A stretch of 64,000 nucleotides of DNA, from assembly GCA_017889635.1 (NCBI GenBank), contig JAGGAC010000003.1, positions 1-64,000 of the forward strand, given 5' to 3'. The notes under the pieces are model-generated. The model ran no database searches and had not been told where the DNA came from. It worked only from the letters and a program-made list of their open reading frames with translations. The position numbers and the translations under genes were made by a program. This stretch comes from Bacillota bacterium (GTDB lineage: Bacteria > Bacillota > Negativicutes > Sporomusales > CTSoil-080). How positions within the stretch are numbered: position 1 is the first letter of the stretch; each line of letters begins with the position of its first letter. Positions 1-64,000 of the stretch are shown here, one piece after another.

Positions 1-102
1 TGGCTAGCTTTGCTGTTCCCTAACATGCATTTTGCATAACCTTCGAATAATTCGCTTGACTTTTCTTAGCAGGTTTAAATTTCACCTAAATAAGCCGGTC
101 TT

Positions 103-126
103 GGTGCTGCTGTTGTCTGCAGCACC
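103..126. other. Inverted repeat in the 5' leader of the first gene
   Basis: GGTGCTGC and GCAGCACC form a perfect 8-bp stem around an 8-nt loop, 30 bases before the first start codon. No T-run follows, so it is more likely a leader hairpin or operator than a terminator. Nothing else is recognisable in bases 1-156. Confidence 0.4.
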
Positions 127-156
127 AGAGCCGTGCGAATTTAGGGGGGAATATAT

Positions 157-375
157 ATGAGTGACAAAGGCATAAATGATGCGCTTAATATAATGACTGA
201 TTTTGAGCGTGGTTATTATTATGCAAAACAAAGGAATGAAGAATTGGCTAATACTTTGCCAGAACTCTTGGAATTGGCAGAGGTGTTTACCGAAGTTAAA
301 GGAGAAAACGCTGAACTAGCAAGGGGGATGGCGGCTTATTACGCCGAACAGGCGCGGATGGCGAGAAAAAAGTGA
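157..375 (+). CDS. Small hypothetical protein, 72 aa
   Basis: I do not recognise this family. It encodes a 72-residue, soluble, probably helical protein rich in Glu and Ala, with an aromatic patch (RGYYYAK) near residue 20 and a basic C-terminus (MARKK). No signal peptide, membrane segment or cysteine is visible. The ATG follows a strong ribosome binding site (TAGGGGGGA, about 6 bases upstream). It stands alone, with a terminator-like hairpin about 200 bases downstream. Confidence 0.6.
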   Translation: MSDKGINDALNIMTDFERGYYYAKQRNEELANTLPELLELAEVFTEVKGENAELARGMAAYYAEQARMARKK

Positions 376-571
376 AGGAAAATGGGATATGCCCGTACTT
401 GATATGTTCTCATAGACGTCCAAAAGTGGGGGCGGAGTATTAAATGTTGTTGGAGATTATAGTGTAGCAGTTTAAGGTTGCTGGTTCAAACTGACTCGAT
501 TGTGATAGTCGATTTTGATATTTTAATGCTTACAATAGTCGGTAATTTAATACTGTGGAGAATATAAAAAG

Positions 572-608
572 TGCTTTGACCTTGATGGTCGAAGCATTTA
601 TTCTTCTT
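572..608 (+). terminator. Terminator-like hairpin
   Basis: TGCTTTGACC pairs with GGTCGAAGCA (10 bp, one G-T pair, 5-nt loop), followed by TTTATTCTTCTT. Confidence 0.55.
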
Positions 609-776
609 AAAAGATAAGAACTGGGCTATTTTATTCTCTTCTATTTCTTCAAGAACCTCATATAAGTCATCTACTTAAAATACGGGTAAATTTTCTTGCA
701 TGTAAAGCGATCTAATTTTGTATGATATAGGGGGCTTTTCAGGTTGTTTATGGTGTGCGTTTTTCTAGTCTCATTT

Positions 777-797
777 ATTATCGGATTTTCCGATAAT
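777..797. promoter_or_regulatory. Perfect inverted repeat upstream of the methyltransferase operon
   Basis: ATTATCGGA and TCCGATAAT are perfect 9-base arms around TTT, ending 129 bases before the first methyltransferase start. No T-run follows it. It may be an operator or a leader hairpin; the regulator is unknown. Confidence 0.45.
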
Positions 798-926
798 CGT
801 AAACGTAATAAACCGTTTCCTTAAATGTGAAATTAATGCTACGATAAATATCGATGAATCGATAACCATGTTATCAGTTTATAGTGAAATGCGTCAATAT
901 TCAAAAAACAACGAAGGGAAATAATT

Positions 927-1934
927 ATGAAGTGTAATATGGATACTTGGAAAAATGATCTTATTGCATCAGGGCGTGTAGCTGCATTGCCGATTATGAC
1001 TTACCCAGGCCTAGAACTGTCAGGTAAGAAACTGATGGATATAGTCCGTAAGGGTGAAGATCAAGCTGTCTGTATTGAAAGTCTAGCTAAACGTTACAAC
1101 TCAGTTGCGGCAGTGACTGTAATGGATTTATCGGTTGAGGCCGAAGCTTTTGGCAGTAACGTGAAATATTCAGAAACAGAAGTTCCTACAGTCATTGGTC
1201 ATATGGTTACTGATATGAAAGATGCCGAAGCCTTAAGAGTACCAGCTGTTGGTGTAGGTCGAACGACTGCATATCTGAAAGCTACGGAATTAGCTGTTGC
1301 AAGGATTACTGACAGACCCGTTTTTGGCGGGATTATTGGGCCATTTTCTTTAGCAGGACGTCTTATGGATATGACAGCTATAATGGTTGCGATGATGAGA
1401 CAATCAGACACTGTAACCATAGTCTTGGAAAAGTGTGCAGCGTTTCTGGTTGAGTATGCAAAAGCTATTAAAGGTGCTGGAGCTAATGGTATAGTAATTG
1501 CGGAACCGGCCGCAGGGTTATTATCACCAAAACAATGTGATAAGTTTTCTTCTTGTTATGTAAAACAAATAGTTGACGCCGTTCAAGATGAGAATTTTAT
1601 GATTGTCCTTCATAACTGTGGTAAAACTGTAAAATTGGTAGACTCGATGGTTTCAACCGGTGCCGCTGCATATCACATTGGCAATGCTGTATCTATGACT
1701 GACATTATGCCGCAAATGCCAAGTGGTAAATTGGTTATGGGCAACATTAATCCATCTGGGACTTTCCGTATCGGTACGGTTGAGCAAATGGTAGAAGAGG
1801 TTAATGGTTTATTAGACGAGATGAGCGACTACAATAATTTTGTGCTTTCTTCAGGTTGCGATATACCGCCTGGAACGCCGTTAGACAATATTGATGCTTT
1901 TTTTGCGACGTTAGAAAAATATAATAATAAATAG
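927..1934 (+). CDS. UroD-family methylcobamide methyltransferase (MtaA/MtbA type)
   Basis: This 335-residue protein belongs to the uroporphyrinogen decarboxylase superfamily branch that transfers methyl groups between a corrinoid protein and a thiol or other acceptor. The zinc-site pattern of that branch is visible: His229-Asn-Cys231 (LHNCGKT) and Cys311 (SSGCDIPPGTP). True UroD enzymes lack this HxC pair. It opens an operon with a second UroD-family protein and a corrinoid protein, so it probably moves a methyl group on or off that corrinoid protein in the cytoplasm. The ribosome binding site is GAAGGGAA. The methyl donor and acceptor cannot be told from sequence. Confidence 0.85.
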   Translation: MKCNMDTWKNDLIASGRVAALPIMTYPGLELSGKKLMDIVRKGEDQAVCIESLAKRYNSVAAVTVMDLSVEAEAFGSNVKYSETEVPTVIGHMVTDMKDAEALRVPAVGVGRTTAYLKATELAVARITDRPVFGGIIGPFSLAGRLMDMTAIMVAMMRQSDTVTIVLEKCAAFLVEYAKAIKGAGANGIVIAEPAAGLLSPKQCDKFSSCYVKQIVDAVQDENFMIVLHNCGKTVKLVDSMVSTGAAAYHIGNAVSMTDIMPQMPSGKLVMGNINPSGTFRIGTVEQMVEEVNGLLDEMSDYNNFVLSSGCDIPPGTPLDNIDAFFATLEKYNNK

Positions 1935-1966
1935 TGTCTAGTAGGAGATATAGTGGAGGGGACTAT

Positions 1967-3073
1967 ATGAGTAAAACGGAACTTTATAATGTTCATTTAG
2001 AGCGTATTAAAAAGGCTATTGCTCTTGAAAAAACAGATCGAGTACCAGTAATACCGGTAGGAAATTCATTTTGTGCCAATCATTTGGGAGTAAGTTTGGC
2101 TGATTTTGCCATGAATAATGAGTTGGCGGCTGACACTATGTTAAAGTCATTTTCCTCACTAGGCGATATTGATGGTATGCAGCAACCAGTATTTAGCCCG
2201 TACTTACTTTCTTATCAATGGCTATCTAAAGTAAGGATTCCGGGAATCGATTTGCCGAAAGATGTTCCATGGCAGGTAGCTGAAGCCGAAATGATGACTG
2301 TTGACGATTATGATGTAATTATTAATAAAGGATATAATACATTTTTTAAAGACTTCTTAAAAAATAGACTTGATAATTTAGAAGAAAAAGTTAATCCTGT
2401 GTTTGCTTACACGCCTCAGGCCATTGAAAATTGTAAAAAAGAAGGCTTAGTAACCCTTTCGCCGATCGTTTGCTGTATTCCTTATGAGGTTTTTTGTGGT
2501 GGTCGGACTATGGTTAAATTTATGCGCGATTTGTTTAGATTGTCTGATAAAGTTCAGGCGGCTATGGATATTGCGATGGACGATATTGTAGAAAGTACCA
2601 GACAAGTTTTGCGGGCTATGAAACCGACTGGGGCATGGGTTGGAGGCTGGCGTGGCGCTAGTGAGTTCTTATCTCCGAAGGTATGGAACAGATTTGAGTG
2701 GCCATATTTTAAACGGATGGTAGAAGTGGTGCTGGAGGAAAATGTGATTCCGGTATTACATATTGATTCAAATTGGGAACGTGATTTAGAAAAATTCCTT
2801 GAGTTGCCCAAAGGGAAATGTATTTTTTCCTCGGATCATGCAACGAATATTTATAAAGTTAAGGAAGTTTTGGGAGATCATATGTGTATTATGGGCGATG
2901 TCCCAGCAGCCTTGACTTCATTGGGAACGCCAGACGAAGTATATAATTATAGCACTAAATTGATAAATGAGATCGGGCCTAAAGGTTTTATCCTTTCATC
3001 CGGTTGTGATATTCCGTTTAATGCCAAACCAGAAAATGTGAAGGCCATGATAGCAGCCGTGACTGATAAATAA
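1967..3073 (+). CDS. UroD-family protein, probable substrate-side methyltransferase
   Basis: This 368-residue protein is a second member of the UroD-like methyltransferase family. Where the preceding gene has HxC it has His265-Ile-Asp267 (LHIDSNW), but it keeps the C-terminal Cys347 (SSGCDIP). The changed ligand suggests a different substrate or metal site, as expected if one enzyme demethylates the substrate and the other unloads the corrinoid. I chose the ATG at 1967 because GGAGGGG ends six bases before it; an in-frame start at 1934 has no such site. The operon order (two methyltransferases then corrinoid protein) fits O-, N- or S-demethylation systems of acetogens. The substrate is unknown. 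Confidence 0.8.
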   Translation: MSKTELYNVHLERIKKAIALEKTDRVPVIPVGNSFCANHLGVSLADFAMNNELAADTMLKSFSSLGDIDGMQQPVFSPYLLSYQWLSKVRIPGIDLPKDVPWQVAEAEMMTVDDYDVIINKGYNTFFKDFLKNRLDNLEEKVNPVFAYTPQAIENCKKEGLVTLSPIVCCIPYEVFCGGRTMVKFMRDLFRLSDKVQAAMDIAMDDIVESTRQVLRAMKPTGAWVGGWRGASEFLSPKVWNRFEWPYFKRMVEVVLEENVIPVLHIDSNWERDLEKFLELPKGKCIFSSDHATNIYKVKEVLGDHMCIMGDVPAALTSLGTPDEVYNYSTKLINEIGPKGFILSSGCDIPFNAKPENVKAMIAAVTDK

Positions 3074-3110
3074 TAAACGGTAACTAATATAGATAGTGGA
3101 GGTAGAAAAA

Positions 3111-3737
3111 ATGGAAAAAATTAATCTTGTAGATGCATTGTCAGAACTGGACGAAGATCTTGTTGTGAAGGGTGTAAAGTCACAATTAGCGGAGAATGTA
3201 CCTGCAATAGAAATACTGGGGCAGCTTCAAAAAGGTATGGAAAAGGTAGGTAAATTCTATGAGGAAGGGGAATACTACCTGTCTGAGCTTATTATGTCGG
3301 CAGATATTTTTTCATCGGTAGCTGATTTGCTCAAAGCTAATATGGCTCAAGGGGCTGAACTTGAAACCCATGGAACTATAGTATTGGGCACAGTTAAAGA
3401 TGATATTCATGATATCGGTAAGAACATAGTAGCAACGATTTTAGGCTGTAATGGCTACAAAGTAGTTGATGTTGGCGTGGATGTACCAATCGAAAAATTT
3501 GTGGAAGCAGTAAAAGAACACAAACCGCAGGTAGTTGGAATGTGTTGTTTGTTGACTACTGCTTTTGATGCGATGAAAGATACCGTTGCTGCCGTAAAAG
3601 CCGAAAATTCAGCGGTGAAGATACTTATTGGTGGTGGCCCGTGTGATAATAATGTGGCAAAGTATTGCTCGGCAGATTATTATTGCAAAACAGCTTATGA
3701 TGCAGTTACCCTTATGGAAGGACAATGTAAAGCCTAA
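3111..3737 (+). CDS. Corrinoid (B12-binding) methyl carrier protein
   Basis: This 208-residue protein carries the methyl group on a cobamide between the two methyltransferases encoded upstream. Residues about 1-85 match the helical cap of methionine-synthase-like corrinoid proteins. Residues about 88-208 form the Rossmann-like B12 domain, with Asp98-x-His100-x-x-Gly103 supplying the lower-ligand histidine, then MCCLLTT and IGGGPCDN. The length is typical of MtaC/MtbC-type proteins. The ATG at 3111 sits after GTGGAGG; an upstream GTG at 3096 overlaps that site and is less likely. Such proteins need ATP-dependent reductive activation, and the only local activase is a stub (3941-4138). Confidence 0.92.
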   Translation: MEKINLVDALSELDEDLVVKGVKSQLAENVPAIEILGQLQKGMEKVGKFYEEGEYYLSELIMSADIFSSVADLLKANMAQGAELETHGTIVLGTVKDDIHDIGKNIVATILGCNGYKVVDVGVDVPIEKFVEAVKEHKPQVVGMCCLLTTAFDAMKDTVAAVKAENSAVKILIGGGPCDNNVAKYCSADYYCKTAYDAVTLMEGQCKA

Positions 3738-3787
3738 CAGACTAACGTTAATCACCGTTGAACCCACGAGTGATGTGGGAGGAGATT

Positions 3788-3817
3788 ATGTGCAAGGTTT
3801 CTATAGTATTCGTATGA
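3788..3817 (+). other. Nine-codon mini-ORF with strong ribosome binding site
   Basis: GTGGGAGGAGATT precedes ATG and nine codons (MCKVSIVFV, then TGA), ending just before a terminator. It could be a leader peptide, the stub of a deleted gene, or chance. It is too short to judge. Confidence 0.25.
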
Positions 3818-3825
3818 TTGGTTAG

Positions 3826-3857
3826 CATAGCCTCTCAGGAGTGAGAGGCTATGTTTT
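3826..3857 (+). terminator. Rho-independent terminator of the methyltransferase operon
   Basis: CATAGCCTCTCA and TGAGAGGCTATG are perfect 12-base arms around GGAG, followed by TTTTG. Confidence 0.8.
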
Positions 3858-3940
3858 GTATCTTATTAAAATAAGTCTTACCAAAATAATTAGTGTTTGA
3901 GAAAGTACTAGGTAGTTACTACCTTGTGTAGGAGGATACT

Positions 3941-4138
3941 ATGAACACAAAGTTGAAAAGTAATCTGTTTAAAACTTTTGTTCAAAATGATGATAAAGTT
4001 ATTACATGCTTGGGGGACAAAACTGTATTGCAAGCTATTAGTGAGTCTGGATTATTGGTTGAGGCTAATTGCGGCGGGCGTGGAGTAGGCATTAAATTAA
4101 CTGGACGAAGGGGAGGAAAATGCGGACGATTATTTTAG
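3941..4138 (+). pseudogene. Truncated ferredoxin head of a corrinoid-activating protein
   Basis: The 65-residue reading frame has a good ribosome binding site (TAGGAGGATACT-ATG) and starts like the N-terminal [2Fe-2S] domain of corrinoid reductive activases. The part that resembles it is ...TVLQAISESGLLVEANCGGRGVG. In intact proteins CGGRGVCGKC continues through the cluster loop and is followed by roughly 500 residues with an ASKHA ATPase fold. Here the sequence breaks exactly at the second cluster cysteine, reads about 15 unrelated residues, and ends inside the next gene. I infer an internal deletion that fused the activase head to the DUF1638 gene. A genuine short protein is less likely because the cluster cysteines are missing. 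Confidence 0.65.
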
Positions 4139-4806
4139 CTTGTCAGACCTTGCGGCGGGAAATAAGCCTGGTCTTAGAGCAGACTAAGGTAAAATATCCA
4201 GTTGTATATATTGAGTCAGGACTGCATAATGATCCGGCGGCTCTACGCAAAAGAATTCAAGAACAGCTTGATATGTTCGATAATATTGATGTGGTATTGT
4301 TGGTATTTGGTTTTTGCGGGAATGGGTTGGCTGGCATAAAGTCTGAGAAGTTCAAATTGGTTATTCCAAAAATTCATGATTGTATTCCGATGCTGTTAGG
4401 ATCTGCAGAAAAACGCAAGGCGCTTTCTGATGAAATGGGCACTTATTTTTTAACGCAGGGTTGGCTGGATTATGAGAAAAATATAATATGGGAATATGAA
4501 CGCTGTCTAAAACGTCATGGTGAGAACCGCACCCAAAAGGTTATGAATACTATGTTAGGGCATTATAAGCGCTTGCTGATCATTGACACGGGGGCATATC
4601 AGCTTGAAGAAATTATTCCGCGCACTAAGGAGTTTGCCAGACAGGTTGGATTACAACATGAAGTTCGCAAAGGCTCGCTAAGACTCATCGTAAAATTATT
4701 TATGGGAGAATGGGATGATGAAATGCTGGTGCTCGAACCTGGCGAAGAAATTACAATTACAGCTATATCTGATGACGGCAGTGCTGTAAGCCATAGTCAA
4801 ATTTAG
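4120..4806 (+). CDS. DUF1638-family protein
   Basis: This 228-residue protein resembles the DUF1638 family, which often neighbours corrinoid methyltransferase genes and has no established reaction. Features are an N-terminal ILACQTLRREI strand-helix, the motif VLLVFGFCGNGLAG, a conserved KIHDCIPMLLGS segment, and LIIDTGAYQLEE. Cys and His in these motifs suggest a metal or cofactor site, which is inference. The ATG follows GGGGAGGAAA and overlaps the end of the activase remnant by 19 bases, so it may be transcribed from the promoter that once served the activase. A bidirectional terminator follows. Confidence 0.75.
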   Translation: MRTIILACQTLRREISLVLEQTKVKYPVVYIESGLHNDPAALRKRIQEQLDMFDNIDVVLLVFGFCGNGLAGIKSEKFKLVIPKIHDCIPMLLGSAEKRKALSDEMGTYFLTQGWLDYEKNIIWEYERCLKRHGENRTQKVMNTMLGHYKRLLIIDTGAYQLEEIIPRTKEFARQVGLQHEVRKGSLRLIVKLFMGEWDDEMLVLEPGEEITITAISDDGSAVSHSQI

Positions 4807-4926
4807 CGTATTAAATTGAAATACAATATATCATTGAGAATGAGACTTTTGAAAAATGGCTATAGAAAATTAAAGGGTTATTTCGTAAGCGCTGTAATGA
4901 GCGGTTACGTCGTTTGGTTAATTAAT

Positions 4927-4976
4927 AAATAGAAGTCTTCGACTCTAGCACAAGCAAGAGTTGAAGACTTCTATTT
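4927..4976. terminator. Bidirectional terminator between convergent genes
   Basis: Two 20-base arms (4927-4946 and 4957-4976, one G-T pair) with a 10-nt loop and A/T tracts on both sides lie between the DUF1638 gene and the reverse-strand LysR gene. The right arm overlaps the LysR stop codon. Confidence 0.85.
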
Positions 4977-5892
4977 ATTTGAATTCGTCAAGGTTGTTGA
5001 ATCTTGGTATTTCGATTTGATTGAGTTCCCGCAAAAAGAGTGGAATAGCTGGATTGTTATTAGATGTTTTCCAAACCACTACCACGCTGAGGTAGTGGTC
5101 GTCACCAACGAAATCGACGAAGCTAAGGTTAGAACTAGCAATGAACTTCATAAAGTAAGGTAATATAGCTACGCCTAAGCCTGCTTGAATCATCAAAAGA
5201 ATGGTCTCGTGAAGTTCAGGTTGACAAATCATGTTGGGGACAAAGTTGCGTTTGGCACATAGTTCGTAAGTAACATATACTGGCATGGGCGCAACAATGG
5301 GGGACAAACTGATGAATGATTCATTAGCCATTTCTGACAAGTCAATTTCCTTATTGTTGGCAAGCAGATGATTGTGGGGCATAACAACGCTAAGTTTGTC
5401 TTTATAGACGGATCGCGAAGTTAGGCCGGGGACGTTATTGATGGCAAAAGAGATGGTTAGTCCAAGGTCGATATCGTTGTTGAGCAGTGCTTTGTTGAGT
5501 TCTTCCCAGTAAAGGCAGTTTAACTGTAAAGCAATATTGGGGTATCTGTTACAGTAATTGGATATAACCTGTGGCAGAAAGTAGCCAACAGTTGATTCGA
5601 GAAAGCCCACGCGCAGGTTGCCGGCAACGCCGGCAGCCGTACGTCGGGTTTTATTGATAGCTTCTTCTGATTTTGCCAGTATGGCATAGGCTTCTTTGAG
5701 AAATACTTCGCCGGCAGCGGTAAGTTCGACCTTATGGGTGGTGCGAACAAATAGTTGGACCTTCAATTGTTTTTCTAAGTCAGCGACATGCTGGCTTACC
5801 GTCGACTGAGTAAGATAAAGATGCCTGGCGGCTTCGGTGAAGTTGAGCCGTTCGGCTACACAAGTAAAACTGCGTAATTGACGGTCGTCCAT
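4975..5892 (-). CDS. LysR-family transcriptional regulator
   Basis: This 305-residue regulator has the LysR N-terminal winged helix-turn-helix at residues 1-60 (RQLRSFTCVAERLNFTEAARHLYLTQSTVSQHVADLEKQL). A periplasmic-binding-like effector domain covers about 90-295. The length is normal. The ribosome binding site is GGAGGAAAAA before the ATG. It reads away from the arabinose region and towards the methyltransferase operon, separated from the latter by a terminator. LysR proteins commonly control divergent genes, which here would be those starting after 5893. The effector is unknown. Confidence 0.9.
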   Translation of the reverse strand: MDDRQLRSFTCVAERLNFTEAARHLYLTQSTVSQHVADLEKQLKVQLFVRTTHKVELTAAGEVFLKEAYAILAKSEEAINKTRRTAAGVAGNLRVGFLESTVGYFLPQVISNYCNRYPNIALQLNCLYWEELNKALLNNDIDLGLTISFAINNVPGLTSRSVYKDKLSVVMPHNHLLANNKEIDLSEMANESFISLSPIVAPMPVYVTYELCAKRNFVPNMICQPELHETILLMIQAGLGVAILPYFMKFIASSNLSFVDFVGDDHYLSVVVVWKTSNNNPAIPLFLRELNQIEIPRFNNLDEFK

Positions 5893-5951
5893 TTTTTCCT
5901 CCGCGTTTATTTTAAATTAAATTATACATAAAAGTTTTAGCTTAGAACAGC

Positions 5952-5987
5952 TATTGCTTATCTGATTTTGCGATTATAAAAATAAAA
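5952..5987. repeat. 36-base direct repeat, copy 1
   Basis: It begins TATTGCTTATCTGATTTTGC and ends in AATAAAA. It matches copy 2 at 6046-6081 at all but three positions, with starts 94 bases apart. It could be a pair of regulator sites (LysR or ROK) or a local duplication. Confidence 0.7.
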
Positions 5988-6045
5988 AGGCTTAACTTCA
6001 TTAGGATTATATAAAAAAAGTGTAGTAGTAGTGTATGATAGCCAA

Positions 6046-6081
6046 TATTGCTTATCAGATTTTACGATTACAAAAATAAAA
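6046..6081. repeat. 36-base direct repeat, copy 2
   Basis: This is the second copy of the repeat at 5952-5987. Its left flank, ATAGCCAATATTGC (6038-6051), recurs exactly at 10274-10287 upstream of araB. Confidence 0.7.
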
Positions 6082-6169
6082 CCAGCTAAACAAGGTAGGC
6101 TAATTTTAAAGATGTAAAAAAAAATTCGAGTTGTAAATTATTAGCAGGAAAATTATGCGGCCTGTCGTA

Positions 6170-6215
6170 ATGTTTAATATATTAAATTTAATATTAAATT
6201 TAATATATTAAACAT
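6170..6215. promoter_or_regulatory. 46-base perfect palindrome, candidate arabinose operator
   Basis: Two 23-base arms are exactly complementary with no spacer, and the sequence consists almost only of A and T. Its centre, AAATTTAATATTAAATTT, is identical to the centre of the palindrome at 10359-10398 upstream of araB. Both stand in front of arabinose transcription units, and the ROK regulator gene lies between them, so a shared operator is the natural reading. No T-run and little GC in the stem argue against a terminator. Confidence 0.65.
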
Positions 6216-6279
6216 ACAGAATTGTAAAAGAATTGATTATGGTGCATAGTGGAGCTTAGATAATTCAAGGAGATGAAAA

Positions 6280-6360
6280 ATGGAGTATGGTGACGTTGAG
6301 AAAATTGCTGTGAATACTATCCGAACCTTATCCAGTGATGCAATTGAGAAGGCTGTTTAG
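6280..6360 (+). pseudogene. Truncated N-terminus of a transketolase gene
   Basis: An ATG with the ribosome binding site AAGGAGATGAAAA opens a 26-codon frame (begins MEYGDVEKIAVNTIRTLSSD, then AIEKAV and stop). The segment VNTIRTLSxDAIEKA is the conserved N-terminus of transketolases, where NSGHPG should come next; instead a stop codon follows. Transketolase genes are common members of arabinose operons because the pathway yields xylulose 5-phosphate. I infer that nearly all of the gene was deleted, leaving promoter, ribosome binding site and head. The match is from memory of the family and needs an alignment. Confidence 0.65.
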
Positions 6361-6398
6361 CAGGGAGTTTAGATTAAAAATGATTTGAGGTGAAGCTT

Positions 6399-7292
6399 TT
6401 GGCAGGAGTTATCATTAGAGAAATCCGACATGTAAACTATGGCCGGTGTATAGAAATGTCAAACGGTGAGGTGGATTTAATTGTTACTGTTGACTGCGGG
6501 CCAAGAATTATCCGGTTTGGCTTAAATGGAAAGGAAAACGAATTTTGTGAATCTGATGCTGAAGGATCAGCAACATATGGAAACGAGTTGTGGTATACAC
6601 GAGGAGGACACCGCTTCTGGCACAGTCCTGAAAGCTTTCCTCGTACTTATATAGCTGATAATCAACCGGTTGAGTATCAGGTGATTGATCAAGGAATACG
6701 GGTAATTCAGCAATCTGAACCATGGACGCAAATTCAAAAGATGATGGAGATTAGTTTATCGCCGCAAAATAACATCGTTAATATTAAGCATCGTTTGGTG
6801 AACAAAAATGCCTGGCCGGTAAAGTTAGCAGCCTGGGCGATTACCGTTATGGCGGTTGGCGGGAAGGAAATTATACCTAATCCGCAAAGAGACACCGGAC
6901 TTCTGCCTAATAGAACAGTAGCTTTATGGCCGTATAGTAAAATGAACGATTCCCGTATTTGCTGGGGTGATCTGTTTACAATTTTAGCTCAAAATCCCAA
7001 GATGAAAGAGCCGTTTAAATTTGGCGTTTCCAATGAAGCGGGTTGGGCAGCTTATGTGAATCATGGCAATTTATTTATTAAGCGTTATGTCCATAAGCTG
7101 GGTGCAGAATATCCTGATTTCGGTGTTTCTTATGAAACTTATACAACCGATTTTATGTTAGAGATGGAAAGTTTATCGCCGCTTGTTCTTCTGGAGCCTG
7201 AGGCTGAACTGGAACATGAAGAGGAATGGGAACTAATTGCCGGGGTAGATTTCACGGCAGCGGTGGATAGGCTTTTTCCTAACCAGAACTAA
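6399..7292 (+). CDS. Galactose-mutarotase-like protein (DUF4380-like)
   Basis: This roughly 297-residue soluble beta-rich protein resembles the DUF4380 / aldose-1-epimerase-like fold. Visible features are an N-terminal [14 protein letters not shown], a [11 protein letters not shown] motif with a likely substrate-binding His, and [22 protein letters not shown] near the C-terminus. I prefer a TTG start at 6399 because GAGGTGA lies 5 bases upstream; a GTG at 6390 overlaps that site. It precedes araA by only 19 bases, so a role in handling arabinose or arabinoside anomers is likely by context. The exact sugar is not visible. Confidence 0.7.
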
Positions 7293-7311
7293 ACTAATTG
7301 GAGGGTGTAAT

Positions 7312-8814
7312 ATGATTAATGATTTTAAGGATAAGGAACTTTGGTTTGTAACCGGAAGTCAACTTCTGTATGGTGAGGATATTATCGAGCAAATAACCGA
7401 GCATTCAAGGATTATTGCCAAGGAAATTGAAGCCAATAAGAAATTTCCTATAAAAGTAGTATTTAAAGCTGTCGTGACCAATTCGGAGGCGATCCGTAAT
7501 TTATTTTTTGAAGCTAATTGTGCAAAAGAATGTATTGGTATTATTACCTGGATGCATACATTTTCTCCGGCGAAAATGTGGATTGCTGGTCTTAACATAC
7601 TAAATAAACCGTTATTGCATCTACATACCCAATTTAATCGCGATATTCCCTGGGCTGATATTGATATGGATTTCATGAATTTAAATCAGTCGGCGCATGG
7701 TGATCGTGAGTATGGATATATTACTTCGCGAATGAAAAAAGCAAGTAAAGTGGTTGTAGGTTTCTGGCAAGACCAAACGGTGCTTGACCAGATTGCTGCC
7801 TGGGCAAGGGCGGCGCTTGCCTGGGCCGATCTGCAGGGTGCCAGATTTGCGCGATTCGGCGATAATATGCGGGATGTGGCTGTAACTGAAGGCGATAAAG
7901 TTGAAGCCGAAATAAAGTTGGGATACTCGGTCAATGGCTATGCTGTTGGTGACTTGGTGAAATACGTAAATGCCGTTAGTAAAGAGGACATTGATACGTT
8001 GCTTGGTGAGTATAAAGCTAAATATTGTATTCAGCCAGAACTTTTGAAATCTGAAACTAACATAAACTCTTTGCGGGAATCAGCAAAGATTGAATTGGGA
8101 ATAAAGCGGTTTTTAGAAGACGGTAATTTTAAGGGATTTACCACTACTTTTGAGAATCTGTATGGTTTATCCCAATTGCCGGGACTGGCAGTTCAGCGTT
8201 TAATGGCAATGGGCTATGGTTTTGGCGCCGAAGGCGACTGGAAGACGGCCGCTTTGCTGCGGGCTATGAAAGTGATGGCTTATGGCCTGAACGGCGGGAC
8301 TTCTTTTATGGAGGATTATACTTATCACTTGGAAAAAGATAATATGATGGTTTTGAGCGCCCATATGCTGGAAGTCTGCGAGTCTATTGCCGCTGAAAAA
8401 CCTTCCTTAGAAATTCACCCATTATCGATTGGCGGTAAAGCTGATCCCGCCCGCTTAGTGTTTAATGTCCCAGAAGGGAAGGGAATTAATGCTACCCTGG
8501 TTGATTTGGGAAATCGGTTCCGTTTGCTTGTAAATGAAGTGGATGTAATTAAACCGCCGTTTGATTTGCCTAAGCTGCCGGTTGCGAGAGCCATTTGGCG
8601 GCCTAAACCCAGCCTTTTAGTTTCAGCCCAGGCTTGGATTCTGGCTGGTGGTGCGCATCACACTGGGTTTAGTCAAGCAATTACTAAAGAACATCTTGAA
8701 GACTTTAGTGAAATTGCTGATATAGAATATGTAATAATTGATGCCAATACCGAAATTAGCAGCTTCAAAAAAGAACTTAGATGGAACGAGTTGTTTTATC
8801 AATTGAAAAGGTAA
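7312..8814 (+). CDS. araA: L-arabinose isomerase
   Basis: The enzyme converts L-arabinose to L-ribulose, the first step of cytoplasmic arabinose use, with Mn2+. At 500 residues it has the usual AraA length. The catalytic and metal ligands are present: Glu307 (GAEGDW), Glu334 (FMEDYTYH), His351 (SAHMLE) and the late GGAHHTGF pair at 449-450. The ribosome binding site is GGAGGGTG. It is probably cotranscribed with the mutarotase-like gene upstream and is followed by a terminator. araB and araD lie in a separate downstream unit beyond the ROK regulator. Confidence 0.97.
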
Positions 8815-8821
8815 GAAAGAA

Positions 8822-8865
8822 GACCAGGAGGCTATTGTTCAAATAGCTTCCTGGTCAATAAATTT
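8822..8865 (+). terminator. Terminator after araA
   Basis: GACCAGGAGGCTATT pairs with AATAGCTTCCTGGTC (15 bp, one G-T), followed by the weak tail AATAAATTT. Confidence 0.65.
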
Positions 8866-8967
8866 ACACGGTGCGAATAAATGGGCTATATTTGAAGGGG
8901 ATGGACAGGGTAATCAATAGTTTATATAATTGGAACTATATATAGTGCTATGATGAGGTGTAACTTA

Positions 8968-10176
8968 GTGGGAAAAAACGTGGTAACTTCTTATACGGGA
9001 GGGGTTAACGAGTCTATAGTTGTTAATATTATTAGACGGCAGGGCCCGATTTCCCGTGTAGATATAGCAAAACTAACCGGTCTTACTGCGCCAACGGTGA
9101 CCAATATTTCAGGGCGGCTAATAGCTTCTGGAATTATTAGTGAGTGTGCTGAAATCGGCAATGAAGGAAAACCCATAAGCGGAAGACCGCGAATACTCTT
9201 AAAAATAAATCCTGAAGCAGCTAACCTGATAATCGTCGATATTCGTTCGAAAGAAATGACTGGCTATATTGTAAATGCCGGATTAGCGATTAAAGAAAAG
9301 GTCAGTGTTGACTTGAGGAAACTTGAACCAGAAAAGGTTATGGCGGCCTTAGAGCAAATCATAAACAAATGTATTTCAAGTGAGCTTGGTCAGGCTGTGT
9401 CTGCAATTGGGATTATTGTCCGAGGTCCAGTTTTGCATAAAGAGGGTATTTCGTTATTTTCCCAAAGCTTTGGCTGGCAAAAAGTATCATTAAAATTTAG
9501 TTTAGAGCAGAAGTTTCAGCTTCCGGTTTTTGTAGAAAATGATATGCGGGCAATTGCTTTAGGAGCCTATTATTACGGAAAATACTATGGCTATAAAAAT
9601 GCCGTTATGTTAGGGGTTGGCTGGGGCATTGGGGCAGGTATTTTTGTAAATGGTCAATTGTATCGGGGAATAAGTGATATTGCCGGAGAAATTGGTCACA
9701 CGATTATCGATATTCACGGACCTTTATGCAGTTGCGGAAAACACGGATGTTTGGAGACCTTTGCCTCTGAGGCGGCATTAGTAAACAGTGTAGTTAGTGC
9801 GCCAAACGTCAATATTTCGCTGGCAGCCAAACTTGCAGACGGAGATTTATCGGCAATTCTTCCGGAACATATTTATGAAGCGGCTGCCAAGGGGGACGAA
9901 CTTTCGATAAAAATGCTTCAGAATATTGCTCGCTATCTTGGGGTTGGGGTTGCAAACATAATTAATTTTTTAAACCCAGAACTTATTATTATTGGCGGAG
10001 GCATTGTTCGGGGGCGGCGGTTTATCGAAGAAATACTGCTGCAGGTTATTAGCGAGCAAACTCTGGATAGTACCCGGTCCTCGGTCAAGGTGGAATACTC
10101 GGCGGAGGGAAGAGAAGCCTATATGAAGGGGATTGCTGATGTTGTTTTAGAAGGGATATTTTTGACGTCAAGATAA
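8968..10176 (+). CDS. ROK-family transcriptional regulator, probable arabinose regulator
   Basis: This roughly 402-residue protein joins an N-terminal winged helix-turn-helix (IIRRQGPISRVDIAKLTGLTAPTVTNISGRL) to a ROK sugar-kinase-like domain. The zinc motif CSCGKHGCLETFAS is intact. NagC/XylR-type ROK proteins usually repress sugar operons until the sugar binds. I prefer the GTG at 8968, eight bases after GAGGTG; the ATG at 8950 lies upstream of that site. It lies between araA and araB, and long palindromes with a common core precede both arabinose units, so it is the best candidate for their regulator. The inducer is unproven. Confidence 0.9.
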   Translation: MGKNVVTSYTGGVNESIVVNIIRRQGPISRVDIAKLTGLTAPTVTNISGRLIASGIISECAEIGNEGKPISGRPRILLKINPEAANLIIVDIRSKEMTGYIVNAGLAIKEKVSVDLRKLEPEKVMAALEQIINKCISSELGQAVSAIGIIVRGPVLHKEGISLFSQSFGWQKVSLKFSLEQKFQLPVFVENDMRAIALGAYYYGKYYGYKNAVMLGVGWGIGAGIFVNGQLYRGISDIAGEIGHTIIDIHGPLCSCGKHGCLETFASEAALVNSVVSAPNVNISLAAKLADGDLSAILPEHIYEAAAKGDELSIKMLQNIARYLGVGVANIINFLNPELIIIGGGIVRGRRFIEEILLQVISEQTLDSTRSSVKVEYSAEGREAYMKGIADVVLEGIFLTSR

Positions 10177-10186
10177 ATAGGTAAAT

Positions 10187-10239
10187 AAAAAAATTGTTAT
10201 CCAATAATCTTTTGATTTTGGATAACAATTTTTTTATTT
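10187..10239 (+). terminator. Strong terminator after the ROK regulator gene
   Basis: Perfect 18-base arms (10187-10204 and 10218-10235) with a 13-nt loop, A-run on the left and seven Ts on the right. Confidence 0.88.
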
Positions 10240-10292
10240 GATGAATTGTCAAGCCAAGTGCGCCACATAAACAATAGCCAATATTGCGAGAA

Positions 10293-10322
10293 TTGTTTAA
10301 AAACTATAATTTTTACTACAAT
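10293..10322 (+). promoter_or_regulatory. Likely sigma-70-type promoter of araB
   Basis: TTGTTT (10293-10298), an 18-base spacer and TACAAT (10317-10322). A start near 10330 would place the palindrome at 10359-10398 just inside the transcript. Confidence 0.5.
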
Positions 10323-10358
10323 TAAAGCAGGAGAAGGAGAAAAAACGTTGAAATGAAC

Positions 10359-10398
10359 TCCTAAATAATAAATTTAATATTAAATTTATTATTTAGGA
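10359..10398. promoter_or_regulatory. 40-base perfect palindrome, candidate arabinose operator
   Basis: Two 20-base arms are exactly complementary without spacer. The central AAATTTAATATTAAATTT equals that of the palindrome at 6170-6215, while the outer parts differ (here TAATAA/TTATTA next to GG/CC). That conserved-core, variable-flank pattern suggests protein binding to the core. It lies 41 bases before the araB start. Confidence 0.65.
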
Positions 10399-10438
10399 TG
10401 AGTTATAAATTAGCTTTTTTACTAAGGAGGTTGATTTA

Positions 10439-12118
10439 ATGAATAAAAAAAAATACACGATTGGCATTGATTTTGGAACACAGTCGGGGAGAGCCTTGTT
10501 AGTAGAAGTTGAGACCGGCAGAGAGGTGGCTGACGCGGTTGTTTCTTATCCTGATGGTGTCATCGATGAGAAGCTGCCTGGGACGGATATTGTATTAGAG
10601 TATGACTGGGCCTTGCAAAATCCTGATGACTATTTGGAAGTGCTGCGAAAGGCGGTGCCTCAAGTATTAAAAGAGGCTGGTGTAGATGCGGCAAATGTAA
10701 TTGGACTGGGGATCGATTTTACCTCATGTACGATGCTGCCGGTTAGTAAAGATGGGCAGGCCTTGTGTCAGCTTCCCGAGTTTAGGAACAATCCTCATGC
10801 CTGGGTAAAGTTGTGGAAACACCATGCGGCACAAGAAGAAGCCAACAAGATCAATAAAATTGCCGAAGAGCGCGGTGAAAAGTTTTTAGCCCGTTATGGC
10901 GGGAAGATTTCTTCTGAATGGTTTATTGCTAAGATATGGCAGATATTGAATGAAGCGCCGGAAATTTATCTGGCGGCGGATCGGTTTATGGAAGCAACGG
11001 ATTGGGTGACTATGCAGATGACGGGAGTCGATGTCCGGTGCAGTTGCTCAGCCGGGTATAAAGCTATATGGCATAAAAAAGATGGATATCCCGCCAAAGA
11101 GTTTTTTGGCGCATTGGATCCCAAATTGGAGAATCTGGTAGAAGAAAAATTGTACAGTGCGGTCGTTCCTATTGGTACCATGGCGGGTGGATTGACGAGT
11201 TATATGGCTGAGCAAATGGGCCTTAACGCAGGAATTGCAGTAGCGGTAGGTAATGTGGATGCTCATGCTGCCGTACCTGCTGCCGGGGTTGTTGAACCAG
11301 GCAAGATGGTTATGAGTATGGGTACTTCGATATGTCATATAGTTCTTGGAACGGAAGAAAAAGTGGTGCCTGGAATGTGCGGTGTTGTAGAAGATGGAGT
11401 TGTACCAGGTTACTTTGGTTATGAGGCCGGTCAATCGGCTGTGGGCGACATATTTGAGTGGTTTGTAGAAAACTGTGTACCAGAGGCTTATTGGCAAAAA
11501 GCCAGAGAAAAAAAGCAAAGTATTCATCAATTGCTTGAAGATATGGCAGCGTCGCTAGCACTTGGCGAAAGTGGCCTAATTGCTTTAGATTGGTGGAATG
11601 GTAATCGATCTGTTTTAGTTGATGCCGATCTGACCGGTGTTTTTCTGGGGGCAACCTTACTTAGTAAACCGGAAGAAATGTATCGGGCGCTCATCGAAGC
11701 AACCGCCTTTGGGACGAATTTAATCATTGAGACCTTTAGTCAAGCCGGAGTACCGATCGATGAGTTATATGCTTGCGGCGGACTGCCGAGGAAAAATCGC
11801 TTATTAATGCAGATATATGCCGATGTGACTGGGAAAGAGATTTATATTCCCACATCACAACAAACACCGGCATTAGGTGCTGCTATGTTTGGCGCTGTGG
11901 CAGCCGGAAAAACGAATGGCGGATATGATTCTATTTATGAAGCAGCAGCAAGAATGACTAGTATTAAAACGGTGTTTAAGCCGATTGCAAAGAATGTGGC
12001 ACAATATGCTAAACTATACGCTGAATATAAGTTGCTGCATGATTATTTCGGGCGGGGCGGCAACGATGTTATGAAACGGCTGAAAGAAATTAAAAAAGAT
12101 GCGAAAAATTGTAAATAA
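10439..12118 (+). CDS. araB: L-ribulokinase
   Basis: The enzyme phosphorylates L-ribulose to L-ribulose 5-phosphate with ATP. This FGGY-family kinase has 559 residues, normal for AraB. Diagnostic stretches are [14 protein letters not shown] (N-terminal phosphate loop), [13 protein letters not shown], the sugar-contact region [24 protein letters not shown] and the C-terminal [20 protein letters not shown]. The ribosome binding site is TAAGGAGGT. araD follows after 23 bases, so the two form one operon. The palindrome and promoter upstream suggest sugar-responsive control. Confidence 0.96.
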
Positions 12119-12141
12119 CGATTAATAAGGTGCGTGGTCTT

Positions 12142-12837
12142 ATGCTTGAAGAATTGAAAAAGATAGTATGGGAAGCTAATTTGCTGCTTCAGAAGAATGG
12201 GTTAGTTTTATATACCTGGGGTAATGTTAGTGGAATTGAACGAGAAAAAGGTTTGGTTGTTATTAAACCAAGTGGTGTAGAGTATGACCAGATGAAACCG
12301 GAAGATATGGTTGTGGTCGATTTATATGGCAAGCAGGTAGACGGAGAGCTGAAACCTTCCTCTGATACTCCTACCCATTTAGCAATATATCGCCATTTTT
12401 CAGCCGTCGGCGGGATTGTACATACTCATTCGACATATGCTACGGCGTGGGCTCAAGCTGAACGAGCAATTCCGGTCCTTGGTACTACTCACGCCGACTA
12501 CTTTTATGGCAATGTACCATGTACTCGAAAGATGATGGATGTTGAAATCAAGGAGCATTACGAGGAGCAAACCGGCAATCTTATTGTTGAAACATTTAAG
12601 GCGCTAAATCCAATGGAAGTTCCCGGTGTTTTAGTGGCTAGTCATGGTCCTTTTGCTTGGGGTAAAGATGCCTTGGAAGCAGTATATCATGTTACAGTAC
12701 TTGAAGAGATTGCCAAGACTAGTTTGTTTACGCAACAAATTAACAGCGGTGTGAAAAATATTGATGCGGCGTTATTGGATAAACACTTTTTGCGTAAGCA
12801 TGGACATAACGCCTATTATGGCCAGAGTAAGTCATGA
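12142..12837 (+). CDS. araD: L-ribulose-5-phosphate 4-epimerase
   Basis: The enzyme converts L-ribulose 5-phosphate to D-xylulose 5-phosphate, which enters the pentose phosphate pathway. It is a class II aldolase-fold zinc enzyme of 231 residues. The expected residues are present: Asp75 (SSDTPTH), His94 and His96 (VHTHSTYA), and His168 (VASHGPFAWG). The ATG at 12142 gives the usual MLEELKK start and follows AAGGTG; an in-frame GTG at 12130 is less likely. The operon's transketolase, which would use the product, survives only as a stub at 6280-6360. Confidence 0.96.
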   Translation: MLEELKKIVWEANLLLQKNGLVLYTWGNVSGIEREKGLVVIKPSGVEYDQMKPEDMVVVDLYGKQVDGELKPSSDTPTHLAIYRHFSAVGGIVHTHSTYATAWAQAERAIPVLGTTHADYFYGNVPCTRKMMDVEIKEHYEEQTGNLIVETFKALNPMEVPGVLVASHGPFAWGKDALEAVYHVTVLEEIAKTSLFTQQINSGVKNIDAALLDKHFLRKHGHNAYYGQSKS

Positions 12838-12943
12838 ATTTGCACATATGGTGAGAATACAGATGTTTTTTAAAAAACAAGCTTAAATGGGTAAGTAAAG
12901 TTAAGGGCTAATGTACTAAAGAGAAAATTTAGGGAGAATATGG

Positions 12944-13867
12944 ATGAAGACCAATGAAATAAATATCAGGGACCCATATATTTTGCATCATCAGGATAAA
13001 TATTATCTTTATGGCACGAGAAGTGCAACGACTTGGGGGCTGGCGGACGGGTTTGATTGCTATGTAAGTGATGATATGGAAAACTGGGAAGGACCTATAG
13101 AGATATTCCATAATAATGGAGAGTTTTGGGCAGATAGAAATTATTGGGCTCCAGAATGCTATTATTACCGTGGGTCCTTTTACCTTGTTGCTACTTTTAA
13201 TGCGGAAGATAAAAATATGGGGACGCAGATTCTTATAGCCGATTTACCAACAGGGCCGTTCAAACCGCATAGTGATGGTCCTGTAACTCCAAAAGGATGG
13301 AATTGTTTGGATGGAACTCTATACTTTGGGGCAGATGGAACGCCCTATATGATATTTGGACATTCATTTGAGGATAATCCAAATGGTGAAATGTGCATGG
13401 CAGAGTTATCACCTGATTTGAAAATGGCCATCGGTGAGCCTAAATGTCTGTTTAAAGCGTCAACGGCTCCTTGGACTGTACCTGTTCCTTTTGCCAAGCA
13501 AGCATTTGGTATAGACGGAGATGTGTATTTTGTTGATGGACCTTGTTTGTATAAAAACAAATCAGGAATACTTTTAATGCTTTGGTCAAGTTGGGGTCAA
13601 ACCGGATACACCGTTGGAATAGCCATTTCCGATAATGGTGAAGTTGATGGAAACTGGAGACATCAGGAAGTTCCCTTTTATAGTGAGAATGGCGGCCATG
13701 GTATGTTGTTTCGCGATAAGGAGAATAACATGCTGTTTGCTATGCATTATCCGAATGATTTATATAAAGAAAGACCACGATTTATTAAAGTAAAGGAGAC
13801 CAATACTACATTAACTGCATTTACGGAAGAAATAGAAGTTGCAGTGGGGCAAGGAACATCGAAATGA
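12944..13867 (+). CDS. Glycoside hydrolase family 43 protein
   Basis: This 307-residue five-bladed propeller enzyme is probably an alpha-L-arabinofuranosidase or beta-xylosidase acting on short oligosaccharides in the cytoplasm, since no signal peptide is present. The catalytic base Asp is in INIRDPYIL near residue 10 and the pKa-modulating Asp in NCLDGTLYF near 125. The general-acid position falls in FVDGPCLYKN; many GH43 enzymes have Glu there, but some subfamilies read DGP, so this may be subfamily-typical. The ribosome binding site is AGGGAGAA. It follows araD and precedes a GH2 gene, matching an arabinoside-use locus. Confidence 0.85.
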   Translation: MKTNEINIRDPYILHHQDKYYLYGTRSATTWGLADGFDCYVSDDMENWEGPIEIFHNNGEFWADRNYWAPECYYYRGSFYLVATFNAEDKNMGTQILIADLPTGPFKPHSDGPVTPKGWNCLDGTLYFGADGTPYMIFGHSFEDNPNGEMCMAELSPDLKMAIGEPKCLFKASTAPWTVPVPFAKQAFGIDGDVYFVDGPCLYKNKSGILLMLWSSWGQTGYTVGIAISDNGEVDGNWRHQEVPFYSENGGHGMLFRDKENNMLFAMHYPNDLYKERPRFIKVKETNTTLTAFTEEIEVAVGQGTSK

Positions 13868-13898
13868 GGAGACGGCAAGATTTAATTGGAGGAGGAGT

Positions 13899-16265
13899 AT
13901 GTTTAAAATAGATTTAAACAAAGACTGGGATTTTTATGAAAGCAATGAAGGTATGAGTTTTATTTTTGGAAAGCCTGAAAGCAAAAAAATAAATCTTCCG
14001 CATGATTTTATTATAAATAAAGGTAGAAGCGCAAGCGCCGCAGGTGGACCTGCCAATGGATATTTTCTGGATGGGGAAGGTGTCTATAAAAAGAGGTTAG
14101 ATATTCCGAAAGACTGGGAAGGTAAAACCGTATTACTAGATATAGACGGAGCCTATATGAACTTGGAGGTAGCTTTAAATGGCGAGGTGCTGGCCATGCA
14201 TCCATACGGGTATACTCCTTTTCAAGTTGATCTTACAAAAGTTCTCCGCTTTAATGGCAAAAGTAATAATTTAAAGATACTCACGCAGAGCCGCCAGCCT
14301 TCCAGCCGTTGGTATAGCGGCGGGGGGCTATACAGAAGTATTGCTTTATGGGTTGGTGATAAAATTCATATAAAGCCGTGGGAACTATTTGTAACAACGC
14401 CAATTGTAAAAGAAAATGAAGCATGTGTAAATTTTCAAATGAAGGTTACGAATAGCTTGGATTTAGAAAAAAATGTAACGCTTATTTGTGAAATTAAAGA
14501 CCAAAATGAGAAAGTAATCGCAGAAAAAACAGTGGAAAAGGTATTAATAAGTAATGGTGATACGGAATGCTATGTTAATATAACCGTTAAAAATCCTCAG
14601 CTTTGGAATATAAATAATCCTTACTTGTATAGCTATCAGATTACAATTCAGTATGAAGATAAATATATGGATAGTTGTAAAGAGCATTTTGGAATACGTT
14701 CCACTGAAGTTGATGCTCAAAATGGGTTTCGTCTGAATGGAAAGCCTATGAAACTTAAGGGCGGATGTATCCATCACGATAATGGATTTTTAGGTGCTTG
14801 CGCATATCCTAAGGCTGAAGAAAGAAAGATTAGGATATTAAAAAAGGCTGGTTATAATGCTGTAAGAATTAGTCATTATCCCCCATCGCTGGCGTTATTG
14901 AATGTGTGTGACCGTCTAGGCATGTTAGTATTAGATGAAGCTTTTGATGTTTGGCGAATGTCAAAGATGCCGCTGGATTATCACCTGTACTTTGAGAATT
15001 GGTGGGACAAGGATATCGAATATATGGTAAAACGGGATAGAAACCATCCCTGTGTCATTTCTTATTCTATCGGCAATGAAATTGTGGAATGTGACGGCAG
15101 AAGCAATGGTGCCATATGGGCTAAAAAACTTTCTGACAAGGTAAGAGAATTTGACGATACTAGATTTGTTATGGCAGCTCTTTGTCAATTGTTACCCGAA
15201 GACGGCGATATGTCAAACTTTGAAGTCAATTTGTCGCAGGACAATAATGAGTGGGCGGAAAAGACTAAGGAATGCTGCAGTTACTTTGATATTGTTGGTT
15301 ACAATTATTTAAAGACTAGATATGAGAAGGATCATCTTGCTTTTCCGAAGCGGGTTATGCTTGGTTCGGAGTCGTATGGGTTCACAACCTATGAATTTTG
15401 GCGCGAAGTTGAAAAACATCCCTATGTAATTGGCGATTTTATTTGGACTGCTGTCGATTATTTGGGTGAAGTAGGTATTGGGAAGTTGTATTGGAAAGTG
15501 GAAAAAGAACCTTTTTGTTTTATGGGAGCATACCCATGGAGAAGTGCCTGGGTGGCTGATATCGATTTAACGGGCGAACAAAGACCACAATCTCACTATC
15601 GGGAAATCATGTGGGGAAATAAGAGCAAGTCCTATTTGGTTACAACCCATCCTAAACATACTGGAGATGAGTTTTTTGGTGTAGGGTGGTATTGGTATGA
15701 TGTAAGCCCCTGTTGGACTTTTGCAGAAGAGTATATTGGCAAAGTGGTTAAGGTAGACGTATACGGCGGTGGCGATGAAGCGGAGTTTATTTTAAATGGA
15801 AAAAGTATTGGAAAAGCAGCATTTGAAAAATTAATTGCCACGCTGGATATTCCGTATGAGCCGGGATGCTTAGAAGCTGTTGTTTATGAAAGCGGAGAAG
15901 TAATTAGCCGAAGCAAGCTGGAAACCGCAGGAAGTGCAAGAAACCTTGTCTTATATCCCGAGGAGGACAGCTTTGCCGCAGACGGACTAGATCTTTGCTA
16001 TGTTCGTATTCATAGCGAAGATGAATATGGAAATAGAGTGCCTTTTGCTGAAAATGAAATTTGTGTAAAAGTATCGGATGAAAAGGCTTTTTTTGTTGTA
16101 GGCAGTGGAAATCCCTGTACAGAAGATCAGATAGGGGACTATAAATGCCACCTTTATAATGGAAGCGCCATTATCATTTTGAAAACTGAAAATACCGGAA
16201 AGGTTGAAATAGAAGTTTTGGGAAGTGGATTAAAAACGGGATATTGCAGTGTTGCAGCTATATAG
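13899..16265 (+). CDS. Glycoside hydrolase family 2 enzyme
   Basis: This 788-residue retaining glycosidase has the jelly-roll sugar-binding domain (about 1-160), an immunoglobulin-like domain (about 165-270), the TIM barrel (about 275-570) and C-terminal DUF4982-like beta domains. The acid/base is Glu394 (SIGNE) and the nucleophile is Glu491 (MLGSES). No signal peptide is seen, so it probably splits imported oligosaccharides as a beta-galactosidase, beta-glucuronidase or arabinopyranosidase; sequence alone does not decide. I chose the ATG at 13899 because GGAGGAGGA ends just before it; the longer frame overlaps the GH43 gene. Confidence 0.87.
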   Translation: MFKIDLNKDWDFYESNEGMSFIFGKPESKKINLPHDFIINKGRSASAAGGPANGYFLDGEGVYKKRLDIPKDWEGKTVLLDIDGAYMNLEVALNGEVLAMHPYGYTPFQVDLTKVLRFNGKSNNLKILTQSRQPSSRWYSGGGLYRSIALWVGDKIHIKPWELFVTTPIVKENEACVNFQMKVTNSLDLEKNVTLICEIKDQNEKVIAEKTVEKVLISNGDTECYVNITVKNPQLWNINNPYLYSYQITIQYEDKYMDSCKEHFGIRSTEVDAQNGFRLNGKPMKLKGGCIHHDNGFLGACAYPKAEERKIRILKKAGYNAVRISHYPPSLALLNVCDRLGMLVLDEAFDVWRMSKMPLDYHLYFENWWDKDIEYMVKRDRNHPCVISYSIGNEIVECDGRSNGAIWAKKLSDKVREFDDTRFVMAALCQLLPEDGDMSNFEVNLSQDNNEWAEKTKECCSYFDIVGYNYLKTRYEKDHLAFPKRVMLGSESYGFTTYEFWREVEKHPYVIGDFIWTAVDYLGEVGIGKLYWKVEKEPFCFMGAYPWRSAWVADIDLTGEQRPQSHYREIMWGNKSKSYLVTTHPKHTGDEFFGVGWYWYDVSPCWTFAEEYIGKVVKVDVYGGGDEAEFILNGKSIGKAAFEKLIATLDIPYEPGCLEAVVYESGEVISRSKLETAGSARNLVLYPEEDSFAADGLDLCYVRIHSEDEYGNRVPFAENEICVKVSDEKAFFVVGSGNPCTEDQIGDYKCHLYNGSAIIILKTENTGKVEIEVLGSGLKTGYCSVAAI

Positions 16266-16376
16266 AAGTTTAGAGCTGAATCGCCGTTGATTCCAGAAGT
16301 CGATGTAAATATTGATGATTTAATTAGCCGTTTGAAGAAAGGGCTAAAACGTGGCAAAAAGGTTTCACAAATATCT
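16266..16376 (+). pseudogene. Probable internal fragment of a 6-phosphofructokinase gene
   Basis: Downstream of the GH2 stop, an open stretch without a start codon reads (in two parts) AESPLIPEVDVNIDDLISRL and KKGLKRGKKVSQISF. This resembles the PfkA segment GAES.LIPE..FD.DE....L..G.KRGKKHSIIVVAEG. The match begins and ends abruptly and is about 34 residues long. Base composition is like the neighbours. I infer a decayed remnant. The call rests on remembered family sequence and is only moderately sure. Confidence 0.45.
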
Positions 16377-16384
16377 TTTCACGG

Positions 16385-16424
16385 CCTGTTATTACAGCAC
16401 AGGATGCTGTAATAACAGGTTTTT
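16385..16424 (+). terminator. Terminator closing the araB-araD-GH43-GH2 region
   Basis: CCTGTTATTACAGC and GCTGTAATAACAGG are perfect 14-base arms around a 7-nt loop, followed by TTTTT. Confidence 0.85.
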
Positions 16425-16460
16425 CAAATTTTCCACAAAGGAGGAGTAGTTGTACATTAA

Positions 16461-17075
16461 TTATAATTCTTGGGGCAGAGTTTTATATAAGTACTCAACT
16501 GTTGTTGCCGTTTTTAATGCTTTTATGACATTAATATTCGGACAGGAATAGATAGTTGGCTCGTCGGTTTCTCCCAATTCTTGTCGGACATTAAATGCTA
16601 ATTTTTCAGTATCAGTACAGAATTGAGCATCTACTTTCGGCTTATTACCACGAGCATCAAGTCTAATCCACTTACTAAACTTTTTTAAATATACAGCATT
16701 TAATCCATGGAGGATTATTACAGGATGAGTTTCATCATCTAAAATAAGTTTCTGATAGCAGAACCCGGTTGGTATTTGTAAACATCGTAAAATTGCTGCG
16801 AATAGATGTGCCTTAGCAAAACAAATTCCATGCCTATTAAATAAAACTTCCGAGGCACTACATGTAACGATTTTAGCTTTTATATCAAACGAATGACTTA
16901 TCTTATCCCGTACGAATTCGTAGACTTCTTTTACTAGTTCAGTCTCGTTTAAGTTTCTTGATAGAAAGTAACTAGCCAGCTTTTGTATTTCAACGTTTGT
17001 ATAATCAATTATAGCGTCATTTATCAAATATTTATTCATATCGTTGGTTTCTGGAATAAGTATTGGTTTTTTCAT
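16461..17075 (-). CDS. Transglutaminase-like cysteine protease-fold protein
   Basis: This 204-residue cytoplasmic protein carries a transglutaminase-like core. The likely catalytic triad is Cys in RHGICFAKAHLFAAILRCL, His in ILHGLNAVYL and Asp in IRLDARGN, in the family's C-H-D order. Such bacterial proteins may be peptidases or act on isopeptide bonds; the substrate is unknown. The ATG follows AAGGAAGGA. It is monocistronic, and a perfect 42-base palindrome stands right at its promoter. Confidence 0.8.
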   Translation of the reverse strand: MKKPILIPETNDMNKYLINDAIIDYTNVEIQKLASYFLSRNLNETELVKEVYEFVRDKISHSFDIKAKIVTCSASEVLFNRHGICFAKAHLFAAILRCLQIPTGFCYQKLILDDETHPVIILHGLNAVYLKKFSKWIRLDARGNKPKVDAQFCTDTEKLAFNVRQELGETDEPTIYSCPNINVIKALKTATTVEYLYKTLPQEL

Positions 17076-17096
17076 TTTACTGATCCTTCCTTAAAA

Positions 17097-17138
17097 TTAA
17101 TACATCTGTTAGTATAAATATACTAACAGATGTATTAA
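17097..17138. promoter_or_regulatory. Perfect 20-base-arm palindrome upstream of the transglutaminase-like gene
   Basis: Arms at 17097-17116 and 17119-17138 are exactly complementary around AA. It starts 22 bases before the reverse-strand ATG. It could be an operator or a leader hairpin; there is no T-run on the transcript side. The remaining bases to about 17393 show no gene, only scattered ribosome-binding-site-like motifs. Confidence 0.6.
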
Positions 17139-17393
17139 TATGCAATAGTTATAGATATAATTTGGAATAAAAGTCATAGCAGATGCTTTCTGTAGTACTG
17201 GCTTTCTAAATCCGAGAAAGGTTTTGGAACCGTGTTTTCAGTTTTGAAGTCCGATTGACAGATGGATAGTGTTTGATGAAGGAGAGCATGGTTTACGTTT
17301 AGGAGGCAATCAAGAGACTAGCTTTAAGCAACGATAAATTATTTGTTAGGCAAACAGGCTTATTTATGTTATCTCCTTTTGAATTTAGTAAGT

Positions 17394-17711
17394 CTAATAT
17401 TCCCTTTTACGAGGGAAGCACTGTCTAGGGAAGCATTGTCTAGGGAAGCACTGTCTAGGGAAGCACTGTCTAGGGAAGCATTGTCTAGGGAAGCACTGTC
17501 TAGGGAAGCATTGTCTAGGGAAGCACTGTCTAGGGAAGCACTGTCTAGGGAAGCACTGTCTAGGGAAACACTGTCTAGGGAAGCACTGTCTAGGGAAGCA
17601 TTGCCGATCAGCGTCTTCTATATTGTCGTCTTCCATAGTTCCGTAATCATATTCGTCATATTCAGCTGTTTCTATTTCGGGATCTTCCCATTCTTCATTA
17701 TACATAGTCAT
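17394..17711 (-). CDS. Cys-Phe-Pro-Arg-Gln tandem repeat protein
   Basis: This 105-residue protein has an acidic, Tyr-rich head (residues 1-36: EEWEDPEIETAEYDEYDYG and so on) followed by 13 identical QCFPR pentads and the tail KREY. Every fifth residue in the tail is Cys, which would allow dense disulfide or metal cross-linking. The gene at 60602-61006 has the same plan (acidic head then C-x-P-R-Q units), which supports this strand over the forward frame reading SREAL repeats. The ribosome binding site is AAAGGCGG. No signal peptide is present. A spore coat or exosporium role is my guess from composition in a spore former; the family is not one I can name. Confidence 0.7.
   Translation of the reverse strand: MTMYNEEWEDPEIETAEYDEYDYGTMEDDNIEDADRQCFPRQCFPRQCFPRQCFPRQCFPRQCFPRQCFPRQCFPRQCFPRQCFPRQCFPRQCFPRQCFPRKREY
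17409..17603. repeat. 13 tandem copies of a 15-base repeat
   Basis: The unit is AAGCACTGTCTAGGG on the forward strand. Differences between units are almost only silent (CAG/CAA for Gln, one TGC/TGT for Cys), so the protein repeat is under selection or was recently homogenised. Copy number may vary between strains by slippage. Confidence 0.92.
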
Positions 17712-17842
17712 TTAAGCGCCGCCTTTCATAGCATATTGGAGGGCTATTACATAATATGCTTACATTTATGTTAAAGTGATTGGTGGCACACGGTTGTAAT
17801 GTCTAGATTTGAAGATGTGGGCTGAGGGTGAGAAAATGAAAT

Positions 17843-17861
17843 AACCACCGATAAGGTGGTT
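17843..17861 (-). terminator. Short hairpin after the 72-residue reverse gene
   Basis: AACCACC and GGTGGTT form a 7-bp stem with a 5-nt loop. On the reverse strand it is followed by ATTTCATTTTC. Confidence 0.45.
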
Positions 17862-18078
17862 AGGCGAACGATTCCAAGGTCGTTCTAATTCTATTAATTA
17901 TGCCGGTTTGGGTCTTTGGAGGTAACTGTTCCCAATCTTCAGGGGTGAATAAAATTTCAGGATGCAGAATCGATAAGGTATTGGCAATTTCGTGAGGGCT
18001 TTTTCCCGTTCGGGCAACAGTACGATTAAGTTCATCGACAACTGGCCCCATGATTTTGCTGTTTATGTTTAAAGCCAA
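17860..18078 (-). CDS. Small hypothetical protein, 72 aa
   Basis: I do not recognise it. It appears soluble, probably helical, with no cysteine or membrane segment; notable stretches are MGPVVDELNRTVARTGKSPHEIANTLSILHPE and FTPEDWEQLPPKTQTGIINRIRT. The reading frame opens with TTG at 18078, about ten bases after AGAGGA. A later in-frame ATG (residue 10) has no clear ribosome binding site. It lies between the repeat protein and the end-joining genes, all on the reverse strand. Confidence 0.55.
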   Translation of the reverse strand: MALNINSKIMGPVVDELNRTVARTGKSPHEIANTLSILHPEILFTPEDWEQLPPKTQTGIINRIRTTLESFA

Positions 18079-18300
18079 AATATCACATCCTCTAAATATA
18101 TCTTACCATATTTTGGAATGATTTTGTAGTAACGAAAAATTAATTATTTATTAATAATAAAAAGAGAAGATATATTGGCTAAACGCTTTCTATTATTAAA
18201 GAGTTAACAAGGTACCACTTTAGCACGCTAAAGGAAATCTCTCGGCACGATCTGCCAAAATTAATCTTGCAGATATTACTGAAATCTAACACTCTGAAAA

Positions 18301-18355
18301 AGCCTGTAAAAAAAATAGCCACATAACCTTTTTTTACAGGCTATGTGGCTATTTT
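18301..18355 (-). terminator. Terminator after the LigD polymerase gene, with an alternative fold
   Basis: AAAATAGCCACATA (18312-18325) pairs with TATGTGGCTATTTT (18342-18355); on the reverse strand the stem is followed by Ts. A second pairing, AGCCTGTAAAAAAA (18301-18314) with TTTTTTTACAGGCT (18329-18342), is mutually exclusive with it. Bases 18079-18300 show nothing else. Confidence 0.75.
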
Positions 18356-18359
18356 CCAG

Positions 18360-19262
18360 TTAGGGCAAGTACTGCTTTGCTGTAAGTACAGGAGCAAATA
18401 GATCACCTAATAAATTTACACGTTCAAGTACCGCATCAGTGTCAAATACCAGTGTACTGATATCCTTAGTTCTCAAAGCCAGTTCTACTTCAGACCAGGT
18501 TACAGGAGTAGAAACAGTCGGCTTTTCGCAAGCTCGTAATGAGTAAACACATACCGTAGTTTTATGACGGTTATTTTGACTCCAATCAATAAAAACCTTG
18601 CCCTGGCGCAAACTTTTTCTCATATTAGAAACTACCTGTCCTGGATACTTTTTTTCTAACAGCTGGGCCAGGTTATGTGCGAAATCTTTAGTTTGGCTAT
18701 AGTTAACAAGTGTATTGAGAGGAACATAAACCTGTAGCCCTTTCGACCCCGAAGTTTTAGGGTAACTCTGCAAGTTCTTGGTTATAAAAAAATCCTGCAG
18801 CCATAATGCCACTTCAGCACAATCTACAATTGTTGCTGGCCAGCCTGGATCAAGGTCAAAGACCAGCATGGTCGGCACATAAATATCTTTTACTTGCGAT
18901 AGGGAGGTATGCAGCTCAAGTGCTGCTAAGTTAGCCGCCCAGACTAATGAAGGCAGGTCTTCTACCAGACAAAAATTAATATACTTATTATTACCTTCAC
19001 TCCATACTGGCGCAGTAGGCAGCCATCCTGGTCTTTTGGCTGGGCATTCCTTTTGATAAAAAAATTTTTCATCAACTCCATGAGGATAACGTTTTAACGT
19101 CAGCGGCCGTCCTTCCATGTGAGGCAGCAAAAAAGGCGCAATTCGTATATAGTAGTCAATCATCTGTCTTTTATTAAATCCGCATTTGGGGTAAAAGATT
19201 TTTTCAAGGTTAGAAAGCTTTAGTTGCGTTCCCTCAACATCAAGCACTGTTTTATCGGGCAC
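18360..19262 (-). CDS. ligD: LigD-type polymerase/primase domain protein of end joining
   Basis: This roughly 300-residue protein is the stand-alone polymerase module of bacterial non-homologous end joining. It matches the archaeo-eukaryotic primase fold: LEKIFYPKCGFNKRQMIDYY at the start, the two-Asp metal motif FDLDPG, SGSKGLQVYVPL, and the C-terminal FIDWSQNNRHKTTV. It would add or fill nucleotides at broken ends held by Ku. I prefer the GTG at 19262, which overlaps the Ku stop by 11 bases and follows GGAAG; a longer start at 19337 would overlap Ku by 86 bases. In many bacteria this domain is fused to the ligase; here they are separate genes flanking ku. Confidence 0.87.
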   Translation of the reverse strand: MPDKTVLDVEGTQLKLSNLEKIFYPKCGFNKRQMIDYYIRIAPFLLPHMEGRPLTLKRYPHGVDEKFFYQKECPAKRPGWLPTAPVWSEGNNKYINFCLVEDLPSLVWAANLAALELHTSLSQVKDIYVPTMLVFDLDPGWPATIVDCAEVALWLQDFFITKNLQSYPKTSGSKGLQVYVPLNTLVNYSQTKDFAHNLAQLLEKKYPGQVVSNMRKSLRQGKVFIDWSQNNRHKTTVCVYSLRACEKPTVSTPVTWSEVELALRTKDISTLVFDTDAVLERVNLLGDLFAPVLTAKQYLP

Positions 19263-20088
19263 GAGCTGTTCGCTTCCTTTGCTTAGGCTTTTTGGTTTCA
19301 GACTGATTCTTTTTAATTGCCGATAAACTAGCCTCAAGCGCCGCCATCAAATCAATTACTTTACCTTTTTGAGTTTCGGATGGTTTTTCTACAACTACTG
19401 TTTGACCCTCGGCTTTAGTATCAATCATTGCAAAAATCTTGCGGCGATACTCATCTTGATAATTGCCTGGTTCAAAATCTTTAGAAAGTGACTCAATAAG
19501 CTGTAAGGCAATTTTTAGTTCACGCTCGTCCGGTTCAACTTCGTCCTTAGGCATACTATCAAATTCTTTCAGTTCTATTATTTCGTCAGCAAAATACATT
19601 GTGGACAAACTCAGCACACTGCCAGTAGGGCGAATAGCGCTAAGATATTCTTTATTACGCAATACGAACTTTGCTATTGCGACTTTTTGCGATTTTTTCA
19701 TTGCTGCTAACAATAAGGCATATGCTTTGCCAGCTCCTTTATCAGGTATAAGATAATAAGATTGCATATAATATAACGGATCAATTTGTGCTAGCTGAAC
19801 AAAATCTTCGATTGCTATGCTGTGAGAGGTAGCTGGGCTTATGGCTGCTAAATCTTCATCAGTAATGACGACATAACGATCAGGCGATATTTCATATCCT
19901 TTGACAATCTCTTGATTTGCGACTTCAATACCATCTGTTGCACATACTTTTTTTAGCTGAATACGGCAGTTGTCACTTTTGCGCAGCTGATTAAATCGCA
20001 CAGTTTTTCTTTTTACCGTACTATACAACTTTATAGGTACATTAACAAGACCAAAGGTAATAGCGCCACTCCATATCGGTCGTGTCAT
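19252..20088 (-). CDS. ku: Ku DNA end-binding protein
   Basis: This 278-residue homodimeric ring protein binds double-strand ends and recruits LigD. The typical start MTRPIWSGAITFGLVNVPIKLYSTVKR and the core QIDPLYYMQSYYLIPDKGAGKAYALL are clear. The last 20 residues are very basic (KKPKQRKRTARAR), as in Ku proteins with a DNA-binding C-terminal extension. The gene begins one base after the ligase gene stop (ligase 20090-21091, Ku 19252-20088) and overlaps the polymerase gene, so the three form one operon in the order ligase, Ku, polymerase. Confidence 0.95.
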   Translation of the reverse strand: MTRPIWSGAITFGLVNVPIKLYSTVKRKTVRFNQLRKSDNCRIQLKKVCATDGIEVANQEIVKGYEISPDRYVVITDEDLAAISPATSHSIAIEDFVQLAQIDPLYYMQSYYLIPDKGAGKAYALLLAAMKKSQKVAIAKFVLRNKEYLSAIRPTGSVLSLSTMYFADEIIELKEFDSMPKDEVEPDERELKIALQLIESLSKDFEPGNYQDEYRRKIFAMIDTKAEGQTVVVEKPSETQKGKVIDLMAALEASLSAIKKNQSETKKPKQRKRTARAR

Positions 20089-20089
20089 T

Positions 20090-21091
20090 TCAGCTTCCTC
20101 CTAAGCTTGATTTATGTTCTCGTATAACTTCGTTAGCTTGCTTGTCTGTTCTTAAGCCTTTAAAAACAGGATGACGCAAAGTATTGTTAGACGTCCATTC
20201 GGTAAATTCAAATTCCCCGACAAGAACTGGTCGGACAAATATGGTTTTTCTATCAGGAATAATTGTATTAAAGGGATTGTGACTGATTATTAGGGACGAC
20301 AGTAACGTCCCTAAATATTCCAAACCGGCTGAGGTGAAACCGGTGCCGGCTTTACCGGCATAAATGAGCTGTTGTGTTTGATTATCAGCCTTAGATTCTG
20401 TAATTGTTACATTGTAATATCCTAGTAATAGGGCGCCAATTTTATTTCGTCTAGCACTATTTCCTGGTACAAAGCCGCCAATAACTAATTCCTGACGCTC
20501 GTGATTCTTAATTTTTAGCCAGTCGCCTGTGCGTTTGCCGGGAACATATATACTGCTTAAGCGTTTGGCTACAATCCCTTCTAGTCCTAAACTTGAAGCA
20601 GCTTTCAATATGTCCTGGCCTGAGCCTAGCTTATAGGCTGGTGTTTGCCAGGCTGGGCCGGTTAACTGTAATTTATCCAATATTTCTCGCCGCATAGTAT
20701 AAGAAAGATGCATTGTTGATTCACCATGAAGAGATAATAAATCAAAAATAATGTAAGTTACTGGATAATCTTTTTTACGAGTGTCAATAGTCGTGGCTGT
20801 AGTAAGCCCCATACGATGCTGTAATCCTGAAAATGAAGGCTGGCCGTTTTGACCAAGATGGACAATCTCTCCGTCTAAAATTAAATTTCGTTTAGTTTCG
20901 GATATGCCTAGTTCATTAAGCTCCGGGTATTGTGCTGTAACGTCTTTTTGATTGCGACTCATTATCTGTAGATGTTCATCTTGGTAATATAGTATGGCGC
21001 GCATACCATCCCATTTAATTTCAAATCCATATTCAGTATCATTTCTGGGCAGGTCGGATTGTTTGGCAAGCATAGGTTTAATGATTTTCAT
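20090..21091 (-). CDS. ligD: ATP-dependent DNA ligase of end joining
   Basis: This 333-residue protein seals breaks held by Ku. The adenylation motif EIKWDGMRA carries the catalytic Lys. Further ligase motifs include MSRNQKDVTAQYPEL, LILDGEIVHL, EGIVAKRL and DWLKIKNHERQELVIGGF, followed by an OB-fold with the C-terminal EFTEWTSNNTLRHPVFKGLR. The ATG at 21091 follows GAAGGTG; a GTG nine bases upstream overlaps that site. It is the first gene of the end-joining operon. Spore formers often carry this pathway for repair in non-replicating cells. Confidence 0.93.
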   Translation of the reverse strand: MKIIKPMLAKQSDLPRNDTEYGFEIKWDGMRAILYYQDEHLQIMSRNQKDVTAQYPELNELGISETKRNLILDGEIVHLGQNGQPSFSGLQHRMGLTTATTIDTRKKDYPVTYIIFDLLSLHGESTMHLSYTMRREILDKLQLTGPAWQTPAYKLGSGQDILKAASSLGLEGIVAKRLSSIYVPGKRTGDWLKIKNHERQELVIGGFVPGNSARRNKIGALLLGYYNVTITESKADNQTQQLIYAGKAGTGFTSAGLEYLGTLLSSLIISHNPFNTIIPDRKTIFVRPVLVGEFEFTEWTSNNTLRHPVFKGLRTDKQANEVIREHKSSLGGS

Positions 21092-21303
21092 ATCTGACAC
21101 CTTCAGTATTTAGCTTACTATATTTTTTACAGTTTACTGCAAATCTATGAAAGGGACAGCTGCAAAACTTCGCATATACTTGGAACGTGCGTTCGTATAA
21201 GTGGTTAAAGTAAAACACGGCTAGATAAAATCTATGCCGTGTTTTACTATTAGGATTTCAGTTCAGTTTTGAGTATCTGTTTGAGGTATTGTACAATTAC
21301 CAA

Positions 21304-21771
21304 TTAATCTTTAACCTTATTAATATTTTGAGTAATTAAGTTAAAGGTCTTTTCGTCAAAGCTATCAGGTGGTACGGGTCTGAAAATAAAATTGTTTTGT
21401 TTAAATTCAGCAATGGTGTTGTTGTTTGAGTCAAGAAAAACCAGATAGGTCATTGCGTAGGTTTTATTTGACAAATCAAACATGTAATGGGTGATTATAT
21501 ACGTCAAGTTGTCCCAGGCGGAGTAATAAGTTCCTCTTTTACGCGCAAAATCTTGGTAGTGTTGTATTTGCTGGCCTGTTAGTATTGTTCTTTCATGTAC
21601 AATGACGCGATTTTTTTGATTGCCGTCAGAGTGATCATAAGACATCGCATCGACGTCAATGTAATATTCATTTCCTGATTTTGATTGCCCAGTGAAGCGC
21701 CAGTCACTAGCAAAAGTAAGTGCTGGATAGGTTAAAAATACAAGGCAAGCAATGACAAGAATTTTTTTCAA
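21304..21771 (-). CDS. Exported protein, surface-adhesin-E-like
   Basis: This roughly 155-residue protein has a signal peptide (LKKILVIACLVFLTYPALTFASDW, cleavage likely after TFA). The mature part, SDWRFTGQSKSGNEYYIDVDAMSYD followed by RVIVHERTIL, resembles the surface-adhesin E family found in the envelopes of many diderms, though identity is uncertain. I chose a TTG start at 21771 because AAGGAGG lies just upstream and it starts the signal peptide; the longer ATG frame adds 19 unlikely residues. No partner gene is adjacent. Confidence 0.65.
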   Translation of the reverse strand: MKKILVIACLVFLTYPALTFASDWRFTGQSKSGNEYYIDVDAMSYDHSDGNQKNRVIVHERTILTGQQIQHYQDFARKRGTYYSAWDNLTYIITHYMFDLSNKTYAMTYLVFLDSNNNTIAEFKQNNFIFRPVPPDSFDEKTFNLITQNINKVKD

Positions 21772-21876
21772 ATGAATACCTCCTTGTGAATATATTTCAA
21801 GAGTTGGAAACCAAACCGTGGTTACCACTTGGGGCGCATATTTTGCTACAATTTCAATTGTAGCTATTTTTAGAGG

Positions 21877-22332
21877 TTAGATATCAGTATGGTAATAAGA
21901 TTTTTCGCCTACGGCGGAATATTTATTTTCACTCACTAGATCAGTCGATCGCTTATTAAGTTGTTTGGCTAAATAATAACCTTGCGTAATGGCATTTTTT
22001 ATTACTTCTAAATCCTCAGGGAATAAGATTTCTCCATTTAACATTAATTGTTGTTCTTGATCAAGAAGTTTTAGCAAATCTTTGGGCTGTTGAGTTTTTG
22101 CGTTAGTGGAGCGTGGATCATCGGTAAATCCTAGAAGATAATCGGTACTTGTGTTAAAAAGAGTAGCTAAACTTTTAAGTACAGGATCTCTTGGAATTTG
22201 GCCATTGTTTTCCCAAGATGATACCGTTTGCTTAGTATATCCATAATTTGAGGCAAGGTCTTCTTGACTTACACATGTTTCTTCGCGAAATGACTTTACT
22301 CTCTTGGCAAAAATCATATTACCCTTTTTCAC
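21877..22332 (-). CDS. XRE-family transcriptional regulator
   Basis: This 151-residue protein has a Cro/CI-type helix-turn-helix at about residues 8-65 (VKSFREETCVSQEDLASNYGYTKQTVSSWENNGQIPRD) followed by the common spacer LATLFNTSTDYLLGFTDDPR. The C-terminal half (about 80-151) is unrecognised and may sense a ligand or dimerise. The GTG start follows GAGGGGTG. It is divergent from the AbrB-like gene across a 312-base AT-rich region, so it may control itself or that neighbour. Confidence 0.88.
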   Translation of the reverse strand: MKKGNMIFAKRVKSFREETCVSQEDLASNYGYTKQTVSSWENNGQIPRDPVLKSLATLFNTSTDYLLGFTDDPRSTNAKTQQPKDLLKLLDQEQQLMLNGEILFPEDLEVIKNAITQGYYLAKQLNKRSTDLVSENKYSAVGEKSYYHTDI

Positions 22333-22644
22333 TGTTTCACCCCTCTGATTAATAGTATAGTAAATTATTTGTTTACTTTCTACGTCAATTTTAAATTTAC
22401 GAAGTTTTTTTATTAAAAATGAAAATTTATTAAGCGAAGATTTTTAAACCATGCCTTTGGTCGAAAGGTAAGATAAAACTAATAATAACAATAGATATAT
22501 TATGAAATACTAAGATACAGAAATTATAATTGAAAGAAACCGTTATTTTTGTAAAAAAATATATTTTTCGGTTGACAATCTCTGCAATGTTTGTTACTCT
22601 CTGAGAGTAGTATTTAGTCAATTTTTGTCGAAAGAAGGCTGTAT
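22333..22644. other. Divergent promoter region between XRE and AbrB genes
   Basis: This AT-rich stretch of 312 bases has no gene I can support. A sigma-70-type promoter lies at 22572-22600 for the AbrB-like gene. Promoter signals for the XRE gene are not clear-cut. Confidence 0.5.
22572..22609 (+). promoter_or_regulatory. Promoter with overlapping inverted repeat, AbrB-like gene
   Basis: A perfect -35 TTGACA (22572-22577), 17-base spacer and -10 TACTCT (22595-22600). TACTCTC-T-GAGAGTA (22595-22609) is a perfect inverted repeat covering the -10, a typical place for a repressor site, perhaps autoregulation. Confidence 0.6.
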
Positions 22645-22896
22645 ATGAAATCGACTGGTATTGTAAGAAAACTCGATGATCTTGGAAGAGTTGTTATTCC
22701 TATTGAATTACGACGTATGTTTAATATCGATGTAAAAGATGGCCTAGAAATTTTCACAGATAATGATCGCATTATTTTACGTAAATATGAGCCTGCCTGT
22801 GTATTTTGTGGTAGTAACGATGAAGTCACTAGATTTAAAGAGAAAAATGTATGTAAACAATGCATAGCAGCCATGAAAGCGCAACCTGAAGGTTAG
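22645..22896 (+). CDS. AbrB/SpoVT-type transition-state regulator
   Basis: This 83-residue dimeric DNA-binding protein matches AbrB closely at residues 1-50 (MKSTGIVRKLDDLGRVVIPIELRRMF, then DGLEIFTDNDRIILRKYEP). The C-terminal part contains CVFCG...CKQC, a four-cysteine pattern seen in AbrB relatives. AbrB-type proteins repress post-exponential and sporulation genes in Firmicutes. The ribosome binding site is AAGAAGG. It is monocistronic, with its own promoter and terminator. Confidence 0.92.
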   Translation: MKSTGIVRKLDDLGRVVIPIELRRMFNIDVKDGLEIFTDNDRIILRKYEPACVFCGSNDEVTRFKEKNVCKQCIAAMKAQPEG

Positions 22897-22921
22897 GGTA
22901 TACCCTAACCTTCCTTTTTTT
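22888..22921 (+). terminator. Terminator of the AbrB-like gene
   Basis: GAAGGTTAGGGTA and TACCCTAACCTTC are perfect 13-base arms overlapping the stop codon, followed by a T-rich tail (CTTTTTTTG). A smaller hairpin, AGCCACC/GGTGGCT, follows at about 22934-22952. Confidence 0.88.
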
Positions 22922-23012
22922 GTGTAAGAAAAAAGCCACCTTTTAGGTGGCTACAGAATACTGAAAATGAATTTTTTGTCATTCTGACACGCGCAGTAAG
23001 TGCGTGTTTTTG

Positions 23013-25154
23013 TTATTGTGTTCTTTCACGGTTTTCAGTTCTTGCGGGAACTGGTGGTAAAGCAGGGGGGAGATTGTCCGATTTTTTATTAGCATCAGGT
23101 TTAGATGTGTTTTTGTCTTCGGTTTTACCATTTTGAGTTTGAGTGTTGGATTTGTCATTAGGTAGATTTTCAGTTGGATTGACTTGTTGGAGGCCATCGA
23201 TAAACATTTCTTTTTGGGCTTCTTTATCTTTTGGATCAACTGTAGGCACACCGTCTTTTTGTGGAGCAACGGGGGAGCCCAGGTTGACTGGGGCAGGAAA
23301 GTCATGTGGCGGAACTTTGGCCAGAGCTGCAGTCATGAATTGTTTCCATATTTTAGCTGGTATCGAACCACCTGTGACTCCTTGAAGATAGCCATCGCTG
23401 TCATTTCCGATCCAAACTGAAGCGACAAGATCGGGAGTAAAGCCAACAAACCACGCGTCTTTATAATCGTTGGTAGTACCTGTTTTACCGGCTGCCGGGC
23501 GGCCAATTTGGGCATATATACCGGTACCGCGCGCAAGAACGCCGCGCATCATGTCGACGAGAAGATTGACGCTTTTTTCATTAACGACTGATTTTTCTTT
23601 GGGATGGTTTTCTTCCAGAACTTTACCTTCTCTATTGATTACTTTGATGATGGACATCGGTTCAGCTCTAACACCGCTATTGGCAAGAACGCCATAAGCA
23701 CTGGCAATTTCCAGGGGAGTTACTCCGCGAGTTAAACCGCCTAGGGAAGAGGCCAGATTCCGGTCATTGTTAGTTCCTTTTAGTACCAAGGTGGAGATAC
23801 CAAGTTGCTGGGCATAGTACAGTGGTTTATCAGGTCCTATTTGTTCGGCTATCTTTACGGTAGCAACATTCATAGAATGCTCTAGTGCTGTACGTAGGGT
23901 TACTTTTCCAAAATATTTTTGTTCATAGTTCATCGGAGTCCAGTTGCCGTAGGAGACAGGACTATCGTCGATGATGGTCGAGTCGTTCATTCCACTTTCA
24001 ATAGCAGCCAGATAAACAAAGGGTTTGAAAGCTGAACCAGGTTGTCGCTCAGCAAGTATTGCCCGGTTAAATTCGTCATTTCCTCTGCCGCCAACCATGG
24101 CTTTGATATAACCTGTGCGCGGCTCAATAGCTACCAGTGCACCTTGGGGTTGTTTAATCCCATTAGAGTCGGTACGAACGTTAGGCAGTTGTTTCATTGC
24201 GCTTTCTGCCGCTTTTTGCATATCAATGTCAAGGGTAGTATAGATTTTTAGGCCTTCTTTGTATACGGCGTTTGCTCCATACTTGTCGATAAGGTTTTGG
24301 ATGACATAATTAGTGAAATACGATGCTATAGTTACTTCTTCATCTTTATGGGTAACAATTTTCACTTCGATTTTCTTTGTTTTATCAGCTTCTTCTTGGG
24401 TAATATAGCCATATTTGACCATTTGATCCAGGACGACGTGTTGGCGTTCTATAGATGCTTTAAAGTTACTTTTGGGGTTATAATAGTTAGGACTTTTTGG
24501 AATACCGGCCAAAATGGCGCATTCTGCAAGATTCAGATCTTCAACATTTTTGCCAAAATAGACGGACGCGGCAGACTGAACACCATAAGCACCTTGACCA
24601 AAGTAGATTTGATTTAGATACATTTCGAGAATTTCAGCTTTGGTATATTGCCGTTCAATTTGTAGTGCTAGTACTGCTTCCTGAATTTTCCGCTTTAGGG
24701 TGCGCTCCTGAGTTAGAATTGCATTCTTCGCTAATTGCTGCGTGATGGTACTGCCGCCTTCTGCTACTGCACCGCCTGCAATATTAGACCAAATAGCACG
24801 TAGAATACCGCGCGGATCAACGCCGCTGTGCTGATAGAAACGTGCATCTTCAGCGGAGACAAAAGCATTCTGGAGACTTTTAGGGATTTTATTAATACCG
24901 ACAGGTACACGATTTTCGACGGAGTGAACAGTGGTGATCAGTTTTCCGTTTACATCAAATATTTGTGAAGCGGCTGCGGTTTTTAAATCCCCTTTTAGAC
25001 TAGGCATGCTTTGGATGCTTGCGGTAAAAAAGCCTATTCCCGCTCCTGCAATTATAACCACAAGGACAATAATTACTATGGCCGCAATAGTAGTAATTTT
25101 AGGTTTGCGGTGATTATTATTAAGTCTTCGTCGAGGGTTATTATCAGGATTCAT
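23013..25154 (-). CDS. Class A penicillin-binding protein (PBP1A type)
   Basis: This 713-residue bifunctional enzyme polymerises glycan strands and cross-links peptides at the outer face of the inner membrane. Layout: short basic cytoplasmic tail, membrane anchor at about 20-45, GT51 glycosyltransferase with SAEDARFYQHSGVDPRGI and GGSTITQQLAKN, then the transpeptidase with SxxK (PGSAFKPF), SxN (EHSMNVA) and KTG (AGKTGTTNDYKDAW). A disordered Pro/Lys/Asn-rich tail ends the protein. The ribosome binding site is AAGGAGGTAG. It is a single gene; the upstream 25155-25417 stretch holds its promoter region and a small hairpin only. Confidence 0.95.
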   Translation of the reverse strand: MNPDNNPRRRLNNNHRKPKITTIAAIVIIVLVVIIAGAGIGFFTASIQSMPSLKGDLKTAAASQIFDVNGKLITTVHSVENRVPVGINKIPKSLQNAFVSAEDARFYQHSGVDPRGILRAIWSNIAGGAVAEGGSTITQQLAKNAILTQERTLKRKIQEAVLALQIERQYTKAEILEMYLNQIYFGQGAYGVQSAASVYFGKNVEDLNLAECAILAGIPKSPNYYNPKSNFKASIERQHVVLDQMVKYGYITQEEADKTKKIEVKIVTHKDEEVTIASYFTNYVIQNLIDKYGANAVYKEGLKIYTTLDIDMQKAAESAMKQLPNVRTDSNGIKQPQGALVAIEPRTGYIKAMVGGRGNDEFNRAILAERQPGSAFKPFVYLAAIESGMNDSTIIDDSPVSYGNWTPMNYEQKYFGKVTLRTALEHSMNVATVKIAEQIGPDKPLYYAQQLGISTLVLKGTNNDRNLASSLGGLTRGVTPLEIASAYGVLANSGVRAEPMSIIKVINREGKVLEENHPKEKSVVNEKSVNLLVDMMRGVLARGTGIYAQIGRPAAGKTGTTNDYKDAWFVGFTPDLVASVWIGNDSDGYLQGVTGGSIPAKIWKQFMTAALAKVPPHDFPAPVNLGSPVAPQKDGVPTVDPKDKEAQKEMFIDGLQQVNPTENLPNDKSNTQTQNGKTEDKNTSKPDANKKSDNLPPALPPVPARTENRERTQ

Positions 25155-25432
25155 ATACTACCTCCTTGCCACCATATGATTTTAAAATTATTATATCATA
25201 ATTTGGCGGCATTCTGTTGTTATGAGAAACACTTCATATGATCAGAGATGTTTAATTATACATAAATAAGGTAAAATCCTGCTAAAAACCAATTGGTGAA
25301 GAAATTCACCCTATAATTGCTGGCTGGTTTTGTTATTAAGTTTGACATACTTTAACATTTGGTTGTTTTGACACCAATTCAATAGTAAAGCATATATATA
25401 GAAAGCGGATAACTATTATGGGGGGGAGAACG

Positions 25433-26116
25433 GTGAGGTTCTCCGTTCGAAGACAGCGATCAATGCCTGGCTTTGTGCTGGTGATGGCTATTACTTTTGT
25501 TATGGTAGTGATAGCATTCTGGATTGTTGAAAATCACTTAAAACCGTCGCTTTTAGCTATTGCCGAGGCTAGAGCAATTACAATTGCTACTCAGTGTATC
25601 AATACTGTAATTAATGAAAAAGTTTCGCAAAGTATTGATCCACAACGATTGGTTATTGTGCAGCATGATGAACGCGGCCGGGTAGTTTTTATTCAGCCTA
25701 ATACCTTTGAATTTAATCGATTGGCCGCTGAAACAACGATTAAAGTACAGGAAGCTTTACAGGAAATCCCCGAGGAAAAGATATATATCCCTAGCGGCCA
25801 GGTATTAGGCAGTAAACTGTTAGCCAGTATGGGGCCTAAAATTGGTGTAACTGTTATTCCAATTGGAACTGTTCAGGTTAAAGTAGTTGACAAGTTTGAA
25901 CAAGCAGGGATAAACCAAACTCGGCATTCGGTATATTTATATGCTACAACTTCTGTGCGGATAGTAGTCCCGTTGGTTAGTTCAGTATTAAGTGTTAATA
26001 CCCAGGTGCCAATAACGGAATATATTGTTGTTGGTGAAGTTCCGAGTACATATGTCCAGTTTCCTTTTCCTTTGTCGAACGAATTAAATGGTAATGGCAG
26101 TGTCAATGGAGAATAG
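25433..26116 (+). CDS. yunB: Sporulation protein YunB
   Basis: This roughly 227-residue membrane-anchored protein matches YunB, a sigma-E-dependent sporulation protein of uncertain mechanism. It has a basic start, one membrane segment at about 15-35 (PGFVLVMAITFVMVVIAFW) and an extracytoplasmic domain with EARAITIATQCINTVINEKV and a later VVGEVPSTYVQF. I prefer the GTG at 25433, preceded by GGGGGGAGA; an ATG at 25418 in the same frame has no clear ribosome binding site. Its presence supports a spore-forming host. Confidence 0.88.
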   Translation: MRFSVRRQRSMPGFVLVMAITFVMVVIAFWIVENHLKPSLLAIAEARAITIATQCINTVINEKVSQSIDPQRLVIVQHDERGRVVFIQPNTFEFNRLAAETTIKVQEALQEIPEEKIYIPSGQVLGSKLLASMGPKIGVTVIPIGTVQVKVVDKFEQAGINQTRHSVYLYATTSVRIVVPLVSSVLSVNTQVPITEYIVVGEVPSTYVQFPFPLSNELNGNGSVNGE

Positions 26117-26188
26117 CTAAAGTCTTCCCAAAATAGTTTTCTTATGCTAAAATATTGCCTGACTTACTTTAATTGAGAGGAGACTCTT

Positions 26189-26935
26189 ATGTCAGGACAC
26201 TCTAAATGGGCTAATATAAAACGACACAAAGGGAAGATGGATGCTATTCGAGGAAAGATTACGACGAAGATCAGTCGCGAGATTACGGTTGCAGTTAAAA
26301 CTGGTGGACCTGATCCAACCGGTAATATGCGTTTGAAGCTCGCGTTGCAGAATGCAAAGGAAAATAATATTCCCAAAGAAAATATTCAGAGGGCAATACA
26401 AAAAGGCCAAGGGGCACTTGAGGGCGGCAATTTTGAAGAAATGCTCTATGAAGGATACGGGCCAGGCGGCGTAGCTGTACTACTAGAAATTATGACTGAT
26501 AATAAGAATAGAACGGCTGCCGATATACGCCATTTATTTTCTAAGTATGGTGGTAATTTGGGAGAGTCCGGGTGTGTAGCCTGGATGTTTGATAAGAAGG
26601 GCCTATTCTTAGTTAATAAAGAAACAGGTGTTAATGAGGAAGACTTGATGCTTTTGGCGCTCGAAGCTGGAGCCGAGGATTTTAAAAACGATGATAATCA
26701 GTATGAAATTACCACTACTCCTGATGATTGGGAAAAAGTCCGAGAAATTTTGGAACAAAATAAGATTCAGCTTGAAACTGCTCAAGTGACGATGGTGCCT
26801 CAAACAACTGTGGATTTAGTTGGTGATGACGCTGTAAAAATGCTGAAACTCTTTGATGCTCTTGAAGAACATGATGATGTTCAAGAAGTTTATGCTAATT
26901 TTGATATACCTGAAGATGACCCTTCGCTTCAGTAA
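26189..26935 (+). CDS. YebC/PmpR-family regulator
   Basis: This 248-residue protein of the YebC/TACO1 family has the diagnostic start MSGHSKWANIKRHKGKMDAIRGK and three-domain length. Family members were described as transcriptional regulators and more recently as factors that help ribosomes through difficult sequences such as proline runs. The ribosome binding site is GAGAGGAGA. It is followed by a terminator. It commonly lies just upstream of ruvC; here the hydrogenase locus and the BofC-like gene intervene. Confidence 0.94.
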   Translation: MSGHSKWANIKRHKGKMDAIRGKITTKISREITVAVKTGGPDPTGNMRLKLALQNAKENNIPKENIQRAIQKGQGALEGGNFEEMLYEGYGPGGVAVLLEIMTDNKNRTAADIRHLFSKYGGNLGESGCVAWMFDKKGLFLVNKETGVNEEDLMLLALEAGAEDFKNDDNQYEITTTPDDWEKVREILEQNKIQLETAQVTMVPQTTVDLVGDDAVKMLKLFDALEEHDDVQEVYANFDIPEDDPSLQ

Positions 26936-26988
26936 CAGCAAGGGTTTAGTGGTTTAGGATATTTTTAAAATTGATGTATATAGATAGC

Positions 26989-27021
26989 AACTCTCTTGTT
27001 TAACCAACAGGAGAGTTTTTT
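26989..27021 (+). terminator. Terminator after the yebC gene
   Basis: AACTCTCTTGTT pairs with AACAGGAGAGTT (12 bp, one G-T) and is followed by TTTTAT. Confidence 0.82.
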
Positions 27022-27187
27022 ATGCTTTAACGCTGATGAAGGAGTTTTTCGAGAAATTGTCGTATTTTGCAATTAAATAGCGAACTGACAGTAATTTGAC
27101 TAAAGATAAATCTTTCTAGGGCAGTGGCTAAATAAACGCTTAAATTATCGAAGGAGTATTAAATCGATATACAAGGAGGATGTACAA

Positions 27188-27556
27188 GTGCAGGTATTAG
27201 TTTTAGACGACTCCGAAATAATGCGTGATGTATTGGTCAAGAACTTGTTACAGTTTGGCCTGCGAAAAGATCAAGTTTATGAGGCGCGTAATGGTGTTGA
27301 AGCAATACGGTTGTTGAATGTAGAAACTTTTGCCTTGTTTATCCTTGATATAGTAATGGATGGTGTTAATGGAGTTTCGGTCTTAAAAGAAGTGAAAAAA
27401 GTTCAACCACAGGCAAAAATAATTATGTGCAGTACTTTTAGTAAGAGTGAGACTGTACGTGAATTAATTGATCTTGGTATTGATGACTTTATAGTTAAGC
27501 CGTTTGCGTCAGATAGATTAAAGGAAACTGTTCTCCGTCATATACCATTGGCCTAG
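27188..27556 (+). CDS. CheY-like single-domain response regulator
   Basis: This 122-residue receiver domain has no output domain. Acidic pocket Asp7-Asp8, phosphoacceptor Asp54 (FILDIVMDG), Thr83 (CSTF) and Lys104 (VKPF) are all present. The GTG start follows AAGGAGGATGTACAA. It sits 130 bases before the hydrogenase locus; whether it belongs to that locus or to chemotaxis (CheW and MCP lie 20 kb away) cannot be seen. No histidine kinase is encoded nearby. Confidence 0.9.
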   Translation: MQVLVLDDSEIMRDVLVKNLLQFGLRKDQVYEARNGVEAIRLLNVETFALFILDIVMDGVNGVSVLKEVKKVQPQAKIIMCSTFSKSETVRELIDLGIDDFIVKPFASDRLKETVLRHIPLA

Positions 27557-27689
27557 CTTTATGCTTACTCGAAAATGGGAATTGTTTTCTGCCGTTTTTT
27601 GTTGAAAGGGGTTGTTATTACGACAAATATACGGTAGAATGAGTTCAGATCGACACGTGAAACAATTCACAATCGAGGTGAGACCTATT

Positions 27690-27941
27690 ATGACTACTAT
27701 ATCAGTTTGTGTCGGCAGTGCCTGCCATCTCCATGGAGCACACGACGTACTTTCGGCTTTTAGTTTGCTGTTGGAAAAATACAAAGTTGGCGGCAGGGTT
27801 GACTTTGCAGGAGAGTTTTGCCAAGGGCGGTGTACTGATGGTGTTGTGGTAAAAATTAACGATGAAATTATTACTCGGGTTAGCCGGGAAAAGGTTTATG
27901 CCATTTTTCATGATAAGGTGCTAAAAGGCGAGAAGTTATGA
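27690..27941 (+). CDS. NuoE-like [2Fe-2S] thioredoxin-fold protein
   Basis: This 83-residue electron-transfer protein has the C-x4-C...C-x3-C pattern of NuoE/HydC thioredoxin-like ferredoxins (CVGSAC and FCQGRC). The ATG at 27690 follows TCGAGGTGAG; the longer frame from 27612 has no supporting signal. It overlaps the next gene by 4 bases (ATGA), so it is translationally coupled to the PAS-hydrogenase. In related loci such a protein passes electrons between hydrogenase-type subunits and a redox partner. Confidence 0.85.
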   Translation: MTTISVCVGSACHLHGAHDVLSAFSLLLEKYKVGGRVDFAGEFCQGRCTDGVVVKINDEIITRVSREKVYAIFHDKVLKGEKL

Positions 27942-29635
27942 AACTGATAACTACTCAGAAAGTTAATTGTCAGGATTGTCATCGCTGCCTGCGGTCGTGT
28001 CCAGTAAAAGCTATAGGAATTGAAGCTGGGCAAGCGCGAGTGCTTGAGAATAAGTGTGTTCTTTGTGGTCGATGTGTAGTTGAGTGTCCCCAACAGGCTA
28101 AAGTCGTGGAGGATGAGGTTGAGTTTATTAAACAGGCTATTCTTTCAGGACGGCAAGTTGTTCTGAGTTTGGCGCCATCTTTTGTTGCAGCGTTTAATGA
28201 GTATCGTCCCGATGATTTTTTTGCAATTCTTGCTGGGTTAGGTTTTTCCGCTGTAGAGGAAACTGCGGTTGGCGCCGAGCTAATTTCGAGGGTTTATGCG
28301 TCGATGATGGCAAATAGCAAGGTGCCAGTAATTTCGGCCTGTTGTCCGGTTGTGGTAAGGATAATAAAGAAATATTATCCTGGTTTAACACATTATCTGG
28401 CGCCGGTGGTATCACCGATGCTGGCTCATGCTCAGCTTATAAAACGCCGCTTTGGCCAAAATGCGATGGTGGTTTTCGCAGGGCCGTGTATTGGTAAAAT
28501 TGCCGAAAAGGATGAAGCGAACAGTGCTGTTGACGCGGTGATTACTTTTGCCAAACTGCGTAAATGGCTGACCGAAGCTAACAATCCAATCGGTAGTGAA
28601 GTGCAAAAGGAAAATTTGCTGCCAGCTTCTAGCGGAGCGCGATTCTATCCCATTGCCGGCGGAATTCTAAAGTCATTTACTAAAAGTGAATATACTGATA
28701 GTGACGTTATTTCCGTGGATGGTCTGGAAGAGTGCGTTGAAGCTTTTGCTGCTCTCATGGCTGGTGATATTTCGCCACGTTTTGTCGAGGCTTTAGCCTG
28801 CCGAGGCGGTTGTATTAATGGCCCGGTAAGCGGGCGGACCAATTGTTCGCCTGCCAAGCGTATGAGTATAATTCAGTTTGCGGCGTGTGGAGCGAGTTCG
28901 GCATTGACCGAGTATATTGACGAAGCTGATTTTGCGCGTAAGCATGTAGCCGATCAGGTTAGCGAATTTCAGCCGCAAGAATCTGAAATTAGACAAGTAT
29001 TATATCAGACAGGAAAGTACTTTCAAGCGGATGAGAAAAACTGTGGCGCCTGCGGCTTTAATAGTTGCAGGGAAAAGGCTATTGCAGTTTGTCAAGGGCT
29101 GACATCTGTGGAAACATGTGTGCCATACATGCGTACAAAAGCCGAGTCTTTCGCTAATATTATTGTTGATAATTCCCTGAATGGCATTATTGTTGTTGAT
29201 AAAAACCTGGCAATTCAAGAGTTTAATCCGGCTGCAGAAAGAATATTCAAGTTGCATAAGGAAAATGTAAAAAATAGGGCTTTAGCAGAATTTATGGACA
29301 GCAGTGATGTTGCTCTTGCCGCTCAAACGGGCCGAAAAGTAATTAACCGCCGCGTGGAGTTGGTAGCAGACGAAATTATTGTCAGTCAAATGATTATACC
29401 GGTTGTCGAGCATGGGTTGATAATTATTGTAATGACAGATATTTCAGGGTTGGAAAAGAATTCAAGGGAGTTAGAACAAGTAAAACGTCAGACGGTGGAA
29501 AAGGCTACTGAAATTATTAATAAGCAAATGCAGGTTGCACAGGAAATTGCCGGTCTTTTAGGTGAAACAACAGCCGAGACTAAAGCTGCTCTTTTTGAAT
29601 TGATCGGCTTGGTCAAACCTAAGGAGGATAACTGA
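27938..29635 (+). CDS. Sensory [FeFe]-hydrogenase-type protein with PAS domain
   Basis: This 565-residue protein combines two [4Fe-4S] sites (Cys11/14/17/21 and Cys40/43/46/50), a hydrogenase H-cluster domain, a further four-cysteine cluster at Cys369/372/377/385 and a C-terminal PAS domain (about 400-510) with a coiled helix. H-cluster motifs depart from the catalytic consensus: ACCP (134-137) for TSCCP, GPCIGK (182-187) for MPCxxK, and ACRGGC (287-292). These changes and the PAS domain fit H2-sensing (HydS / HfsB-like) proteins. Together with the SpoIIE phosphatase next to it, it probably reports H2 or redox state. Confidence 0.9.
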   Translation: MKLITTQKVNCQDCHRCLRSCPVKAIGIEAGQARVLENKCVLCGRCVVECPQQAKVVEDEVEFIKQAILSGRQVVLSLAPSFVAAFNEYRPDDFFAILAGLGFSAVEETAVGAELISRVYASMMANSKVPVISACCPVVVRIIKKYYPGLTHYLAPVVSPMLAHAQLIKRRFGQNAMVVFAGPCIGKIAEKDEANSAVDAVITFAKLRKWLTEANNPIGSEVQKENLLPASSGARFYPIAGGILKSFTKSEYTDSDVISVDGLEECVEAFAALMAGDISPRFVEALACRGGCINGPVSGRTNCSPAKRMSIIQFAACGASSALTEYIDEADFARKHVADQVSEFQPQESEIRQVLYQTGKYFQADEKNCGACGFNSCREKAIAVCQGLTSVETCVPYMRTKAESFANIIVDNSLNGIIVVDKNLAIQEFNPAAERIFKLHKENVKNRALAEFMDSSDVALAAQTGRKVINRRVELVADEIIVSQMIIPVVEHGLIIIVMTDISGLEKNSRELEQVKRQTVEKATEIINKQMQVAQEIAGLLGETTAETKAALFELIGLVKPKEDN

Positions 29636-29637
29636 CC

Positions 29638-30786
29638 ATGGAGCTTTATGCCGAGGTAGCTACTTGGCAGTTGTCAAAAACTGGTGAGGAATTATGTGGT
29701 GATAAAGTAGAGGTTGTTAGAAATAGTATGGCAACTACGGTGGTGATTTCTGACGGTTTAGGCAGTGGGGTAAAGGCAAACATATTAGCCACTTTGACAA
29801 CTAAGATTGCCTCTTCACTACTTGCGCGGGGAATACCGTTAGAGGAAGTAGTAACCACTATTGCTCAGACGTTGCCAGTATGCCGGGAACGTAAGCTTGC
29901 CTATTCGACTTTGCATATTATAACTCTGACGTCTTCTGGTGAAGCAACGGTAGTAGAGTTTGACAGTCCAGCAACGTATTTGGTTCGCGGCGGAAAAGTA
30001 CTGCCATTTCCTACGATGGAAAAGGTGGTGGCAGGTAAAATTGTAAAGCAGGGCGAACTCAGGTTACAGGAAAATGATGTTATTGTTGGTGTTAGTGATG
30101 GAGTAATTCATGCAGGCATCGGTGGGCTGTTAAAGCTTGGCTGGAATTGGCAGGGGGTTAAGGAGCAGTTGGCTGCCGATTTTCATGATCAGTTTACCGC
30201 TGATGAAATCGCTAAAAGATTATTGGGCTGTTGCAACGGCTACTATCTAGGCCAGCCTGGTGATGATTCGACTGTAGTGGCTATTAAACTTCGGCGTCCA
30301 CGGCAACTGGTACTTTTAACTGGACCGCCGGCAGATAAAGTTATAGATGAAAGGGTTGTGAGGCGGTTTTTGCATCAATCAGGCTGCAAGGTAATTGCTG
30401 GTGGAACAACCGCAAAAATCGTTGGGCGGATTATGAATAAACCTGTTGTAGCAGATTTAGCTTACTATGATCCTGATGTTCCGCCAACTGCAACAATCGA
30501 AGGGATCGATTTGGTAACTGAGGGTGTTCTGACACTATTCATAACTGTTAGCCGACTGGACGATAGCCATAGGCTTAATGATTCTTCTTTTCGCGATGGT
30601 GCTACACAGCTAGCGCGGCTTCTGCTCTCGTCCGACCGTGTTCATATATATGCTGGAACGGCAATAAATCCAGCCCACCAGAATCCGCTATTTCCGGCAC
30701 AAATTAATATAAAGAAACAAGCGTTGGGAGATTTAAAGGCAAAATTGGAATCTATAGGTAAACAAGTAACGATGGAATGGTTTTAA
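29638..30786 (+). CDS. SpoIIE-family protein phosphatase of the hydrogenase locus
   Basis: This 382-residue protein has an N-terminal PP2C-type serine phosphatase domain (about 1-220). Metal-binding Asp residues are in VISDGLGSGVKA, VGVSDGVIHAG and GQPGDDSTVVAI. A C-terminal region of about 160 residues (from LVLLTGPPADK) is unrecognised. It starts 2 bases after the PAS-hydrogenase stop, with AAGGAGG ahead of it. The same partner occurs in Hfs-like hydrogenase loci of anaerobic Firmicutes, where it is thought to relay the hydrogenase sensor's signal. Its phosphoprotein substrate is not in the window. Confidence 0.88.
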   Translation: MELYAEVATWQLSKTGEELCGDKVEVVRNSMATTVVISDGLGSGVKANILATLTTKIASSLLARGIPLEEVVTTIAQTLPVCRERKLAYSTLHIITLTSSGEATVVEFDSPATYLVRGGKVLPFPTMEKVVAGKIVKQGELRLQENDVIVGVSDGVIHAGIGGLLKLGWNWQGVKEQLAADFHDQFTADEIAKRLLGCCNGYYLGQPGDDSTVVAIKLRRPRQLVLLTGPPADKVIDERVVRRFLHQSGCKVIAGGTTAKIVGRIMNKPVVADLAYYDPDVPPTATIEGIDLVTEGVLTLFITVSRLDDSHRLNDSSFRDGATQLARLLLSSDRVHIYAGTAINPAHQNPLFPAQINIKKQALGDLKAKLESIGKQVTMEWF

Positions 30787-30817
30787 TAATATTTTTGGCT
30801 GATACCAGGAGGTTAAA

Positions 30818-32314
30818 ATGTTGCAAACAAGTGAAGTAGGCAAAATCAGGCGTGAGGTACTAGTTGAAATTAGTAGACTGGTTTTTGCTGGAAAACTTAA
30901 AGAAGAAATTCATACAATCTTAGATACTGTGGTAACTGAGGATGGTCCGCGCTATCGTTGCTGCGTCCATAAAGAACGGGCAGTGCTTAGAGATAGGATC
31001 AACATGGCCATAAGTCAACCTATTGGTTCCCGCTTAGAGGAAGCGGCTGAAAATGCAGTGAATGGCAATTTTACAGCAATGCCGATAATTAATGTCTTGC
31101 CGGAGGCTTGTGATCGTTGTCCGATTGACAAGTTTCTTGTAACTGAGGCTTGTCGCAACTGTATTGCTCATAATTGTATTGCCAGTTGTCCCAAGAATGC
31201 CATTATGGTTGTTCAAAACCGTGCCTATATAGATAAATCGAAATGTGTAGAGTGCGGTTTATGTAAGCGATCTTGCCAGTATGGGGCGATTATTGAAATT
31301 AGCCGGCCATGTGAACGGGCATGTGAACTGGGGGCGATAACTGCTGGAAATGACAGACGGGCTGTTGTTGATTATGATAAATGTGTGTCTTGTGGGTCTT
31401 GTGTTGTGGCTTGTCCGTTCGGAGCTATCTGCGATTTCTCCCAAGTTGGCGAATTGACGTTGATGTTAAAGCAGCAAACAAAACCTGTATATGCGATGCT
31501 TGCGCCAGCTTATGCCGGTCAGTTTGGTGTGAAGGTAAAACCGGAGCAGTTGGCAGCAGCATTAAGGCAGTTAGGATTTGCAGAAGTTGTCGAAGTAGCT
31601 TATGGGGCTGATGTTGTAACTAATGCTGAAGCTAAGGAATTTGTCGAGGCTATACTAAATGGTCAGGATTATCTTACAACATCTTGTTGCCCGGCTTTTG
31701 TTAAGCTGGCTAAGCAAATGCCGGAAGTAGGTAAAAACGTTTCGACCACTGTTTCGCCGATGGTGGCTGCTGGTAATATTATAAAGGAGCAAAATGCTGA
31801 TGCGCTTGTCGCTTTTATTGGTCCTTGCGTCGCCAAAAAGGCCGAAGCCAGCGAACAGCGTGATATAATTGATTTTGTTATCACATTCGAAGAATTGGCG
31901 TCAATTTTTGCTGGCGCAGGTATTAATGTCGCTGAGATGACGGATGATGAAATGGTTGGTGGCGGGTCATGCGACGGTGTTAGTTTTGCTAAAGCCGGTG
32001 GTGTTGCTGAAGCTGTGCGAAATGTTTTATCGGCTAATTATCCGGGGATGGTATTAAAGGCGCAGCGTTGTGATGGGTTATCTAACTGCAAATCGACGCT
32101 CGCTGATTTAGCACGGGGCGGGCTAGAGGCAAATTTTCTGGAAGGTATGGCCTGTCCAGGCGGATGTATCGGCGGCCCCGGCCGGATGATTGATCCGCGG
32201 GTTGCTGCAAAAATGGTGGAACAGCGTTCAGCTCAAGCCGCAATAAAATCTGCGGCAAAAAATAAGGCTGCACTAGAGGCTGCGCAAAAATATCTAGTAC
32301 AACATGACGAATAA
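30818..32314 (+). CDS. [FeFe] hydrogenase catalytic-type subunit
   Basis: This 498-residue protein is probably a proton-reducing or H2-oxidising hydrogenase. N-terminal cysteines (48-49, 98-101, 112-124) are followed by two ferredoxin-like [4Fe-4S] motifs (143-153 and 189-199, with C165/C169 in between), then the H-cluster domain: TTSCCPAF (287-294), GPCVAKKAE (335-343) and EGMACPGGCIGG (442-453). The second motif has Gly where prototypical enzymes have Met, as in less studied hydrogenase subgroups. The AGGAGG ribosome binding site is strong. It closes the operon with the NuoE-like, PAS-hydrogenase and phosphatase genes. No maturases (HydE/F/G) are in this window. Confidence 0.92.
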   Translation: MLQTSEVGKIRREVLVEISRLVFAGKLKEEIHTILDTVVTEDGPRYRCCVHKERAVLRDRINMAISQPIGSRLEEAAENAVNGNFTAMPIINVLPEACDRCPIDKFLVTEACRNCIAHNCIASCPKNAIMVVQNRAYIDKSKCVECGLCKRSCQYGAIIEISRPCERACELGAITAGNDRRAVVDYDKCVSCGSCVVACPFGAICDFSQVGELTLMLKQQTKPVYAMLAPAYAGQFGVKVKPEQLAAALRQLGFAEVVEVAYGADVVTNAEAKEFVEAILNGQDYLTTSCCPAFVKLAKQMPEVGKNVSTTVSPMVAAGNIIKEQNADALVAFIGPCVAKKAEASEQRDIIDFVITFEELASIFAGAGINVAEMTDDEMVGGGSCDGVSFAKAGGVAEAVRNVLSANYPGMVLKAQRCDGLSNCKSTLADLARGGLEANFLEGMACPGGCIGGPGRMIDPRVAAKMVEQRSAQAAIKSAAKNKAALEAAQKYLVQHDE

Positions 32315-32387
32315 GAGAGAATGCTATTGACTTGTTGTCAAGTGAAATTAGTTTATATTGTGAAAACCGAAATAGCCTGATTAAATG

Positions 32388-32430
32388 AAGAGATGTTTTT
32401 GCTTTAAGCGAAGGCATCTCTTTGTTTTTG
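32388..32430 (+). terminator. Terminator of the hydrogenase operon
   Basis: AAGAGATG pairs with CATCTCTT and extends inward through G-T pairs, followed by TTTGTTTTTG. The rest of 32315-32604 shows no gene. Confidence 0.7.
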
Positions 32431-32604
32431 CAATAATTATGGTGAGAATTTTGTTGTTTTTTTATGCTTCATGGAAAATAGACCAGGACTTTTTTCGTTT
32501 CTTGGATATACTACTATTGATTAATGGAAAATTAACTTACAAATGTATATTTGTGACGGAATTTGGCAATAATGTGGACAGTATAATACTAGGGAGTGTT
32601 ATAA

Positions 32605-33177
32605 ATGTTGCCGTTTCCTAAAACTGTAAAACAGCGGGCCATTTTTGTTTCGGGAATTTTGGTGGCGGCTCTTGCTTTGGCGTATTATTTTGGTGCGTTT
32701 GCTTTGATTTATGATATTCCATATAGACAACCTGACGCCGAAGTTGCCGGGCAGGATGCAAGAATCAAAATTACTGAAAATACTGATCTTGTTCAAAAGA
32801 TAATGTATTTGAAGTGCGGAGATGAAGAAGAGTTTAGAACTAAACCTGCAGACAGTCTGATAGGGCTTAATCTTAGCCAAGTGCAAAAGGTTTATAATGG
32901 TTGGAATATTGAAAAGTTCGACTCAAAAGAAGTATTGATGACTATTAAGGTGGACAGTTATTGTCGGGAACATGCTAATAATATGTATTTAGGAATTAAA
33001 GATGGACATGTTGCGGTGTTTTATGGACGCCCAGGATCAAAGGCTATTGTGAAGGAGGTCACTGATATTCTTGTAAATAATCTATATGAAAAAGATGCTG
33101 AGGAACTTAACCATGGGGTAGTAATCGGATCAAGGGAAGAATTGTTGCGAACTCTAGAGGGGCTTCAGGCTCAGTAA
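32605..33177 (+). CDS. BofC C-terminal-domain protein
   Basis: This 190-residue protein has a single N-terminal membrane segment (about 12-35) and an extracytoplasmic region ending in a BofC-like C-terminal domain (VDSYCREHANNMYLGIKDGHVAVFYGRPG). In Bacillus BofC acts in the intermembrane space of the forespore on the SpoIVB checkpoint for sigma-K; the role here is inferred. The ribosome binding site is TAGGGAGTG. It precedes ruvC, from which a terminator separates it. Confidence 0.8.
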   Translation: MLPFPKTVKQRAIFVSGILVAALALAYYFGAFALIYDIPYRQPDAEVAGQDARIKITENTDLVQKIMYLKCGDEEEFRTKPADSLIGLNLSQVQKVYNGWNIEKFDSKEVLMTIKVDSYCREHANNMYLGIKDGHVAVFYGRPGSKAIVKEVTDILVNNLYEKDAEELNHGVVIGSREELLRTLEGLQAQ

Positions 33178-33226
33178 TAATAGTTGCAATATAATGAGTA
33201 CCGCCACAATACTTATGTAAATAATG

Positions 33227-33274
33227 TAAACCTCGTTGAAAAGGTGTAAAGCCTATATCAACGGGGTTTATTTC
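33227..33274 (+). terminator. Terminator between the BofC-like gene and ruvC
   Basis: TAAACCTCGTTGA (33227-33239) pairs with TCAACGGGGTTTA (33258-33270), one G-T, followed by TTTCT. Confidence 0.72.
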
Positions 33275-33374
33275 TATGATATTAATAAAAACTGCGAACG
33301 CTAGTTTGATCCAGGGTGGAGGAATACAGCCGTACCCTGTCGAAATACGATCTACGCAAGGAGGCTGTATATTT

Positions 33375-33872
33375 ATGTTAGTGTTAGGTATTGACCCGGG
33401 AACTGCTATCTGCGGTTACGGTATTATAAGGCAGGATGGCAATCATATTAAGGCCGTGAAATATGGTGCAATTCAGACAAGTCCCAAAGATGGGGTAGAG
33501 GTACGGCTTCAGGTGGTATTTCAGGGTGTTGACCAGCTGATTAAGGAGTATAAGCCTGATATTGTCGGGGTAGAGCAGCTGTTTTTTAATAAGAATGTAA
33601 CTACAGCTATGACGGTGGGACAGGCAAGGGGGGTAATCCTTTTGGCGGCGGCACAGAATGATACCAGGATTTTGGAGATAACGCCGCTGCAGGTCAAGCA
33701 GGCGGTGGTGGGGTACGGCAAGGCCACAAAGGAGCAGGTTATTTATATGACCCAGAAGCTTTTGTGTTTACCGGACAAGCCACATCCTGATGATGTGGCC
33801 GATGCGCTGGCGGTGGCGATTTGTACTGCGCACTCAAGTATGCTGGGAAGATTGAGGGAGTATAGACGATGA
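33375..33872 (+). CDS. ruvC: Holliday junction endonuclease RuvC
   Basis: This enzyme cuts Holliday junctions formed in recombination. The 165-residue length is normal. Catalytic acidic residues are in LGIDPG, GVEQLFF and HPDDVADALA. I chose the ATG at 33375, after AAGGAGG; the longer frame from 33276 overlaps the terminator region. It overlaps ruvA by 4 bases, giving a ruvC-ruvA-ruvB operon. Confidence 0.96.
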   Translation: MLVLGIDPGTAICGYGIIRQDGNHIKAVKYGAIQTSPKDGVEVRLQVVFQGVDQLIKEYKPDIVGVEQLFFNKNVTTAMTVGQARGVILLAAAQNDTRILEITPLQVKQAVVGYGKATKEQVIYMTQKLLCLPDKPHPDDVADALAVAICTAHSSMLGRLREYRR

Positions 33873-34471
33873 TAGGATATCTTAGGGGCACTATTAATCA
33901 TTTAGGTGCGGACTATTGTTTTATTGATGTTCACGGGGTTGGCTACCGGGTGTATATTTCTTCTTCTACCAGGCAGGCTTTGACGGTTAATGCAGAGGTA
34001 ACTCTTTTGACATATTTGAATGTCCGTGAGGATGCCTTGCTTTTGTATGGTTTTAATACTCCTGATGAGTATGAGATGTTTCAGTTGTTGATTGCGATTA
34101 CCGGTATTGGCCCGAAGGTGGCTCTTGGAGTGTTGTCAGCTATTCGTCCCCAGGAGTTTCGGGCTGCAGTTAGCCAAAAAAATGCTGCGTTATTAACCCG
34201 TATTCCGGGCATTGGTAAAAAAACTGCCGAACGAATGATTTTGGAGTTAAAAGATAAGATTGGATCGGTGGATGCTCCTGATGATATTTTGGGCAAAGAA
34301 GTTTTGATAGCGGCCAGAAAAAGTGACCCGGTTCAGGAAGCTGTAGCGGCGTTGATGGCACTGGGCTATAGTCAGGGCGAAGCGGCAGCACTTTTGGCTA
34401 AAGTTAATTGTGACGAGAAACCAGCGGAGGATCTTATAAGGCTGGCGCTTAAAGAGACTGGCAGGAGGTAA
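33869..34471 (+). CDS. ruvA: Holliday junction branch migration protein RuvA
   Basis: RuvA binds the four-way junction as a tetramer and loads the RuvB motor. The 200-residue protein starts MIGYLRGTINHLGADYCFIDVHGVGYRVY (OB-fold) and contains helix-hairpin-helix motifs ITGIGPKVALGVLS and IPGIGKKTAERMILELKDK. The C-terminal domain (about 150-200) is the RuvB-contact module. It overlaps ruvC by 4 bases and precedes ruvB by 3. Confidence 0.97.
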   Translation: MIGYLRGTINHLGADYCFIDVHGVGYRVYISSSTRQALTVNAEVTLLTYLNVREDALLLYGFNTPDEYEMFQLLIAITGIGPKVALGVLSAIRPQEFRAAVSQKNAALLTRIPGIGKKTAERMILELKDKIGSVDAPDDILGKEVLIAARKSDPVQEAVAALMALGYSQGEAAALLAKVNCDEKPAEDLIRLALKETGRR

Positions 34472-34474
34472 CGG

Positions 34475-35485
34475 ATGGAAGAAGAGCGAATTATTGAGGG
34501 CAAAGAACAGGATGTTGACAGCTGGCAGCTTTCTTTAAGGCCGCGTCGGCTTGGCGAATATATTGGTCAGGATCAGGTCAAGGAGAATTTGACGGTATTT
34601 GTCCAGGCGGCTCTGTCGCGGGGCGAAGCACTGGATCATGTGCTGTTATATGGACCACCGGGACTTGGCAAGACGACGCTGGCGGGAATTATCGCCAATG
34701 AGCTGGGGGTTAACTTTCGAGTGACTTCAGGGCCTGCGGTTGAGCGTGCCGGAGACTTGGCGGCACTATTGACTAACCTGGGTGAAAAGGATGTATTATT
34801 TATTGATGAGATTCATCGTTTGTCCCGTTCGGTGGAGGAGATTTTATATTCAGCAATGGAAGACTATTGTCTTGACATAATTATTGGCAAAGGCCCAAGC
34901 GCAAGATCAATAAGGCTGGATTTGCCTCGGTTTACGCTGGTGGGAGCAACAACCAGGGCGGGAGCGCTGACGTCGCCGCTCAGAGATCGGTTTGGTGTAA
35001 TTTGCCGGTTGGAGTACTATGAAGAGCAGCATTTGGTACATATTATTAAACGGGCAGCAGAGATTCTGAATGTTGTTGTTGATGACCAAGGTGCTAGTGA
35101 GATTGCTCGTCGAGCGCGGGGAACCCCGCGTGTAGCTAACCGTTTGTTGAAAAGAGTCCGTGATTATGCACAGGTGGTTGGGGACGGCGTGATTAGCGCT
35201 TCAATTGCTGACAAGGCTCTGGCAATGCTGGAAGTAGATAGCTGCGGTTTGGATAAGACCGACCAGCGGCTTTTAAAAGCCATTATTGAAAAGTTTGGCG
35301 GCGGACCGGTGGGGCTGGATACTTTGGCTGCCGCAATTAGTGAAGAAACTGAGACAATCGAAGACGTAATTGAACCATATTTATTGCAGCTTGGTATGAT
35401 TAACCGTACGCCACGGGGCAGGGTTGCTACTCCAGCAGCTTACCGTCATCTGGGCGTGGCAATCAAGACGTCTGGAGATGACTAA
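34475..35485 (+). CDS. ruvB: Holliday junction helicase RuvB
   Basis: RuvB is a hexameric AAA+ motor that drives branch migration with RuvA. The 336-residue protein has the usual features: [14 protein letters not shown], Walker [12 protein letters not shown], Walker [10 protein letters not shown], sensor [18 protein letters not shown], and a C-terminal winged helix ending [17 protein letters not shown]. The ribosome binding site GGAGG overlaps the end of ruvA. Confidence 0.98.
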
Positions 35486-35518
35486 TAAAAATTGTGGTAA
35501 GCGGAATGGAATGATAAT

Positions 35519-36064
35519 ATGTCGATGTTACTACATGTCTGTTGCGGTCCGTGTGCCGCATATCCGGTTGAATATTTGAAAGCAAAAGGGTTTGATGTTG
35601 TGGGTTATTTCTATAACCCAAACATTCATCCCTATAAGGAGTTTCGTCGCCGGCTGGAAACGGCTGAGGAATTTGCGGCGAAAGTAGGTCTGGAGTTTAT
35701 AATTGATGACAGTTACCAATTGGAGGACTTTTTACGGTTGGCTTTGGATGCACCGGAAGGTCGCTGCCGCGAATGTTATCATTTAAGACTGCGCCAGGCA
35801 GCGCGTTATGCCAAAGCTAATGGGTATGATTATTTTACGACAACGCTTTTAGTTAGTCCGTATCAGCAACATGACGTTATAAAGGCTATTGGGGAAAATA
35901 TTGCTGCACAAGAAGGAATAGCGTTTCTGTACTTCGATTTTCGCCTAGGTTGGCACGAGGGGGTAAAAATCAGTAAGGAATTGGAACTTTATCGTCAGCC
36001 ATATTGCGGCTGCGTGTTCAGTGAACGGGATCGTTATCAGAAGCCGCGAAAGGAGAAGGGCTGA
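35519..36064 (+). CDS. queH: Epoxyqueuosine reductase QueH
   Basis: QueH reduces epoxyqueuosine to queuosine in tRNA, the last step of the pathway whose queA and tgt lie 1.5 kb downstream. The 181-residue protein has the paired cysteines LLHVCCGPCAAYP at the N-terminus, RCRECYHLRL in the middle and PYCGCVFSE at the end, which bind the iron cluster. It is unrelated to QueG. It overlaps DUF2905 by one base, and a weak GGAATGG-type site precedes its start. Confidence 0.92.
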   Translation: MSMLLHVCCGPCAAYPVEYLKAKGFDVVGYFYNPNIHPYKEFRRRLETAEEFAAKVGLEFIIDDSYQLEDFLRLALDAPEGRCRECYHLRLRQAARYAKANGYDYFTTTLLVSPYQQHDVIKAIGENIAAQEGIAFLYFDFRLGWHEGVKISKELELYRQPYCGCVFSERDRYQKPRKEKG

Positions 36065-36291
36065 TGTTATCCGGGTTTGATTCTTTTGGCAAAACATTGA
36101 TGATGATAGGCGGAATAATTTTTGCTGCAGGACTATTAATTCATTTTAGCGGCAAGCTGCCATGGCTGGGTAGGTTACCTGGGGATATACATATTGAAAA
36201 GGAAAATTTTAGTTTTTATTTTCCGGTTGTTACGTCCGTTTTGTTAAGTTTACTTCTAACCGTAATATTAAATTTGTTCGGCAGGCGCTGA
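36064..36291 (+). CDS. DUF2905-family membrane protein
   Basis: This 75-residue protein has two membrane segments (about 10-30 and 50-70) separated by the conserved loop GKLPWLGRLPGDIHIEKENFSFYFP. The loop motif identifies DUF2905, whose function is unknown. It is coupled to queH through an ATG overlapping the TGA, in a ruv-queuosine neighbourhood common in Firmicutes. Confidence 0.9.
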   Translation: MLSGFDSFGKTLMMIGGIIFAAGLLIHFSGKLPWLGRLPGDIHIEKENFSFYFPVVTSVLLSLLLTVILNLFGRR

Positions 36292-36311
36292 CGTTATGGA
36301 AGGAGTATTTT

Positions 36312-37535
36312 ATGCTGCAGAGAGTTATGATACTGGTCATAGTGTCATTATTTATTTTAGTTTCACCGGTTTGTGGTGTTTCCTCAAAGGGACCATTGAT
36401 TAGGGTTGGAATAATAAGTAATCAGGAAAATATTTTTATTACCGCTGAAAAGGAATTTTCGCTGGTTGACGCTGAGACTGGTAATGTAATTAGTCGTTGT
36501 CCGGCCGGGGTTAAAGTAACATTGTCGAATAATAATGTGAATGCTTTAGTTAATGGCAAGCCAACAACTGCTAATGAAATTAAAGTTGTTTTTCCAACCG
36601 GTATGGAGCAGACGCTTGAAATAAACAAGCGTTTTTATCGGGGGGCAATTTCAGTCCGTTATATGTCCGGTAAGCACAGTTTTACGGTAGTTAATACGTT
36701 GGCGCTTGAGGACTATTTGTGTGGAGTACTTCCGCGGGAGATTTCGCCGGAATGGCCGGTTGATGCGCTTAAAGCTCAGGCTATAGCGGCCCGGACTTAT
36801 GCTATTTATAGTATGAATAAACATAAGTCTGATGGCTATGATGTTTGTGCTACCACTGATTGTCAGGTCTATGGAGGGATTGCTGTTGAGGATGACAGGA
36901 CTAATATGGCAGTATATGATACCAAAGGTTTAGTTATGGTTTATAATGACAAGCCTATTCCTGCTTTATTTCACTGCAGCAGCGGCGGTTATACTGAAAA
37001 CAGTGAAAATGTTTGGGGCGGGTACTTTCCATTTCTTCGCAGTGTTAAGGATTATGATGAACAGTCTCCCTATTATAAATGGGAAAAAAGGATGTTGGTT
37101 GCCGATTTAGAAGCGGCGCTCAAACGTGCTGGTCATGATATCGGTAAACTTCAAGCTGTGAAGCTTTCTCAGCTTGATGAGCAGGTTAAGTCAAGTATTG
37201 ACCGCAGCGACCGGACCATATCGGGGAGGGTTAAAAGTATCCGCTTTATCGGCAGTCAGGACGAGATAGCGTTAAGCGGAACAGAAGTACGCAGTCTCGT
37301 CGGATTAAATAGTACGCTATTTGATGTCAAGGTTGTTTCGCCAGCGGTAATGAACGTTAAAGGAGAAGCAAGCGCAATTTTCGTGTTTGAAGGCTATGGC
37401 TGGGGGCATGGTATAGGCCTGTCCCAGTGGGGCGCTAAGGCAATGGCTGAGCAAGCTCCACAAGGGGCTGCTGAATACTTTAAGGTTATATTGAAACACT
37501 ATTATTCAGGTGTCAGCTTTGAAAAGGAGTATTAG
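36312..37535 (+). CDS. SpoIID/LytB-domain protein
   Basis: This 407-residue exported protein has a signal peptide (MLQRVMILVIVSLFILVSPVCG). The SpoIID domain begins around VNTLALEDYLCGVLPREISPEWPVDALKAQAIAARTYA and continues to the C-terminal GYGWGHGIGLSQWGAKAMAEQ. SpoIID is a lytic transglycosylase needed for engulfment; this form is either SpoIID itself or a vegetative homologue. The acid candidate Glu is in PREISPEWP. The ribosome binding site is GGAAGGAG. It is followed after 3 bases by queA. Confidence 0.88.
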   Translation: MLQRVMILVIVSLFILVSPVCGVSSKGPLIRVGIISNQENIFITAEKEFSLVDAETGNVISRCPAGVKVTLSNNNVNALVNGKPTTANEIKVVFPTGMEQTLEINKRFYRGAISVRYMSGKHSFTVVNTLALEDYLCGVLPREISPEWPVDALKAQAIAARTYAIYSMNKHKSDGYDVCATTDCQVYGGIAVEDDRTNMAVYDTKGLVMVYNDKPIPALFHCSSGGYTENSENVWGGYFPFLRSVKDYDEQSPYYKWEKRMLVADLEAALKRAGHDIGKLQAVKLSQLDEQVKSSIDRSDRTISGRVKSIRFIGSQDEIALSGTEVRSLVGLNSTLFDVKVVSPAVMNVKGEASAIFVFEGYGWGHGIGLSQWGAKAMAEQAPQGAAEYFKVILKHYYSGVSFEKEY

Positions 37536-37538
37536 AAG

Positions 37539-38558
37539 ATGCAATTAGGAGATTTTGATTACCATTTGCCGGAGGAACTTATTGCTCAATATCCGGTCCC
37601 TGAAAGAGATCATTCCCGGCTTTTAGTGCTTAACCGAGCTGACGGGGCTATTAGCCATCGCCGTTTTTTCGATTTGCCGGACTACTTATTGCCAGGAGAT
37701 ACACTGGTGTTCAACAATACTAAGGTAATTCCAGCCAGGCTCATTGGCATGAAAGCTGATACTGGAGGAAAAATAGAGGTATTATTATTAAATCGGCTTG
37801 AGGGGAACCAATGGGAAACACTCGTAAAACCGGGACGTAAAGCACGCCCTGGAACGGTGATTCGGTTTGGCGATGATTTATCGTGCGAGATACTTGAGGT
37901 AACTGATTTTGGCGGACGAATAGTCCGTTTTATTTTTGATGGCATTTTTGAAGAGATTTTGGATCGGCTGGGAGAAACACCGCTGCCGCCATATATTAGA
38001 AGCAGAGTGGCGGATAAGGAACGCTATCAAACGGTGTATGCCAAGGAGGATGGCTCGGCTGCTGCCCCGACTGCCGGGTTACATTTTACTAATGAGCTTT
38101 TGGTGAATTTGAAAGAACGGGGGATAAAGTCGGCATTTGTAACACTACATGTTGGCCTGGGAACTTTTCGTCCGGTAAATGTCGAAGATGTTACTAGCCA
38201 TGTAATGCATCGTGAATATTATTCTATATCTGAAGAGGCGGCGGCAGTAATAAATGAAACCAGACATCGCGGAGGACGGGTAATAGCTGTTGGGACTACT
38301 TCGGTGCGAACGCTGGAAACAGCGGCGACTGGTGATAGTATTTCAGCAAACAGTGGCTGGACTGATATTTTTATATATCCGGGGTATAAGTTCAAGATGA
38401 TTGATGGACTGATAACTAATTTTCATTTGCCGAAGTCAACGCTTTTAATGCTGGTTAGTGCTTTTGCCGGAAAGGAAAGAGTACTTGCGGCTTATCGGGA
38501 GGCAGTTAGTGAGCATTATCGGTTTTTCAGTTTTGGGGATGCAATGTTTATTATCTAA
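37539..38558 (+). CDS. queA: S-adenosylmethionine:tRNA ribosyltransferase-isomerase
   Basis: QueA transfers and isomerises the ribosyl part of SAM onto 7-aminomethyl-7-deazaguanine in tRNA to give epoxyqueuosine. The 339-residue protein has the usual start [26 protein letters not shown], the internal [13 protein letters not shown] and the late [22 protein letters not shown]. It is followed by tgt after 24 bases. The ribosome binding site is AAAGGAG. Confidence 0.97.
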
Positions 38559-39695
<1,137 letters not shown>

Positions 39696-39744
39696 AGGAT
39701 TTGGCAATAATAAGGCGAATGGATAAAGAAGGGAGGTGATGTTA

Positions 39745-40017
39745 GTGCCGCAAGAATATATGCAGTTGGTAAATTTTTGGCCGATTATTTTGATGTTTGT
39801 TGTTATGTACTTTATCGTTTATCGTCCGCAGAAAAAGCAAGAAAAACAGCGTAAAAGTTTGTTGGATAATTTGAAAAAGGGCGATCGTGTAGTGACTATT
39901 GGTGGAGTGCATGGGACTGTTACAGCAATTGATCCTAATAAAGTCACATTAAAGGTAGCGGAAAAGACGGAGATAGTTTTTTCCCGTAGCGCGATTGCTT
40001 CGATTCAAGGAGAGTGA
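39745..40017 (+). CDS. yajC: Sec translocase accessory protein YajC
   Basis: This 90-residue inner membrane protein has one membrane segment (FWPIILMFVVMYFIVYRP) and the conserved cytoplasmic core KKQEKQRKSLLDNLKKGDRVVTIGGVHGTV. YajC associates with SecD and SecF, encoded 2.5 kb downstream. I chose the GTG at 39745, 8 bases after GGGAGG; the frame also opens with GTG at 39736, inside that site. Confidence 0.95.
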   Translation: MPQEYMQLVNFWPIILMFVVMYFIVYRPQKKQEKQRKSLLDNLKKGDRVVTIGGVHGTVTAIDPNKVTLKVAEKTEIVFSRSAIASIQGE

Positions 40018-40028
40018 GGCCGGGAGTC

Positions 40029-40625
40029 ATGCCTGATACAATAAAGAATTTTAAACAGCAGTTGAGGCGGGAAATATTGTTGAAACGGCGAGCCTTGCCG
40101 GTTGATTTTGTTACTGAAGGAACTGGGCGTATTTCAGACTTTCTCTTGGAATGGCCGGTATACAAAAAGGCCGCTACAGTGATGATTTATCTGGCTATGC
40201 CGGACGAGCCGGGTACTGATGCTATTATTGAGAAGGCTTTGGCTGATGGCAAACAGGTATGTGTACCTCTCCTGCGCCAAGAATATGGCTATATGGATGC
40301 CGCACGGATTAAAGGGTTGGACGATTTGGTGATTGGACGTATGAGCCTCAAAATGCCGAATCCTGCAAGCTGCGAAATCGTTGATCCTGCTGATGTTGAT
40401 TTAATAATTGTACCTGGTGTGGCTTTCGATCTTAATGGTAACAGGTTGGGCATGGGCGCCGGGTATTATGACCGGTTTTTAGAGGAAATGGACGAAATTT
40501 TCCTTTTAGGATTGGCCTGGTCTTTTCAGGTTTTGCCTAATGTGCCTAGCGCTGAACATGATATAAAAATGCAGCAACTGTTGACGGAAGATGGCTTTTT
40601 GCCTGTGCGACGAGTCCGAATGTAA
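40029..40625 (+). CDS. 5-formyltetrahydrofolate cyclo-ligase
   Basis: The enzyme converts 5-formyl-THF to 5,10-methenyl-THF with ATP, returning a storage folate to one-carbon metabolism. The 198-residue protein has the family's KNFKQQLRREILLKRRAL start, MIYLAMPDEPGTDAII, and the ATP-binding GNRLGMGAGYYDRFL. The start is uncertain: ATG 40029 (weak GGGAG) or GTG 40014, which overlaps the yajC stop. Confidence 0.93.
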   Translation: MPDTIKNFKQQLRREILLKRRALPVDFVTEGTGRISDFLLEWPVYKKAATVMIYLAMPDEPGTDAIIEKALADGKQVCVPLLRQEYGYMDAARIKGLDDLVIGRMSLKMPNPASCEIVDPADVDLIIVPGVAFDLNGNRLGMGAGYYDRFLEEMDEIFLLGLAWSFQVLPNVPSAEHDIKMQQLLTEDGFLPVRRVRM

Positions 40626-40654
40626 TTCGGCTTGACTTTGGGGGCGTATGCACG

Positions 40655-41359
40655 ATGGAAATAAAAATTGGTGTTGCGAAAATAAATAAATATGCGATGG
40701 CAGAATGTGGAGACAGTGTAGAAGTGGCGGAACGACCACGTGGTGGTATTTCTGCCATTTTGGCTGATGGTCAGGGGAGTGGCAAAGCGGCGAAGATCAC
40801 CAGCAGTCTGGTGGTTAACCGGGCGGCGGCATTAATTACCGAAGGCGCAAGGGACGGGGCGGTTGCCAGAGCAGTCCATGATTATTTGTATACTATGAAG
40901 GACGGCAAAGTATCTTCGACACTGACAATTTTGAGCGCCGACTTGGAGGCCGAAACACTATTGTTTTCCCGCAATTCAAACTGCCCGGTACTGGTCAAGG
41001 GAGAGTATGGCATTGTTGTTTATGATGAAACTGTAAATTCCATCGGAGTTCATAAACATATGAAACCCTTGATGAATCAAATTCCCCTGGAAGTGGGAAC
41101 AATTTTAATATCATATTCTGATGGAATTCAGGCTGCGGGACGAAAACGGGGCAACAACTTCAATTTTGATAAAATACTTCGGTTGCTGGACGATAATGGT
41201 CCGGAGCATGTGGATTTTATTGCGAAAAGCATTACGGAGTATGCTTTGGAGCTGGATGATTACCGGGCCGGTGATGATATGACGGTTGTCGTTATGGGAA
41301 TTTCAGGTCGGGAAGAGGATTGCAAAATTCAGCGGATAAGTGTTTCTTTTCCGTGTTAG
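40655..41359 (+). CDS. PP2C/SpoIIE-type phosphatase domain protein
   Basis: This 234-residue single-domain protein resembles the phosphatase domain in the hydrogenase locus. Metal-binding Asp residues are in AILADGQGSGKAAK, LISYSDGIQAAG and RAGDDMTVVVMGI. No sensor or membrane domain is attached. Stand-alone SpoIIE-type phosphatases often switch anti-sigma-factor pathways, but no partner is visible; the next gene encodes a small P-loop protein. The ATG follows a weak site. Confidence 0.83.
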   Translation: MEIKIGVAKINKYAMAECGDSVEVAERPRGGISAILADGQGSGKAAKITSSLVVNRAAALITEGARDGAVARAVHDYLYTMKDGKVSSTLTILSADLEAETLLFSRNSNCPVLVKGEYGIVVYDETVNSIGVHKHMKPLMNQIPLEVGTILISYSDGIQAAGRKRGNNFNFDKILRLLDDNGPEHVDFIAKSITEYALELDDYRAGDDMTVVVMGISGREEDCKIQRISVSFPC

Positions 41360-41371
41360 CTGGTGATATGA

Positions 41372-41716
41372 GTGCGTCTTGTTGTAGTAGGACCATGCGC
41401 ATCAGGAAAGACTACATTGGTAGGAAATTTGCGTAAGCTTGGCATTGATGCTCATAATGTTGCCCAGGAACATTCCGGTGTAAAAAAACTGTGGCGTAAA
41501 AAGTGTCCTGATGTACTGGTGATGTTGGACGCATCGCTTGCGGCTATCCGCAAGCGGCGGGCAGTACCTTGGGGGGAAGAGCGTTTGGTGGCTCAGAGGG
41601 AACGGCTTAGTGATGCTAAGGCCAACGCGAATTTATATCTTTATACTGATGAACTGACAGCTGATGAGGTAGCGCAGGCTGTGTTAGCTCATATTAGAAG
41701 AAGTGATGGTGTTTAA
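41372..41716 (+). CDS. Small P-loop NTPase-like protein
   Basis: This 114-residue protein begins MRLVVVGPCASGKTTLVGNLRKLG, a clear Walker A (GPCASGKT). A kinase-like LVMLDASLAAIRKRRAVPWGEERLVAQRERL follows, reminiscent of a lid. It is short for an adenylate-kinase-type enzyme and its substrate is unknown. The GTG start lies 12 bases after the phosphatase stop, and its end overlaps the HD-domain gene by 14 bases, so the three genes are probably coupled. Confidence 0.75.
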   Translation: MRLVVVGPCASGKTTLVGNLRKLGIDAHNVAQEHSGVKKLWRKKCPDVLVMLDASLAAIRKRRAVPWGEERLVAQRERLSDAKANANLYLYTDELTADEVAQAVLAHIRRSDGV

Positions 41717-42383
41717 AGTGGCTGTAATCACTGTAGATGATCTTAAAAAAGATCATGAAGTTGAGGTATATCACCGGTGCAGCACAGAATATTTGGGTAA
41801 GCTCGGCTATACTGAACACGGCCGTCGCCACGCTACGCTGGTGTCAGGGCTGGCTCGCAAGATTTTGGCTGATTTGGATTATGGTGAACGGGATTGTGAA
41901 CTGGCGGCTATCGCCGGTTATATCCACGATATTGCTAATTTGGTAAATCGCTACAATCACGGTGGTAATGGGGCAATGATGGCGTATATCATTTTGAACC
42001 GGTTAGGGATGACGCCGGAGGAGATTGCGCTGGTTGTTTCTGCTATCGGAAATCATGAGGAAGAGCGGGGCAACGCCATAAATCATGTAGCCTCTGCACT
42101 TATTTTGGCTGATAAGTCAGATGTTCACCGATCAAGGGTTACTCACACCGATTTTGCTAAATTTGAAATTCATGACCGGGTAAATTATGCTGCTGAGAAA
42201 AGTGAAATACTTGTTGATAAAGCTGGTAAGACAGTTACTCTTAAATTAACTATCGATACCAAGATTTGTCCGTTGATGGAATACTTCGAGATTTTTCTTG
42301 ATCGGATGCTTATGTGCCAACGAGCCGCAGCTTTTTTGGGGTGCAGCTTTGGGCTGGTAATAAATGATACAAAGCTTTTGTAG
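41703..42383 (+). CDS. HD-domain phosphohydrolase
   Basis: This 226-residue protein has the metal-binding HD pattern: EHGRRHATLVSGLA, then GYIHDIANLVNRYNHGGNGA and GNHEEERGNAINHVASALILADKSDVHRSR. Such proteins hydrolyse phosphomonoesters or nucleotides; the substrate is not evident. Starts at GTG 41703, ATG 41706 or GTG 41718 are possible. It comes directly before secD and after the P-loop gene. Confidence 0.85.
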   Translation: MMVFKVAVITVDDLKKDHEVEVYHRCSTEYLGKLGYTEHGRRHATLVSGLARKILADLDYGERDCELAAIAGYIHDIANLVNRYNHGGNGAMMAYIILNRLGMTPEEIALVVSAIGNHEEERGNAINHVASALILADKSDVHRSRVTHTDFAKFEIHDRVNYAAEKSEILVDKAGKTVTLKLTIDTKICPLMEYFEIFLDRMLMCQRAAAFLGCSFGLVINDTKLL

Positions 42384-42469
42384 TCTTCGTAGCATTTGTT
42401 GACAGTGGCAAGTCCTTCCAATATAATTGTTTTTAGTGCAAATGTGACGAGAATGGGGGAGAAATTTCC

Positions 42470-43672
42470 TTGAGATGGGGTAATTTAGCTAAATTTTTTA
42501 TTCCCGTTATTGCGATTCTATTGGTTTTCGGATACTTTATTTCACCGTTGACGCTTTCTATAAAACAGGGTTTAGACCTGAGAGGCGGAACACATGTTCT
42601 GATGGAAGCGGTGGATACGCCGGATGCTAATGTTAATGAAGACGCAATGCAGCGGGCGATTCAAATTATGGAACGGCGGGTAAATGCGCTGGGACTGACA
42701 GAGCCGCTTATTCAGCGGCAGGGTGAACGGCGGATTATTGTTGAACTGCCGGGAGTGGATGCGGAAAAGGCTATAGGCATCATTGGCAAAACCGCACTAC
42801 TAGAATTTAAAGATGAAGCAGGCAAGACGGTAATGACCGGAACTGACCTGACTGACGCCAAGGAATCGTATGATCAAAACCGAGCTGCTGTAGTGGCCAT
42901 CACTTTTAGTGAGGAGGGAGCTAAGAAGTTCGCTGATCTCACCGCTAAGAATATTGGTAAACGAATAGCAATTGTGCTGGATAACGAGATGTTGACCAAT
43001 CCAACGGTGCAGGAAGCAATTCCTGGCGGCAAAGCCCAGATTACTGGCAACCGCTCATTGGAAGAAGCACATAATCTGGCGATTTTACTTAAATCAGGGT
43101 CACTGCCGGTTAAGCTGAACATTGTGGAGACGCGTTCGGTTGGACCAACGTTGGGTGAGGACTCAAAACAAAAGAGTCAGGTAGCTTTTATGATCAGTAT
43201 TGCGGCAATTCTTGTCTTTATGCTGCTGTTCTACCGAATGGCTGGATTAGTAGCCAACATTACGTTGATACTTTATGTATTATTGCTTTTGTTTTGTATG
43301 AAAATGCTTAATGCGACGCTTACTTTGCCGGGGATTGCCGGTATTATTCTGTCAATGGGGATGGCGGTTGACGCCAATGTCCTCATATTCGAGCGGTTCA
43401 AAGAGGAATATCGGGCCGGAAAAACACTGCGGGCGGCAATGGACGCCGGGTTTTCTCGGGCTTTTAATACCATATTCGACTCTAATGTTACTACGCTTTT
43501 TGCTGCGGTTGTGTTGTACTTCCTTGGTACAGGCACAATTAAAGGTTTTGCCATTACACTGGGCTTAGGTATTGTTCTCAGCATGTTTACGGCGATTACC
43601 GTGACCCGGTATCTGTTGAAAGCACTGATGAACACTAATATCTTTAAAAATGGCAAAATATTTGGAGCGTAG
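42470..43672 (+). CDS. secD: Protein translocase subunit SecD
   Basis: SecD and SecF use the proton gradient to finish protein export. The 400-residue form has an N-terminal membrane segment, the signature LRGGTHVLMEAV, the P1 periplasmic domain, and five further membrane segments with GIAGIILSMGMAVDANVLIFERFKEE (proton-path Asp). The TTG start follows GGGGGAGAAA. secF begins 12 bases later. Confidence 0.97.
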   Translation: MRWGNLAKFFIPVIAILLVFGYFISPLTLSIKQGLDLRGGTHVLMEAVDTPDANVNEDAMQRAIQIMERRVNALGLTEPLIQRQGERRIIVELPGVDAEKAIGIIGKTALLEFKDEAGKTVMTGTDLTDAKESYDQNRAAVVAITFSEEGAKKFADLTAKNIGKRIAIVLDNEMLTNPTVQEAIPGGKAQITGNRSLEEAHNLAILLKSGSLPVKLNIVETRSVGPTLGEDSKQKSQVAFMISIAAILVFMLLFYRMAGLVANITLILYVLLLLFCMKMLNATLTLPGIAGIILSMGMAVDANVLIFERFKEEYRAGKTLRAAMDAGFSRAFNTIFDSNVTTLFAAVVLYFLGTGTIKGFAITLGLGIVLSMFTAITVTRYLLKALMNTNIFKNGKIFGA

Positions 43673-43684
43673 GGGGGTGGAAAA

Positions 43685-44593
43685 ATGAAATTCAATATTA
43701 TCGGCAGACGTTATTGGTGGTTTCTGCTTTCGGCGCTGATTATGATTCCGGGGCTTATTTCCCTGGCGGTTCAAGGCTTTAATTTGGGGATTGATTTTAC
43801 CGGCGGCACGCTCTTAGATTTAAGATTCCAAAGGGCAGTAACAGTGGCTGAGGTGCGCGATGTTTTACAGCAGTTTAATTTGGAAAATAGCACCATTCAG
43901 CTTGCGACAGGTGGTGAAGCCGGAGCATCGGCTGACGTGTTTATCCGCACTAAAGTCCTGGACGAAAACGAACAAACGGCGGTATTGGCCGGGTTTGGGA
44001 AAAAGCTTGGCACGTTTGATGTTCTGAGGGTGGAAAAGGTAGGCGCCACTATCGGCTCTGAATTAACACGGCAAGCTATTATCGCGTTGGTAATATCCTG
44101 GGTGCTGATGATTCTATATATTTCTTATCGGTTTGAGTTTACTTTTGCTGTTTCGGCTATATTGGCGCTGATTCATGACATAATTGTGGTACTGGGACTT
44201 TTCTCCCTGCTACATAAGGAGATTGACGCTACCTTTGTGGCTGCAGTACTGACTATTGTCGGATATTCGATCAATGATACAATTGTTATTTTCGACCGTA
44301 TCAGAGAAAATCTGAAGACTCAGCGCAAGTCGGAAAGTTTTCAGGAATTGGTTAACCATAGCATCTGGCAAACCATGACCAGGTCGATTTATACTGTACT
44401 CACAGTGCTGTTTTGTGCGGTTGCCTTGTATGTATATGGCGGAGAAACTACCAAGAATTTTGCGCTGGCGCTTATTATCGGCTTTGCCAGCGGAGCATAT
44501 TCATCGATCTTTAATGCCAGTCCGATTTGGGTTACTTGGAAGGAATGGCAGGATCGCCGGCGGCTTGCTGCTAAAGTTAAAGGTGCAAATTAG
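43685..44593 (+). CDS. secF: Protein translocase subunit SecF
   Basis: The 302-residue partner of SecD has six membrane segments and the signatures GIDFTGGTLLDLRF and VLTIVGYSINDTIVIFDRIREN. It is separate from secD, unlike the fused SecDF of Bacillus. The ribosome binding site is GGGGGGTGG. A strong terminator follows. Confidence 0.97.
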   Translation: MKFNIIGRRYWWFLLSALIMIPGLISLAVQGFNLGIDFTGGTLLDLRFQRAVTVAEVRDVLQQFNLENSTIQLATGGEAGASADVFIRTKVLDENEQTAVLAGFGKKLGTFDVLRVEKVGATIGSELTRQAIIALVISWVLMILYISYRFEFTFAVSAILALIHDIIVVLGLFSLLHKEIDATFVAAVLTIVGYSINDTIVIFDRIRENLKTQRKSESFQELVNHSIWQTMTRSIYTVLTVLFCAVALYVYGGETTKNFALALIIGFASGAYSSIFNASPIWVTWKEWQDRRRLAAKVKGAN

Positions 44594-44647
44594 CCGGCAA
44601 TGTTATAAGGAAAGAAGCATCCAGATACGAAATCTGGAATCAAAAGA

Positions 44648-44700
44648 AGGAGCTGCCTTTAATAGGTCTTTTAAACCTATTAAAAGCAGCTCCTCTTTGT
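44648..44700 (+). terminator. Terminator after secF
   Basis: Two 20-base arms (44648-44667 and 44675-44694, one mismatch) with a 7-nt loop, followed by CTTTGTTATATTT. Confidence 0.83.
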
Positions 44701-44735
44701 TATATTTCTAATTCAAAAATAGGTGCTTGGCAATA

Positions 44736-44776
44736 AAATAGCCTTAGTCCGATAGAAGTTCGGGCCAAGGCTGTTT
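44736..44776 (-). terminator. Terminator of the reverse-strand FAD oxidoreductase gene
   Basis: On the reverse strand AACAGCCTTGG pairs with CTAAGGCTATTTT, followed by ATTGCC. It lies 5 bases beyond the stop codon. Confidence 0.65.
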
Positions 44777-44780
44777 ATAT

Positions 44781-46160
44781 TTAGTTCATTCGATTATTAA
44801 TGACGCGGGCGACATGGACGCCGCTGGCGCTGGCCTGGGATAGACCGCGGGTTATGCCAGCTCCATCGCCGATGGCGAATAGGTTGGGAATCTCGGTTTC
44901 AAGTTCACTGGATAATTTAAGGCGTGAGCTGTAGAATTTGACTTCAACGCCGTAAAGAAGGGTATCATCATTAGCCATGCCTGGGGCAATTTTATCAAGG
45001 GTATAAACCATTTCAATGATATTATCTAAGTGGCGTTTGGGTAGTACCAGGCTGAGATCGCCTGGGGTTGCTTTAAGGGTCGGTTTGGTGAAGGATTGGC
45101 TAAGACGGTGCTCATTAGTTCGGCGGCCTTTGACAAGGTCGCCGAAGCGTTGTACGAGGACTCCGCCGCCTAGCATGTTGGAAAATGAAGCAATACGTTT
45201 GCCATATTGATGCGGTTCGTTAAAAGGCTCGGTGAAACGATTGGAAACCAGGAGTGCAAAGTTGGTATTGTCACTATGAAGAGCTTTGTCACGATAACTA
45301 TGTCCATTAGCAGTAATTATGCCGTCAGTGTTTTCGGCGACAACATAACCATTGGGATTCATGCAGAAGGTACGGACAAGGTCGCCATATTGTTTAGTAC
45401 GGTAGACGAGTTTGGCTTCATATACCTCATCAGTAATGTGGCGGAAGATTTCAGCAGGAATTTCAACCCGAACTCCGACATCAACTTGGTTATTGAAGAG
45501 TGGCAGGCCCAGCGCCTGGCATTGATGTGAAAACCATTCCGAGCCTGCTCGCCCTGGTGCCGCAATTAGATAACGGCAATTGATTTCGCTACCGGATTCG
45601 GTTAAAAGCTTATAGCCGGTTGCAGTTTTGGTTAGTGTTTTTACAGGCATGTTGACAAATAGTGATATTTTAGTTTTTAGAAAATCATAGAGATGTTCAA
45701 GGATTTTTAGGTTATTCTCTGTGCCTAAGTGGCGAACTTTAGCCTGGAGCAGATAAAGTCCATGTTTTATAGCCATACGCCCGATAGTGGAGTTTTCAGT
45801 GGAAAATTGCTCTGTTGGAGCGCCATAGCTTAAGTTTATGCGGTCAACATAGTCAATAAGATTCAAGACGTCTTCATCGGACAAGTAGTCATTAAGCCAG
45901 CCGCCGAACTTGGTGGTAAAATTGTATTTTCCGTCTGAAAATGCTCCTGCGCCACCGAAGCCGCGCATTATGCCACAGGGTTTACAATTAATGCAATTTG
46001 GAACTTTTTTTTCGGCGATCGGGCAATGGCGGGAGTAGATATCGTTTCCGGCTTCGATCATGATGATGCTGGCGTCAGGACGTTTGACTGCCAGTTCGTA
46101 GGCTGCGTAGATGCCAGCCGGTCCACCGCCGAGAATGGCTACGTCGTAGCTTTGATTCAT
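44781..46160 (-). CDS. FAD-dependent oxidoreductase
   Basis: This 459-residue flavoprotein has the N-terminal dinucleotide fold YDVAILGGGPAGIYAAYELA, then SRHCPIAEKKVPNCINCKPCGIMRGFGGAGAFSDGKYN. That cysteine- and glycine-rich insert marks a family of predicted FAD dehydrogenases. A C-terminal FAD contact, NLFAIGDGAGITRGLSQASASG, completes the fold. The reaction and substrate are not known. The ribosome binding site is AAGAGGTG. It is divergent from the outer membrane protein gene. Confidence 0.88.
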   Translation of the reverse strand: MNQSYDVAILGGGPAGIYAAYELAVKRPDASIIMIEAGNDIYSRHCPIAEKKVPNCINCKPCGIMRGFGGAGAFSDGKYNFTTKFGGWLNDYLSDEDVLNLIDYVDRINLSYGAPTEQFSTENSTIGRMAIKHGLYLLQAKVRHLGTENNLKILEHLYDFLKTKISLFVNMPVKTLTKTATGYKLLTESGSEINCRYLIAAPGRAGSEWFSHQCQALGLPLFNNQVDVGVRVEIPAEIFRHITDEVYEAKLVYRTKQYGDLVRTFCMNPNGYVVAENTDGIITANGHSYRDKALHSDNTNFALLVSNRFTEPFNEPHQYGKRIASFSNMLGGGVLVQRFGDLVKGRRTNEHRLSQSFTKPTLKATPGDLSLVLPKRHLDNIIEMVYTLDKIAPGMANDDTLLYGVEVKFYSSRLKLSSELETEIPNLFAIGDGAGITRGLSQASASGVHVARVINNRMN

Positions 46161-46353
46161 AGTGTTACACCTCTTTATAGGGTCCTTGATAAAATAATTC
46201 GACCGCGGTAATTGTACTTTATTCTGAGTAGTTTGTAAAGAAATAATACAGAAAAAAGAAATGTCGAATTATTGTAGATAAGAAGGAATCTTGTATAAAG
46301 ATGTAAAATTATAATAGCGGAAACCAAAGAAAAATAAAAGGAGCTGTTCGGGA

Positions 46354-47130
46354 ATGAAGAAAACGTTATTTGTCGCACTAATTTCCGCTACTATGTTAGT
46401 TTTTTCAAACGTGGCCTTCGCTGACGACGCTATCGAGGATGGCAGCATGAATTTCGAATTCCGTAATTTCAATCCCAGTCTTACTTTTAAAGCTCAAGTT
46501 TCAGGTGACGCTTCAGCAACCGATTTCAAAAATGATCTTGGCCTTGCTGATAAAAAATCCAATGAGTTTCGCTTGAATCTGGGCCGTACGCTTCGTCTGG
46601 CATATACGAAATTCAGCTACGGCGGCTCCGGTAATCCCACGGTCGGCAGTGTTACATATGATGGACAATCTTTTGAGGTTACTGCACCTGTAACAACCGA
46701 TATTAACATTAACTATTACCGTCTAAGCTGGTTGATCCCGATAACAACTTCGGATGAGATGACTACCAAATGGATTATTGATCTTAAAGCCTTTAAATTT
46801 GATACCAGGCTTGCTGGTACTGACCCGTCTACCAGTAATCCGGTAACTGTTCAAAAAAGTTTTCAGGGCGGAATTCCAACCGTTGGGTTCGCTACTTCGT
46901 TCAGACTAGCATCAAATCTCACTGCTTATGGCGAAATAACGGGGCTGCCGCTTGGCAAGTATGGTCATTTCTATGACATGGAAGGCGGATTAAAGTATGA
47001 GATCGGTGAATTCGCCATCGGCGCAGGCTATCGGAACTTTGATCTTAATATCAAGGACGGCTCTACTAACGGTGATAATGTCCAGTTAAAACTGGCTGGA
47101 CCGTATTATAACGTCAGCTATAAATTCTAA
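46354..47130 (+). CDS. Predicted outer membrane beta-barrel protein
   Basis: This 258-residue protein has a classic signal peptide (MKKTLFVALISATMLVFSNVAFA). The mature part consists of alternating amphipathic strands and ends in YNVSYKF, with the terminal Phe typical of barrel proteins folded by BamA. No conserved ligand motif is seen. The ribosome binding site is AAAGGAGC. It supports a host with two membranes. A terminator follows. Confidence 0.82.
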   Translation: MKKTLFVALISATMLVFSNVAFADDAIEDGSMNFEFRNFNPSLTFKAQVSGDASATDFKNDLGLADKKSNEFRLNLGRTLRLAYTKFSYGGSGNPTVGSVTYDGQSFEVTAPVTTDININYYRLSWLIPITTSDEMTTKWIIDLKAFKFDTRLAGTDPSTSNPVTVQKSFQGGIPTVGFATSFRLASNLTAYGEITGLPLGKYGHFYDMEGGLKYEIGEFAIGAGYRNFDLNIKDGSTNGDNVQLKLAGPYYNVSYKF

Positions 47131-47178
47131 TATTTTTAGCTGGAATAACCAAAGCAAATACGTCCCGAAAGCAATTTA

Positions 47179-47226
47179 GAAAACGGCCTAAATTCTAGAT
47201 CATGAATTTGGGTCGTTTTCTTGAGT
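47179..47226 (+). terminator. Terminator after the outer membrane protein gene
   Basis: GAAAACGGCCTAAATTC (47179-47195) pairs with GAATTTGGGTCGTTTTC (47204-47220) with G-T pairs, then CTTGAG. Confidence 0.72.
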
Positions 47227-47300
47227 ATTCATAGGAATTTAGATGGTAGAGTTTGGGTGTGTTTCAGGTAGTAATTAACGATGATGAGAGTCTTTGGGGG

Positions 47301-47329
47301 TTGACGTAAAGTTTTGTGACTGGTTAAAT
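47301..47329 (+). promoter_or_regulatory. Likely promoter of the PocR-MCP gene
   Basis: TTGACG (47301-47306), a 17-base spacer and TTAAAT (47324-47329). Confidence 0.45.
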
Positions 47330-47433
47330 TTACACATGATATTTATCAAATTTAGTAGAAAAATGCAAAGGATTTATTGGATTTTTAATCGAAATATCGC
47401 AAAAGTCTGAATTCACAAGGAGGTTACATAATT

Positions 47434-48486
47434 ATGGCAACTTACAAACAAAATTCAATGGCTAATGAGGTGGATGTAAGCAATGTTAAATTATCTGATG
47501 TAATTGACATTGCTTTCTTACAAAATTTCCAGGATGATTTTGCTAAAGGTGTTGGTTTAGCAAGTGTTACAGTTGATCCTGACGGAACACCGGTTACAAG
47601 GCCAAGCAGTTATATACGATTTTGCAGGGATTACACCCATTCAACAGAAATCGGAGATAAAAGGTGCGCTGAATCGCATCGTAAAGGCGGAGAGGAAGCT
47701 GCCCGCACCGGAAAACCAGTGGTATATGAGTGTCATGCTGGCCTTATTGATTTTGCTGCGCCGATTATGTTAGAAGGGCGTCTAATCGGAACCATTTTAG
47801 GCGGCCAAGTATTGACTGGTGCTCCTGAAGAAGAAAAGTATCGCCGAATTGCTAAAGAAATTGGGGTTAATGAGGAGCAATATGTAGAGGCGTCAAAAGA
47901 AGCTCGAATTCTATCTAAGGCAAGTATTGAAGCTGCGGCTAATGTTTTGTATATTGTGGCTAATAGTATGTCTAATGCCGCTTATCAGCAAATGAAATTA
48001 AAGGCAGTGGTTAATACTCTTAATGACAGTGCGCATCAGATATCGGCAACAATGCAAGAGTTAGCAGCATCGGCTGTTTCGGTAAGTGATAATCAGACTG
48101 AGCTTAACAGTGAAATTAGAAATGTTAATACCGTAACAGGGAAGATTGATGAAGTAATGGAGTTTATCAAGGATATAGCTGATGAAACTCGGCTTTTGGG
48201 TTTAAACGCAGCTATTGAGGCCGCTAGAGCTGGAGAAGCTGGTTTGGGATTCAGTGTTGTAGCCCAGGAAATCAGGAATCTTTCTGCTGATTCAAAACAA
48301 ACCGTTGGAAAGATTAAGGAATTGACAACCATCATTAAAGAATCGGTGGATAAAACTGTAAGCATGGGAAACAGTACAACAGCAACAATTGAGCAGCAGG
48401 CTGCTGCTATAGAACAGGTAACAGCAAGTGTTGAGGAGATTAGCAGCCTTACGGAATTGCTGAACGAATTAGCTAGTAAACGATAA
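47434..48486 (+). CDS. Soluble chemoreceptor with PocR ligand-binding domain
   Basis: This 350-residue protein has a PocR-type sensory domain at about 18-180 ([28 protein letters not shown]; conserved Cys in [14 protein letters not shown] and [13 protein letters not shown]). It is followed by a methyl-accepting signalling domain at about 200-345 with the hairpin tip [29 protein letters not shown]. There is no membrane segment, so it senses a cytoplasmic ligand, possibly a small diol or carbon source as for PocR. The start follows AAGGAGG. A CheW gene is directly downstream. Confidence 0.93.
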
Positions 48487-48519
48487 TTTTGGTATTTGGC
48501 AGAAAGGAGGCTTTACTCT

Positions 48520-48996
48520 GTGAGTATACAATTAGTTGTGTTTGCTTTAGGCAAAGAGGAATATGGAATAGATGTTTCTGCTGTTAACGGTATTTTACGG
48601 ACAAAAAAGTTTGCTGTTACAAGCATACCGGGGACTACAAAAGTAATTGAAGGTATGATAAATGTACGCGGTAAGATAAATTATATTTTGAATTTGCGGT
48701 CGAAGTTCGGGTTAGAATCAAAGGATAAAGGAGAGGATAGCAAGTTTATTATGCTGAACGTAGATGACGCAAATACAGGCTGTATTGTGGATGAGGTTAC
48801 AGATATTGTTAAATTAGAGGAAGCTGATGTGCAGTCAGCGCCAGCCTATGTTTGTGGTGTAAATGCCAATTTTATTAAAGGAATAGCTCAGATTGATAAT
48901 CGGATGATCATTATTTTGAATCCAAATAATATATTAACTTTTGAGGACCATGCAACACTTGAGAATGCTAGCAATTCTATTTTGATAAATAGTTAA
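48520..48996 (+). CDS. cheW: Chemotaxis coupling protein CheW
   Basis: This 158-residue CheW domain links receptors to the CheA kinase. Recognisable parts are QLVVFALGKEEYGIDVSAVNGILR, GMINVRGKINYILNLRSKFGL and GCIVDEVTDIVKLEE. The GTG at 48520 lies 9 bases after AAAGGAGG. It is transcribed with the PocR-MCP gene, 34 bases upstream, so the pair may form a dedicated receptor-adaptor unit. No cheA is in the window. Confidence 0.9.
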   Translation: MSIQLVVFALGKEEYGIDVSAVNGILRTKKFAVTSIPGTTKVIEGMINVRGKINYILNLRSKFGLESKDKGEDSKFIMLNVDDANTGCIVDEVTDIVKLEEADVQSAPAYVCGVNANFIKGIAQIDNRMIIILNPNNILTFEDHATLENASNSILINS

Positions 48997-49070
48997 TATT
49001 AAATTGATAATAATGAACGTGAGTGGTTTTGTAGCATTTATTTAACAAAATATTAACGAATTTCTTTATC

Positions 49071-49120
49071 AAAAAAATGCCCGCAAGGCTTTAGTTTTTG
49101 AGCTTTGCGGGCATTTTTTT
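49071..49120. terminator. Bidirectional terminator between cheW and the aminotransferase gene
   Basis: Arms at 49071-49090 and 49101-49120 (20 bp, one G-T) with seven As before and seven Ts after. Serves both converging genes. Confidence 0.92.
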
Positions 49121-49216
49121 GAATGTTTTACAACATTAAATATGACTATTTGGGAGAAATGATGCTGGAAGATGAAGTTAATAAGAATATGATAAGAGTG
49201 CTTTTTGCAAAGATAA

Positions 49217-50395
49217 CTATTTTTTTAGCACTGCCGCCATTCGTTTAATTCCTTCCTGAATTCTGTCTTCCGGCATGTTGGAATAATTTAGGCGCAGCGT
49301 ATTTTCGACTTTTTTATCCGGAAAGAAGGAGTTGCCTGGGACAAAAGCAACATTGCTTTTTAAACAATGTTCCAATAAGTCACTGGTGTTTATTTTAGGG
49401 GGTAATTCCACCCAGGTGAACAAACCACCCTGTGGTCGGGTAAATTTAGCTTCGGGGGGAAAATATTCCTCAAGTGTGGACAACATGGCATCACGGCGTA
49501 CCTTGTAGACAGAAATGATCTGACGAATGTGAGCTTCAAAATCATAAAGATCCATATATTTTGATAATTGCTGCTGGCTGATTGAGGAAGTGTGAAGATC
49601 AGCGGCTTGTTTTATAAAGACAAACTTCTCAAGGAACTTCTTGTCGGCGGCAATCCAGCCAATTCGCATTCCCGGACAAAAAGTTTTTGAAAATGTACCG
49701 GTGAATATGACTAATCCTTGGGTGTCAAAAGATTTGACTGATGGTGGAATGGCACCTTCGAAACGCAATTCTCCGTATGGATTGTCTTCGATAATCGGTA
49801 GTTCGAATTTAGCTGCTGTTTTGACAAGTTCTTGGCGTCGTTCTACTGACCAGGTTCTGCCGGTGGGATTCTGAAAATCAGGAATAACATAGATGAATTT
49901 TGCGGTAGGGTAGATTTTTAGTAGTTTCTCTAGTTCATCAATGATCATTCCATCGTCATCAGTTGGTACGCCAATGAGTTTGGGACCATAGGTACGAAAA
50001 GCAGTAATGGCTGCCAGATAGGTAGGGCTTTCGCACAGAACGATGTCATCTTTGTCCAAAAATAATTTGCCTGAAAAATCAAGCGCTTGCTGTGAGCCGC
50101 TTGTAATAAGGATATTGTCAGCAGTTACAGATGTTTGGAATTTCTGGTTCATTCGTCTGGCAATTTGTTGGCGTAGTGGGCTATAGCCTTCAGTTGTGGA
50201 ATATTGAAGTGCTTGACTACCGGATTCCTTAAATACTTTGGCTGAAACTTCTTGTAGTGCTGCAACAGGAAATAGTTCTGGCGCTGGGAGTCCGCCGGCA
50301 AAGGAGATTATTTCCGGCCGTTGAGTTACTTTTAATATTTCGCGTACTTCAGACGCTTTCATTGATTTTGTGCGTTCCGCAAAAGAAATGGCCAT
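49217..50395 (-). CDS. PLP-dependent aminotransferase (2-aminoadipate/LysN-like)
   Basis: This 392-residue class I/II aminotransferase has the PLP Lys in FTGTFSKTFCPGMRIGW, the substrate-binding PDFQNPTGRTWS and an N-terminal ISFAGGLPAPELFP typical of the 2-aminoadipate / MocR-catalytic-domain group. It probably transfers amino groups between 2-oxoglutarate and a large or branched amino acid. The ribosome binding site is TTGGAGG. It is a single reverse-strand gene, divergent from the NAD salvage operon. Confidence 0.88.
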   Translation of the reverse strand: MAISFAERTKSMKASEVREILKVTQRPEIISFAGGLPAPELFPVAALQEVSAKVFKESGSQALQYSTTEGYSPLRQQIARRMNQKFQTSVTADNILITSGSQQALDFSGKLFLDKDDIVLCESPTYLAAITAFRTYGPKLIGVPTDDDGMIIDELEKLLKIYPTAKFIYVIPDFQNPTGRTWSVERRQELVKTAAKFELPIIEDNPYGELRFEGAIPPSVKSFDTQGLVIFTGTFSKTFCPGMRIGWIAADKKFLEKFVFIKQAADLHTSSISQQQLSKYMDLYDFEAHIRQIISVYKVRRDAMLSTLEEYFPPEAKFTRPQGGLFTWVELPPKINTSDLLEHCLKSNVAFVPGNSFFPDKKVENTLRLNYSNMPEDRIQEGIKRMAAVLKK

Positions 50396-50514
50396 AATTA
50401 ACCTCCAATGTAATTAAAGTGAAAATATAATTAAACTATTTTATCACAAAATACTTAATGTATAAACCTGTAAGGCAACTAATGTGTAAATTAAGAATTA
50501 TTGGAAAAAATTTA

Positions 50515-50566
50515 TTGACAGAAAAAGGTGAGTAGTAGTATTATGATAATAATAAAGTGATAATAA
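50515..50566 (+). promoter_or_regulatory. Promoter and candidate operator of the NAD salvage operon
   Basis: TTGACA (50515-50520), an 18-base spacer and TATTAT (50539-50544). The sequence TGATAATAA occurs twice, at 50544-50552 and 50558-50566, overlapping and following the -10. It is a plausible site for the NrtR-like protein encoded next. Confidence 0.55.
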
Positions 50567-50599
50567 CAAATAAAAAATAACATATTGAGGATTAAACTA

Positions 50600-51508
50600 A
50601 TGAATGAGACTAGGATAGTAAATAAACAGGGACTGACAGAGAAGGAGTTTTTGGCGACTTATGATGCCGGTAAGTATGACAGGCCGTCAGTTACGGTTGA
50701 TATGCTTATTTTTACTGTGACTGATAAAGAAAAGAAAAACTATCGGAAGTTGCCTGAAAAAGTGTTGAAATTATTGCTTATTAAGCGGGGTGAACATCCT
50801 TACCTTGGTGAGTGGGCTCTTCCGGGTGGGTTTGTAAATATTGATGAAAGTTTAGATCAAGCAGCACTTAGGGAGCTAAAAGAGGAAACTAATATTGAGG
50901 ATATATATATGGAACAGCTTTATACATGGGGTGATGTTTCTAGAGATCCTCGTACAAGAGTAATTAGTGCATCATATATGTCGCTCGTGGACAGCTCAGC
51001 ACTTGATGTCAAAACAGGTGATGATGCAGCTGACGCAAAGTGGTTTACGGTTTCTTGTAAATTATATCAGGAAGAAAAAACTGTAACTCAGAATGGCTAT
51101 ATTTTCCAACAAATCTTTAAACTGAGCCTGTCGAATGATGAGGAGGACCTTACTGCGACTATAAAGACTATTAAAACCGTAGAAGGAAAGGTCGCCAAAA
51201 CTGAACGAATGATTGTTGAAGGCAGTGGAATAGCTTTTGATCATGCCCAGATTATTGAGTATGGGATTGAAAGGTTGCGCAGCAAGATTGAGTATACTGA
51301 TATAGCTTTCAACCTGATGCCGGACTTGTTTACGCTGACTGAACTACAACAGGTATATGAAGTTATTTTGGATACCGAACTATTAAAGGCCAATTTCAGA
51401 CGGAAAACAGCTAATTTTGTGATTGAAACAAATCAGTATACCAAGGATGCCGGGCACCGGCCTTCAAAGTTATTTCGGTTTAACCCGAATTGGAGCAATT
51501 TTGTTTGA
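50600..51508 (+). CDS. Nudix-domain regulator/hydrolase, NrtR-like
   Basis: This 302-residue protein has an N-terminal Nudix domain with the box GGFVNIDESLDQAALRELKEETNIE (the catalytic Glu pattern RExxEE is kept) and a C-terminal winged-helix-like part (FTLTELQQVYEVILDTELLKANFRRK). This layout is that of NrtR, which senses ADP-ribose and represses NAD salvage genes; with an intact box it may also hydrolyse its ligand. I chose the ATG at 50600, after TTGAGGA; an in-frame TTG at 50585 overlaps that site. The genes after it are pncA- and pncB-like. Confidence 0.85.
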   Translation: MNETRIVNKQGLTEKEFLATYDAGKYDRPSVTVDMLIFTVTDKEKKNYRKLPEKVLKLLLIKRGEHPYLGEWALPGGFVNIDESLDQAALRELKEETNIEDIYMEQLYTWGDVSRDPRTRVISASYMSLVDSSALDVKTGDDAADAKWFTVSCKLYQEEKTVTQNGYIFQQIFKLSLSNDEEDLTATIKTIKTVEGKVAKTERMIVEGSGIAFDHAQIIEYGIERLRSKIEYTDIAFNLMPDLFTLTELQQVYEVILDTELLKANFRRKTANFVIETNQYTKDAGHRPSKLFRFNPNWSNFV

Positions 51509-51527
51509 GTGAAAGGAGAAAGTCGGC

Positions 51528-52199
51528 ATGAAAATTACAAATATAAAAGAGTTTATGAAACACAGCATGGAATCGCTGGAGGAAATTTTGGCGATGCTGA
51601 TGAATCTTCCTGAGCTGAGTATACAAGATTTACAAGGAAGCAGAACTGCGTTGGTTATTGTTGATATGGTAAATGGATTTGTCCGGGAAGGGGCTTTAAA
51701 AAGTCCCAGGGTTGAAGCGCTTATTCCTGATATAGTTGAGTTAGTTCAACAGTGTGCCAAGGCTAAGATAAAAGCGCTGGCCTTTGCGGATTGTCATACT
51801 AAAGTTTCGCCTGAATTCGAAGCCTATCCTGTCCACTGTATGGCTGGGACTTATGAGGCAGAAATTGTTGATGAAATCAAGGAAATCGGCGAGTATTTGC
51901 TTATACATAAGAATTCGACTAATGGGTTCTTTGAAGAGGAATTTCAGAAATGGCTGAAGATAAACGATGGGATTGACACTTATGTTATTACTGGCGACTG
52001 TACAGATATCTGCGTACAGCAGTTTGCAATAACATTAAAGACCTGGTTTAATAAAGAAAATAGGAAGATTAGAGTTATTGTTCCTGTAAATGCTGTTGAA
52101 ACGTATGATTTGGGCTTACATAATGGTGATTTAGCGAATGTGATGGCACTGTATAACATGATTAATAATGGTATAGAGGTTGTTAAATCTATAAAATAG
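51528..52199 (+). CDS. Nicotinamidase-type cysteine hydrolase
   Basis: This 223-residue isochorismatase-fold protein probably hydrolyses nicotinamide to nicotinate. The triad is visible: Asp in VIVDMVNGF, Lys in IHKNSTNGFF and Cys in GDCTDICVQQFA. Metal-binding candidates are in ADCHTKVSPEF. Compared with typical PncA it has a 30-residue N-terminal extension. Its position between the NrtR-like gene and pncB supports nicotinamidase over other hydrolases of the fold. The ribosome binding site is AAAGGAG. Confidence 0.85.
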   Translation: MKITNIKEFMKHSMESLEEILAMLMNLPELSIQDLQGSRTALVIVDMVNGFVREGALKSPRVEALIPDIVELVQQCAKAKIKALAFADCHTKVSPEFEAYPVHCMAGTYEAEIVDEIKEIGEYLLIHKNSTNGFFEEEFQKWLKINDGIDTYVITGDCTDICVQQFAITLKTWFNKENRKIRVIVPVNAVETYDLGLHNGDLANVMALYNMINNGIEVVKSIK

Positions 52200-52224
52200 A
52201 TGACATTTATATGGGGGCAGAATA

Positions 52225-53667
52225 ATGGATAAAATGAATTTTACTATGCTGACTGATTTTTATGAAATAACGATGGCTAATGGGTACTTTGAGAATGGTT
52301 TAAAGGATAAGATTGCTTATTTCGATATGTTTTTTCGAAAAGTTCCGGATGACGGCGGTTTTGCTATAATGGCTGGAGTTGAGCAACTTATTGAGTATTT
52401 GGAGAATCTCAGGTTTGAGGATAAGGATATTGAGTATCTCCGTAGCAAAGAAATATTCAATGAAGAGTTTTTACAGTATTTGAGCACATTTAAATTTAGT
52501 TGTGATGTTTGGGCTGTACCTGAAGGTACGCCAATATTTCCTAATGAGCCGGTAGTAACTGTTAGAGGACCAGTTATTGAGGCTCAGTTTGTTGAAACAA
52601 TGGTACTTTTAACAATTAATCATCAAAGCTTGATCGCGACTAAGGCAAATCGGATAGTTAGGGCAGCTCAGGGCCGGGCTGTTATGGAATTTGGCTCACG
52701 GCGGGCGCAGGGCTATGACGGAGCTATAAACGGAGCGAGGGCAGCGTATATTGGTGGCTGTGTAGCAACGGCATGTACAATTGCCGAGCGGGATTTGGCT
52801 ATTCCGGTTAGTGGGACAATGGCCCATAGTTGGATTCAGCTGTTCTCATCAGAGATAGAGGCGTTTCGGGCCTATGCCAGGATATATCCTAATGATTGTA
52901 CTTTTTTAGTGGATACATATAATGTTTTGAAATCTGGTGTTCCTAACGCAATAAAGGTATTTAATGAAGAAATAGTTTCTCGCGGTTTAAGGCCGAAGGG
53001 AATTAGAATTGACAGCGGGGATATTACATATTTATCGAAGGCAGCCAGAAAAATGTTGGACTCTGCTGGTTTTGAGGATTGTAAGATCGTGGCGTCAAAT
53101 GCATTAGATGAAGTTATTATCCGCGATATTCTTATGCAGGGAGCAAAGGTAGATTTGTTTGGTGTAGGCGAACGGCTTATTACGTCGAAATCTGACCCGG
53201 TGTTTGGTGGTGTCTATAAGCTTGCCGGTATTTTGGATAATGGTAAATTTATTCCAAAGATAAAGATTAGTGAGAATGTCGGCAAAATAACCAATCCAGG
53301 TTTTAAACAGGTATGGCGGCTGTTTGACCGTGATACCGGCAAGGCGATTGCTGACGTTATTGCAACGCGCGATGAAATTATCGATGAAAATAAGGCCTAT
53401 GAATTGTTTGATCCTGTTTCTACCTGGAAGAGGAAAACAGTAACTAATTTTTATGCTAAACCACTGTTAACCCCAATTTTCGCTAAAGGAGTTTGTGTAT
53501 ATAAAAGTCCTGAATTAAAAGATATCAAGAGCTATTGTGAAGAGCAGATTGCAACTTTATGGGATGAAGTGCTCAGGTTTGAAAATCCACATAGATATTA
53601 TGTCGACTTGTCCAAGGACTTATGGGATATGAAAGAGAAACTGCTATTGGAGTGTTCGTTGAAATAG
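52225..53667 (+). CDS. pncB: Nicotinate phosphoribosyltransferase
   Basis: The enzyme joins nicotinate and PRPP to form nicotinate mononucleotide, committing the vitamin to NAD synthesis. The 480-residue protein starts with the family's MLTDFYEITMANGYF, has MEFGSRRAQGYDGAINGARAAYIGG, the phosphorylatable-His region SGTMAHSWIQLF, and DSGDITYLSK. The operon order (regulator, nicotinamidase, transferase) makes a complete nicotinamide salvage route to NaMN. Confidence 0.94.
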   Translation: MDKMNFTMLTDFYEITMANGYFENGLKDKIAYFDMFFRKVPDDGGFAIMAGVEQLIEYLENLRFEDKDIEYLRSKEIFNEEFLQYLSTFKFSCDVWAVPEGTPIFPNEPVVTVRGPVIEAQFVETMVLLTINHQSLIATKANRIVRAAQGRAVMEFGSRRAQGYDGAINGARAAYIGGCVATACTIAERDLAIPVSGTMAHSWIQLFSSEIEAFRAYARIYPNDCTFLVDTYNVLKSGVPNAIKVFNEEIVSRGLRPKGIRIDSGDITYLSKAARKMLDSAGFEDCKIVASNALDEVIIRDILMQGAKVDLFGVGERLITSKSDPVFGGVYKLAGILDNGKFIPKIKISENVGKITNPGFKQVWRLFDRDTGKAIADVIATRDEIIDENKAYELFDPVSTWKRKTVTNFYAKPLLTPIFAKGVCVYKSPELKDIKSYCEEQIATLWDEVLRFENPHRYYVDLSKDLWDMKEKLLLECSLK

Positions 53668-53701
53668 ATTAAGGTGGAATTATTACCGTAAGGGGGCTAC
53701 T

Positions 53702-55276
53702 ATGCGAATGATGTTCAAATCGAGCAGGGTATTTGCGGTTGGGTTAATAAGCTTGTTACTATTAGCAGGGCAGGTGGCGGATGCAGAAAGTAGTCAAGAC
53801 AGTAACCTTATTCATTTAGAAATAATTACTGTCAACGACTTTCATGGTGCGCTAGAAGAAAACGGTAAAAACCCTGGTGCTGGAAAGCTGGTAGCGTTTC
53901 TAGCTGAGGCTAAAGCTAAAAATCCTGAGGGTACGCTCCTGATGAGTGCTGGCGACATGTTTGAAGGAACTCCTGATTCCAATTTGTTGTATGGAAAAAC
54001 TGTTGTTGATATTATGAATTACGCAAAGTTTGATGTTATGACACTGGGAAATCATGAGTTTGATTGGGGAGTTAAGGTTTTAAAAGAGCGGATTGCGCAG
54101 TCAAAGTTTCCTTATGTATGTGCGAATGTGATTGACAGGAAAACAGGTAAGCTGGTTGATTTTGTTAAACCATATACGATAGTGGAACGTAAAGGTGTAA
54201 GAATTGCCGTGATTGGTATTGCTACTCCAGAGACGGCTTATAAGACTAATCCTAAAATGGTATCTTGCTATAGTTTTGAGGATCCTGTCAAAGTAGTTAA
54301 TGCTTTGGTGCCAAAGTTAAAGCAACGAGGCGTTGATGTTATTGTTGTGCTTTCTCATCTTGGCAGTTGGATGGAGGGGAGCAATAAGGTCAGTGGTAAT
54401 GCAGCAGAGCTTGCGGCTCAAGCCAATGGAATTGATGGCATTGTTTCCGGCCACTCTCATATGGCGGTTAGCGGAAAGGTGAAGAATGTTCCGGTGGTAC
54501 AGGCCAACTATAATGGGAGAGCTGTAGGTAAAATCGAGTTTTTATTTAATAAACGCAGTCGGCAGGTGGTGGCTTCTGATGTTAGTGTAACATCATTGCC
54601 TTTTAAGGGCCTGGTCGCTGATACTAAGGTTCAGGCTATATTAAGACAAGCTCAAATGGAAATAGCTCCAGTTAAGAATGTTGTTCTGGGACAGATGCTA
54701 CATGAGCTTGGTCATGACCGAAATGAACTTGCTGAGACGCTTCTTGGTCAATGGGTGACAGATACAATGCGCCAAGCCGTAGGCGCAGATATTGCATTCC
54801 AAAACTCGGGGGGATTACGCACCGGAATTTCTAAAGGTGCTGTTACTATGGGAAATCTTTATGAGGTTATACCGTTTGATAATACGCTATTTACTATGGT
54901 GTTGACAGGTAAACAGATTATGGGCGTTCTGGAATATGGAATTATGAATGATAAAATCGGTATGGTGCAGTATTCCGGAATGAAAGTAGCTTATGATTTG
55001 AAAGGAGCGAAGGGCGGGCGGATTATTGCTGTTACGATGGCTGATGGTACGCCGCTTAGTCCTGAAAAGAGTTATAAGGTAGTTACCAATGATTTTATGG
55101 CTACCGGTGGGGATGGATTTATAATGTTTAAAGAGGGGCAGAATTTTCACGATACTTGTATACCAGAGCGAGATATACTAGCTGATGCCATTCGGAAACA
55201 GAAAGTTATTGACTTTTCTGGCGATGATCGTTGGAATGTGCTAACGCTTGGCCAGGAACAAAAAGATGCAGCATAA
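53702..55276 (+). CDS. Exported 5'-nucleotidase (UshA-like metallophosphatase)
   Basis: This 524-residue exported protein has a signal peptide (about 1-29, ending VADA). The N-terminal metallophosphatase domain (about 35-310) carries the two-metal motifs NDFHG, SAGDMFEG, GNHEFDW, LSHLGS and GHSHM. The C-terminal nucleotidase domain contains FQNSGGLRTGISKG and NDFMATGGDGF. It releases nucleosides from extracellular nucleotides, and could dephosphorylate NMN, which would fit the adjacent NAD salvage genes. The ribosome binding site is AAGGGGG. Confidence 0.92.
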   Translation: MRMMFKSSRVFAVGLISLLLLAGQVADAESSQDSNLIHLEIITVNDFHGALEENGKNPGAGKLVAFLAEAKAKNPEGTLLMSAGDMFEGTPDSNLLYGKTVVDIMNYAKFDVMTLGNHEFDWGVKVLKERIAQSKFPYVCANVIDRKTGKLVDFVKPYTIVERKGVRIAVIGIATPETAYKTNPKMVSCYSFEDPVKVVNALVPKLKQRGVDVIVVLSHLGSWMEGSNKVSGNAAELAAQANGIDGIVSGHSHMAVSGKVKNVPVVQANYNGRAVGKIEFLFNKRSRQVVASDVSVTSLPFKGLVADTKVQAILRQAQMEIAPVKNVVLGQMLHELGHDRNELAETLLGQWVTDTMRQAVGADIAFQNSGGLRTGISKGAVTMGNLYEVIPFDNTLFTMVLTGKQIMGVLEYGIMNDKIGMVQYSGMKVAYDLKGAKGGRIIAVTMADGTPLSPEKSYKVVTNDFMATGGDGFIMFKEGQNFHDTCIPERDILADAIRKQKVIDFSGDDRWNVLTLGQEQKDAA

Positions 55277-55302
55277 TCTTATTACAGAAGGAAGAGAAAC
55301 GT

Positions 55303-56343
55303 GTGTCTATTAATGTTGGTTTAATTGGCTATGGATATTCTGGTGCGGTATTTCATGCTCCGCTTATTAATAAAGTAACTGGTCTGAACTTAAAGGCGAT
55401 TACCAGTTCTAATGATGCCAAGGTAAAAAAAGACTATCCAGCGGTTGAAATCTTGTCTGATATTAACTCTATGTTAGCACATAAAGAAATTGATGTAGTT
55501 ATAATTACCAGTCCAAATACAACTCACTATGAATATGCGAAACAGGCGATATTAGCCGGAAAACACGTTGTAGTCGAAAAACCGTTTACAGTTACTTCGA
55601 TAGAAGCAGATGAACTGATTGCTCTTGCTCAAAAAAAGAGGGTACTGTTAACTGTATTCCATAATCGAAGGTGGGATAATGATTTCTTAACTATTCAAGA
55701 ACTGCTTAAAACGAAAATATTGGGCGATATATCAACTTATGAAGCCCACTTTGATCGTTTTCGTCCCCAGGTTCGAGATCGGTGGCGTGAGAAAGGTATT
55801 CCTGGATCAGGCACATTATATGATTTAGGTTCACATTTAATTGACCAAGTTTTGTCATTATTCGGGATGCCTCAAACAGTAATGGCCGACTTAAGATCCG
55901 AACGTGAGGGAGCAGAGGCAATCGATTATTTCCATATGGTCTTAGGCTACAAAAATTTTAAAGCGATTTTACATTCTGGGTCGCTCGTACGTGAAGCAGG
56001 GCCGCGGTTTATTTTGCATGGAAATCAAGGAAGCTTTATAAAATATGGCTTGGATTCTCAGGAAGAACAGCTTAAAGGAGGAATACAGCCTGGAACTCCT
56101 GGATGGGGAGAAGACTCAATGGAATATTACGGTACAGTGACTACAGAAATTGGTGGGATTACAATTCGTGGTACTATTGAGACCTTACCGGGACGGTATG
56201 AAACTTTCTATGAAAAGCTGGTAGAGGCTATTGAGCTTGGGGTTGCAAAGCCGGTTCTGGCGGAAGAAGCACGTGACACGATCCGCATTATTGAGTACGC
56301 ACTAAAGAGTCATCAAGAACATCAAATTATAGAAGTTCTTTAA
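55303..56343 (+). CDS. Gfo/Idh/MocA-family oxidoreductase
   Basis: This 346-residue NAD(P)-dependent dehydrogenase has the N-terminal Rossmann motif VGLIGYGYSGAVFHAPLI and the family signature VVVEKPFTVTSIEADELIALA; the C-terminal half is the alpha/beta substrate domain (DLGSHLIDQVLSLFG). Substrates are typically sugars or inositols. I chose the GTG at 55303, after GAAGGAAGAG, since the longer ATG frame overlaps the nucleotidase gene. A terminator follows. Confidence 0.92.
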   Translation: MSINVGLIGYGYSGAVFHAPLINKVTGLNLKAITSSNDAKVKKDYPAVEILSDINSMLAHKEIDVVIITSPNTTHYEYAKQAILAGKHVVVEKPFTVTSIEADELIALAQKKRVLLTVFHNRRWDNDFLTIQELLKTKILGDISTYEAHFDRFRPQVRDRWREKGIPGSGTLYDLGSHLIDQVLSLFGMPQTVMADLRSEREGAEAIDYFHMVLGYKNFKAILHSGSLVREAGPRFILHGNQGSFIKYGLDSQEEQLKGGIQPGTPGWGEDSMEYYGTVTTEIGGITIRGTIETLPGRYETFYEKLVEAIELGVAKPVLAEEARDTIRIIEYALKSHQEHQIIEVL

Positions 56344-56389
56344 GTGATGGCGTTGCAAAATAGAATAATAATGTGTTTACAAAAGAAAG

Positions 56390-56418
56390 GCCGGGGTCAG
56401 TTTGATCCCGGCTTAAAT
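56390..56418 (+). terminator. Terminator after the oxidoreductase gene
   Basis: GCCGGGGTCA pairs with TGATCCCGGC (10 bp, one G-T), followed by TTAAATTT. Confidence 0.65.
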
Positions 56419-56498
56419 TTATTCTAGGGGCGCACGTTTGTGCTTTTATTGCTGGAGGCGGCGAATATGTTCTGAATGAAATGCCTATTATGTTCTAC

Positions 56499-56612
56499 TT
56501 AAATGCTAACTGAATTTTCCTCTCCTGCAAATAACAGCAGTAGAATGATGATTATGACAATAATCACTATAGAGCTACGACCTCCCCCACAGCAGAAACC
56601 GCCTAAACCCAT
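56499..56612 (-). CDS. YjcZ-like sporulation mini-protein, 37 aa
   Basis: On the reverse strand GAAAGGAGGT leads into an ATG and 37 codons reading MGLGGFCCGGGRSS, then an almost unbroken Ile/Val/Leu membrane helix (residues 15-28) and the tail AGEENSVSI. The Gly-Gly-Phe-Cys-Cys-Gly-Gly-Gly head and single helix are typical of the YjcZ family of tiny sporulation proteins. The gene is shorter than usual ORF cut-offs, and the forward-strand frame here (56503-56703) is its shadow. Confidence 0.75.
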   Translation of the reverse strand: MGLGGFCCGGGRSSIVIIVIIIILLLLFAGEENSVSI

Positions 56613-56764
56613 TCGAAAAACCTCCTTTCAAATGATACTTAAGAGTAGCCCCAGTATCCTATGTAGAGACTGCATATTTTGCTACTGGTTAAAAACAGCC
56701 TAATATGAAAGACCACTTAGTATAAGACTAATGACATCTAGGATAGCGATGGAGGCGGGGCAAT

Positions 56765-56914
56765 GTGGAGGAATTAGAAGAAACGATTATAGTTTTCGGG
56801 TTGGCTGGTGGCGTAGGGCTAGGCTTATTTCTTTTAGGAGTGCCTTTTTTCGCGCTATATCTAAAGCTACAGATATACTTTAGACGTAAGAAGACAAAAA
56901 GGCATGAAGAATAA
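56765..56914 (+). CDS. Small single-pass membrane protein, 49 aa
   Basis: The GTG at 56765 follows GGAGGCGGGG and opens 49 codons: an acidic head (MEELEE), a membrane helix at about 7-33 (IIVFGLAGGVGLGLFLLGVP) and a basic tail (FRRKKTKRHEE). The charge pattern is inside-positive. I do not recognise a family. Confidence 0.6.
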   Translation: MEELEETIIVFGLAGGVGLGLFLLGVPFFALYLKLQIYFRRKKTKRHEE

Positions 56915-57011
56915 AGCGACTTTTGTTAATTAGTATTTATAATTCTGCAAAGAAATTGTTACATTTGACAAGTACAATAAGTATCAAATAATGTGAAGAG
57001 GGGAAAATCGC

Positions 57012-57155
57012 ATGCATGGTTTATACTTTCCTGTTGCAGCAATAGGATTCCAAGTTTTAAATGCAATCTTTGTAATTGGTGTTTTATGGTTTCTTTTCCA
57101 GATTTCTCAAACACTCCGTCGTATAGCTGATCAGCGTGAGAAAAACAAAAATTAG
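57012..57155 (+). CDS. Small single-pass membrane protein, 47 aa
   Basis: The ATG at 57012 follows GAAGAGGGGAAAA and opens 47 codons: a short hydrophobic start (MHGLYFPVAAIGFQ), a membrane helix to about residue 31 (VLNAIFVIGVLWFLFQ) and a charged tail (SQTLRRIADQREKNKN). No family is recognised. A hairpin with AAATTAGCAAAA/TTTTGCTAATTT overlaps its end. Together with 56499-56612 and 56765-56914 it makes a run of three mini-genes. Confidence 0.6.
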   Translation: MHGLYFPVAAIGFQVLNAIFVIGVLWFLFQISQTLRRIADQREKNKN

Positions 57156-57200
57156 CAAAAGACTAATTTTGCTAATTTTGAATGAAAGTATTTTGTGCTA

Positions 57201-57236
57201 ACTTCTACCGGTTGTACTGCTGGTAGAAGTTTTTCA
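57201..57236 (+). terminator. Terminator after the mini-genes
   Basis: ACTTCTACC (57201-57209) pairs with GGTAGAAGT (57222-57230), followed by TTTTTC. Bases 57237-57389 hold no clear motif; no fluoride riboswitch pattern is seen. Confidence 0.75.
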
Positions 57237-57389
57237 TTGGAAATATACTAACTATGTTGAAGCGTAAAAAGAACTGGCAGGGTTATTAATGGAAAAAAAA
57301 GAAATAGTATAACAATGTTTAGTAGCCATAGTTTGGCTTTTATCTTTATCGGACAAATAGCGAACAGAAGGACGAAAGGAGTAAGCTTA

Positions 57390-57737
57390 ATGCCTAAGAT
57401 TACCAGTATTGCCAAGCGGTTACGGATTTATATTGGGGAAAGTGATCAATTGCATGGCAAGTCTCTTTACCATGCAATTGTTTTAAAGGCAAAAGAGCTA
57501 GATGTGGCTGGGGCTACTGTACTTCGAGGTTTGATGGGATATGGTGCTAATAGTCGTATTCATGCTGCTAAGATTGTGGATCTGTCCAGTGATTTACCTG
57601 TATTGATAGAAATCGTGGATAGTGAGGAATATATCGCTAAATTGCTTCCGTATTTAGATGAGGTGGTTAAGGAAGGCTTGGTTACTATTGATGATATTGA
57701 GGTTATTAAGTACGGAACAAAGCCGATTAAAAGATAG
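57390..57737 (+). CDS. DUF190-family protein
   Basis: This 115-residue protein matches DUF190: KRLRIYIGESDQLHGKSLYHAIVLKAKELDVAGATVLRGLMGYGANSRIHAAKIVDLSSDLPVLIEIVDSEE. The fold is PII-like (ferredoxin-type), suggesting nucleotide sensing. The ATG at 57390 follows AAAGGAG; the longer frame from 57315 is unsupported. DUF190 genes frequently pair with crcB, as here, so a role alongside fluoride export is likely but unproven. Confidence 0.87.
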   Translation: MPKITSIAKRLRIYIGESDQLHGKSLYHAIVLKAKELDVAGATVLRGLMGYGANSRIHAAKIVDLSSDLPVLIEIVDSEEYIAKLLPYLDEVVKEGLVTIDDIEVIKYGTKPIKR

Positions 57738-57776
57738 TTAAGTAAACTAAGATTGCAATAAGAGGTGTTAGTAATT

Positions 57777-58148
57777 GTGAAGATATTGTTTGTAGCTATT
57801 GGAGGCAGTATTGGTGCAGTGTCAAGATATCTAGTATCAAATTGGGCGGCTGCGGTGTGGGGAAGCGAGTTTCCTTATGGAACGTTGATTGTAAATGTGG
57901 TAGGGTGCTTTGTTATTGGTGCGTTTATGACTTTGACTACTGAACGGTTTATTGTTAATCCTTACTGGCGATTGCTTGTTGCGGTAGGTTTTGTGGGAGG
58001 GTTAACTACCTTTTCTTCGTTTAGTTATGAAACACTGAAACTTGCAGGGGCTGGAAATATTAATTATGCAGTATACAACATTGGTTCCAATCTTATATTA
58101 GGAATGTTAGCTACTTGGGCAGGCATTAGTATTGCCAGACTTGCATAA
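57777..58148 (+). CDS. crcB: Fluoride channel CrcB/Fluc
   Basis: This 123-residue inner membrane protein has four membrane segments and forms a dual-topology fluoride channel. Signatures are GGSIGAVSRYLVSNW, YGTLIVNVVGCFVIG and the pore motif GFVGGLTTFSSFSYET with its paired Phe. The GTG at 57777 lies 9 bases after AGAGGTG; the frame opens at 57765 inside that site. It is cotranscribed with the DUF190 gene. Confidence 0.93.
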   Translation: MKILFVAIGGSIGAVSRYLVSNWAAAVWGSEFPYGTLIVNVVGCFVIGAFMTLTTERFIVNPYWRLLVAVGFVGGLTTFSSFSYETLKLAGAGNINYAVYNIGSNLILGMLATWAGISIARLA

Positions 58149-58184
58149 TTTATGTCTTTAGACTCGTCGTTTTTAGTATTAAGG

Positions 58185-58844
58185 CTATTTAGTATAATTA
58201 TCAGTGGCATCCCAACGCCATTGCCAGTTAGTTTCGTATATTTCGGCTAACTTCTTATTGCTATGAAGTATCAAACAATTTTCAGCATTATTATGTTCGG
58301 CCGAATAAGAAAAATTAAATGAGCCTGTTATGACATCAAGCCCGTCAATAATCATGATTTTGCTGTGAGCGATTTGAAAGTCATTATCTACTTTGAGCAG
58401 TATCCCGCTATCGACAATAGAATCAAGAAGCGCTTTTTCTTTTTGATTTCGGGAGTTTGCTTTGTCTGAATCAGATACATTGCTTTTGTCAATAATAATT
58501 CGGACATCTACGCCGCGCTTTTTAGCATTAATTAGAGCAGTGACAATATCAGTTGAGGTGAAACTGTACGCTTGCACGTGAATGGTCTTTTTTGCCGACG
58601 CAAGTTCGTCGGTAATCATGTTAGTAATTCCACCAGCCGGACTGAACGCTACGTCAATTGAGCCGACAGACTGGAACGAGTGAACTCCTTTTAGGTTATC
58701 TGGTACGGTGGTAACTTTATTGCTGGTTTGGTTTGCTCCGGCGGTGGAGTGATCATTGCTTGTGCAGCCAACAATAATACCAGCTGTAAAAACCGTTAAA
58801 ATAGTAACGATTGTCAAAAAGTGTTTTTTTACTGAAGTTTGCAT
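58185..58844 (-). CDS. PLD-like (Nuc-type) lipoprotein
   Basis: This 219-residue protein has a signal peptide with a lipobox-like end at Cys27 (GIIVGC), then one phospholipase-D domain with a single HKD motif: HSKIMIIDGLDVITGSFNFS. A single motif implies a dimer, as in the Nuc endonuclease. It may degrade DNA or phospholipids at the cell envelope. The ribosome binding site is GAGGAGGC. It is a separate unit. Confidence 0.85.
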   Translation of the reverse strand: MQTSVKKHFLTIVTILTVFTAGIIVGCTSNDHSTAGANQTSNKVTTVPDNLKGVHSFQSVGSIDVAFSPAGGITNMITDELASAKKTIHVQAYSFTSTDIVTALINAKKRGVDVRIIIDKSNVSDSDKANSRNQKEKALLDSIVDSGILLKVDNDFQIAHSKIMIIDGLDVITGSFNFSYSAEHNNAENCLILHSNKKLAEIYETNWQWRWDATDNYTK

Positions 58845-58931
58845 ATTGTTTGCCTCCTCGTTGATATATATTGTTAAAACTATGACTGAATTATAATAGT
58901 GTAGCCGTTTTTTGATATTAGAGTAAGCAAA

Positions 58932-59732
58932 CTAAAAGTTTACTGCCAGCGTAAAATTGCTTTTCTGCTTATCGGAATTGTCCAGCGTTTTTGCAAAGTC
59001 ATGGAATGCGGTAAATGTGAGGTTATTCTTTAGTTTATAGAATGTTCCAAGCCGGAGTCCTTTAGAATTATTTAAAGCAGTTTCGATACTGTAATCCGAA
59101 ATAGCACTTGGCTCAACATAGCGGTATGACAGGGATAATCCAGCCGTGTCTTGCTTTCTGGCATGATTATACTTAGTTGTAATGAGAAAGCCTATGGCCA
59201 TTGTATCTAAGTTCGCAGAAGTTTCGAGAGTAACTATAGTAGCTTTAGTAATTTGATTTGTGGCTGTGATGCCAACAAATTGATCGGCGGTCTTAAAATA
59301 GGAAAATTGAAGGTCTAAATCTTGGTGTTTTTTAAAAGTTGCTAATACATTGGTTGCAAATAAGTTTTGACCATCATTACCATAAAAAAAAGAAGTCTTG
59401 CGAGTATTATCATTAAAAGTTGTCTTAAAACTCAAAACTCCACCCAGGTCAGCAATAAGGCCATTACCTAATTTGTAACTCTGTTTGCCAAGCGTAAAGC
59501 GTAATTTGTTGTCATTCAGTTCCCAATATGGGGGGCCGAAAAAGCGTGGTTTGTTATTTAAATTATTGCCGATACGTGTGAGCTTGTCGGGAGTAGACTC
59601 TCGGGGTGCAAGAAGTTGGCTAGTGAAATGATAGTTAAAGTCATTGGATTGATGTGTGATTGATGCAAATGCTGATGATACCGAGATGATAAGTAATGCT
59701 GAAAGTAGCGCAGCAATAAGTACTCTTGCCAT
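58932..59732 (-). CDS. Predicted outer membrane beta-barrel protein, second copy type
   Basis: This 266-residue protein has a signal peptide (about 1-24, ending AFA) and a body of alternating strands, ending FTLAVNF with the terminal Phe typical of barrel proteins. It shows no obvious sequence likeness to the barrel at 46354-47130. The mid-part WELNDNKLRFTLGKQSYKLGNGLIADLGG resembles porin-like strands. The substrate is unknown. It opens 87 bases upstream of the PLD lipoprotein gene and may be cotranscribed with it. Confidence 0.72.
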   Translation of the reverse strand: MARVLIAALLSALLIISVSSAFASITHQSNDFNYHFTSQLLAPRESTPDKLTRIGNNLNNKPRFFGPPYWELNDNKLRFTLGKQSYKLGNGLIADLGGVLSFKTTFNDNTRKTSFFYGNDGQNLFATNVLATFKKHQDLDLQFSYFKTADQFVGITATNQITKATIVTLETSANLDTMAIGFLITTKYNHARKQDTAGLSLSYRYVEPSAISDYSIETALNNSKGLRLGTFYKLKNNLTFTAFHDFAKTLDNSDKQKSNFTLAVNF

Positions 59733-60100
59733 ACATAAAAGCCCCCTGCATCAAGTGCTTCGTAATTTAGTGAAACAGGCGAAATGGCTATGAAATTTAT
59801 GCAGGAAAACAGTTATTAATTCGCTGTTATTTTAGGAAAAACCTTTTTGAAGTTACTAATAATGAGTTTTGTATGTATAAAATTATTATTAGTAATTATT
59901 GGTAAAGTGCAAAAATTAAAGCAGAAAAATAATTAGATGAAGATTATTTCAATTAAGCGTTGATGATTTATACTAATTTTTTTTTTGATGAAAAATTTTT
60001 TTGAAAGTTTATTGGATAATTGTAGGATTTTGTAAACGTATGTAGAAGAATACTTTGTAATAATTTAATTTTAAATAAATGGATAAAGGGGGGTGTGATG
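59733..60100. other. 368-base AT-rich intergenic stretch
   Basis: No gene is seen. A hairpin with 11-base arms TTACTAATAAT (59853-59863) and ATTATTAGTAA (59885-59895) is present; no T-run follows. The rest is unstructured AT-rich sequence. Confidence 0.5.
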
Positions 60101-60379
60101 ATGAATGACTTTCCGTCTGATTATTATGAAAGAATTACTTATCTTTGTAACTGTCTTAAAAATTCTGATCTAGAGTCGCAGCTTGAAGAAAAACTAGTTA
60201 AAGAATTAGAAGCTTTGCTTGAGAAAAGGCGGTCAGTTCTAAATATAGCTAAAGGCATGAATCACTTTACTACTTGTTCTAATTCGTCGCCGGTTCCCGC
60301 TTCAATAAATAGGAGTCATAATATAGGCAAGTTACCTATAACAGAATTAAGATTGATATACTTTCCTATGAATAAGTAA
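60101..60379 (+). CDS. Hypothetical protein, about 92 aa
   Basis: I do not recognise it. The first 50 residues form a charged helical region (SDYYERITYLCNCLKNSDLESQLEEKLVKELEALLEKRR); the rest (FTTCSNSSPVPASINRSHN and on) looks unstructured. The helical half is reminiscent of short Spo0E-type proteins but lacks their motif. Starts at GTG 60095, ATG 60098 and ATG 60101 lie together after GGGGGG; I take 60101 by spacing. Confidence 0.55.
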   Translation: MNDFPSDYYERITYLCNCLKNSDLESQLEEKLVKELEALLEKRRSVLNIAKGMNHFTTCSNSSPVPASINRSHNIGKLPITELRLIYFPMNK

Positions 60380-60449
60380 ACAGGTAAAAGTATAATTTTT
60401 CATAATATAGAGTTGTAATGCTATTATAATATTTTAAAATCACTATGAG

Positions 60450-60477
60450 GGGCTTGTCGACAGATAAGCCCTTTTTT
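60450..60477 (+). terminator. Terminator
   Basis: GGGCTT (60450-60455) pairs with AAGCCC (60466-60471), followed by six Ts. Confidence 0.78.
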
Positions 60478-60601
60478 GTTGTGGAGATTATTCTAATTAT
60501 TATTTATATGTTTTGCTATTCGGATCACTATTGCACCATAATCTCAGTACGGGCATATTATGTAATAAGTCATAGTAAAAGTAACCTAAAGGAGGGTGCA
60601 A

Positions 60602-61006
60602 ATGTCTGATCAAGATTATGAGTGGGATTATCCCGAATTAGAAGAAGATCAAGATTATGAGGGGGAAGATGAGCGTATAATTTGTTATCCTACTGGTTGT
60701 TATCCACGCCAATGTTATCCGCAGCAACAATGTTTTCCACGGCAGTGCGCTCCAAGATCTTGTTATCCTCGTCAGTGCTATCCGCAGCAACAATGCCGTC
60801 CGCGGCAGTGCGCTCCAAGATATTGTTATCCTCGTCAGTGCTATCCGCAGCAACAATGTTATCCGCGGCAATGTGCTCCACAGCAACAGTGCTATCCGCG
60901 GCAGTGTGCTCCACAGAAACAATGCAGTCCGCGGCAGTGTGCTCCACAGCAACAATGTAATCCTCGTCAATGCGCTCCGAGAATCGGAAGTACATCCCAA
61001 GAGTAA
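60602..61006 (+). CDS. Cys-x-Pro repeat protein, paralogue of 17394-17711
   Basis: This roughly 134-residue protein has an acidic, Tyr/Trp-rich head (DQDYEWDYPELEEDQDYEGEDE) and a tail of 19 cysteines, each followed two residues later by Pro. Units alternate between C-x-P-R-Q and C-x-P-Q-Q-Q, with x being Tyr, Phe, Ala, Arg, Ser or Asn. The plan is that of the QCFPR protein but with degenerate units. No signal peptide is seen. The ATG at 60602 follows AAAGGAGG. Cross-linked structural protein (spore coat or exosporium) or metal-binding protein are both possible; neither is shown. Confidence 0.75.
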   Translation: MSDQDYEWDYPELEEDQDYEGEDERIICYPTGCYPRQCYPQQQCFPRQCAPRSCYPRQCYPQQQCRPRQCAPRYCYPRQCYPQQQCYPRQCAPQQQCYPRQCAPQKQCSPRQCAPQQQCNPRQCAPRIGSTSQE

Positions 61007-61050
61007 TGACTTGCTATAAAAATAATCAAGGACCGTGCGATAATTAGCTA

Positions 61051-61087
61051 AAAACCGCTTAAACATTAAGGTTTAGGCGGTTTTTCT
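61051..61087 (+). terminator. Terminator of the Cys-x-Pro repeat gene
   Basis: AAAACCGCTTAAAC pairs with GTTTAGGCGGTTTT (one mismatch), followed by TCTATTT. Confidence 0.82.
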
Positions 61088-61249
61088 ATTTCGCAGTTTA
61101 AAATAATGATAAAATATAAGTATAAGAAAAATACGTGAGTAAGTGTGAGCAGTTGCTTGTCAAACTCAAGCTATATATTAATGGAGGATTTTAGTCAAGT
61201 TGGCGAGAATTGGATAATACAGTTTGATGCGCCAAAGGAGGCTGGTGTT

Positions 61250-61900
61250 ATGCAGTATTGCGCAATAATTGGTGATATTGTTGGATCGCGAAAATTAAAA
61301 AATCGTTTTATGGTGCAACAGGAGTTTTTGGCTGCAGCAGAATTGGCTAATTGTGAATTTAGAGAATATATAGAATCAGCCTTCACAGTTACTATTGGGG
61401 ATGAATTTCAAGTTCTCTTGCGAAAAATATCAGCAGCTCCCAGGGTGATTGAATTTGTTAAACATACAATGAGTGATGTCGAATTTTTATTCGGTGTCGG
61501 AATCGGTGGTATGGCTACTGAAATAAAGACTACAGCGATTGGAATGGATGGGCCAGCTTTTCATTTTGCCCGAAAAGCATTGGAACGGGCGAAAAAGCGT
61601 AAAAGACCATCAGTTGTTTTTGAGTCTACGATTATTGGCATAGAGATGTTAAATGCCCTGCAATTCTTTATTGAATCCTGTGAGAAGAGACAATCCAAAC
61701 GTCAAAAGGAAGCTATCTATCATTTGCGACGTAATTTGACTCAGGACAATGTAGCAGAAATTATGGGAATTAGGCAGCAAAGTGTTCATGATTTGTTGGC
61801 GAATGCTTATTGGACTGAGCTTGAGGAAGCTCGTGAAGCGATAGCAGCTTATTTAGAGAAGATTGAAGATGATGCAGAATCAAGGCTGTTAACGAGATAA
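61250..61900 (+). CDS. SatD-family protein
   Basis: This 216-residue protein begins MQYCAIIGDIVGSRKLKNR, the SatD signature, and contains FTVTIGDEFQVLL, a nucleotidyl-cyclase-like strand-loop. The C-terminus holds a helix-turn-helix-like stretch (NLTQDNVAEIMGIRQQSVHDLLANAYW), so it may bind DNA. The ATG at 61250 follows AAAGGAGG; the longer frame from 61145 is unsupported. SatD was first seen in an acid-tolerance operon of Streptococcus, but the biochemical role is unknown. It pairs with the DUF3307 gene downstream. Confidence 0.85.
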   Translation: MQYCAIIGDIVGSRKLKNRFMVQQEFLAAAELANCEFREYIESAFTVTIGDEFQVLLRKISAAPRVIEFVKHTMSDVEFLFGVGIGGMATEIKTTAIGMDGPAFHFARKALERAKKRKRPSVVFESTIIGIEMLNALQFFIESCEKRQSKRQKEAIYHLRRNLTQDNVAEIMGIRQQSVHDLLANAYWTELEEAREAIAAYLEKIEDDAESRLLTR

Positions 61901-61929
61901 AAGTATATAGAGGCTAACCCATAATCGGT

Positions 61930-61981
61930 TTTACAGGATAGGAATCCTGTAACTAAAAATACAGGATTCCTATCCTGTAAA
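61930..61981. promoter_or_regulatory. Perfect 22-base-arm inverted repeat between SatD and DUF3307 genes
   Basis: Arms at 61930-61951 and 61960-61981 are exactly complementary around an 8-nt loop. Each arm is itself nearly palindromic (ACAGGAT-4-ATCCTGT), so there are two half-sites rather than a simple stem. It ends 19 bases before the DUF3307 start and is not followed by Ts, so an operator or attenuator is likelier than a terminator. Confidence 0.6.
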
Positions 61982-62000
61982 TTTAACTGAGAGGATTTTG

Positions 62001-62810
62001 ATGGTGACACATTATAAGGTACTTTTGGCTCTCCTGATTATTGGACATGTATTAGTTGATTTTGTTTTGCAAGGGGAGTGCATGTCCCGCGAAAAGGGAG
62101 TTCGAAAAATAGTCCTATTGAAGCATATTTTGCAGCTATTTTTAGTCAGTGGTGTATTAGCATGGCCTTATTTCGGTCAAAAATTAGATTTGTGGGGAAT
62201 GCTGTTAGCTTTAACGCTTTTTCACGGGTGCCTTGATCGCGTAAAGACCTGGTATGAAAGTAATAATACTAACCGTCAGTTAGAAGCATTCATAGTTGAT
62301 CAGTTTATACATATTGCATCAATTATTGTTTGTTTTATTCCTTTAATAAAAGATATACAGCCAACTGCTTCGGCCTTAGTTGTTTGGGAGTTTTTAGCTG
62401 GTTCGTACCCCGCATTGCGGGATATTACAAGTGATAAAGCTTATGTTTTTATCGTTGCCGCTGCTATCTATATATTTAATGTAAAAGGGGCAACTGTTGT
62501 TACTCGGCTTGTTCTGAAAAAGTATGATTTTCGCAGAATTGACAATTTGGCGAAAGACGAATGTATTGCTAAAACAGAAAGTAACGGCATCAGAAACCCA
62601 GGAGAAGCGATTGGGAATCTGGAGCGTATTTTAGTTTTGACGCTACTTTTAGAAAAAAACTATGCTACGATAGGTTTGGTGATTGCAGCGAAGACAATAG
62701 CAAGATATAAAAAACTTGAAGAAAAGGATTTTGCGGAATATTTTCTTGTTGGAACATTGATAAGTATTTTGATAGCAGTACTTTCCGGTGTTACGATATC
62801 GGCGTTGTGA
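62001..62810 (+). CDS. DUF3307-family membrane protein
   Basis: This 269-residue protein has an N-terminal DUF3307 region of about 120 residues with three to four membrane segments (LLALLIIGHVLVDFVLQGECMSREKG, LFHGCLDRVKTW), and a C-terminal half with further hydrophobic segments (RILVLTLLLEKNYATIGLVIAAKTIARYKKLEEKDFAEYFLVGTLIS). DUF3307 and SatD genes are known neighbours. Function unknown. The start follows GAGAGGA; TTG 61998 is an alternative. Confidence 0.82.
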   Translation: MVTHYKVLLALLIIGHVLVDFVLQGECMSREKGVRKIVLLKHILQLFLVSGVLAWPYFGQKLDLWGMLLALTLFHGCLDRVKTWYESNNTNRQLEAFIVDQFIHIASIIVCFIPLIKDIQPTASALVVWEFLAGSYPALRDITSDKAYVFIVAAAIYIFNVKGATVVTRLVLKKYDFRRIDNLAKDECIAKTESNGIRNPGEAIGNLERILVLTLLLEKNYATIGLVIAAKTIARYKKLEEKDFAEYFLVGTLISILIAVLSGVTISAL

Positions 62811-62844
62811 AAAAAAGGAACATGTTAGAGCGTAATTACTTTGG

Positions 62845-62870
62845 ACCGCATCAGCGGTTTTTTTTTTTTA
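62845..62870 (+). terminator. Terminator after the DUF3307 gene
   Basis: ACCGC-ATCA-GCGGT followed by a run of at least ten Ts. Confidence 0.8.
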
Positions 62871-62905
62871 TCCATGGAAATACTACTGTAGTGGGAGGAA
62901 TGCCT

Positions 62906-63205
62906 ATGGAGCAGGAGGCCAAACAGGCTGAGTTTATTACTGTTCAGATGGAAAAACTAGTCCGGCATTTGGAGTCGCTCAGAATTGCCGATTATATGGA
63001 ACTGTTACAGCGACCAAGCAGGCTTATTTTTGTAAACCTGGTTGCCGGTATTGCCAGGGGGCTTGGTATTGCCCTTGGAGCTACTTTGGTTTTTGCTTTG
63101 GTTATAGAGCTTTTACGGCGACTTATTTTATTAAACATTCCCGGGATTGGAGCATTTATTGCCGAGGTTATACGGATTGTGGAAGCGAGAAACGGAAGTT
63201 TTTAA
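62906..63205 (+). CDS. DUF5665-family membrane-associated protein
   Basis: This 99-residue protein has an N-terminal amphipathic part (EQEAKQAEFITVQMEKLVRHLESLRIADYMELLQRP) and two hydrophobic segments (NLVAGIARGLGIALGATLVFALVIELL and LLNIPGIGAFIAEVI). The pattern matches DUF5665, with no known function. The ATG at 62906 lies after GTGGGAGGA; earlier starts overlap the preceding terminator. It is followed by a nitroreductase gene after 13 bases. Confidence 0.8.
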   Translation: MEQEAKQAEFITVQMEKLVRHLESLRIADYMELLQRPSRLIFVNLVAGIARGLGIALGATLVFALVIELLRRLILLNIPGIGAFIAEVIRIVEARNGSF

Positions 63206-63218
63206 GGAGGATTTAAAA

Positions 63219-63746
63219 ATGACTAAGGATGTATTTGACGCTATGCGGGAAGTTCATAGTGTCAGAAGCTTTAAAAATGAACAAGTTCCGGAACCGACTT
63301 TGACCAGGATTATGGAGGCCGCATGTTGGGCACCTAGCGCTGGAAATTTGCAGCCTTGGTATTTTTATGTGGTGACAAACGAGGAACTAAAGGGAAAAAT
63401 TGCAGACGTTTGCTTTGAACAGCAACAAGTTAGTGAGGCACCGACTATTGTGGTAGTATTGGCTGATCCTGCCAGATCAAACGAACGGTACGGCGAACGC
63501 GGCGCCCAACTATATTGTCTACAGGACACTGCAGCGGCTACTAATAATATACTACTGGCCGCTGATGGTTTGGGGCTTGACACTTGTTGGGTTGGTGCGT
63601 TCGATGAAGTTGCGGTGCAACGGTTGATTGAAGCGCCGCCACGGCTTAGGGCGGTAGCTATTGTATGTCTTGGCTATGGTAATGAAAGAGATAGGCATGT
63701 TAAAGAACGACTGAGAGTGGCTGAGGTTGTTAAGATAATTCACTAG
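63219..63746 (+). CDS. Nitroreductase-family flavoprotein
   Basis: This 175-residue FMN-dependent oxidoreductase has the family's VHSVRSFKNEQVPEPTLTRIMEAACWAPSAGNLQPWYFYVVTN start and AAATNNILLAADGLGLDTCWVGAFDE core. It is likely to reduce nitro compounds, quinones or flavins with NAD(P)H; the substrate is unknown. The ATG at 63219 follows TAAGGAGG; the longer frame overlaps the DUF5665 gene. Confidence 0.93.
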   Translation: MTKDVFDAMREVHSVRSFKNEQVPEPTLTRIMEAACWAPSAGNLQPWYFYVVTNEELKGKIADVCFEQQQVSEAPTIVVVLADPARSNERYGERGAQLYCLQDTAAATNNILLAADGLGLDTCWVGAFDEVAVQRLIEAPPRLRAVAIVCLGYGNERDRHVKERLRVAEVVKIIH

Positions 63747-63874
63747 CAAGCCGATAATACGAGAAGTTAAATGAATTTTTGTAATCCTGGAAGGAGTTTT
63801 GGCCATTAAGGTAAAATTTTAAATATAATAAGGTCGATTTTTGACCAAACGTAAGGAGACGGAGGTCGAATTTA

Positions 63875-64000
63875 TTGACCAAACTAACTGCAAAAACGAT
63901 ACTAGCAATTAAATTTGGCGTTTTGGCAGTGGCGACTTTAGTCTATTTTTATCTTCCAGGTTTACGGGAGTTTATTTTTACAAGTCTTAGTTATTTACAT
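63875..64000 (+). CDS. N-terminus of a membrane protein, cut by the window end
   Basis: A TTG at 63875, 9 bases after GGAGG, opens a frame that runs to the last base (42 codons). The visible part is basic then hydrophobic (KLTAKTILAIKFGVLAVATLVYFYLPGLREFIF), which fits a TVP38/DedA-like membrane protein start, though too little is visible for certainty. Confidence 0.55.
   Translation, partial: MTKLTAKTILAIKFGVLAVATLVYFYLPGLREFIFTSLSYLH

Follow-up and report, generated by a model that had tools for sequence, protein, structure and literature searches.

The repeat gene at positions 17394–17711 (minus strand) of the window, the whole 64,000-nucleotide stretch of DNA analysed here, encodes a protein that, on comparison with its homologues, is real and belongs to a family of spore-forming Negativicutes. 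The family proteins are probably precursors made under sigma-K control, in which a conserved head serves as leader. They would be modified at Cys-x-Pro by a maturase with RRE, radical SAM and SPASM domains, and built into the spore coat or exosporium. The proposed pathway is as follows. (i) Late in the mother cell, sigma-K would transcribe the 17394 gene, its paralogues and the single maturase gene, which lies on contig C36 of the same genome. (ii) The RRE domain of the maturase would bind the acidic W-E-x-P-E-I head as a leader. (iii) The enzyme would then modify the Cys of the tail's Cys-x-Pro units. For the 17394–17711 protein this would occur in trans, because its maturase is encoded on another contig. 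(iv) The modified proteins would be deposited straight onto the developing spore and incorporated into its coat or exosporium. Since they would be made inside the mother cell, no exporter would be needed. By analogy with the nearest solved enzymes, the likeliest chemistry is formation of a Cys-derived thioether, or another oxidation of the Cys beta-carbon.

The 17394–17711 product is a 105-residue protein with an ATG start and 13 Cys. An acidic head (37 residues ahead of the first Cys) is followed by 13 QCFPR units, exactly as the first-pass annotation describes, and by a KREY end; homologues share this plan of head plus tail. The Cys-x-Pro core is encoded by a tandem array of 15-bp units at 17412–17600 (minus strand; TRF: 12.6 copies, 95% match). 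All 13 units translate as QCFPR. They were said to differ only silently, and six of six codon differences from the unit consensus are indeed synonymous in the QCFPR frame; read in the plus-strand SREAL frame, the same six are four synonymous and two non-synonymous changes. That the gene is instead an open frame arising by chance in a simple DNA repeat, with SREAL as the frame that counts, is hardly credible. The array is open in several frames, and the plus strand over it in two: SREAL (143 aa) and LGKHC (82 aa). Against such an origin, homologues carry the same head, always on the CxP strand, and the differences within the QCFPR frame are silent only. The promoter and a likely ribosome-binding site, AAAGGCGG, read from the sequence at 17719–17726, also sit on the minus strand. 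The SREAL frame, which the first-pass annotation had left as a competitor, is not the conserved one. Matches on other contigs of the same genome (down to E 2e-25) and in 28 of the 60 relatives searched argue that the repeat protein is not a product of chance.

The 17394–17711 protein matches no Pfam family. Directly downstream of its gene, on the same strand, 16461–17075 (minus) encodes a transglutaminase-like protein (PF01841). Apart from the loci that cover the window gene, the fetched loci hold no homologue of it, and this neighbour is therefore treated as accidental. Three adjacent genes close to the repeat gene, at 18360–21100 (minus), look like a bacterial end-joining set made up of Ku and of two LigD-like genes, one for the polymerase part and one for the ligase part; these names are candidates.

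A second member lies in the window at 60602–61006 (plus strand). It encodes 134 aa with the head MSDQDYEWDYPELEE, 19 Cys and a looser CYPRQ/CAPQQ tail. First taken for a degenerate paralogue, it is a real family member: it has the same head as the 17394 gene, and its promoter core is identical. Searching the genome of the window returned both of these copies and members on contigs C13, C123, C33, C119 and C21, and a further member adjoins the maturase gene on C36. Another gene, at C113:84780 (L118), has the family head and a YYGCRPR tail; it escaped the protein search and was detected by its promoter pattern. Nine members are counted in this genome, two of them in the window, a figure that may be low, as diverged members such as that on C113 escape sequence search. 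Homologues with the same plan on the same strand are abundant elsewhere. Named hosts include Sporomusa acidovorans, S. ovata, S. silvacetica, S. malonica and Lucifera butyrica.

The family plan consists of a head that has the motif W[ED]xPE[IM] and abundant Asp, Glu and Tyr, and a tail of Cys-x-Pro units. Among 29 peptides, 396 of 400 Cys (99%) have Pro at +2, whereas residues +1, +3 and +4 vary. The distance from one Cys to the next is five residues in 280 cases, six in 41 and four in 19. Judged from these peptides, the invariant element is C-x-P, a looser rule of which the CFPRQ pentad is one form. A conserved head joined to a variable CxP tail matches the arrangement of a leader and its core. 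The 17394–17711 protein is without the PK that precedes the WExPE motif in the members encoded in the maturase operon.

Distribution ties the family to sporulation. A survey of 250 genomes of the class gave family matches in 48 and SpoIVA matches in 48. Four of the former (G144, G189, G239 and G246) were left out of the count as spurious, having the repeat part only and no head, so that 44 remain. SpoIVA is present in 43 of these 44 (Fisher p 1.6e-41, a value that ignores relatedness), and five SpoIVA genomes are without the family. The one exception to occurrence in spore formers is G061 (93% complete, about 200 contigs), in which family and enzyme are both present and SpoIVA was not detected. 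Genome sampling is uneven, and co-occurrence is confounded by the relatedness of spore formers. No complete genome sequence of a Negativicutes spore former was available to a large survey of sporulation genes (PMC3533761).

Family and maturase genes are preceded by a common promoter, CAC-N17-gCATATTATGTA, which is found before both window members and the enzyme gene of the same genome. Upstream of the 17394 gene, consensus matching places a sigma-K-like -10 element, CATATTATGTAAT, at 17746–17758 (minus strand). The -35 AC lies 17 nt upstream of it at 17776–17777 (minus), inside TCAC at 17776–17779. For the second member, the same -10 element CATATTATGTAAT is matched at 60554–60566 (plus) and the AC at 60535–60536 (plus), again at a spacing of 17 nt. 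The -10 part is present at 29 of 37 non-operonic members and at 31 of 34 maturase genes. Of the remaining three maturase genes, two are cut by the end of the locus. It occurs at none of the 19 members directly behind a maturase gene, and 5.7% of random 160-nt stretches contain it. In 38 of 60 aligned promoter sites an AC lies at spacing 17. Within the window's genome CATATTATGTAAT occurs eight times, seven of them ahead of family members. Sigma-K promoters have the form mACm, a gap of about 16–17 nt, then gCATAnnnTA, with which the family promoter agrees. From this consensus match we infer that the promoter is used by sigma-K, late in the mother cell. For the sigma-K regulon of B. subtilis, a five-nucleotide -35 element, a ten-nucleotide -10 element and a gap of 14–16 nt have been described (PMC517825). 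The first-pass annotation had proposed a disulfide-cross-linked coat or exosporium protein, or a metal-binding one. Its placement in an outer layer of the spore appears likely, given the restriction to spore formers and the sigma-K-type promoter.

Two observations concern the same regulatory context. The eighth CATATTATGTAAT site precedes a DUF2642 (PF10842) gene at C68:51343 (L117), the sole non-family gene in the genome with the element and a candidate for a further spore protein. The sigK gene of this genome appears split: C62:2345–2773 (minus, L130) corresponds to profile positions 2–145, and C34:3906–4136 (plus, L131) to positions 140–216. Each part adjoins a gene that reads as a serine recombinase. 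The arrangement, with its parts on separate contigs, looks like a skin-type insertion.

A gene of about 420 codons immediately precedes the members whose head reads PKWExPEM. Its product contains a Radical_SAM and a SPASM domain, each scoring above its Pfam cut-off, and falls far below the cut-off of all NCBIfam models listed. The CxxxCxxC motif and a seven-Cys SPASM pattern together provide ten Fe–S cysteines, all invariant in 31 maturase sequences. In the window's genome the seven-Cys pattern is CX10GX4CX38CX2CX5CX2CX19C; that of the sactisynthases RumMC1/2 is CX13GX4CX36CX2CX5CX2CX18C (PMC8172795). By sequence, SkfB, CteB, SuiB and anSME (4k37, E 1.7e-12) are among the nearest solved structures. 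A match to viperin in a defence library covers the radical SAM core only and was set aside.

The full-length model of the maturase is of low confidence, and the fold search used the N-terminal domain alone, for which the 84-residue model is confident (pLDDT 86.8). Its best structural matches are RREs: the lasso B1 protein 6jx3 (Z 9.8), TbiB1 (9.3), PqqD (7.7) and PbtF (7.6), followed by TigE (7.2), CteB (6.0) and SuiB (5.7). Foldseek E values for the RRE matches are only about 0.01–0.1 or weaker; nearly all top matches are RREs. Pfam PqqD is matched below the cut-off only. As modelled, the N terminus is a RiPP-recognition (RRE) fold. The maturase gene of the window's genome, C36:481–1728, encodes a protein 72% identical to the query; a family gene is right behind it, and the shared promoter stands in front. 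A second maturase paralogue, 37–39% identical, was seen in three genomes of one genus (G004 C26:24247–25380, G011 C5:151936–153069 and G020 C14:40533–41666).

Enzyme and substrate genes are linked. A family gene is immediately downstream in about 23 of the 31 enzyme loci examined, and immediately upstream in one (L031). In another (L108) a diverged peptide follows the enzyme; its head is of the family type, and it has three CxP. Such linkage of precursor and maturase holds for one member per genome and does not extend to the 17394–17711 gene, whose maturase is on contig C36. An enzyme match was found in 43 of the 44 family-positive genomes (p 9e-45, uncorrected for relatedness), that in G020 being the distant paralogue only. 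Within SpoIVA-positive genomes, 42 have both, three have neither, and one and two have a single partner (p 0.002). The family is present and the maturase was not detected in G085 (85% complete); the enzyme is present and the substrate was not detected in G043 and G045; and G003, G032 and G050 have SpoIVA with neither.

The operon context bears on what the products are for. In four genomes read widely, the operon is divergent beside genes that, from their sequences, we take to be tig-clpP-clpX. A secreted RiPP made during sporulation, antimicrobial or signalling and sactipeptide-like, as with the sporulation killing factor, would accord with an RRE/radical SAM/SPASM enzyme nearest to SkfB by sequence and with a leader plus Cys-rich core. 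This explanation is nevertheless improbable: no exporter, peptidase or immunity gene stands next to the operon in those four genomes, its place beside tig-clpP-clpX is constant, up to nine substrates are dispersed over a genome, and the promoter is of a late mother-cell type. Rated slightly lower still is a protein that stores or buffers metal in the spore through its Cys array, with or without enzymatic modification. Dense Cys behind an acidic head would suit such a function; no metal-resistance genes occur in the operon neighbourhoods read, the strictly conserved Pro does not give the CxxC or CxC spacing of metal thiolates, and the distribution tracks sporulation and the radical SAM enzyme.

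Pairing of CxP peptides with this kind of enzyme recurs outside the class. Among 348 genomes sampled across the phylum, only one match came from a genome other than the window's own, a distant enzyme of 33% identity in G360, a SpoIVA-positive genome of another class. There (L127, 704–1283, plus strand) two small CDP/CSP/CNP peptides are encoded just upstream of the 33%-identical maturase, with leaders unrelated to those of the family. The clearest indication that this enzyme clade acts on CxP comes from this separate pairing. The pairing also weighs against an explanation that we regard as possible though unlikely: that the 17394–17711 protein is a plain disulfide-cross-linked coat or exosporium component, like CdeC or the keratin-associated proteins of hair, and that the enzyme acts on its operon neighbour alone, or on some other target. 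The very high Cys content and the repeat with Pro spacing are compatible with cross-linking, as is the weak similarity of one paralogue to the keratin high-sulfur profile, which stays below cut-off at E 0.002. The spore link, through SpoIVA distribution and the sigma-K-like promoter, would be the same. Cys-rich exosporium builders, CdeC and CsxA, are known (PMC6101409, PMC7333573). Apart from the pairing in another class, what speaks against plain disulfides is the head motif common to operonic and dispersed members, the identical promoters of the enzyme and the dispersed members, and the near-complete co-occurrence with an RRE enzyme. With an RRE/radical SAM/SPASM enzyme, a partner absent from the first-pass annotation, directly upstream of one member in most genomes, the evidence points to enzymatic modification of Cys-x-Pro, and the disulfides or metal binding of the original proposal become, on their own, a less likely account.

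Modification by the maturase, in trans for the window's member, could take more than one chemical course. SkfB and CteB suggest thioether formation by analogy. In the QCFPR array only Phe, Pro, Arg or Gln could act as thioether acceptors, and no obligatory acceptor residue is evident. The sulfatase-maturing enzyme anSME converts Cys to formylglycine in a CxPxR motif. Since CxP is the heart of that motif, oxidation of the Cys beta-carbon is a real alternative to a thioether. The chances seem about even that a single RRE/radical SAM/SPASM enzyme modifies tens of Cys-x-Pro sites on dispersed repeat proteins as part of a core late-sporulation programme that builds the spore surface, perhaps by a new Cys-x-Pro-directed reaction that leaves, for example, formylglycine-like aldehydes or Cys thioethers every five residues.

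Spore coats of Negativicutes have hardly been described at the protein level, and the substrates, one enzyme and one promoter provide a class-wide candidate set. If the proposed pathway is correct, radical SAM maturation of RiPPs would reach beyond small secreted peptides, to structural proteins that carry arrays of identical sites. RiPP-type enzymology would then serve a structural layer of the cell, the spore surface would contain a building block that is unusual in being modified by an enzyme, and the family would offer a natural setting in which Cys chemistry is repeated along a protein.

In the open-licence literature searched, a scope that leaves most subscription journals outside, no radical-SAM-modified spore coat protein or matching family is described; together with the Pfam and NCBIfam comparisons, this agrees with the first-pass view that no named family has this plan. 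Three library models were considered and rejected. Keratin B2 (PF13885) reached 18.4 bits against a gathering cut-off of 27, in one paralogue only. The elgicin/penisin lantibiotic model (NF033457) reached 37.9 against 40 bits, but its best-matching stretch is a single residue, an artefact of composition. CefA (NF038108), a RiPP peptide that likewise has Cys at every fifth position, was approached by two paralogues at 12.9 and 11.4 bits against a cut-off of 30; the window protein gave no match, and none of 41 genomes exceeded the cut-off. Keratin-associated high-sulfur proteins also use short Cys/Pro repeats in tough outer material, but belong to other organisms and have no maturase on their side. 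CdeC and CdeM of C. difficile and CsxA of C. sporogenes resemble the family as Cys-rich proteins of the spore's outer layer, from which the pentad CxP plan and the radical SAM partner appear to set it apart (PMC6101409, PMC7333573). In anSME, a radical SAM/SPASM relative, the substrate Cys also has Pro at +2; the system described here differs in that it needs no Arg at +4, has many sites in each protein and involves no sulfatase. Closest in plan are the RRE-dependent radical SAM/SPASM RiPP systems CteA/CteB, SkfA/SkfB and RumC/RumMC (ruminococcin C), which share the leader and Cys-rich core. The maturase likewise has an RRE and CxxxCxxC, and its seven-Cys SPASM pattern is close to that of RumMC1/2. 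In contrast to these systems, the substrates are large repeat proteins whose CxP units can number 21 or more. A genome has about nine of them, dispersed, under a sporulation-type promoter and, in the four genomes read, with no exporter seen.
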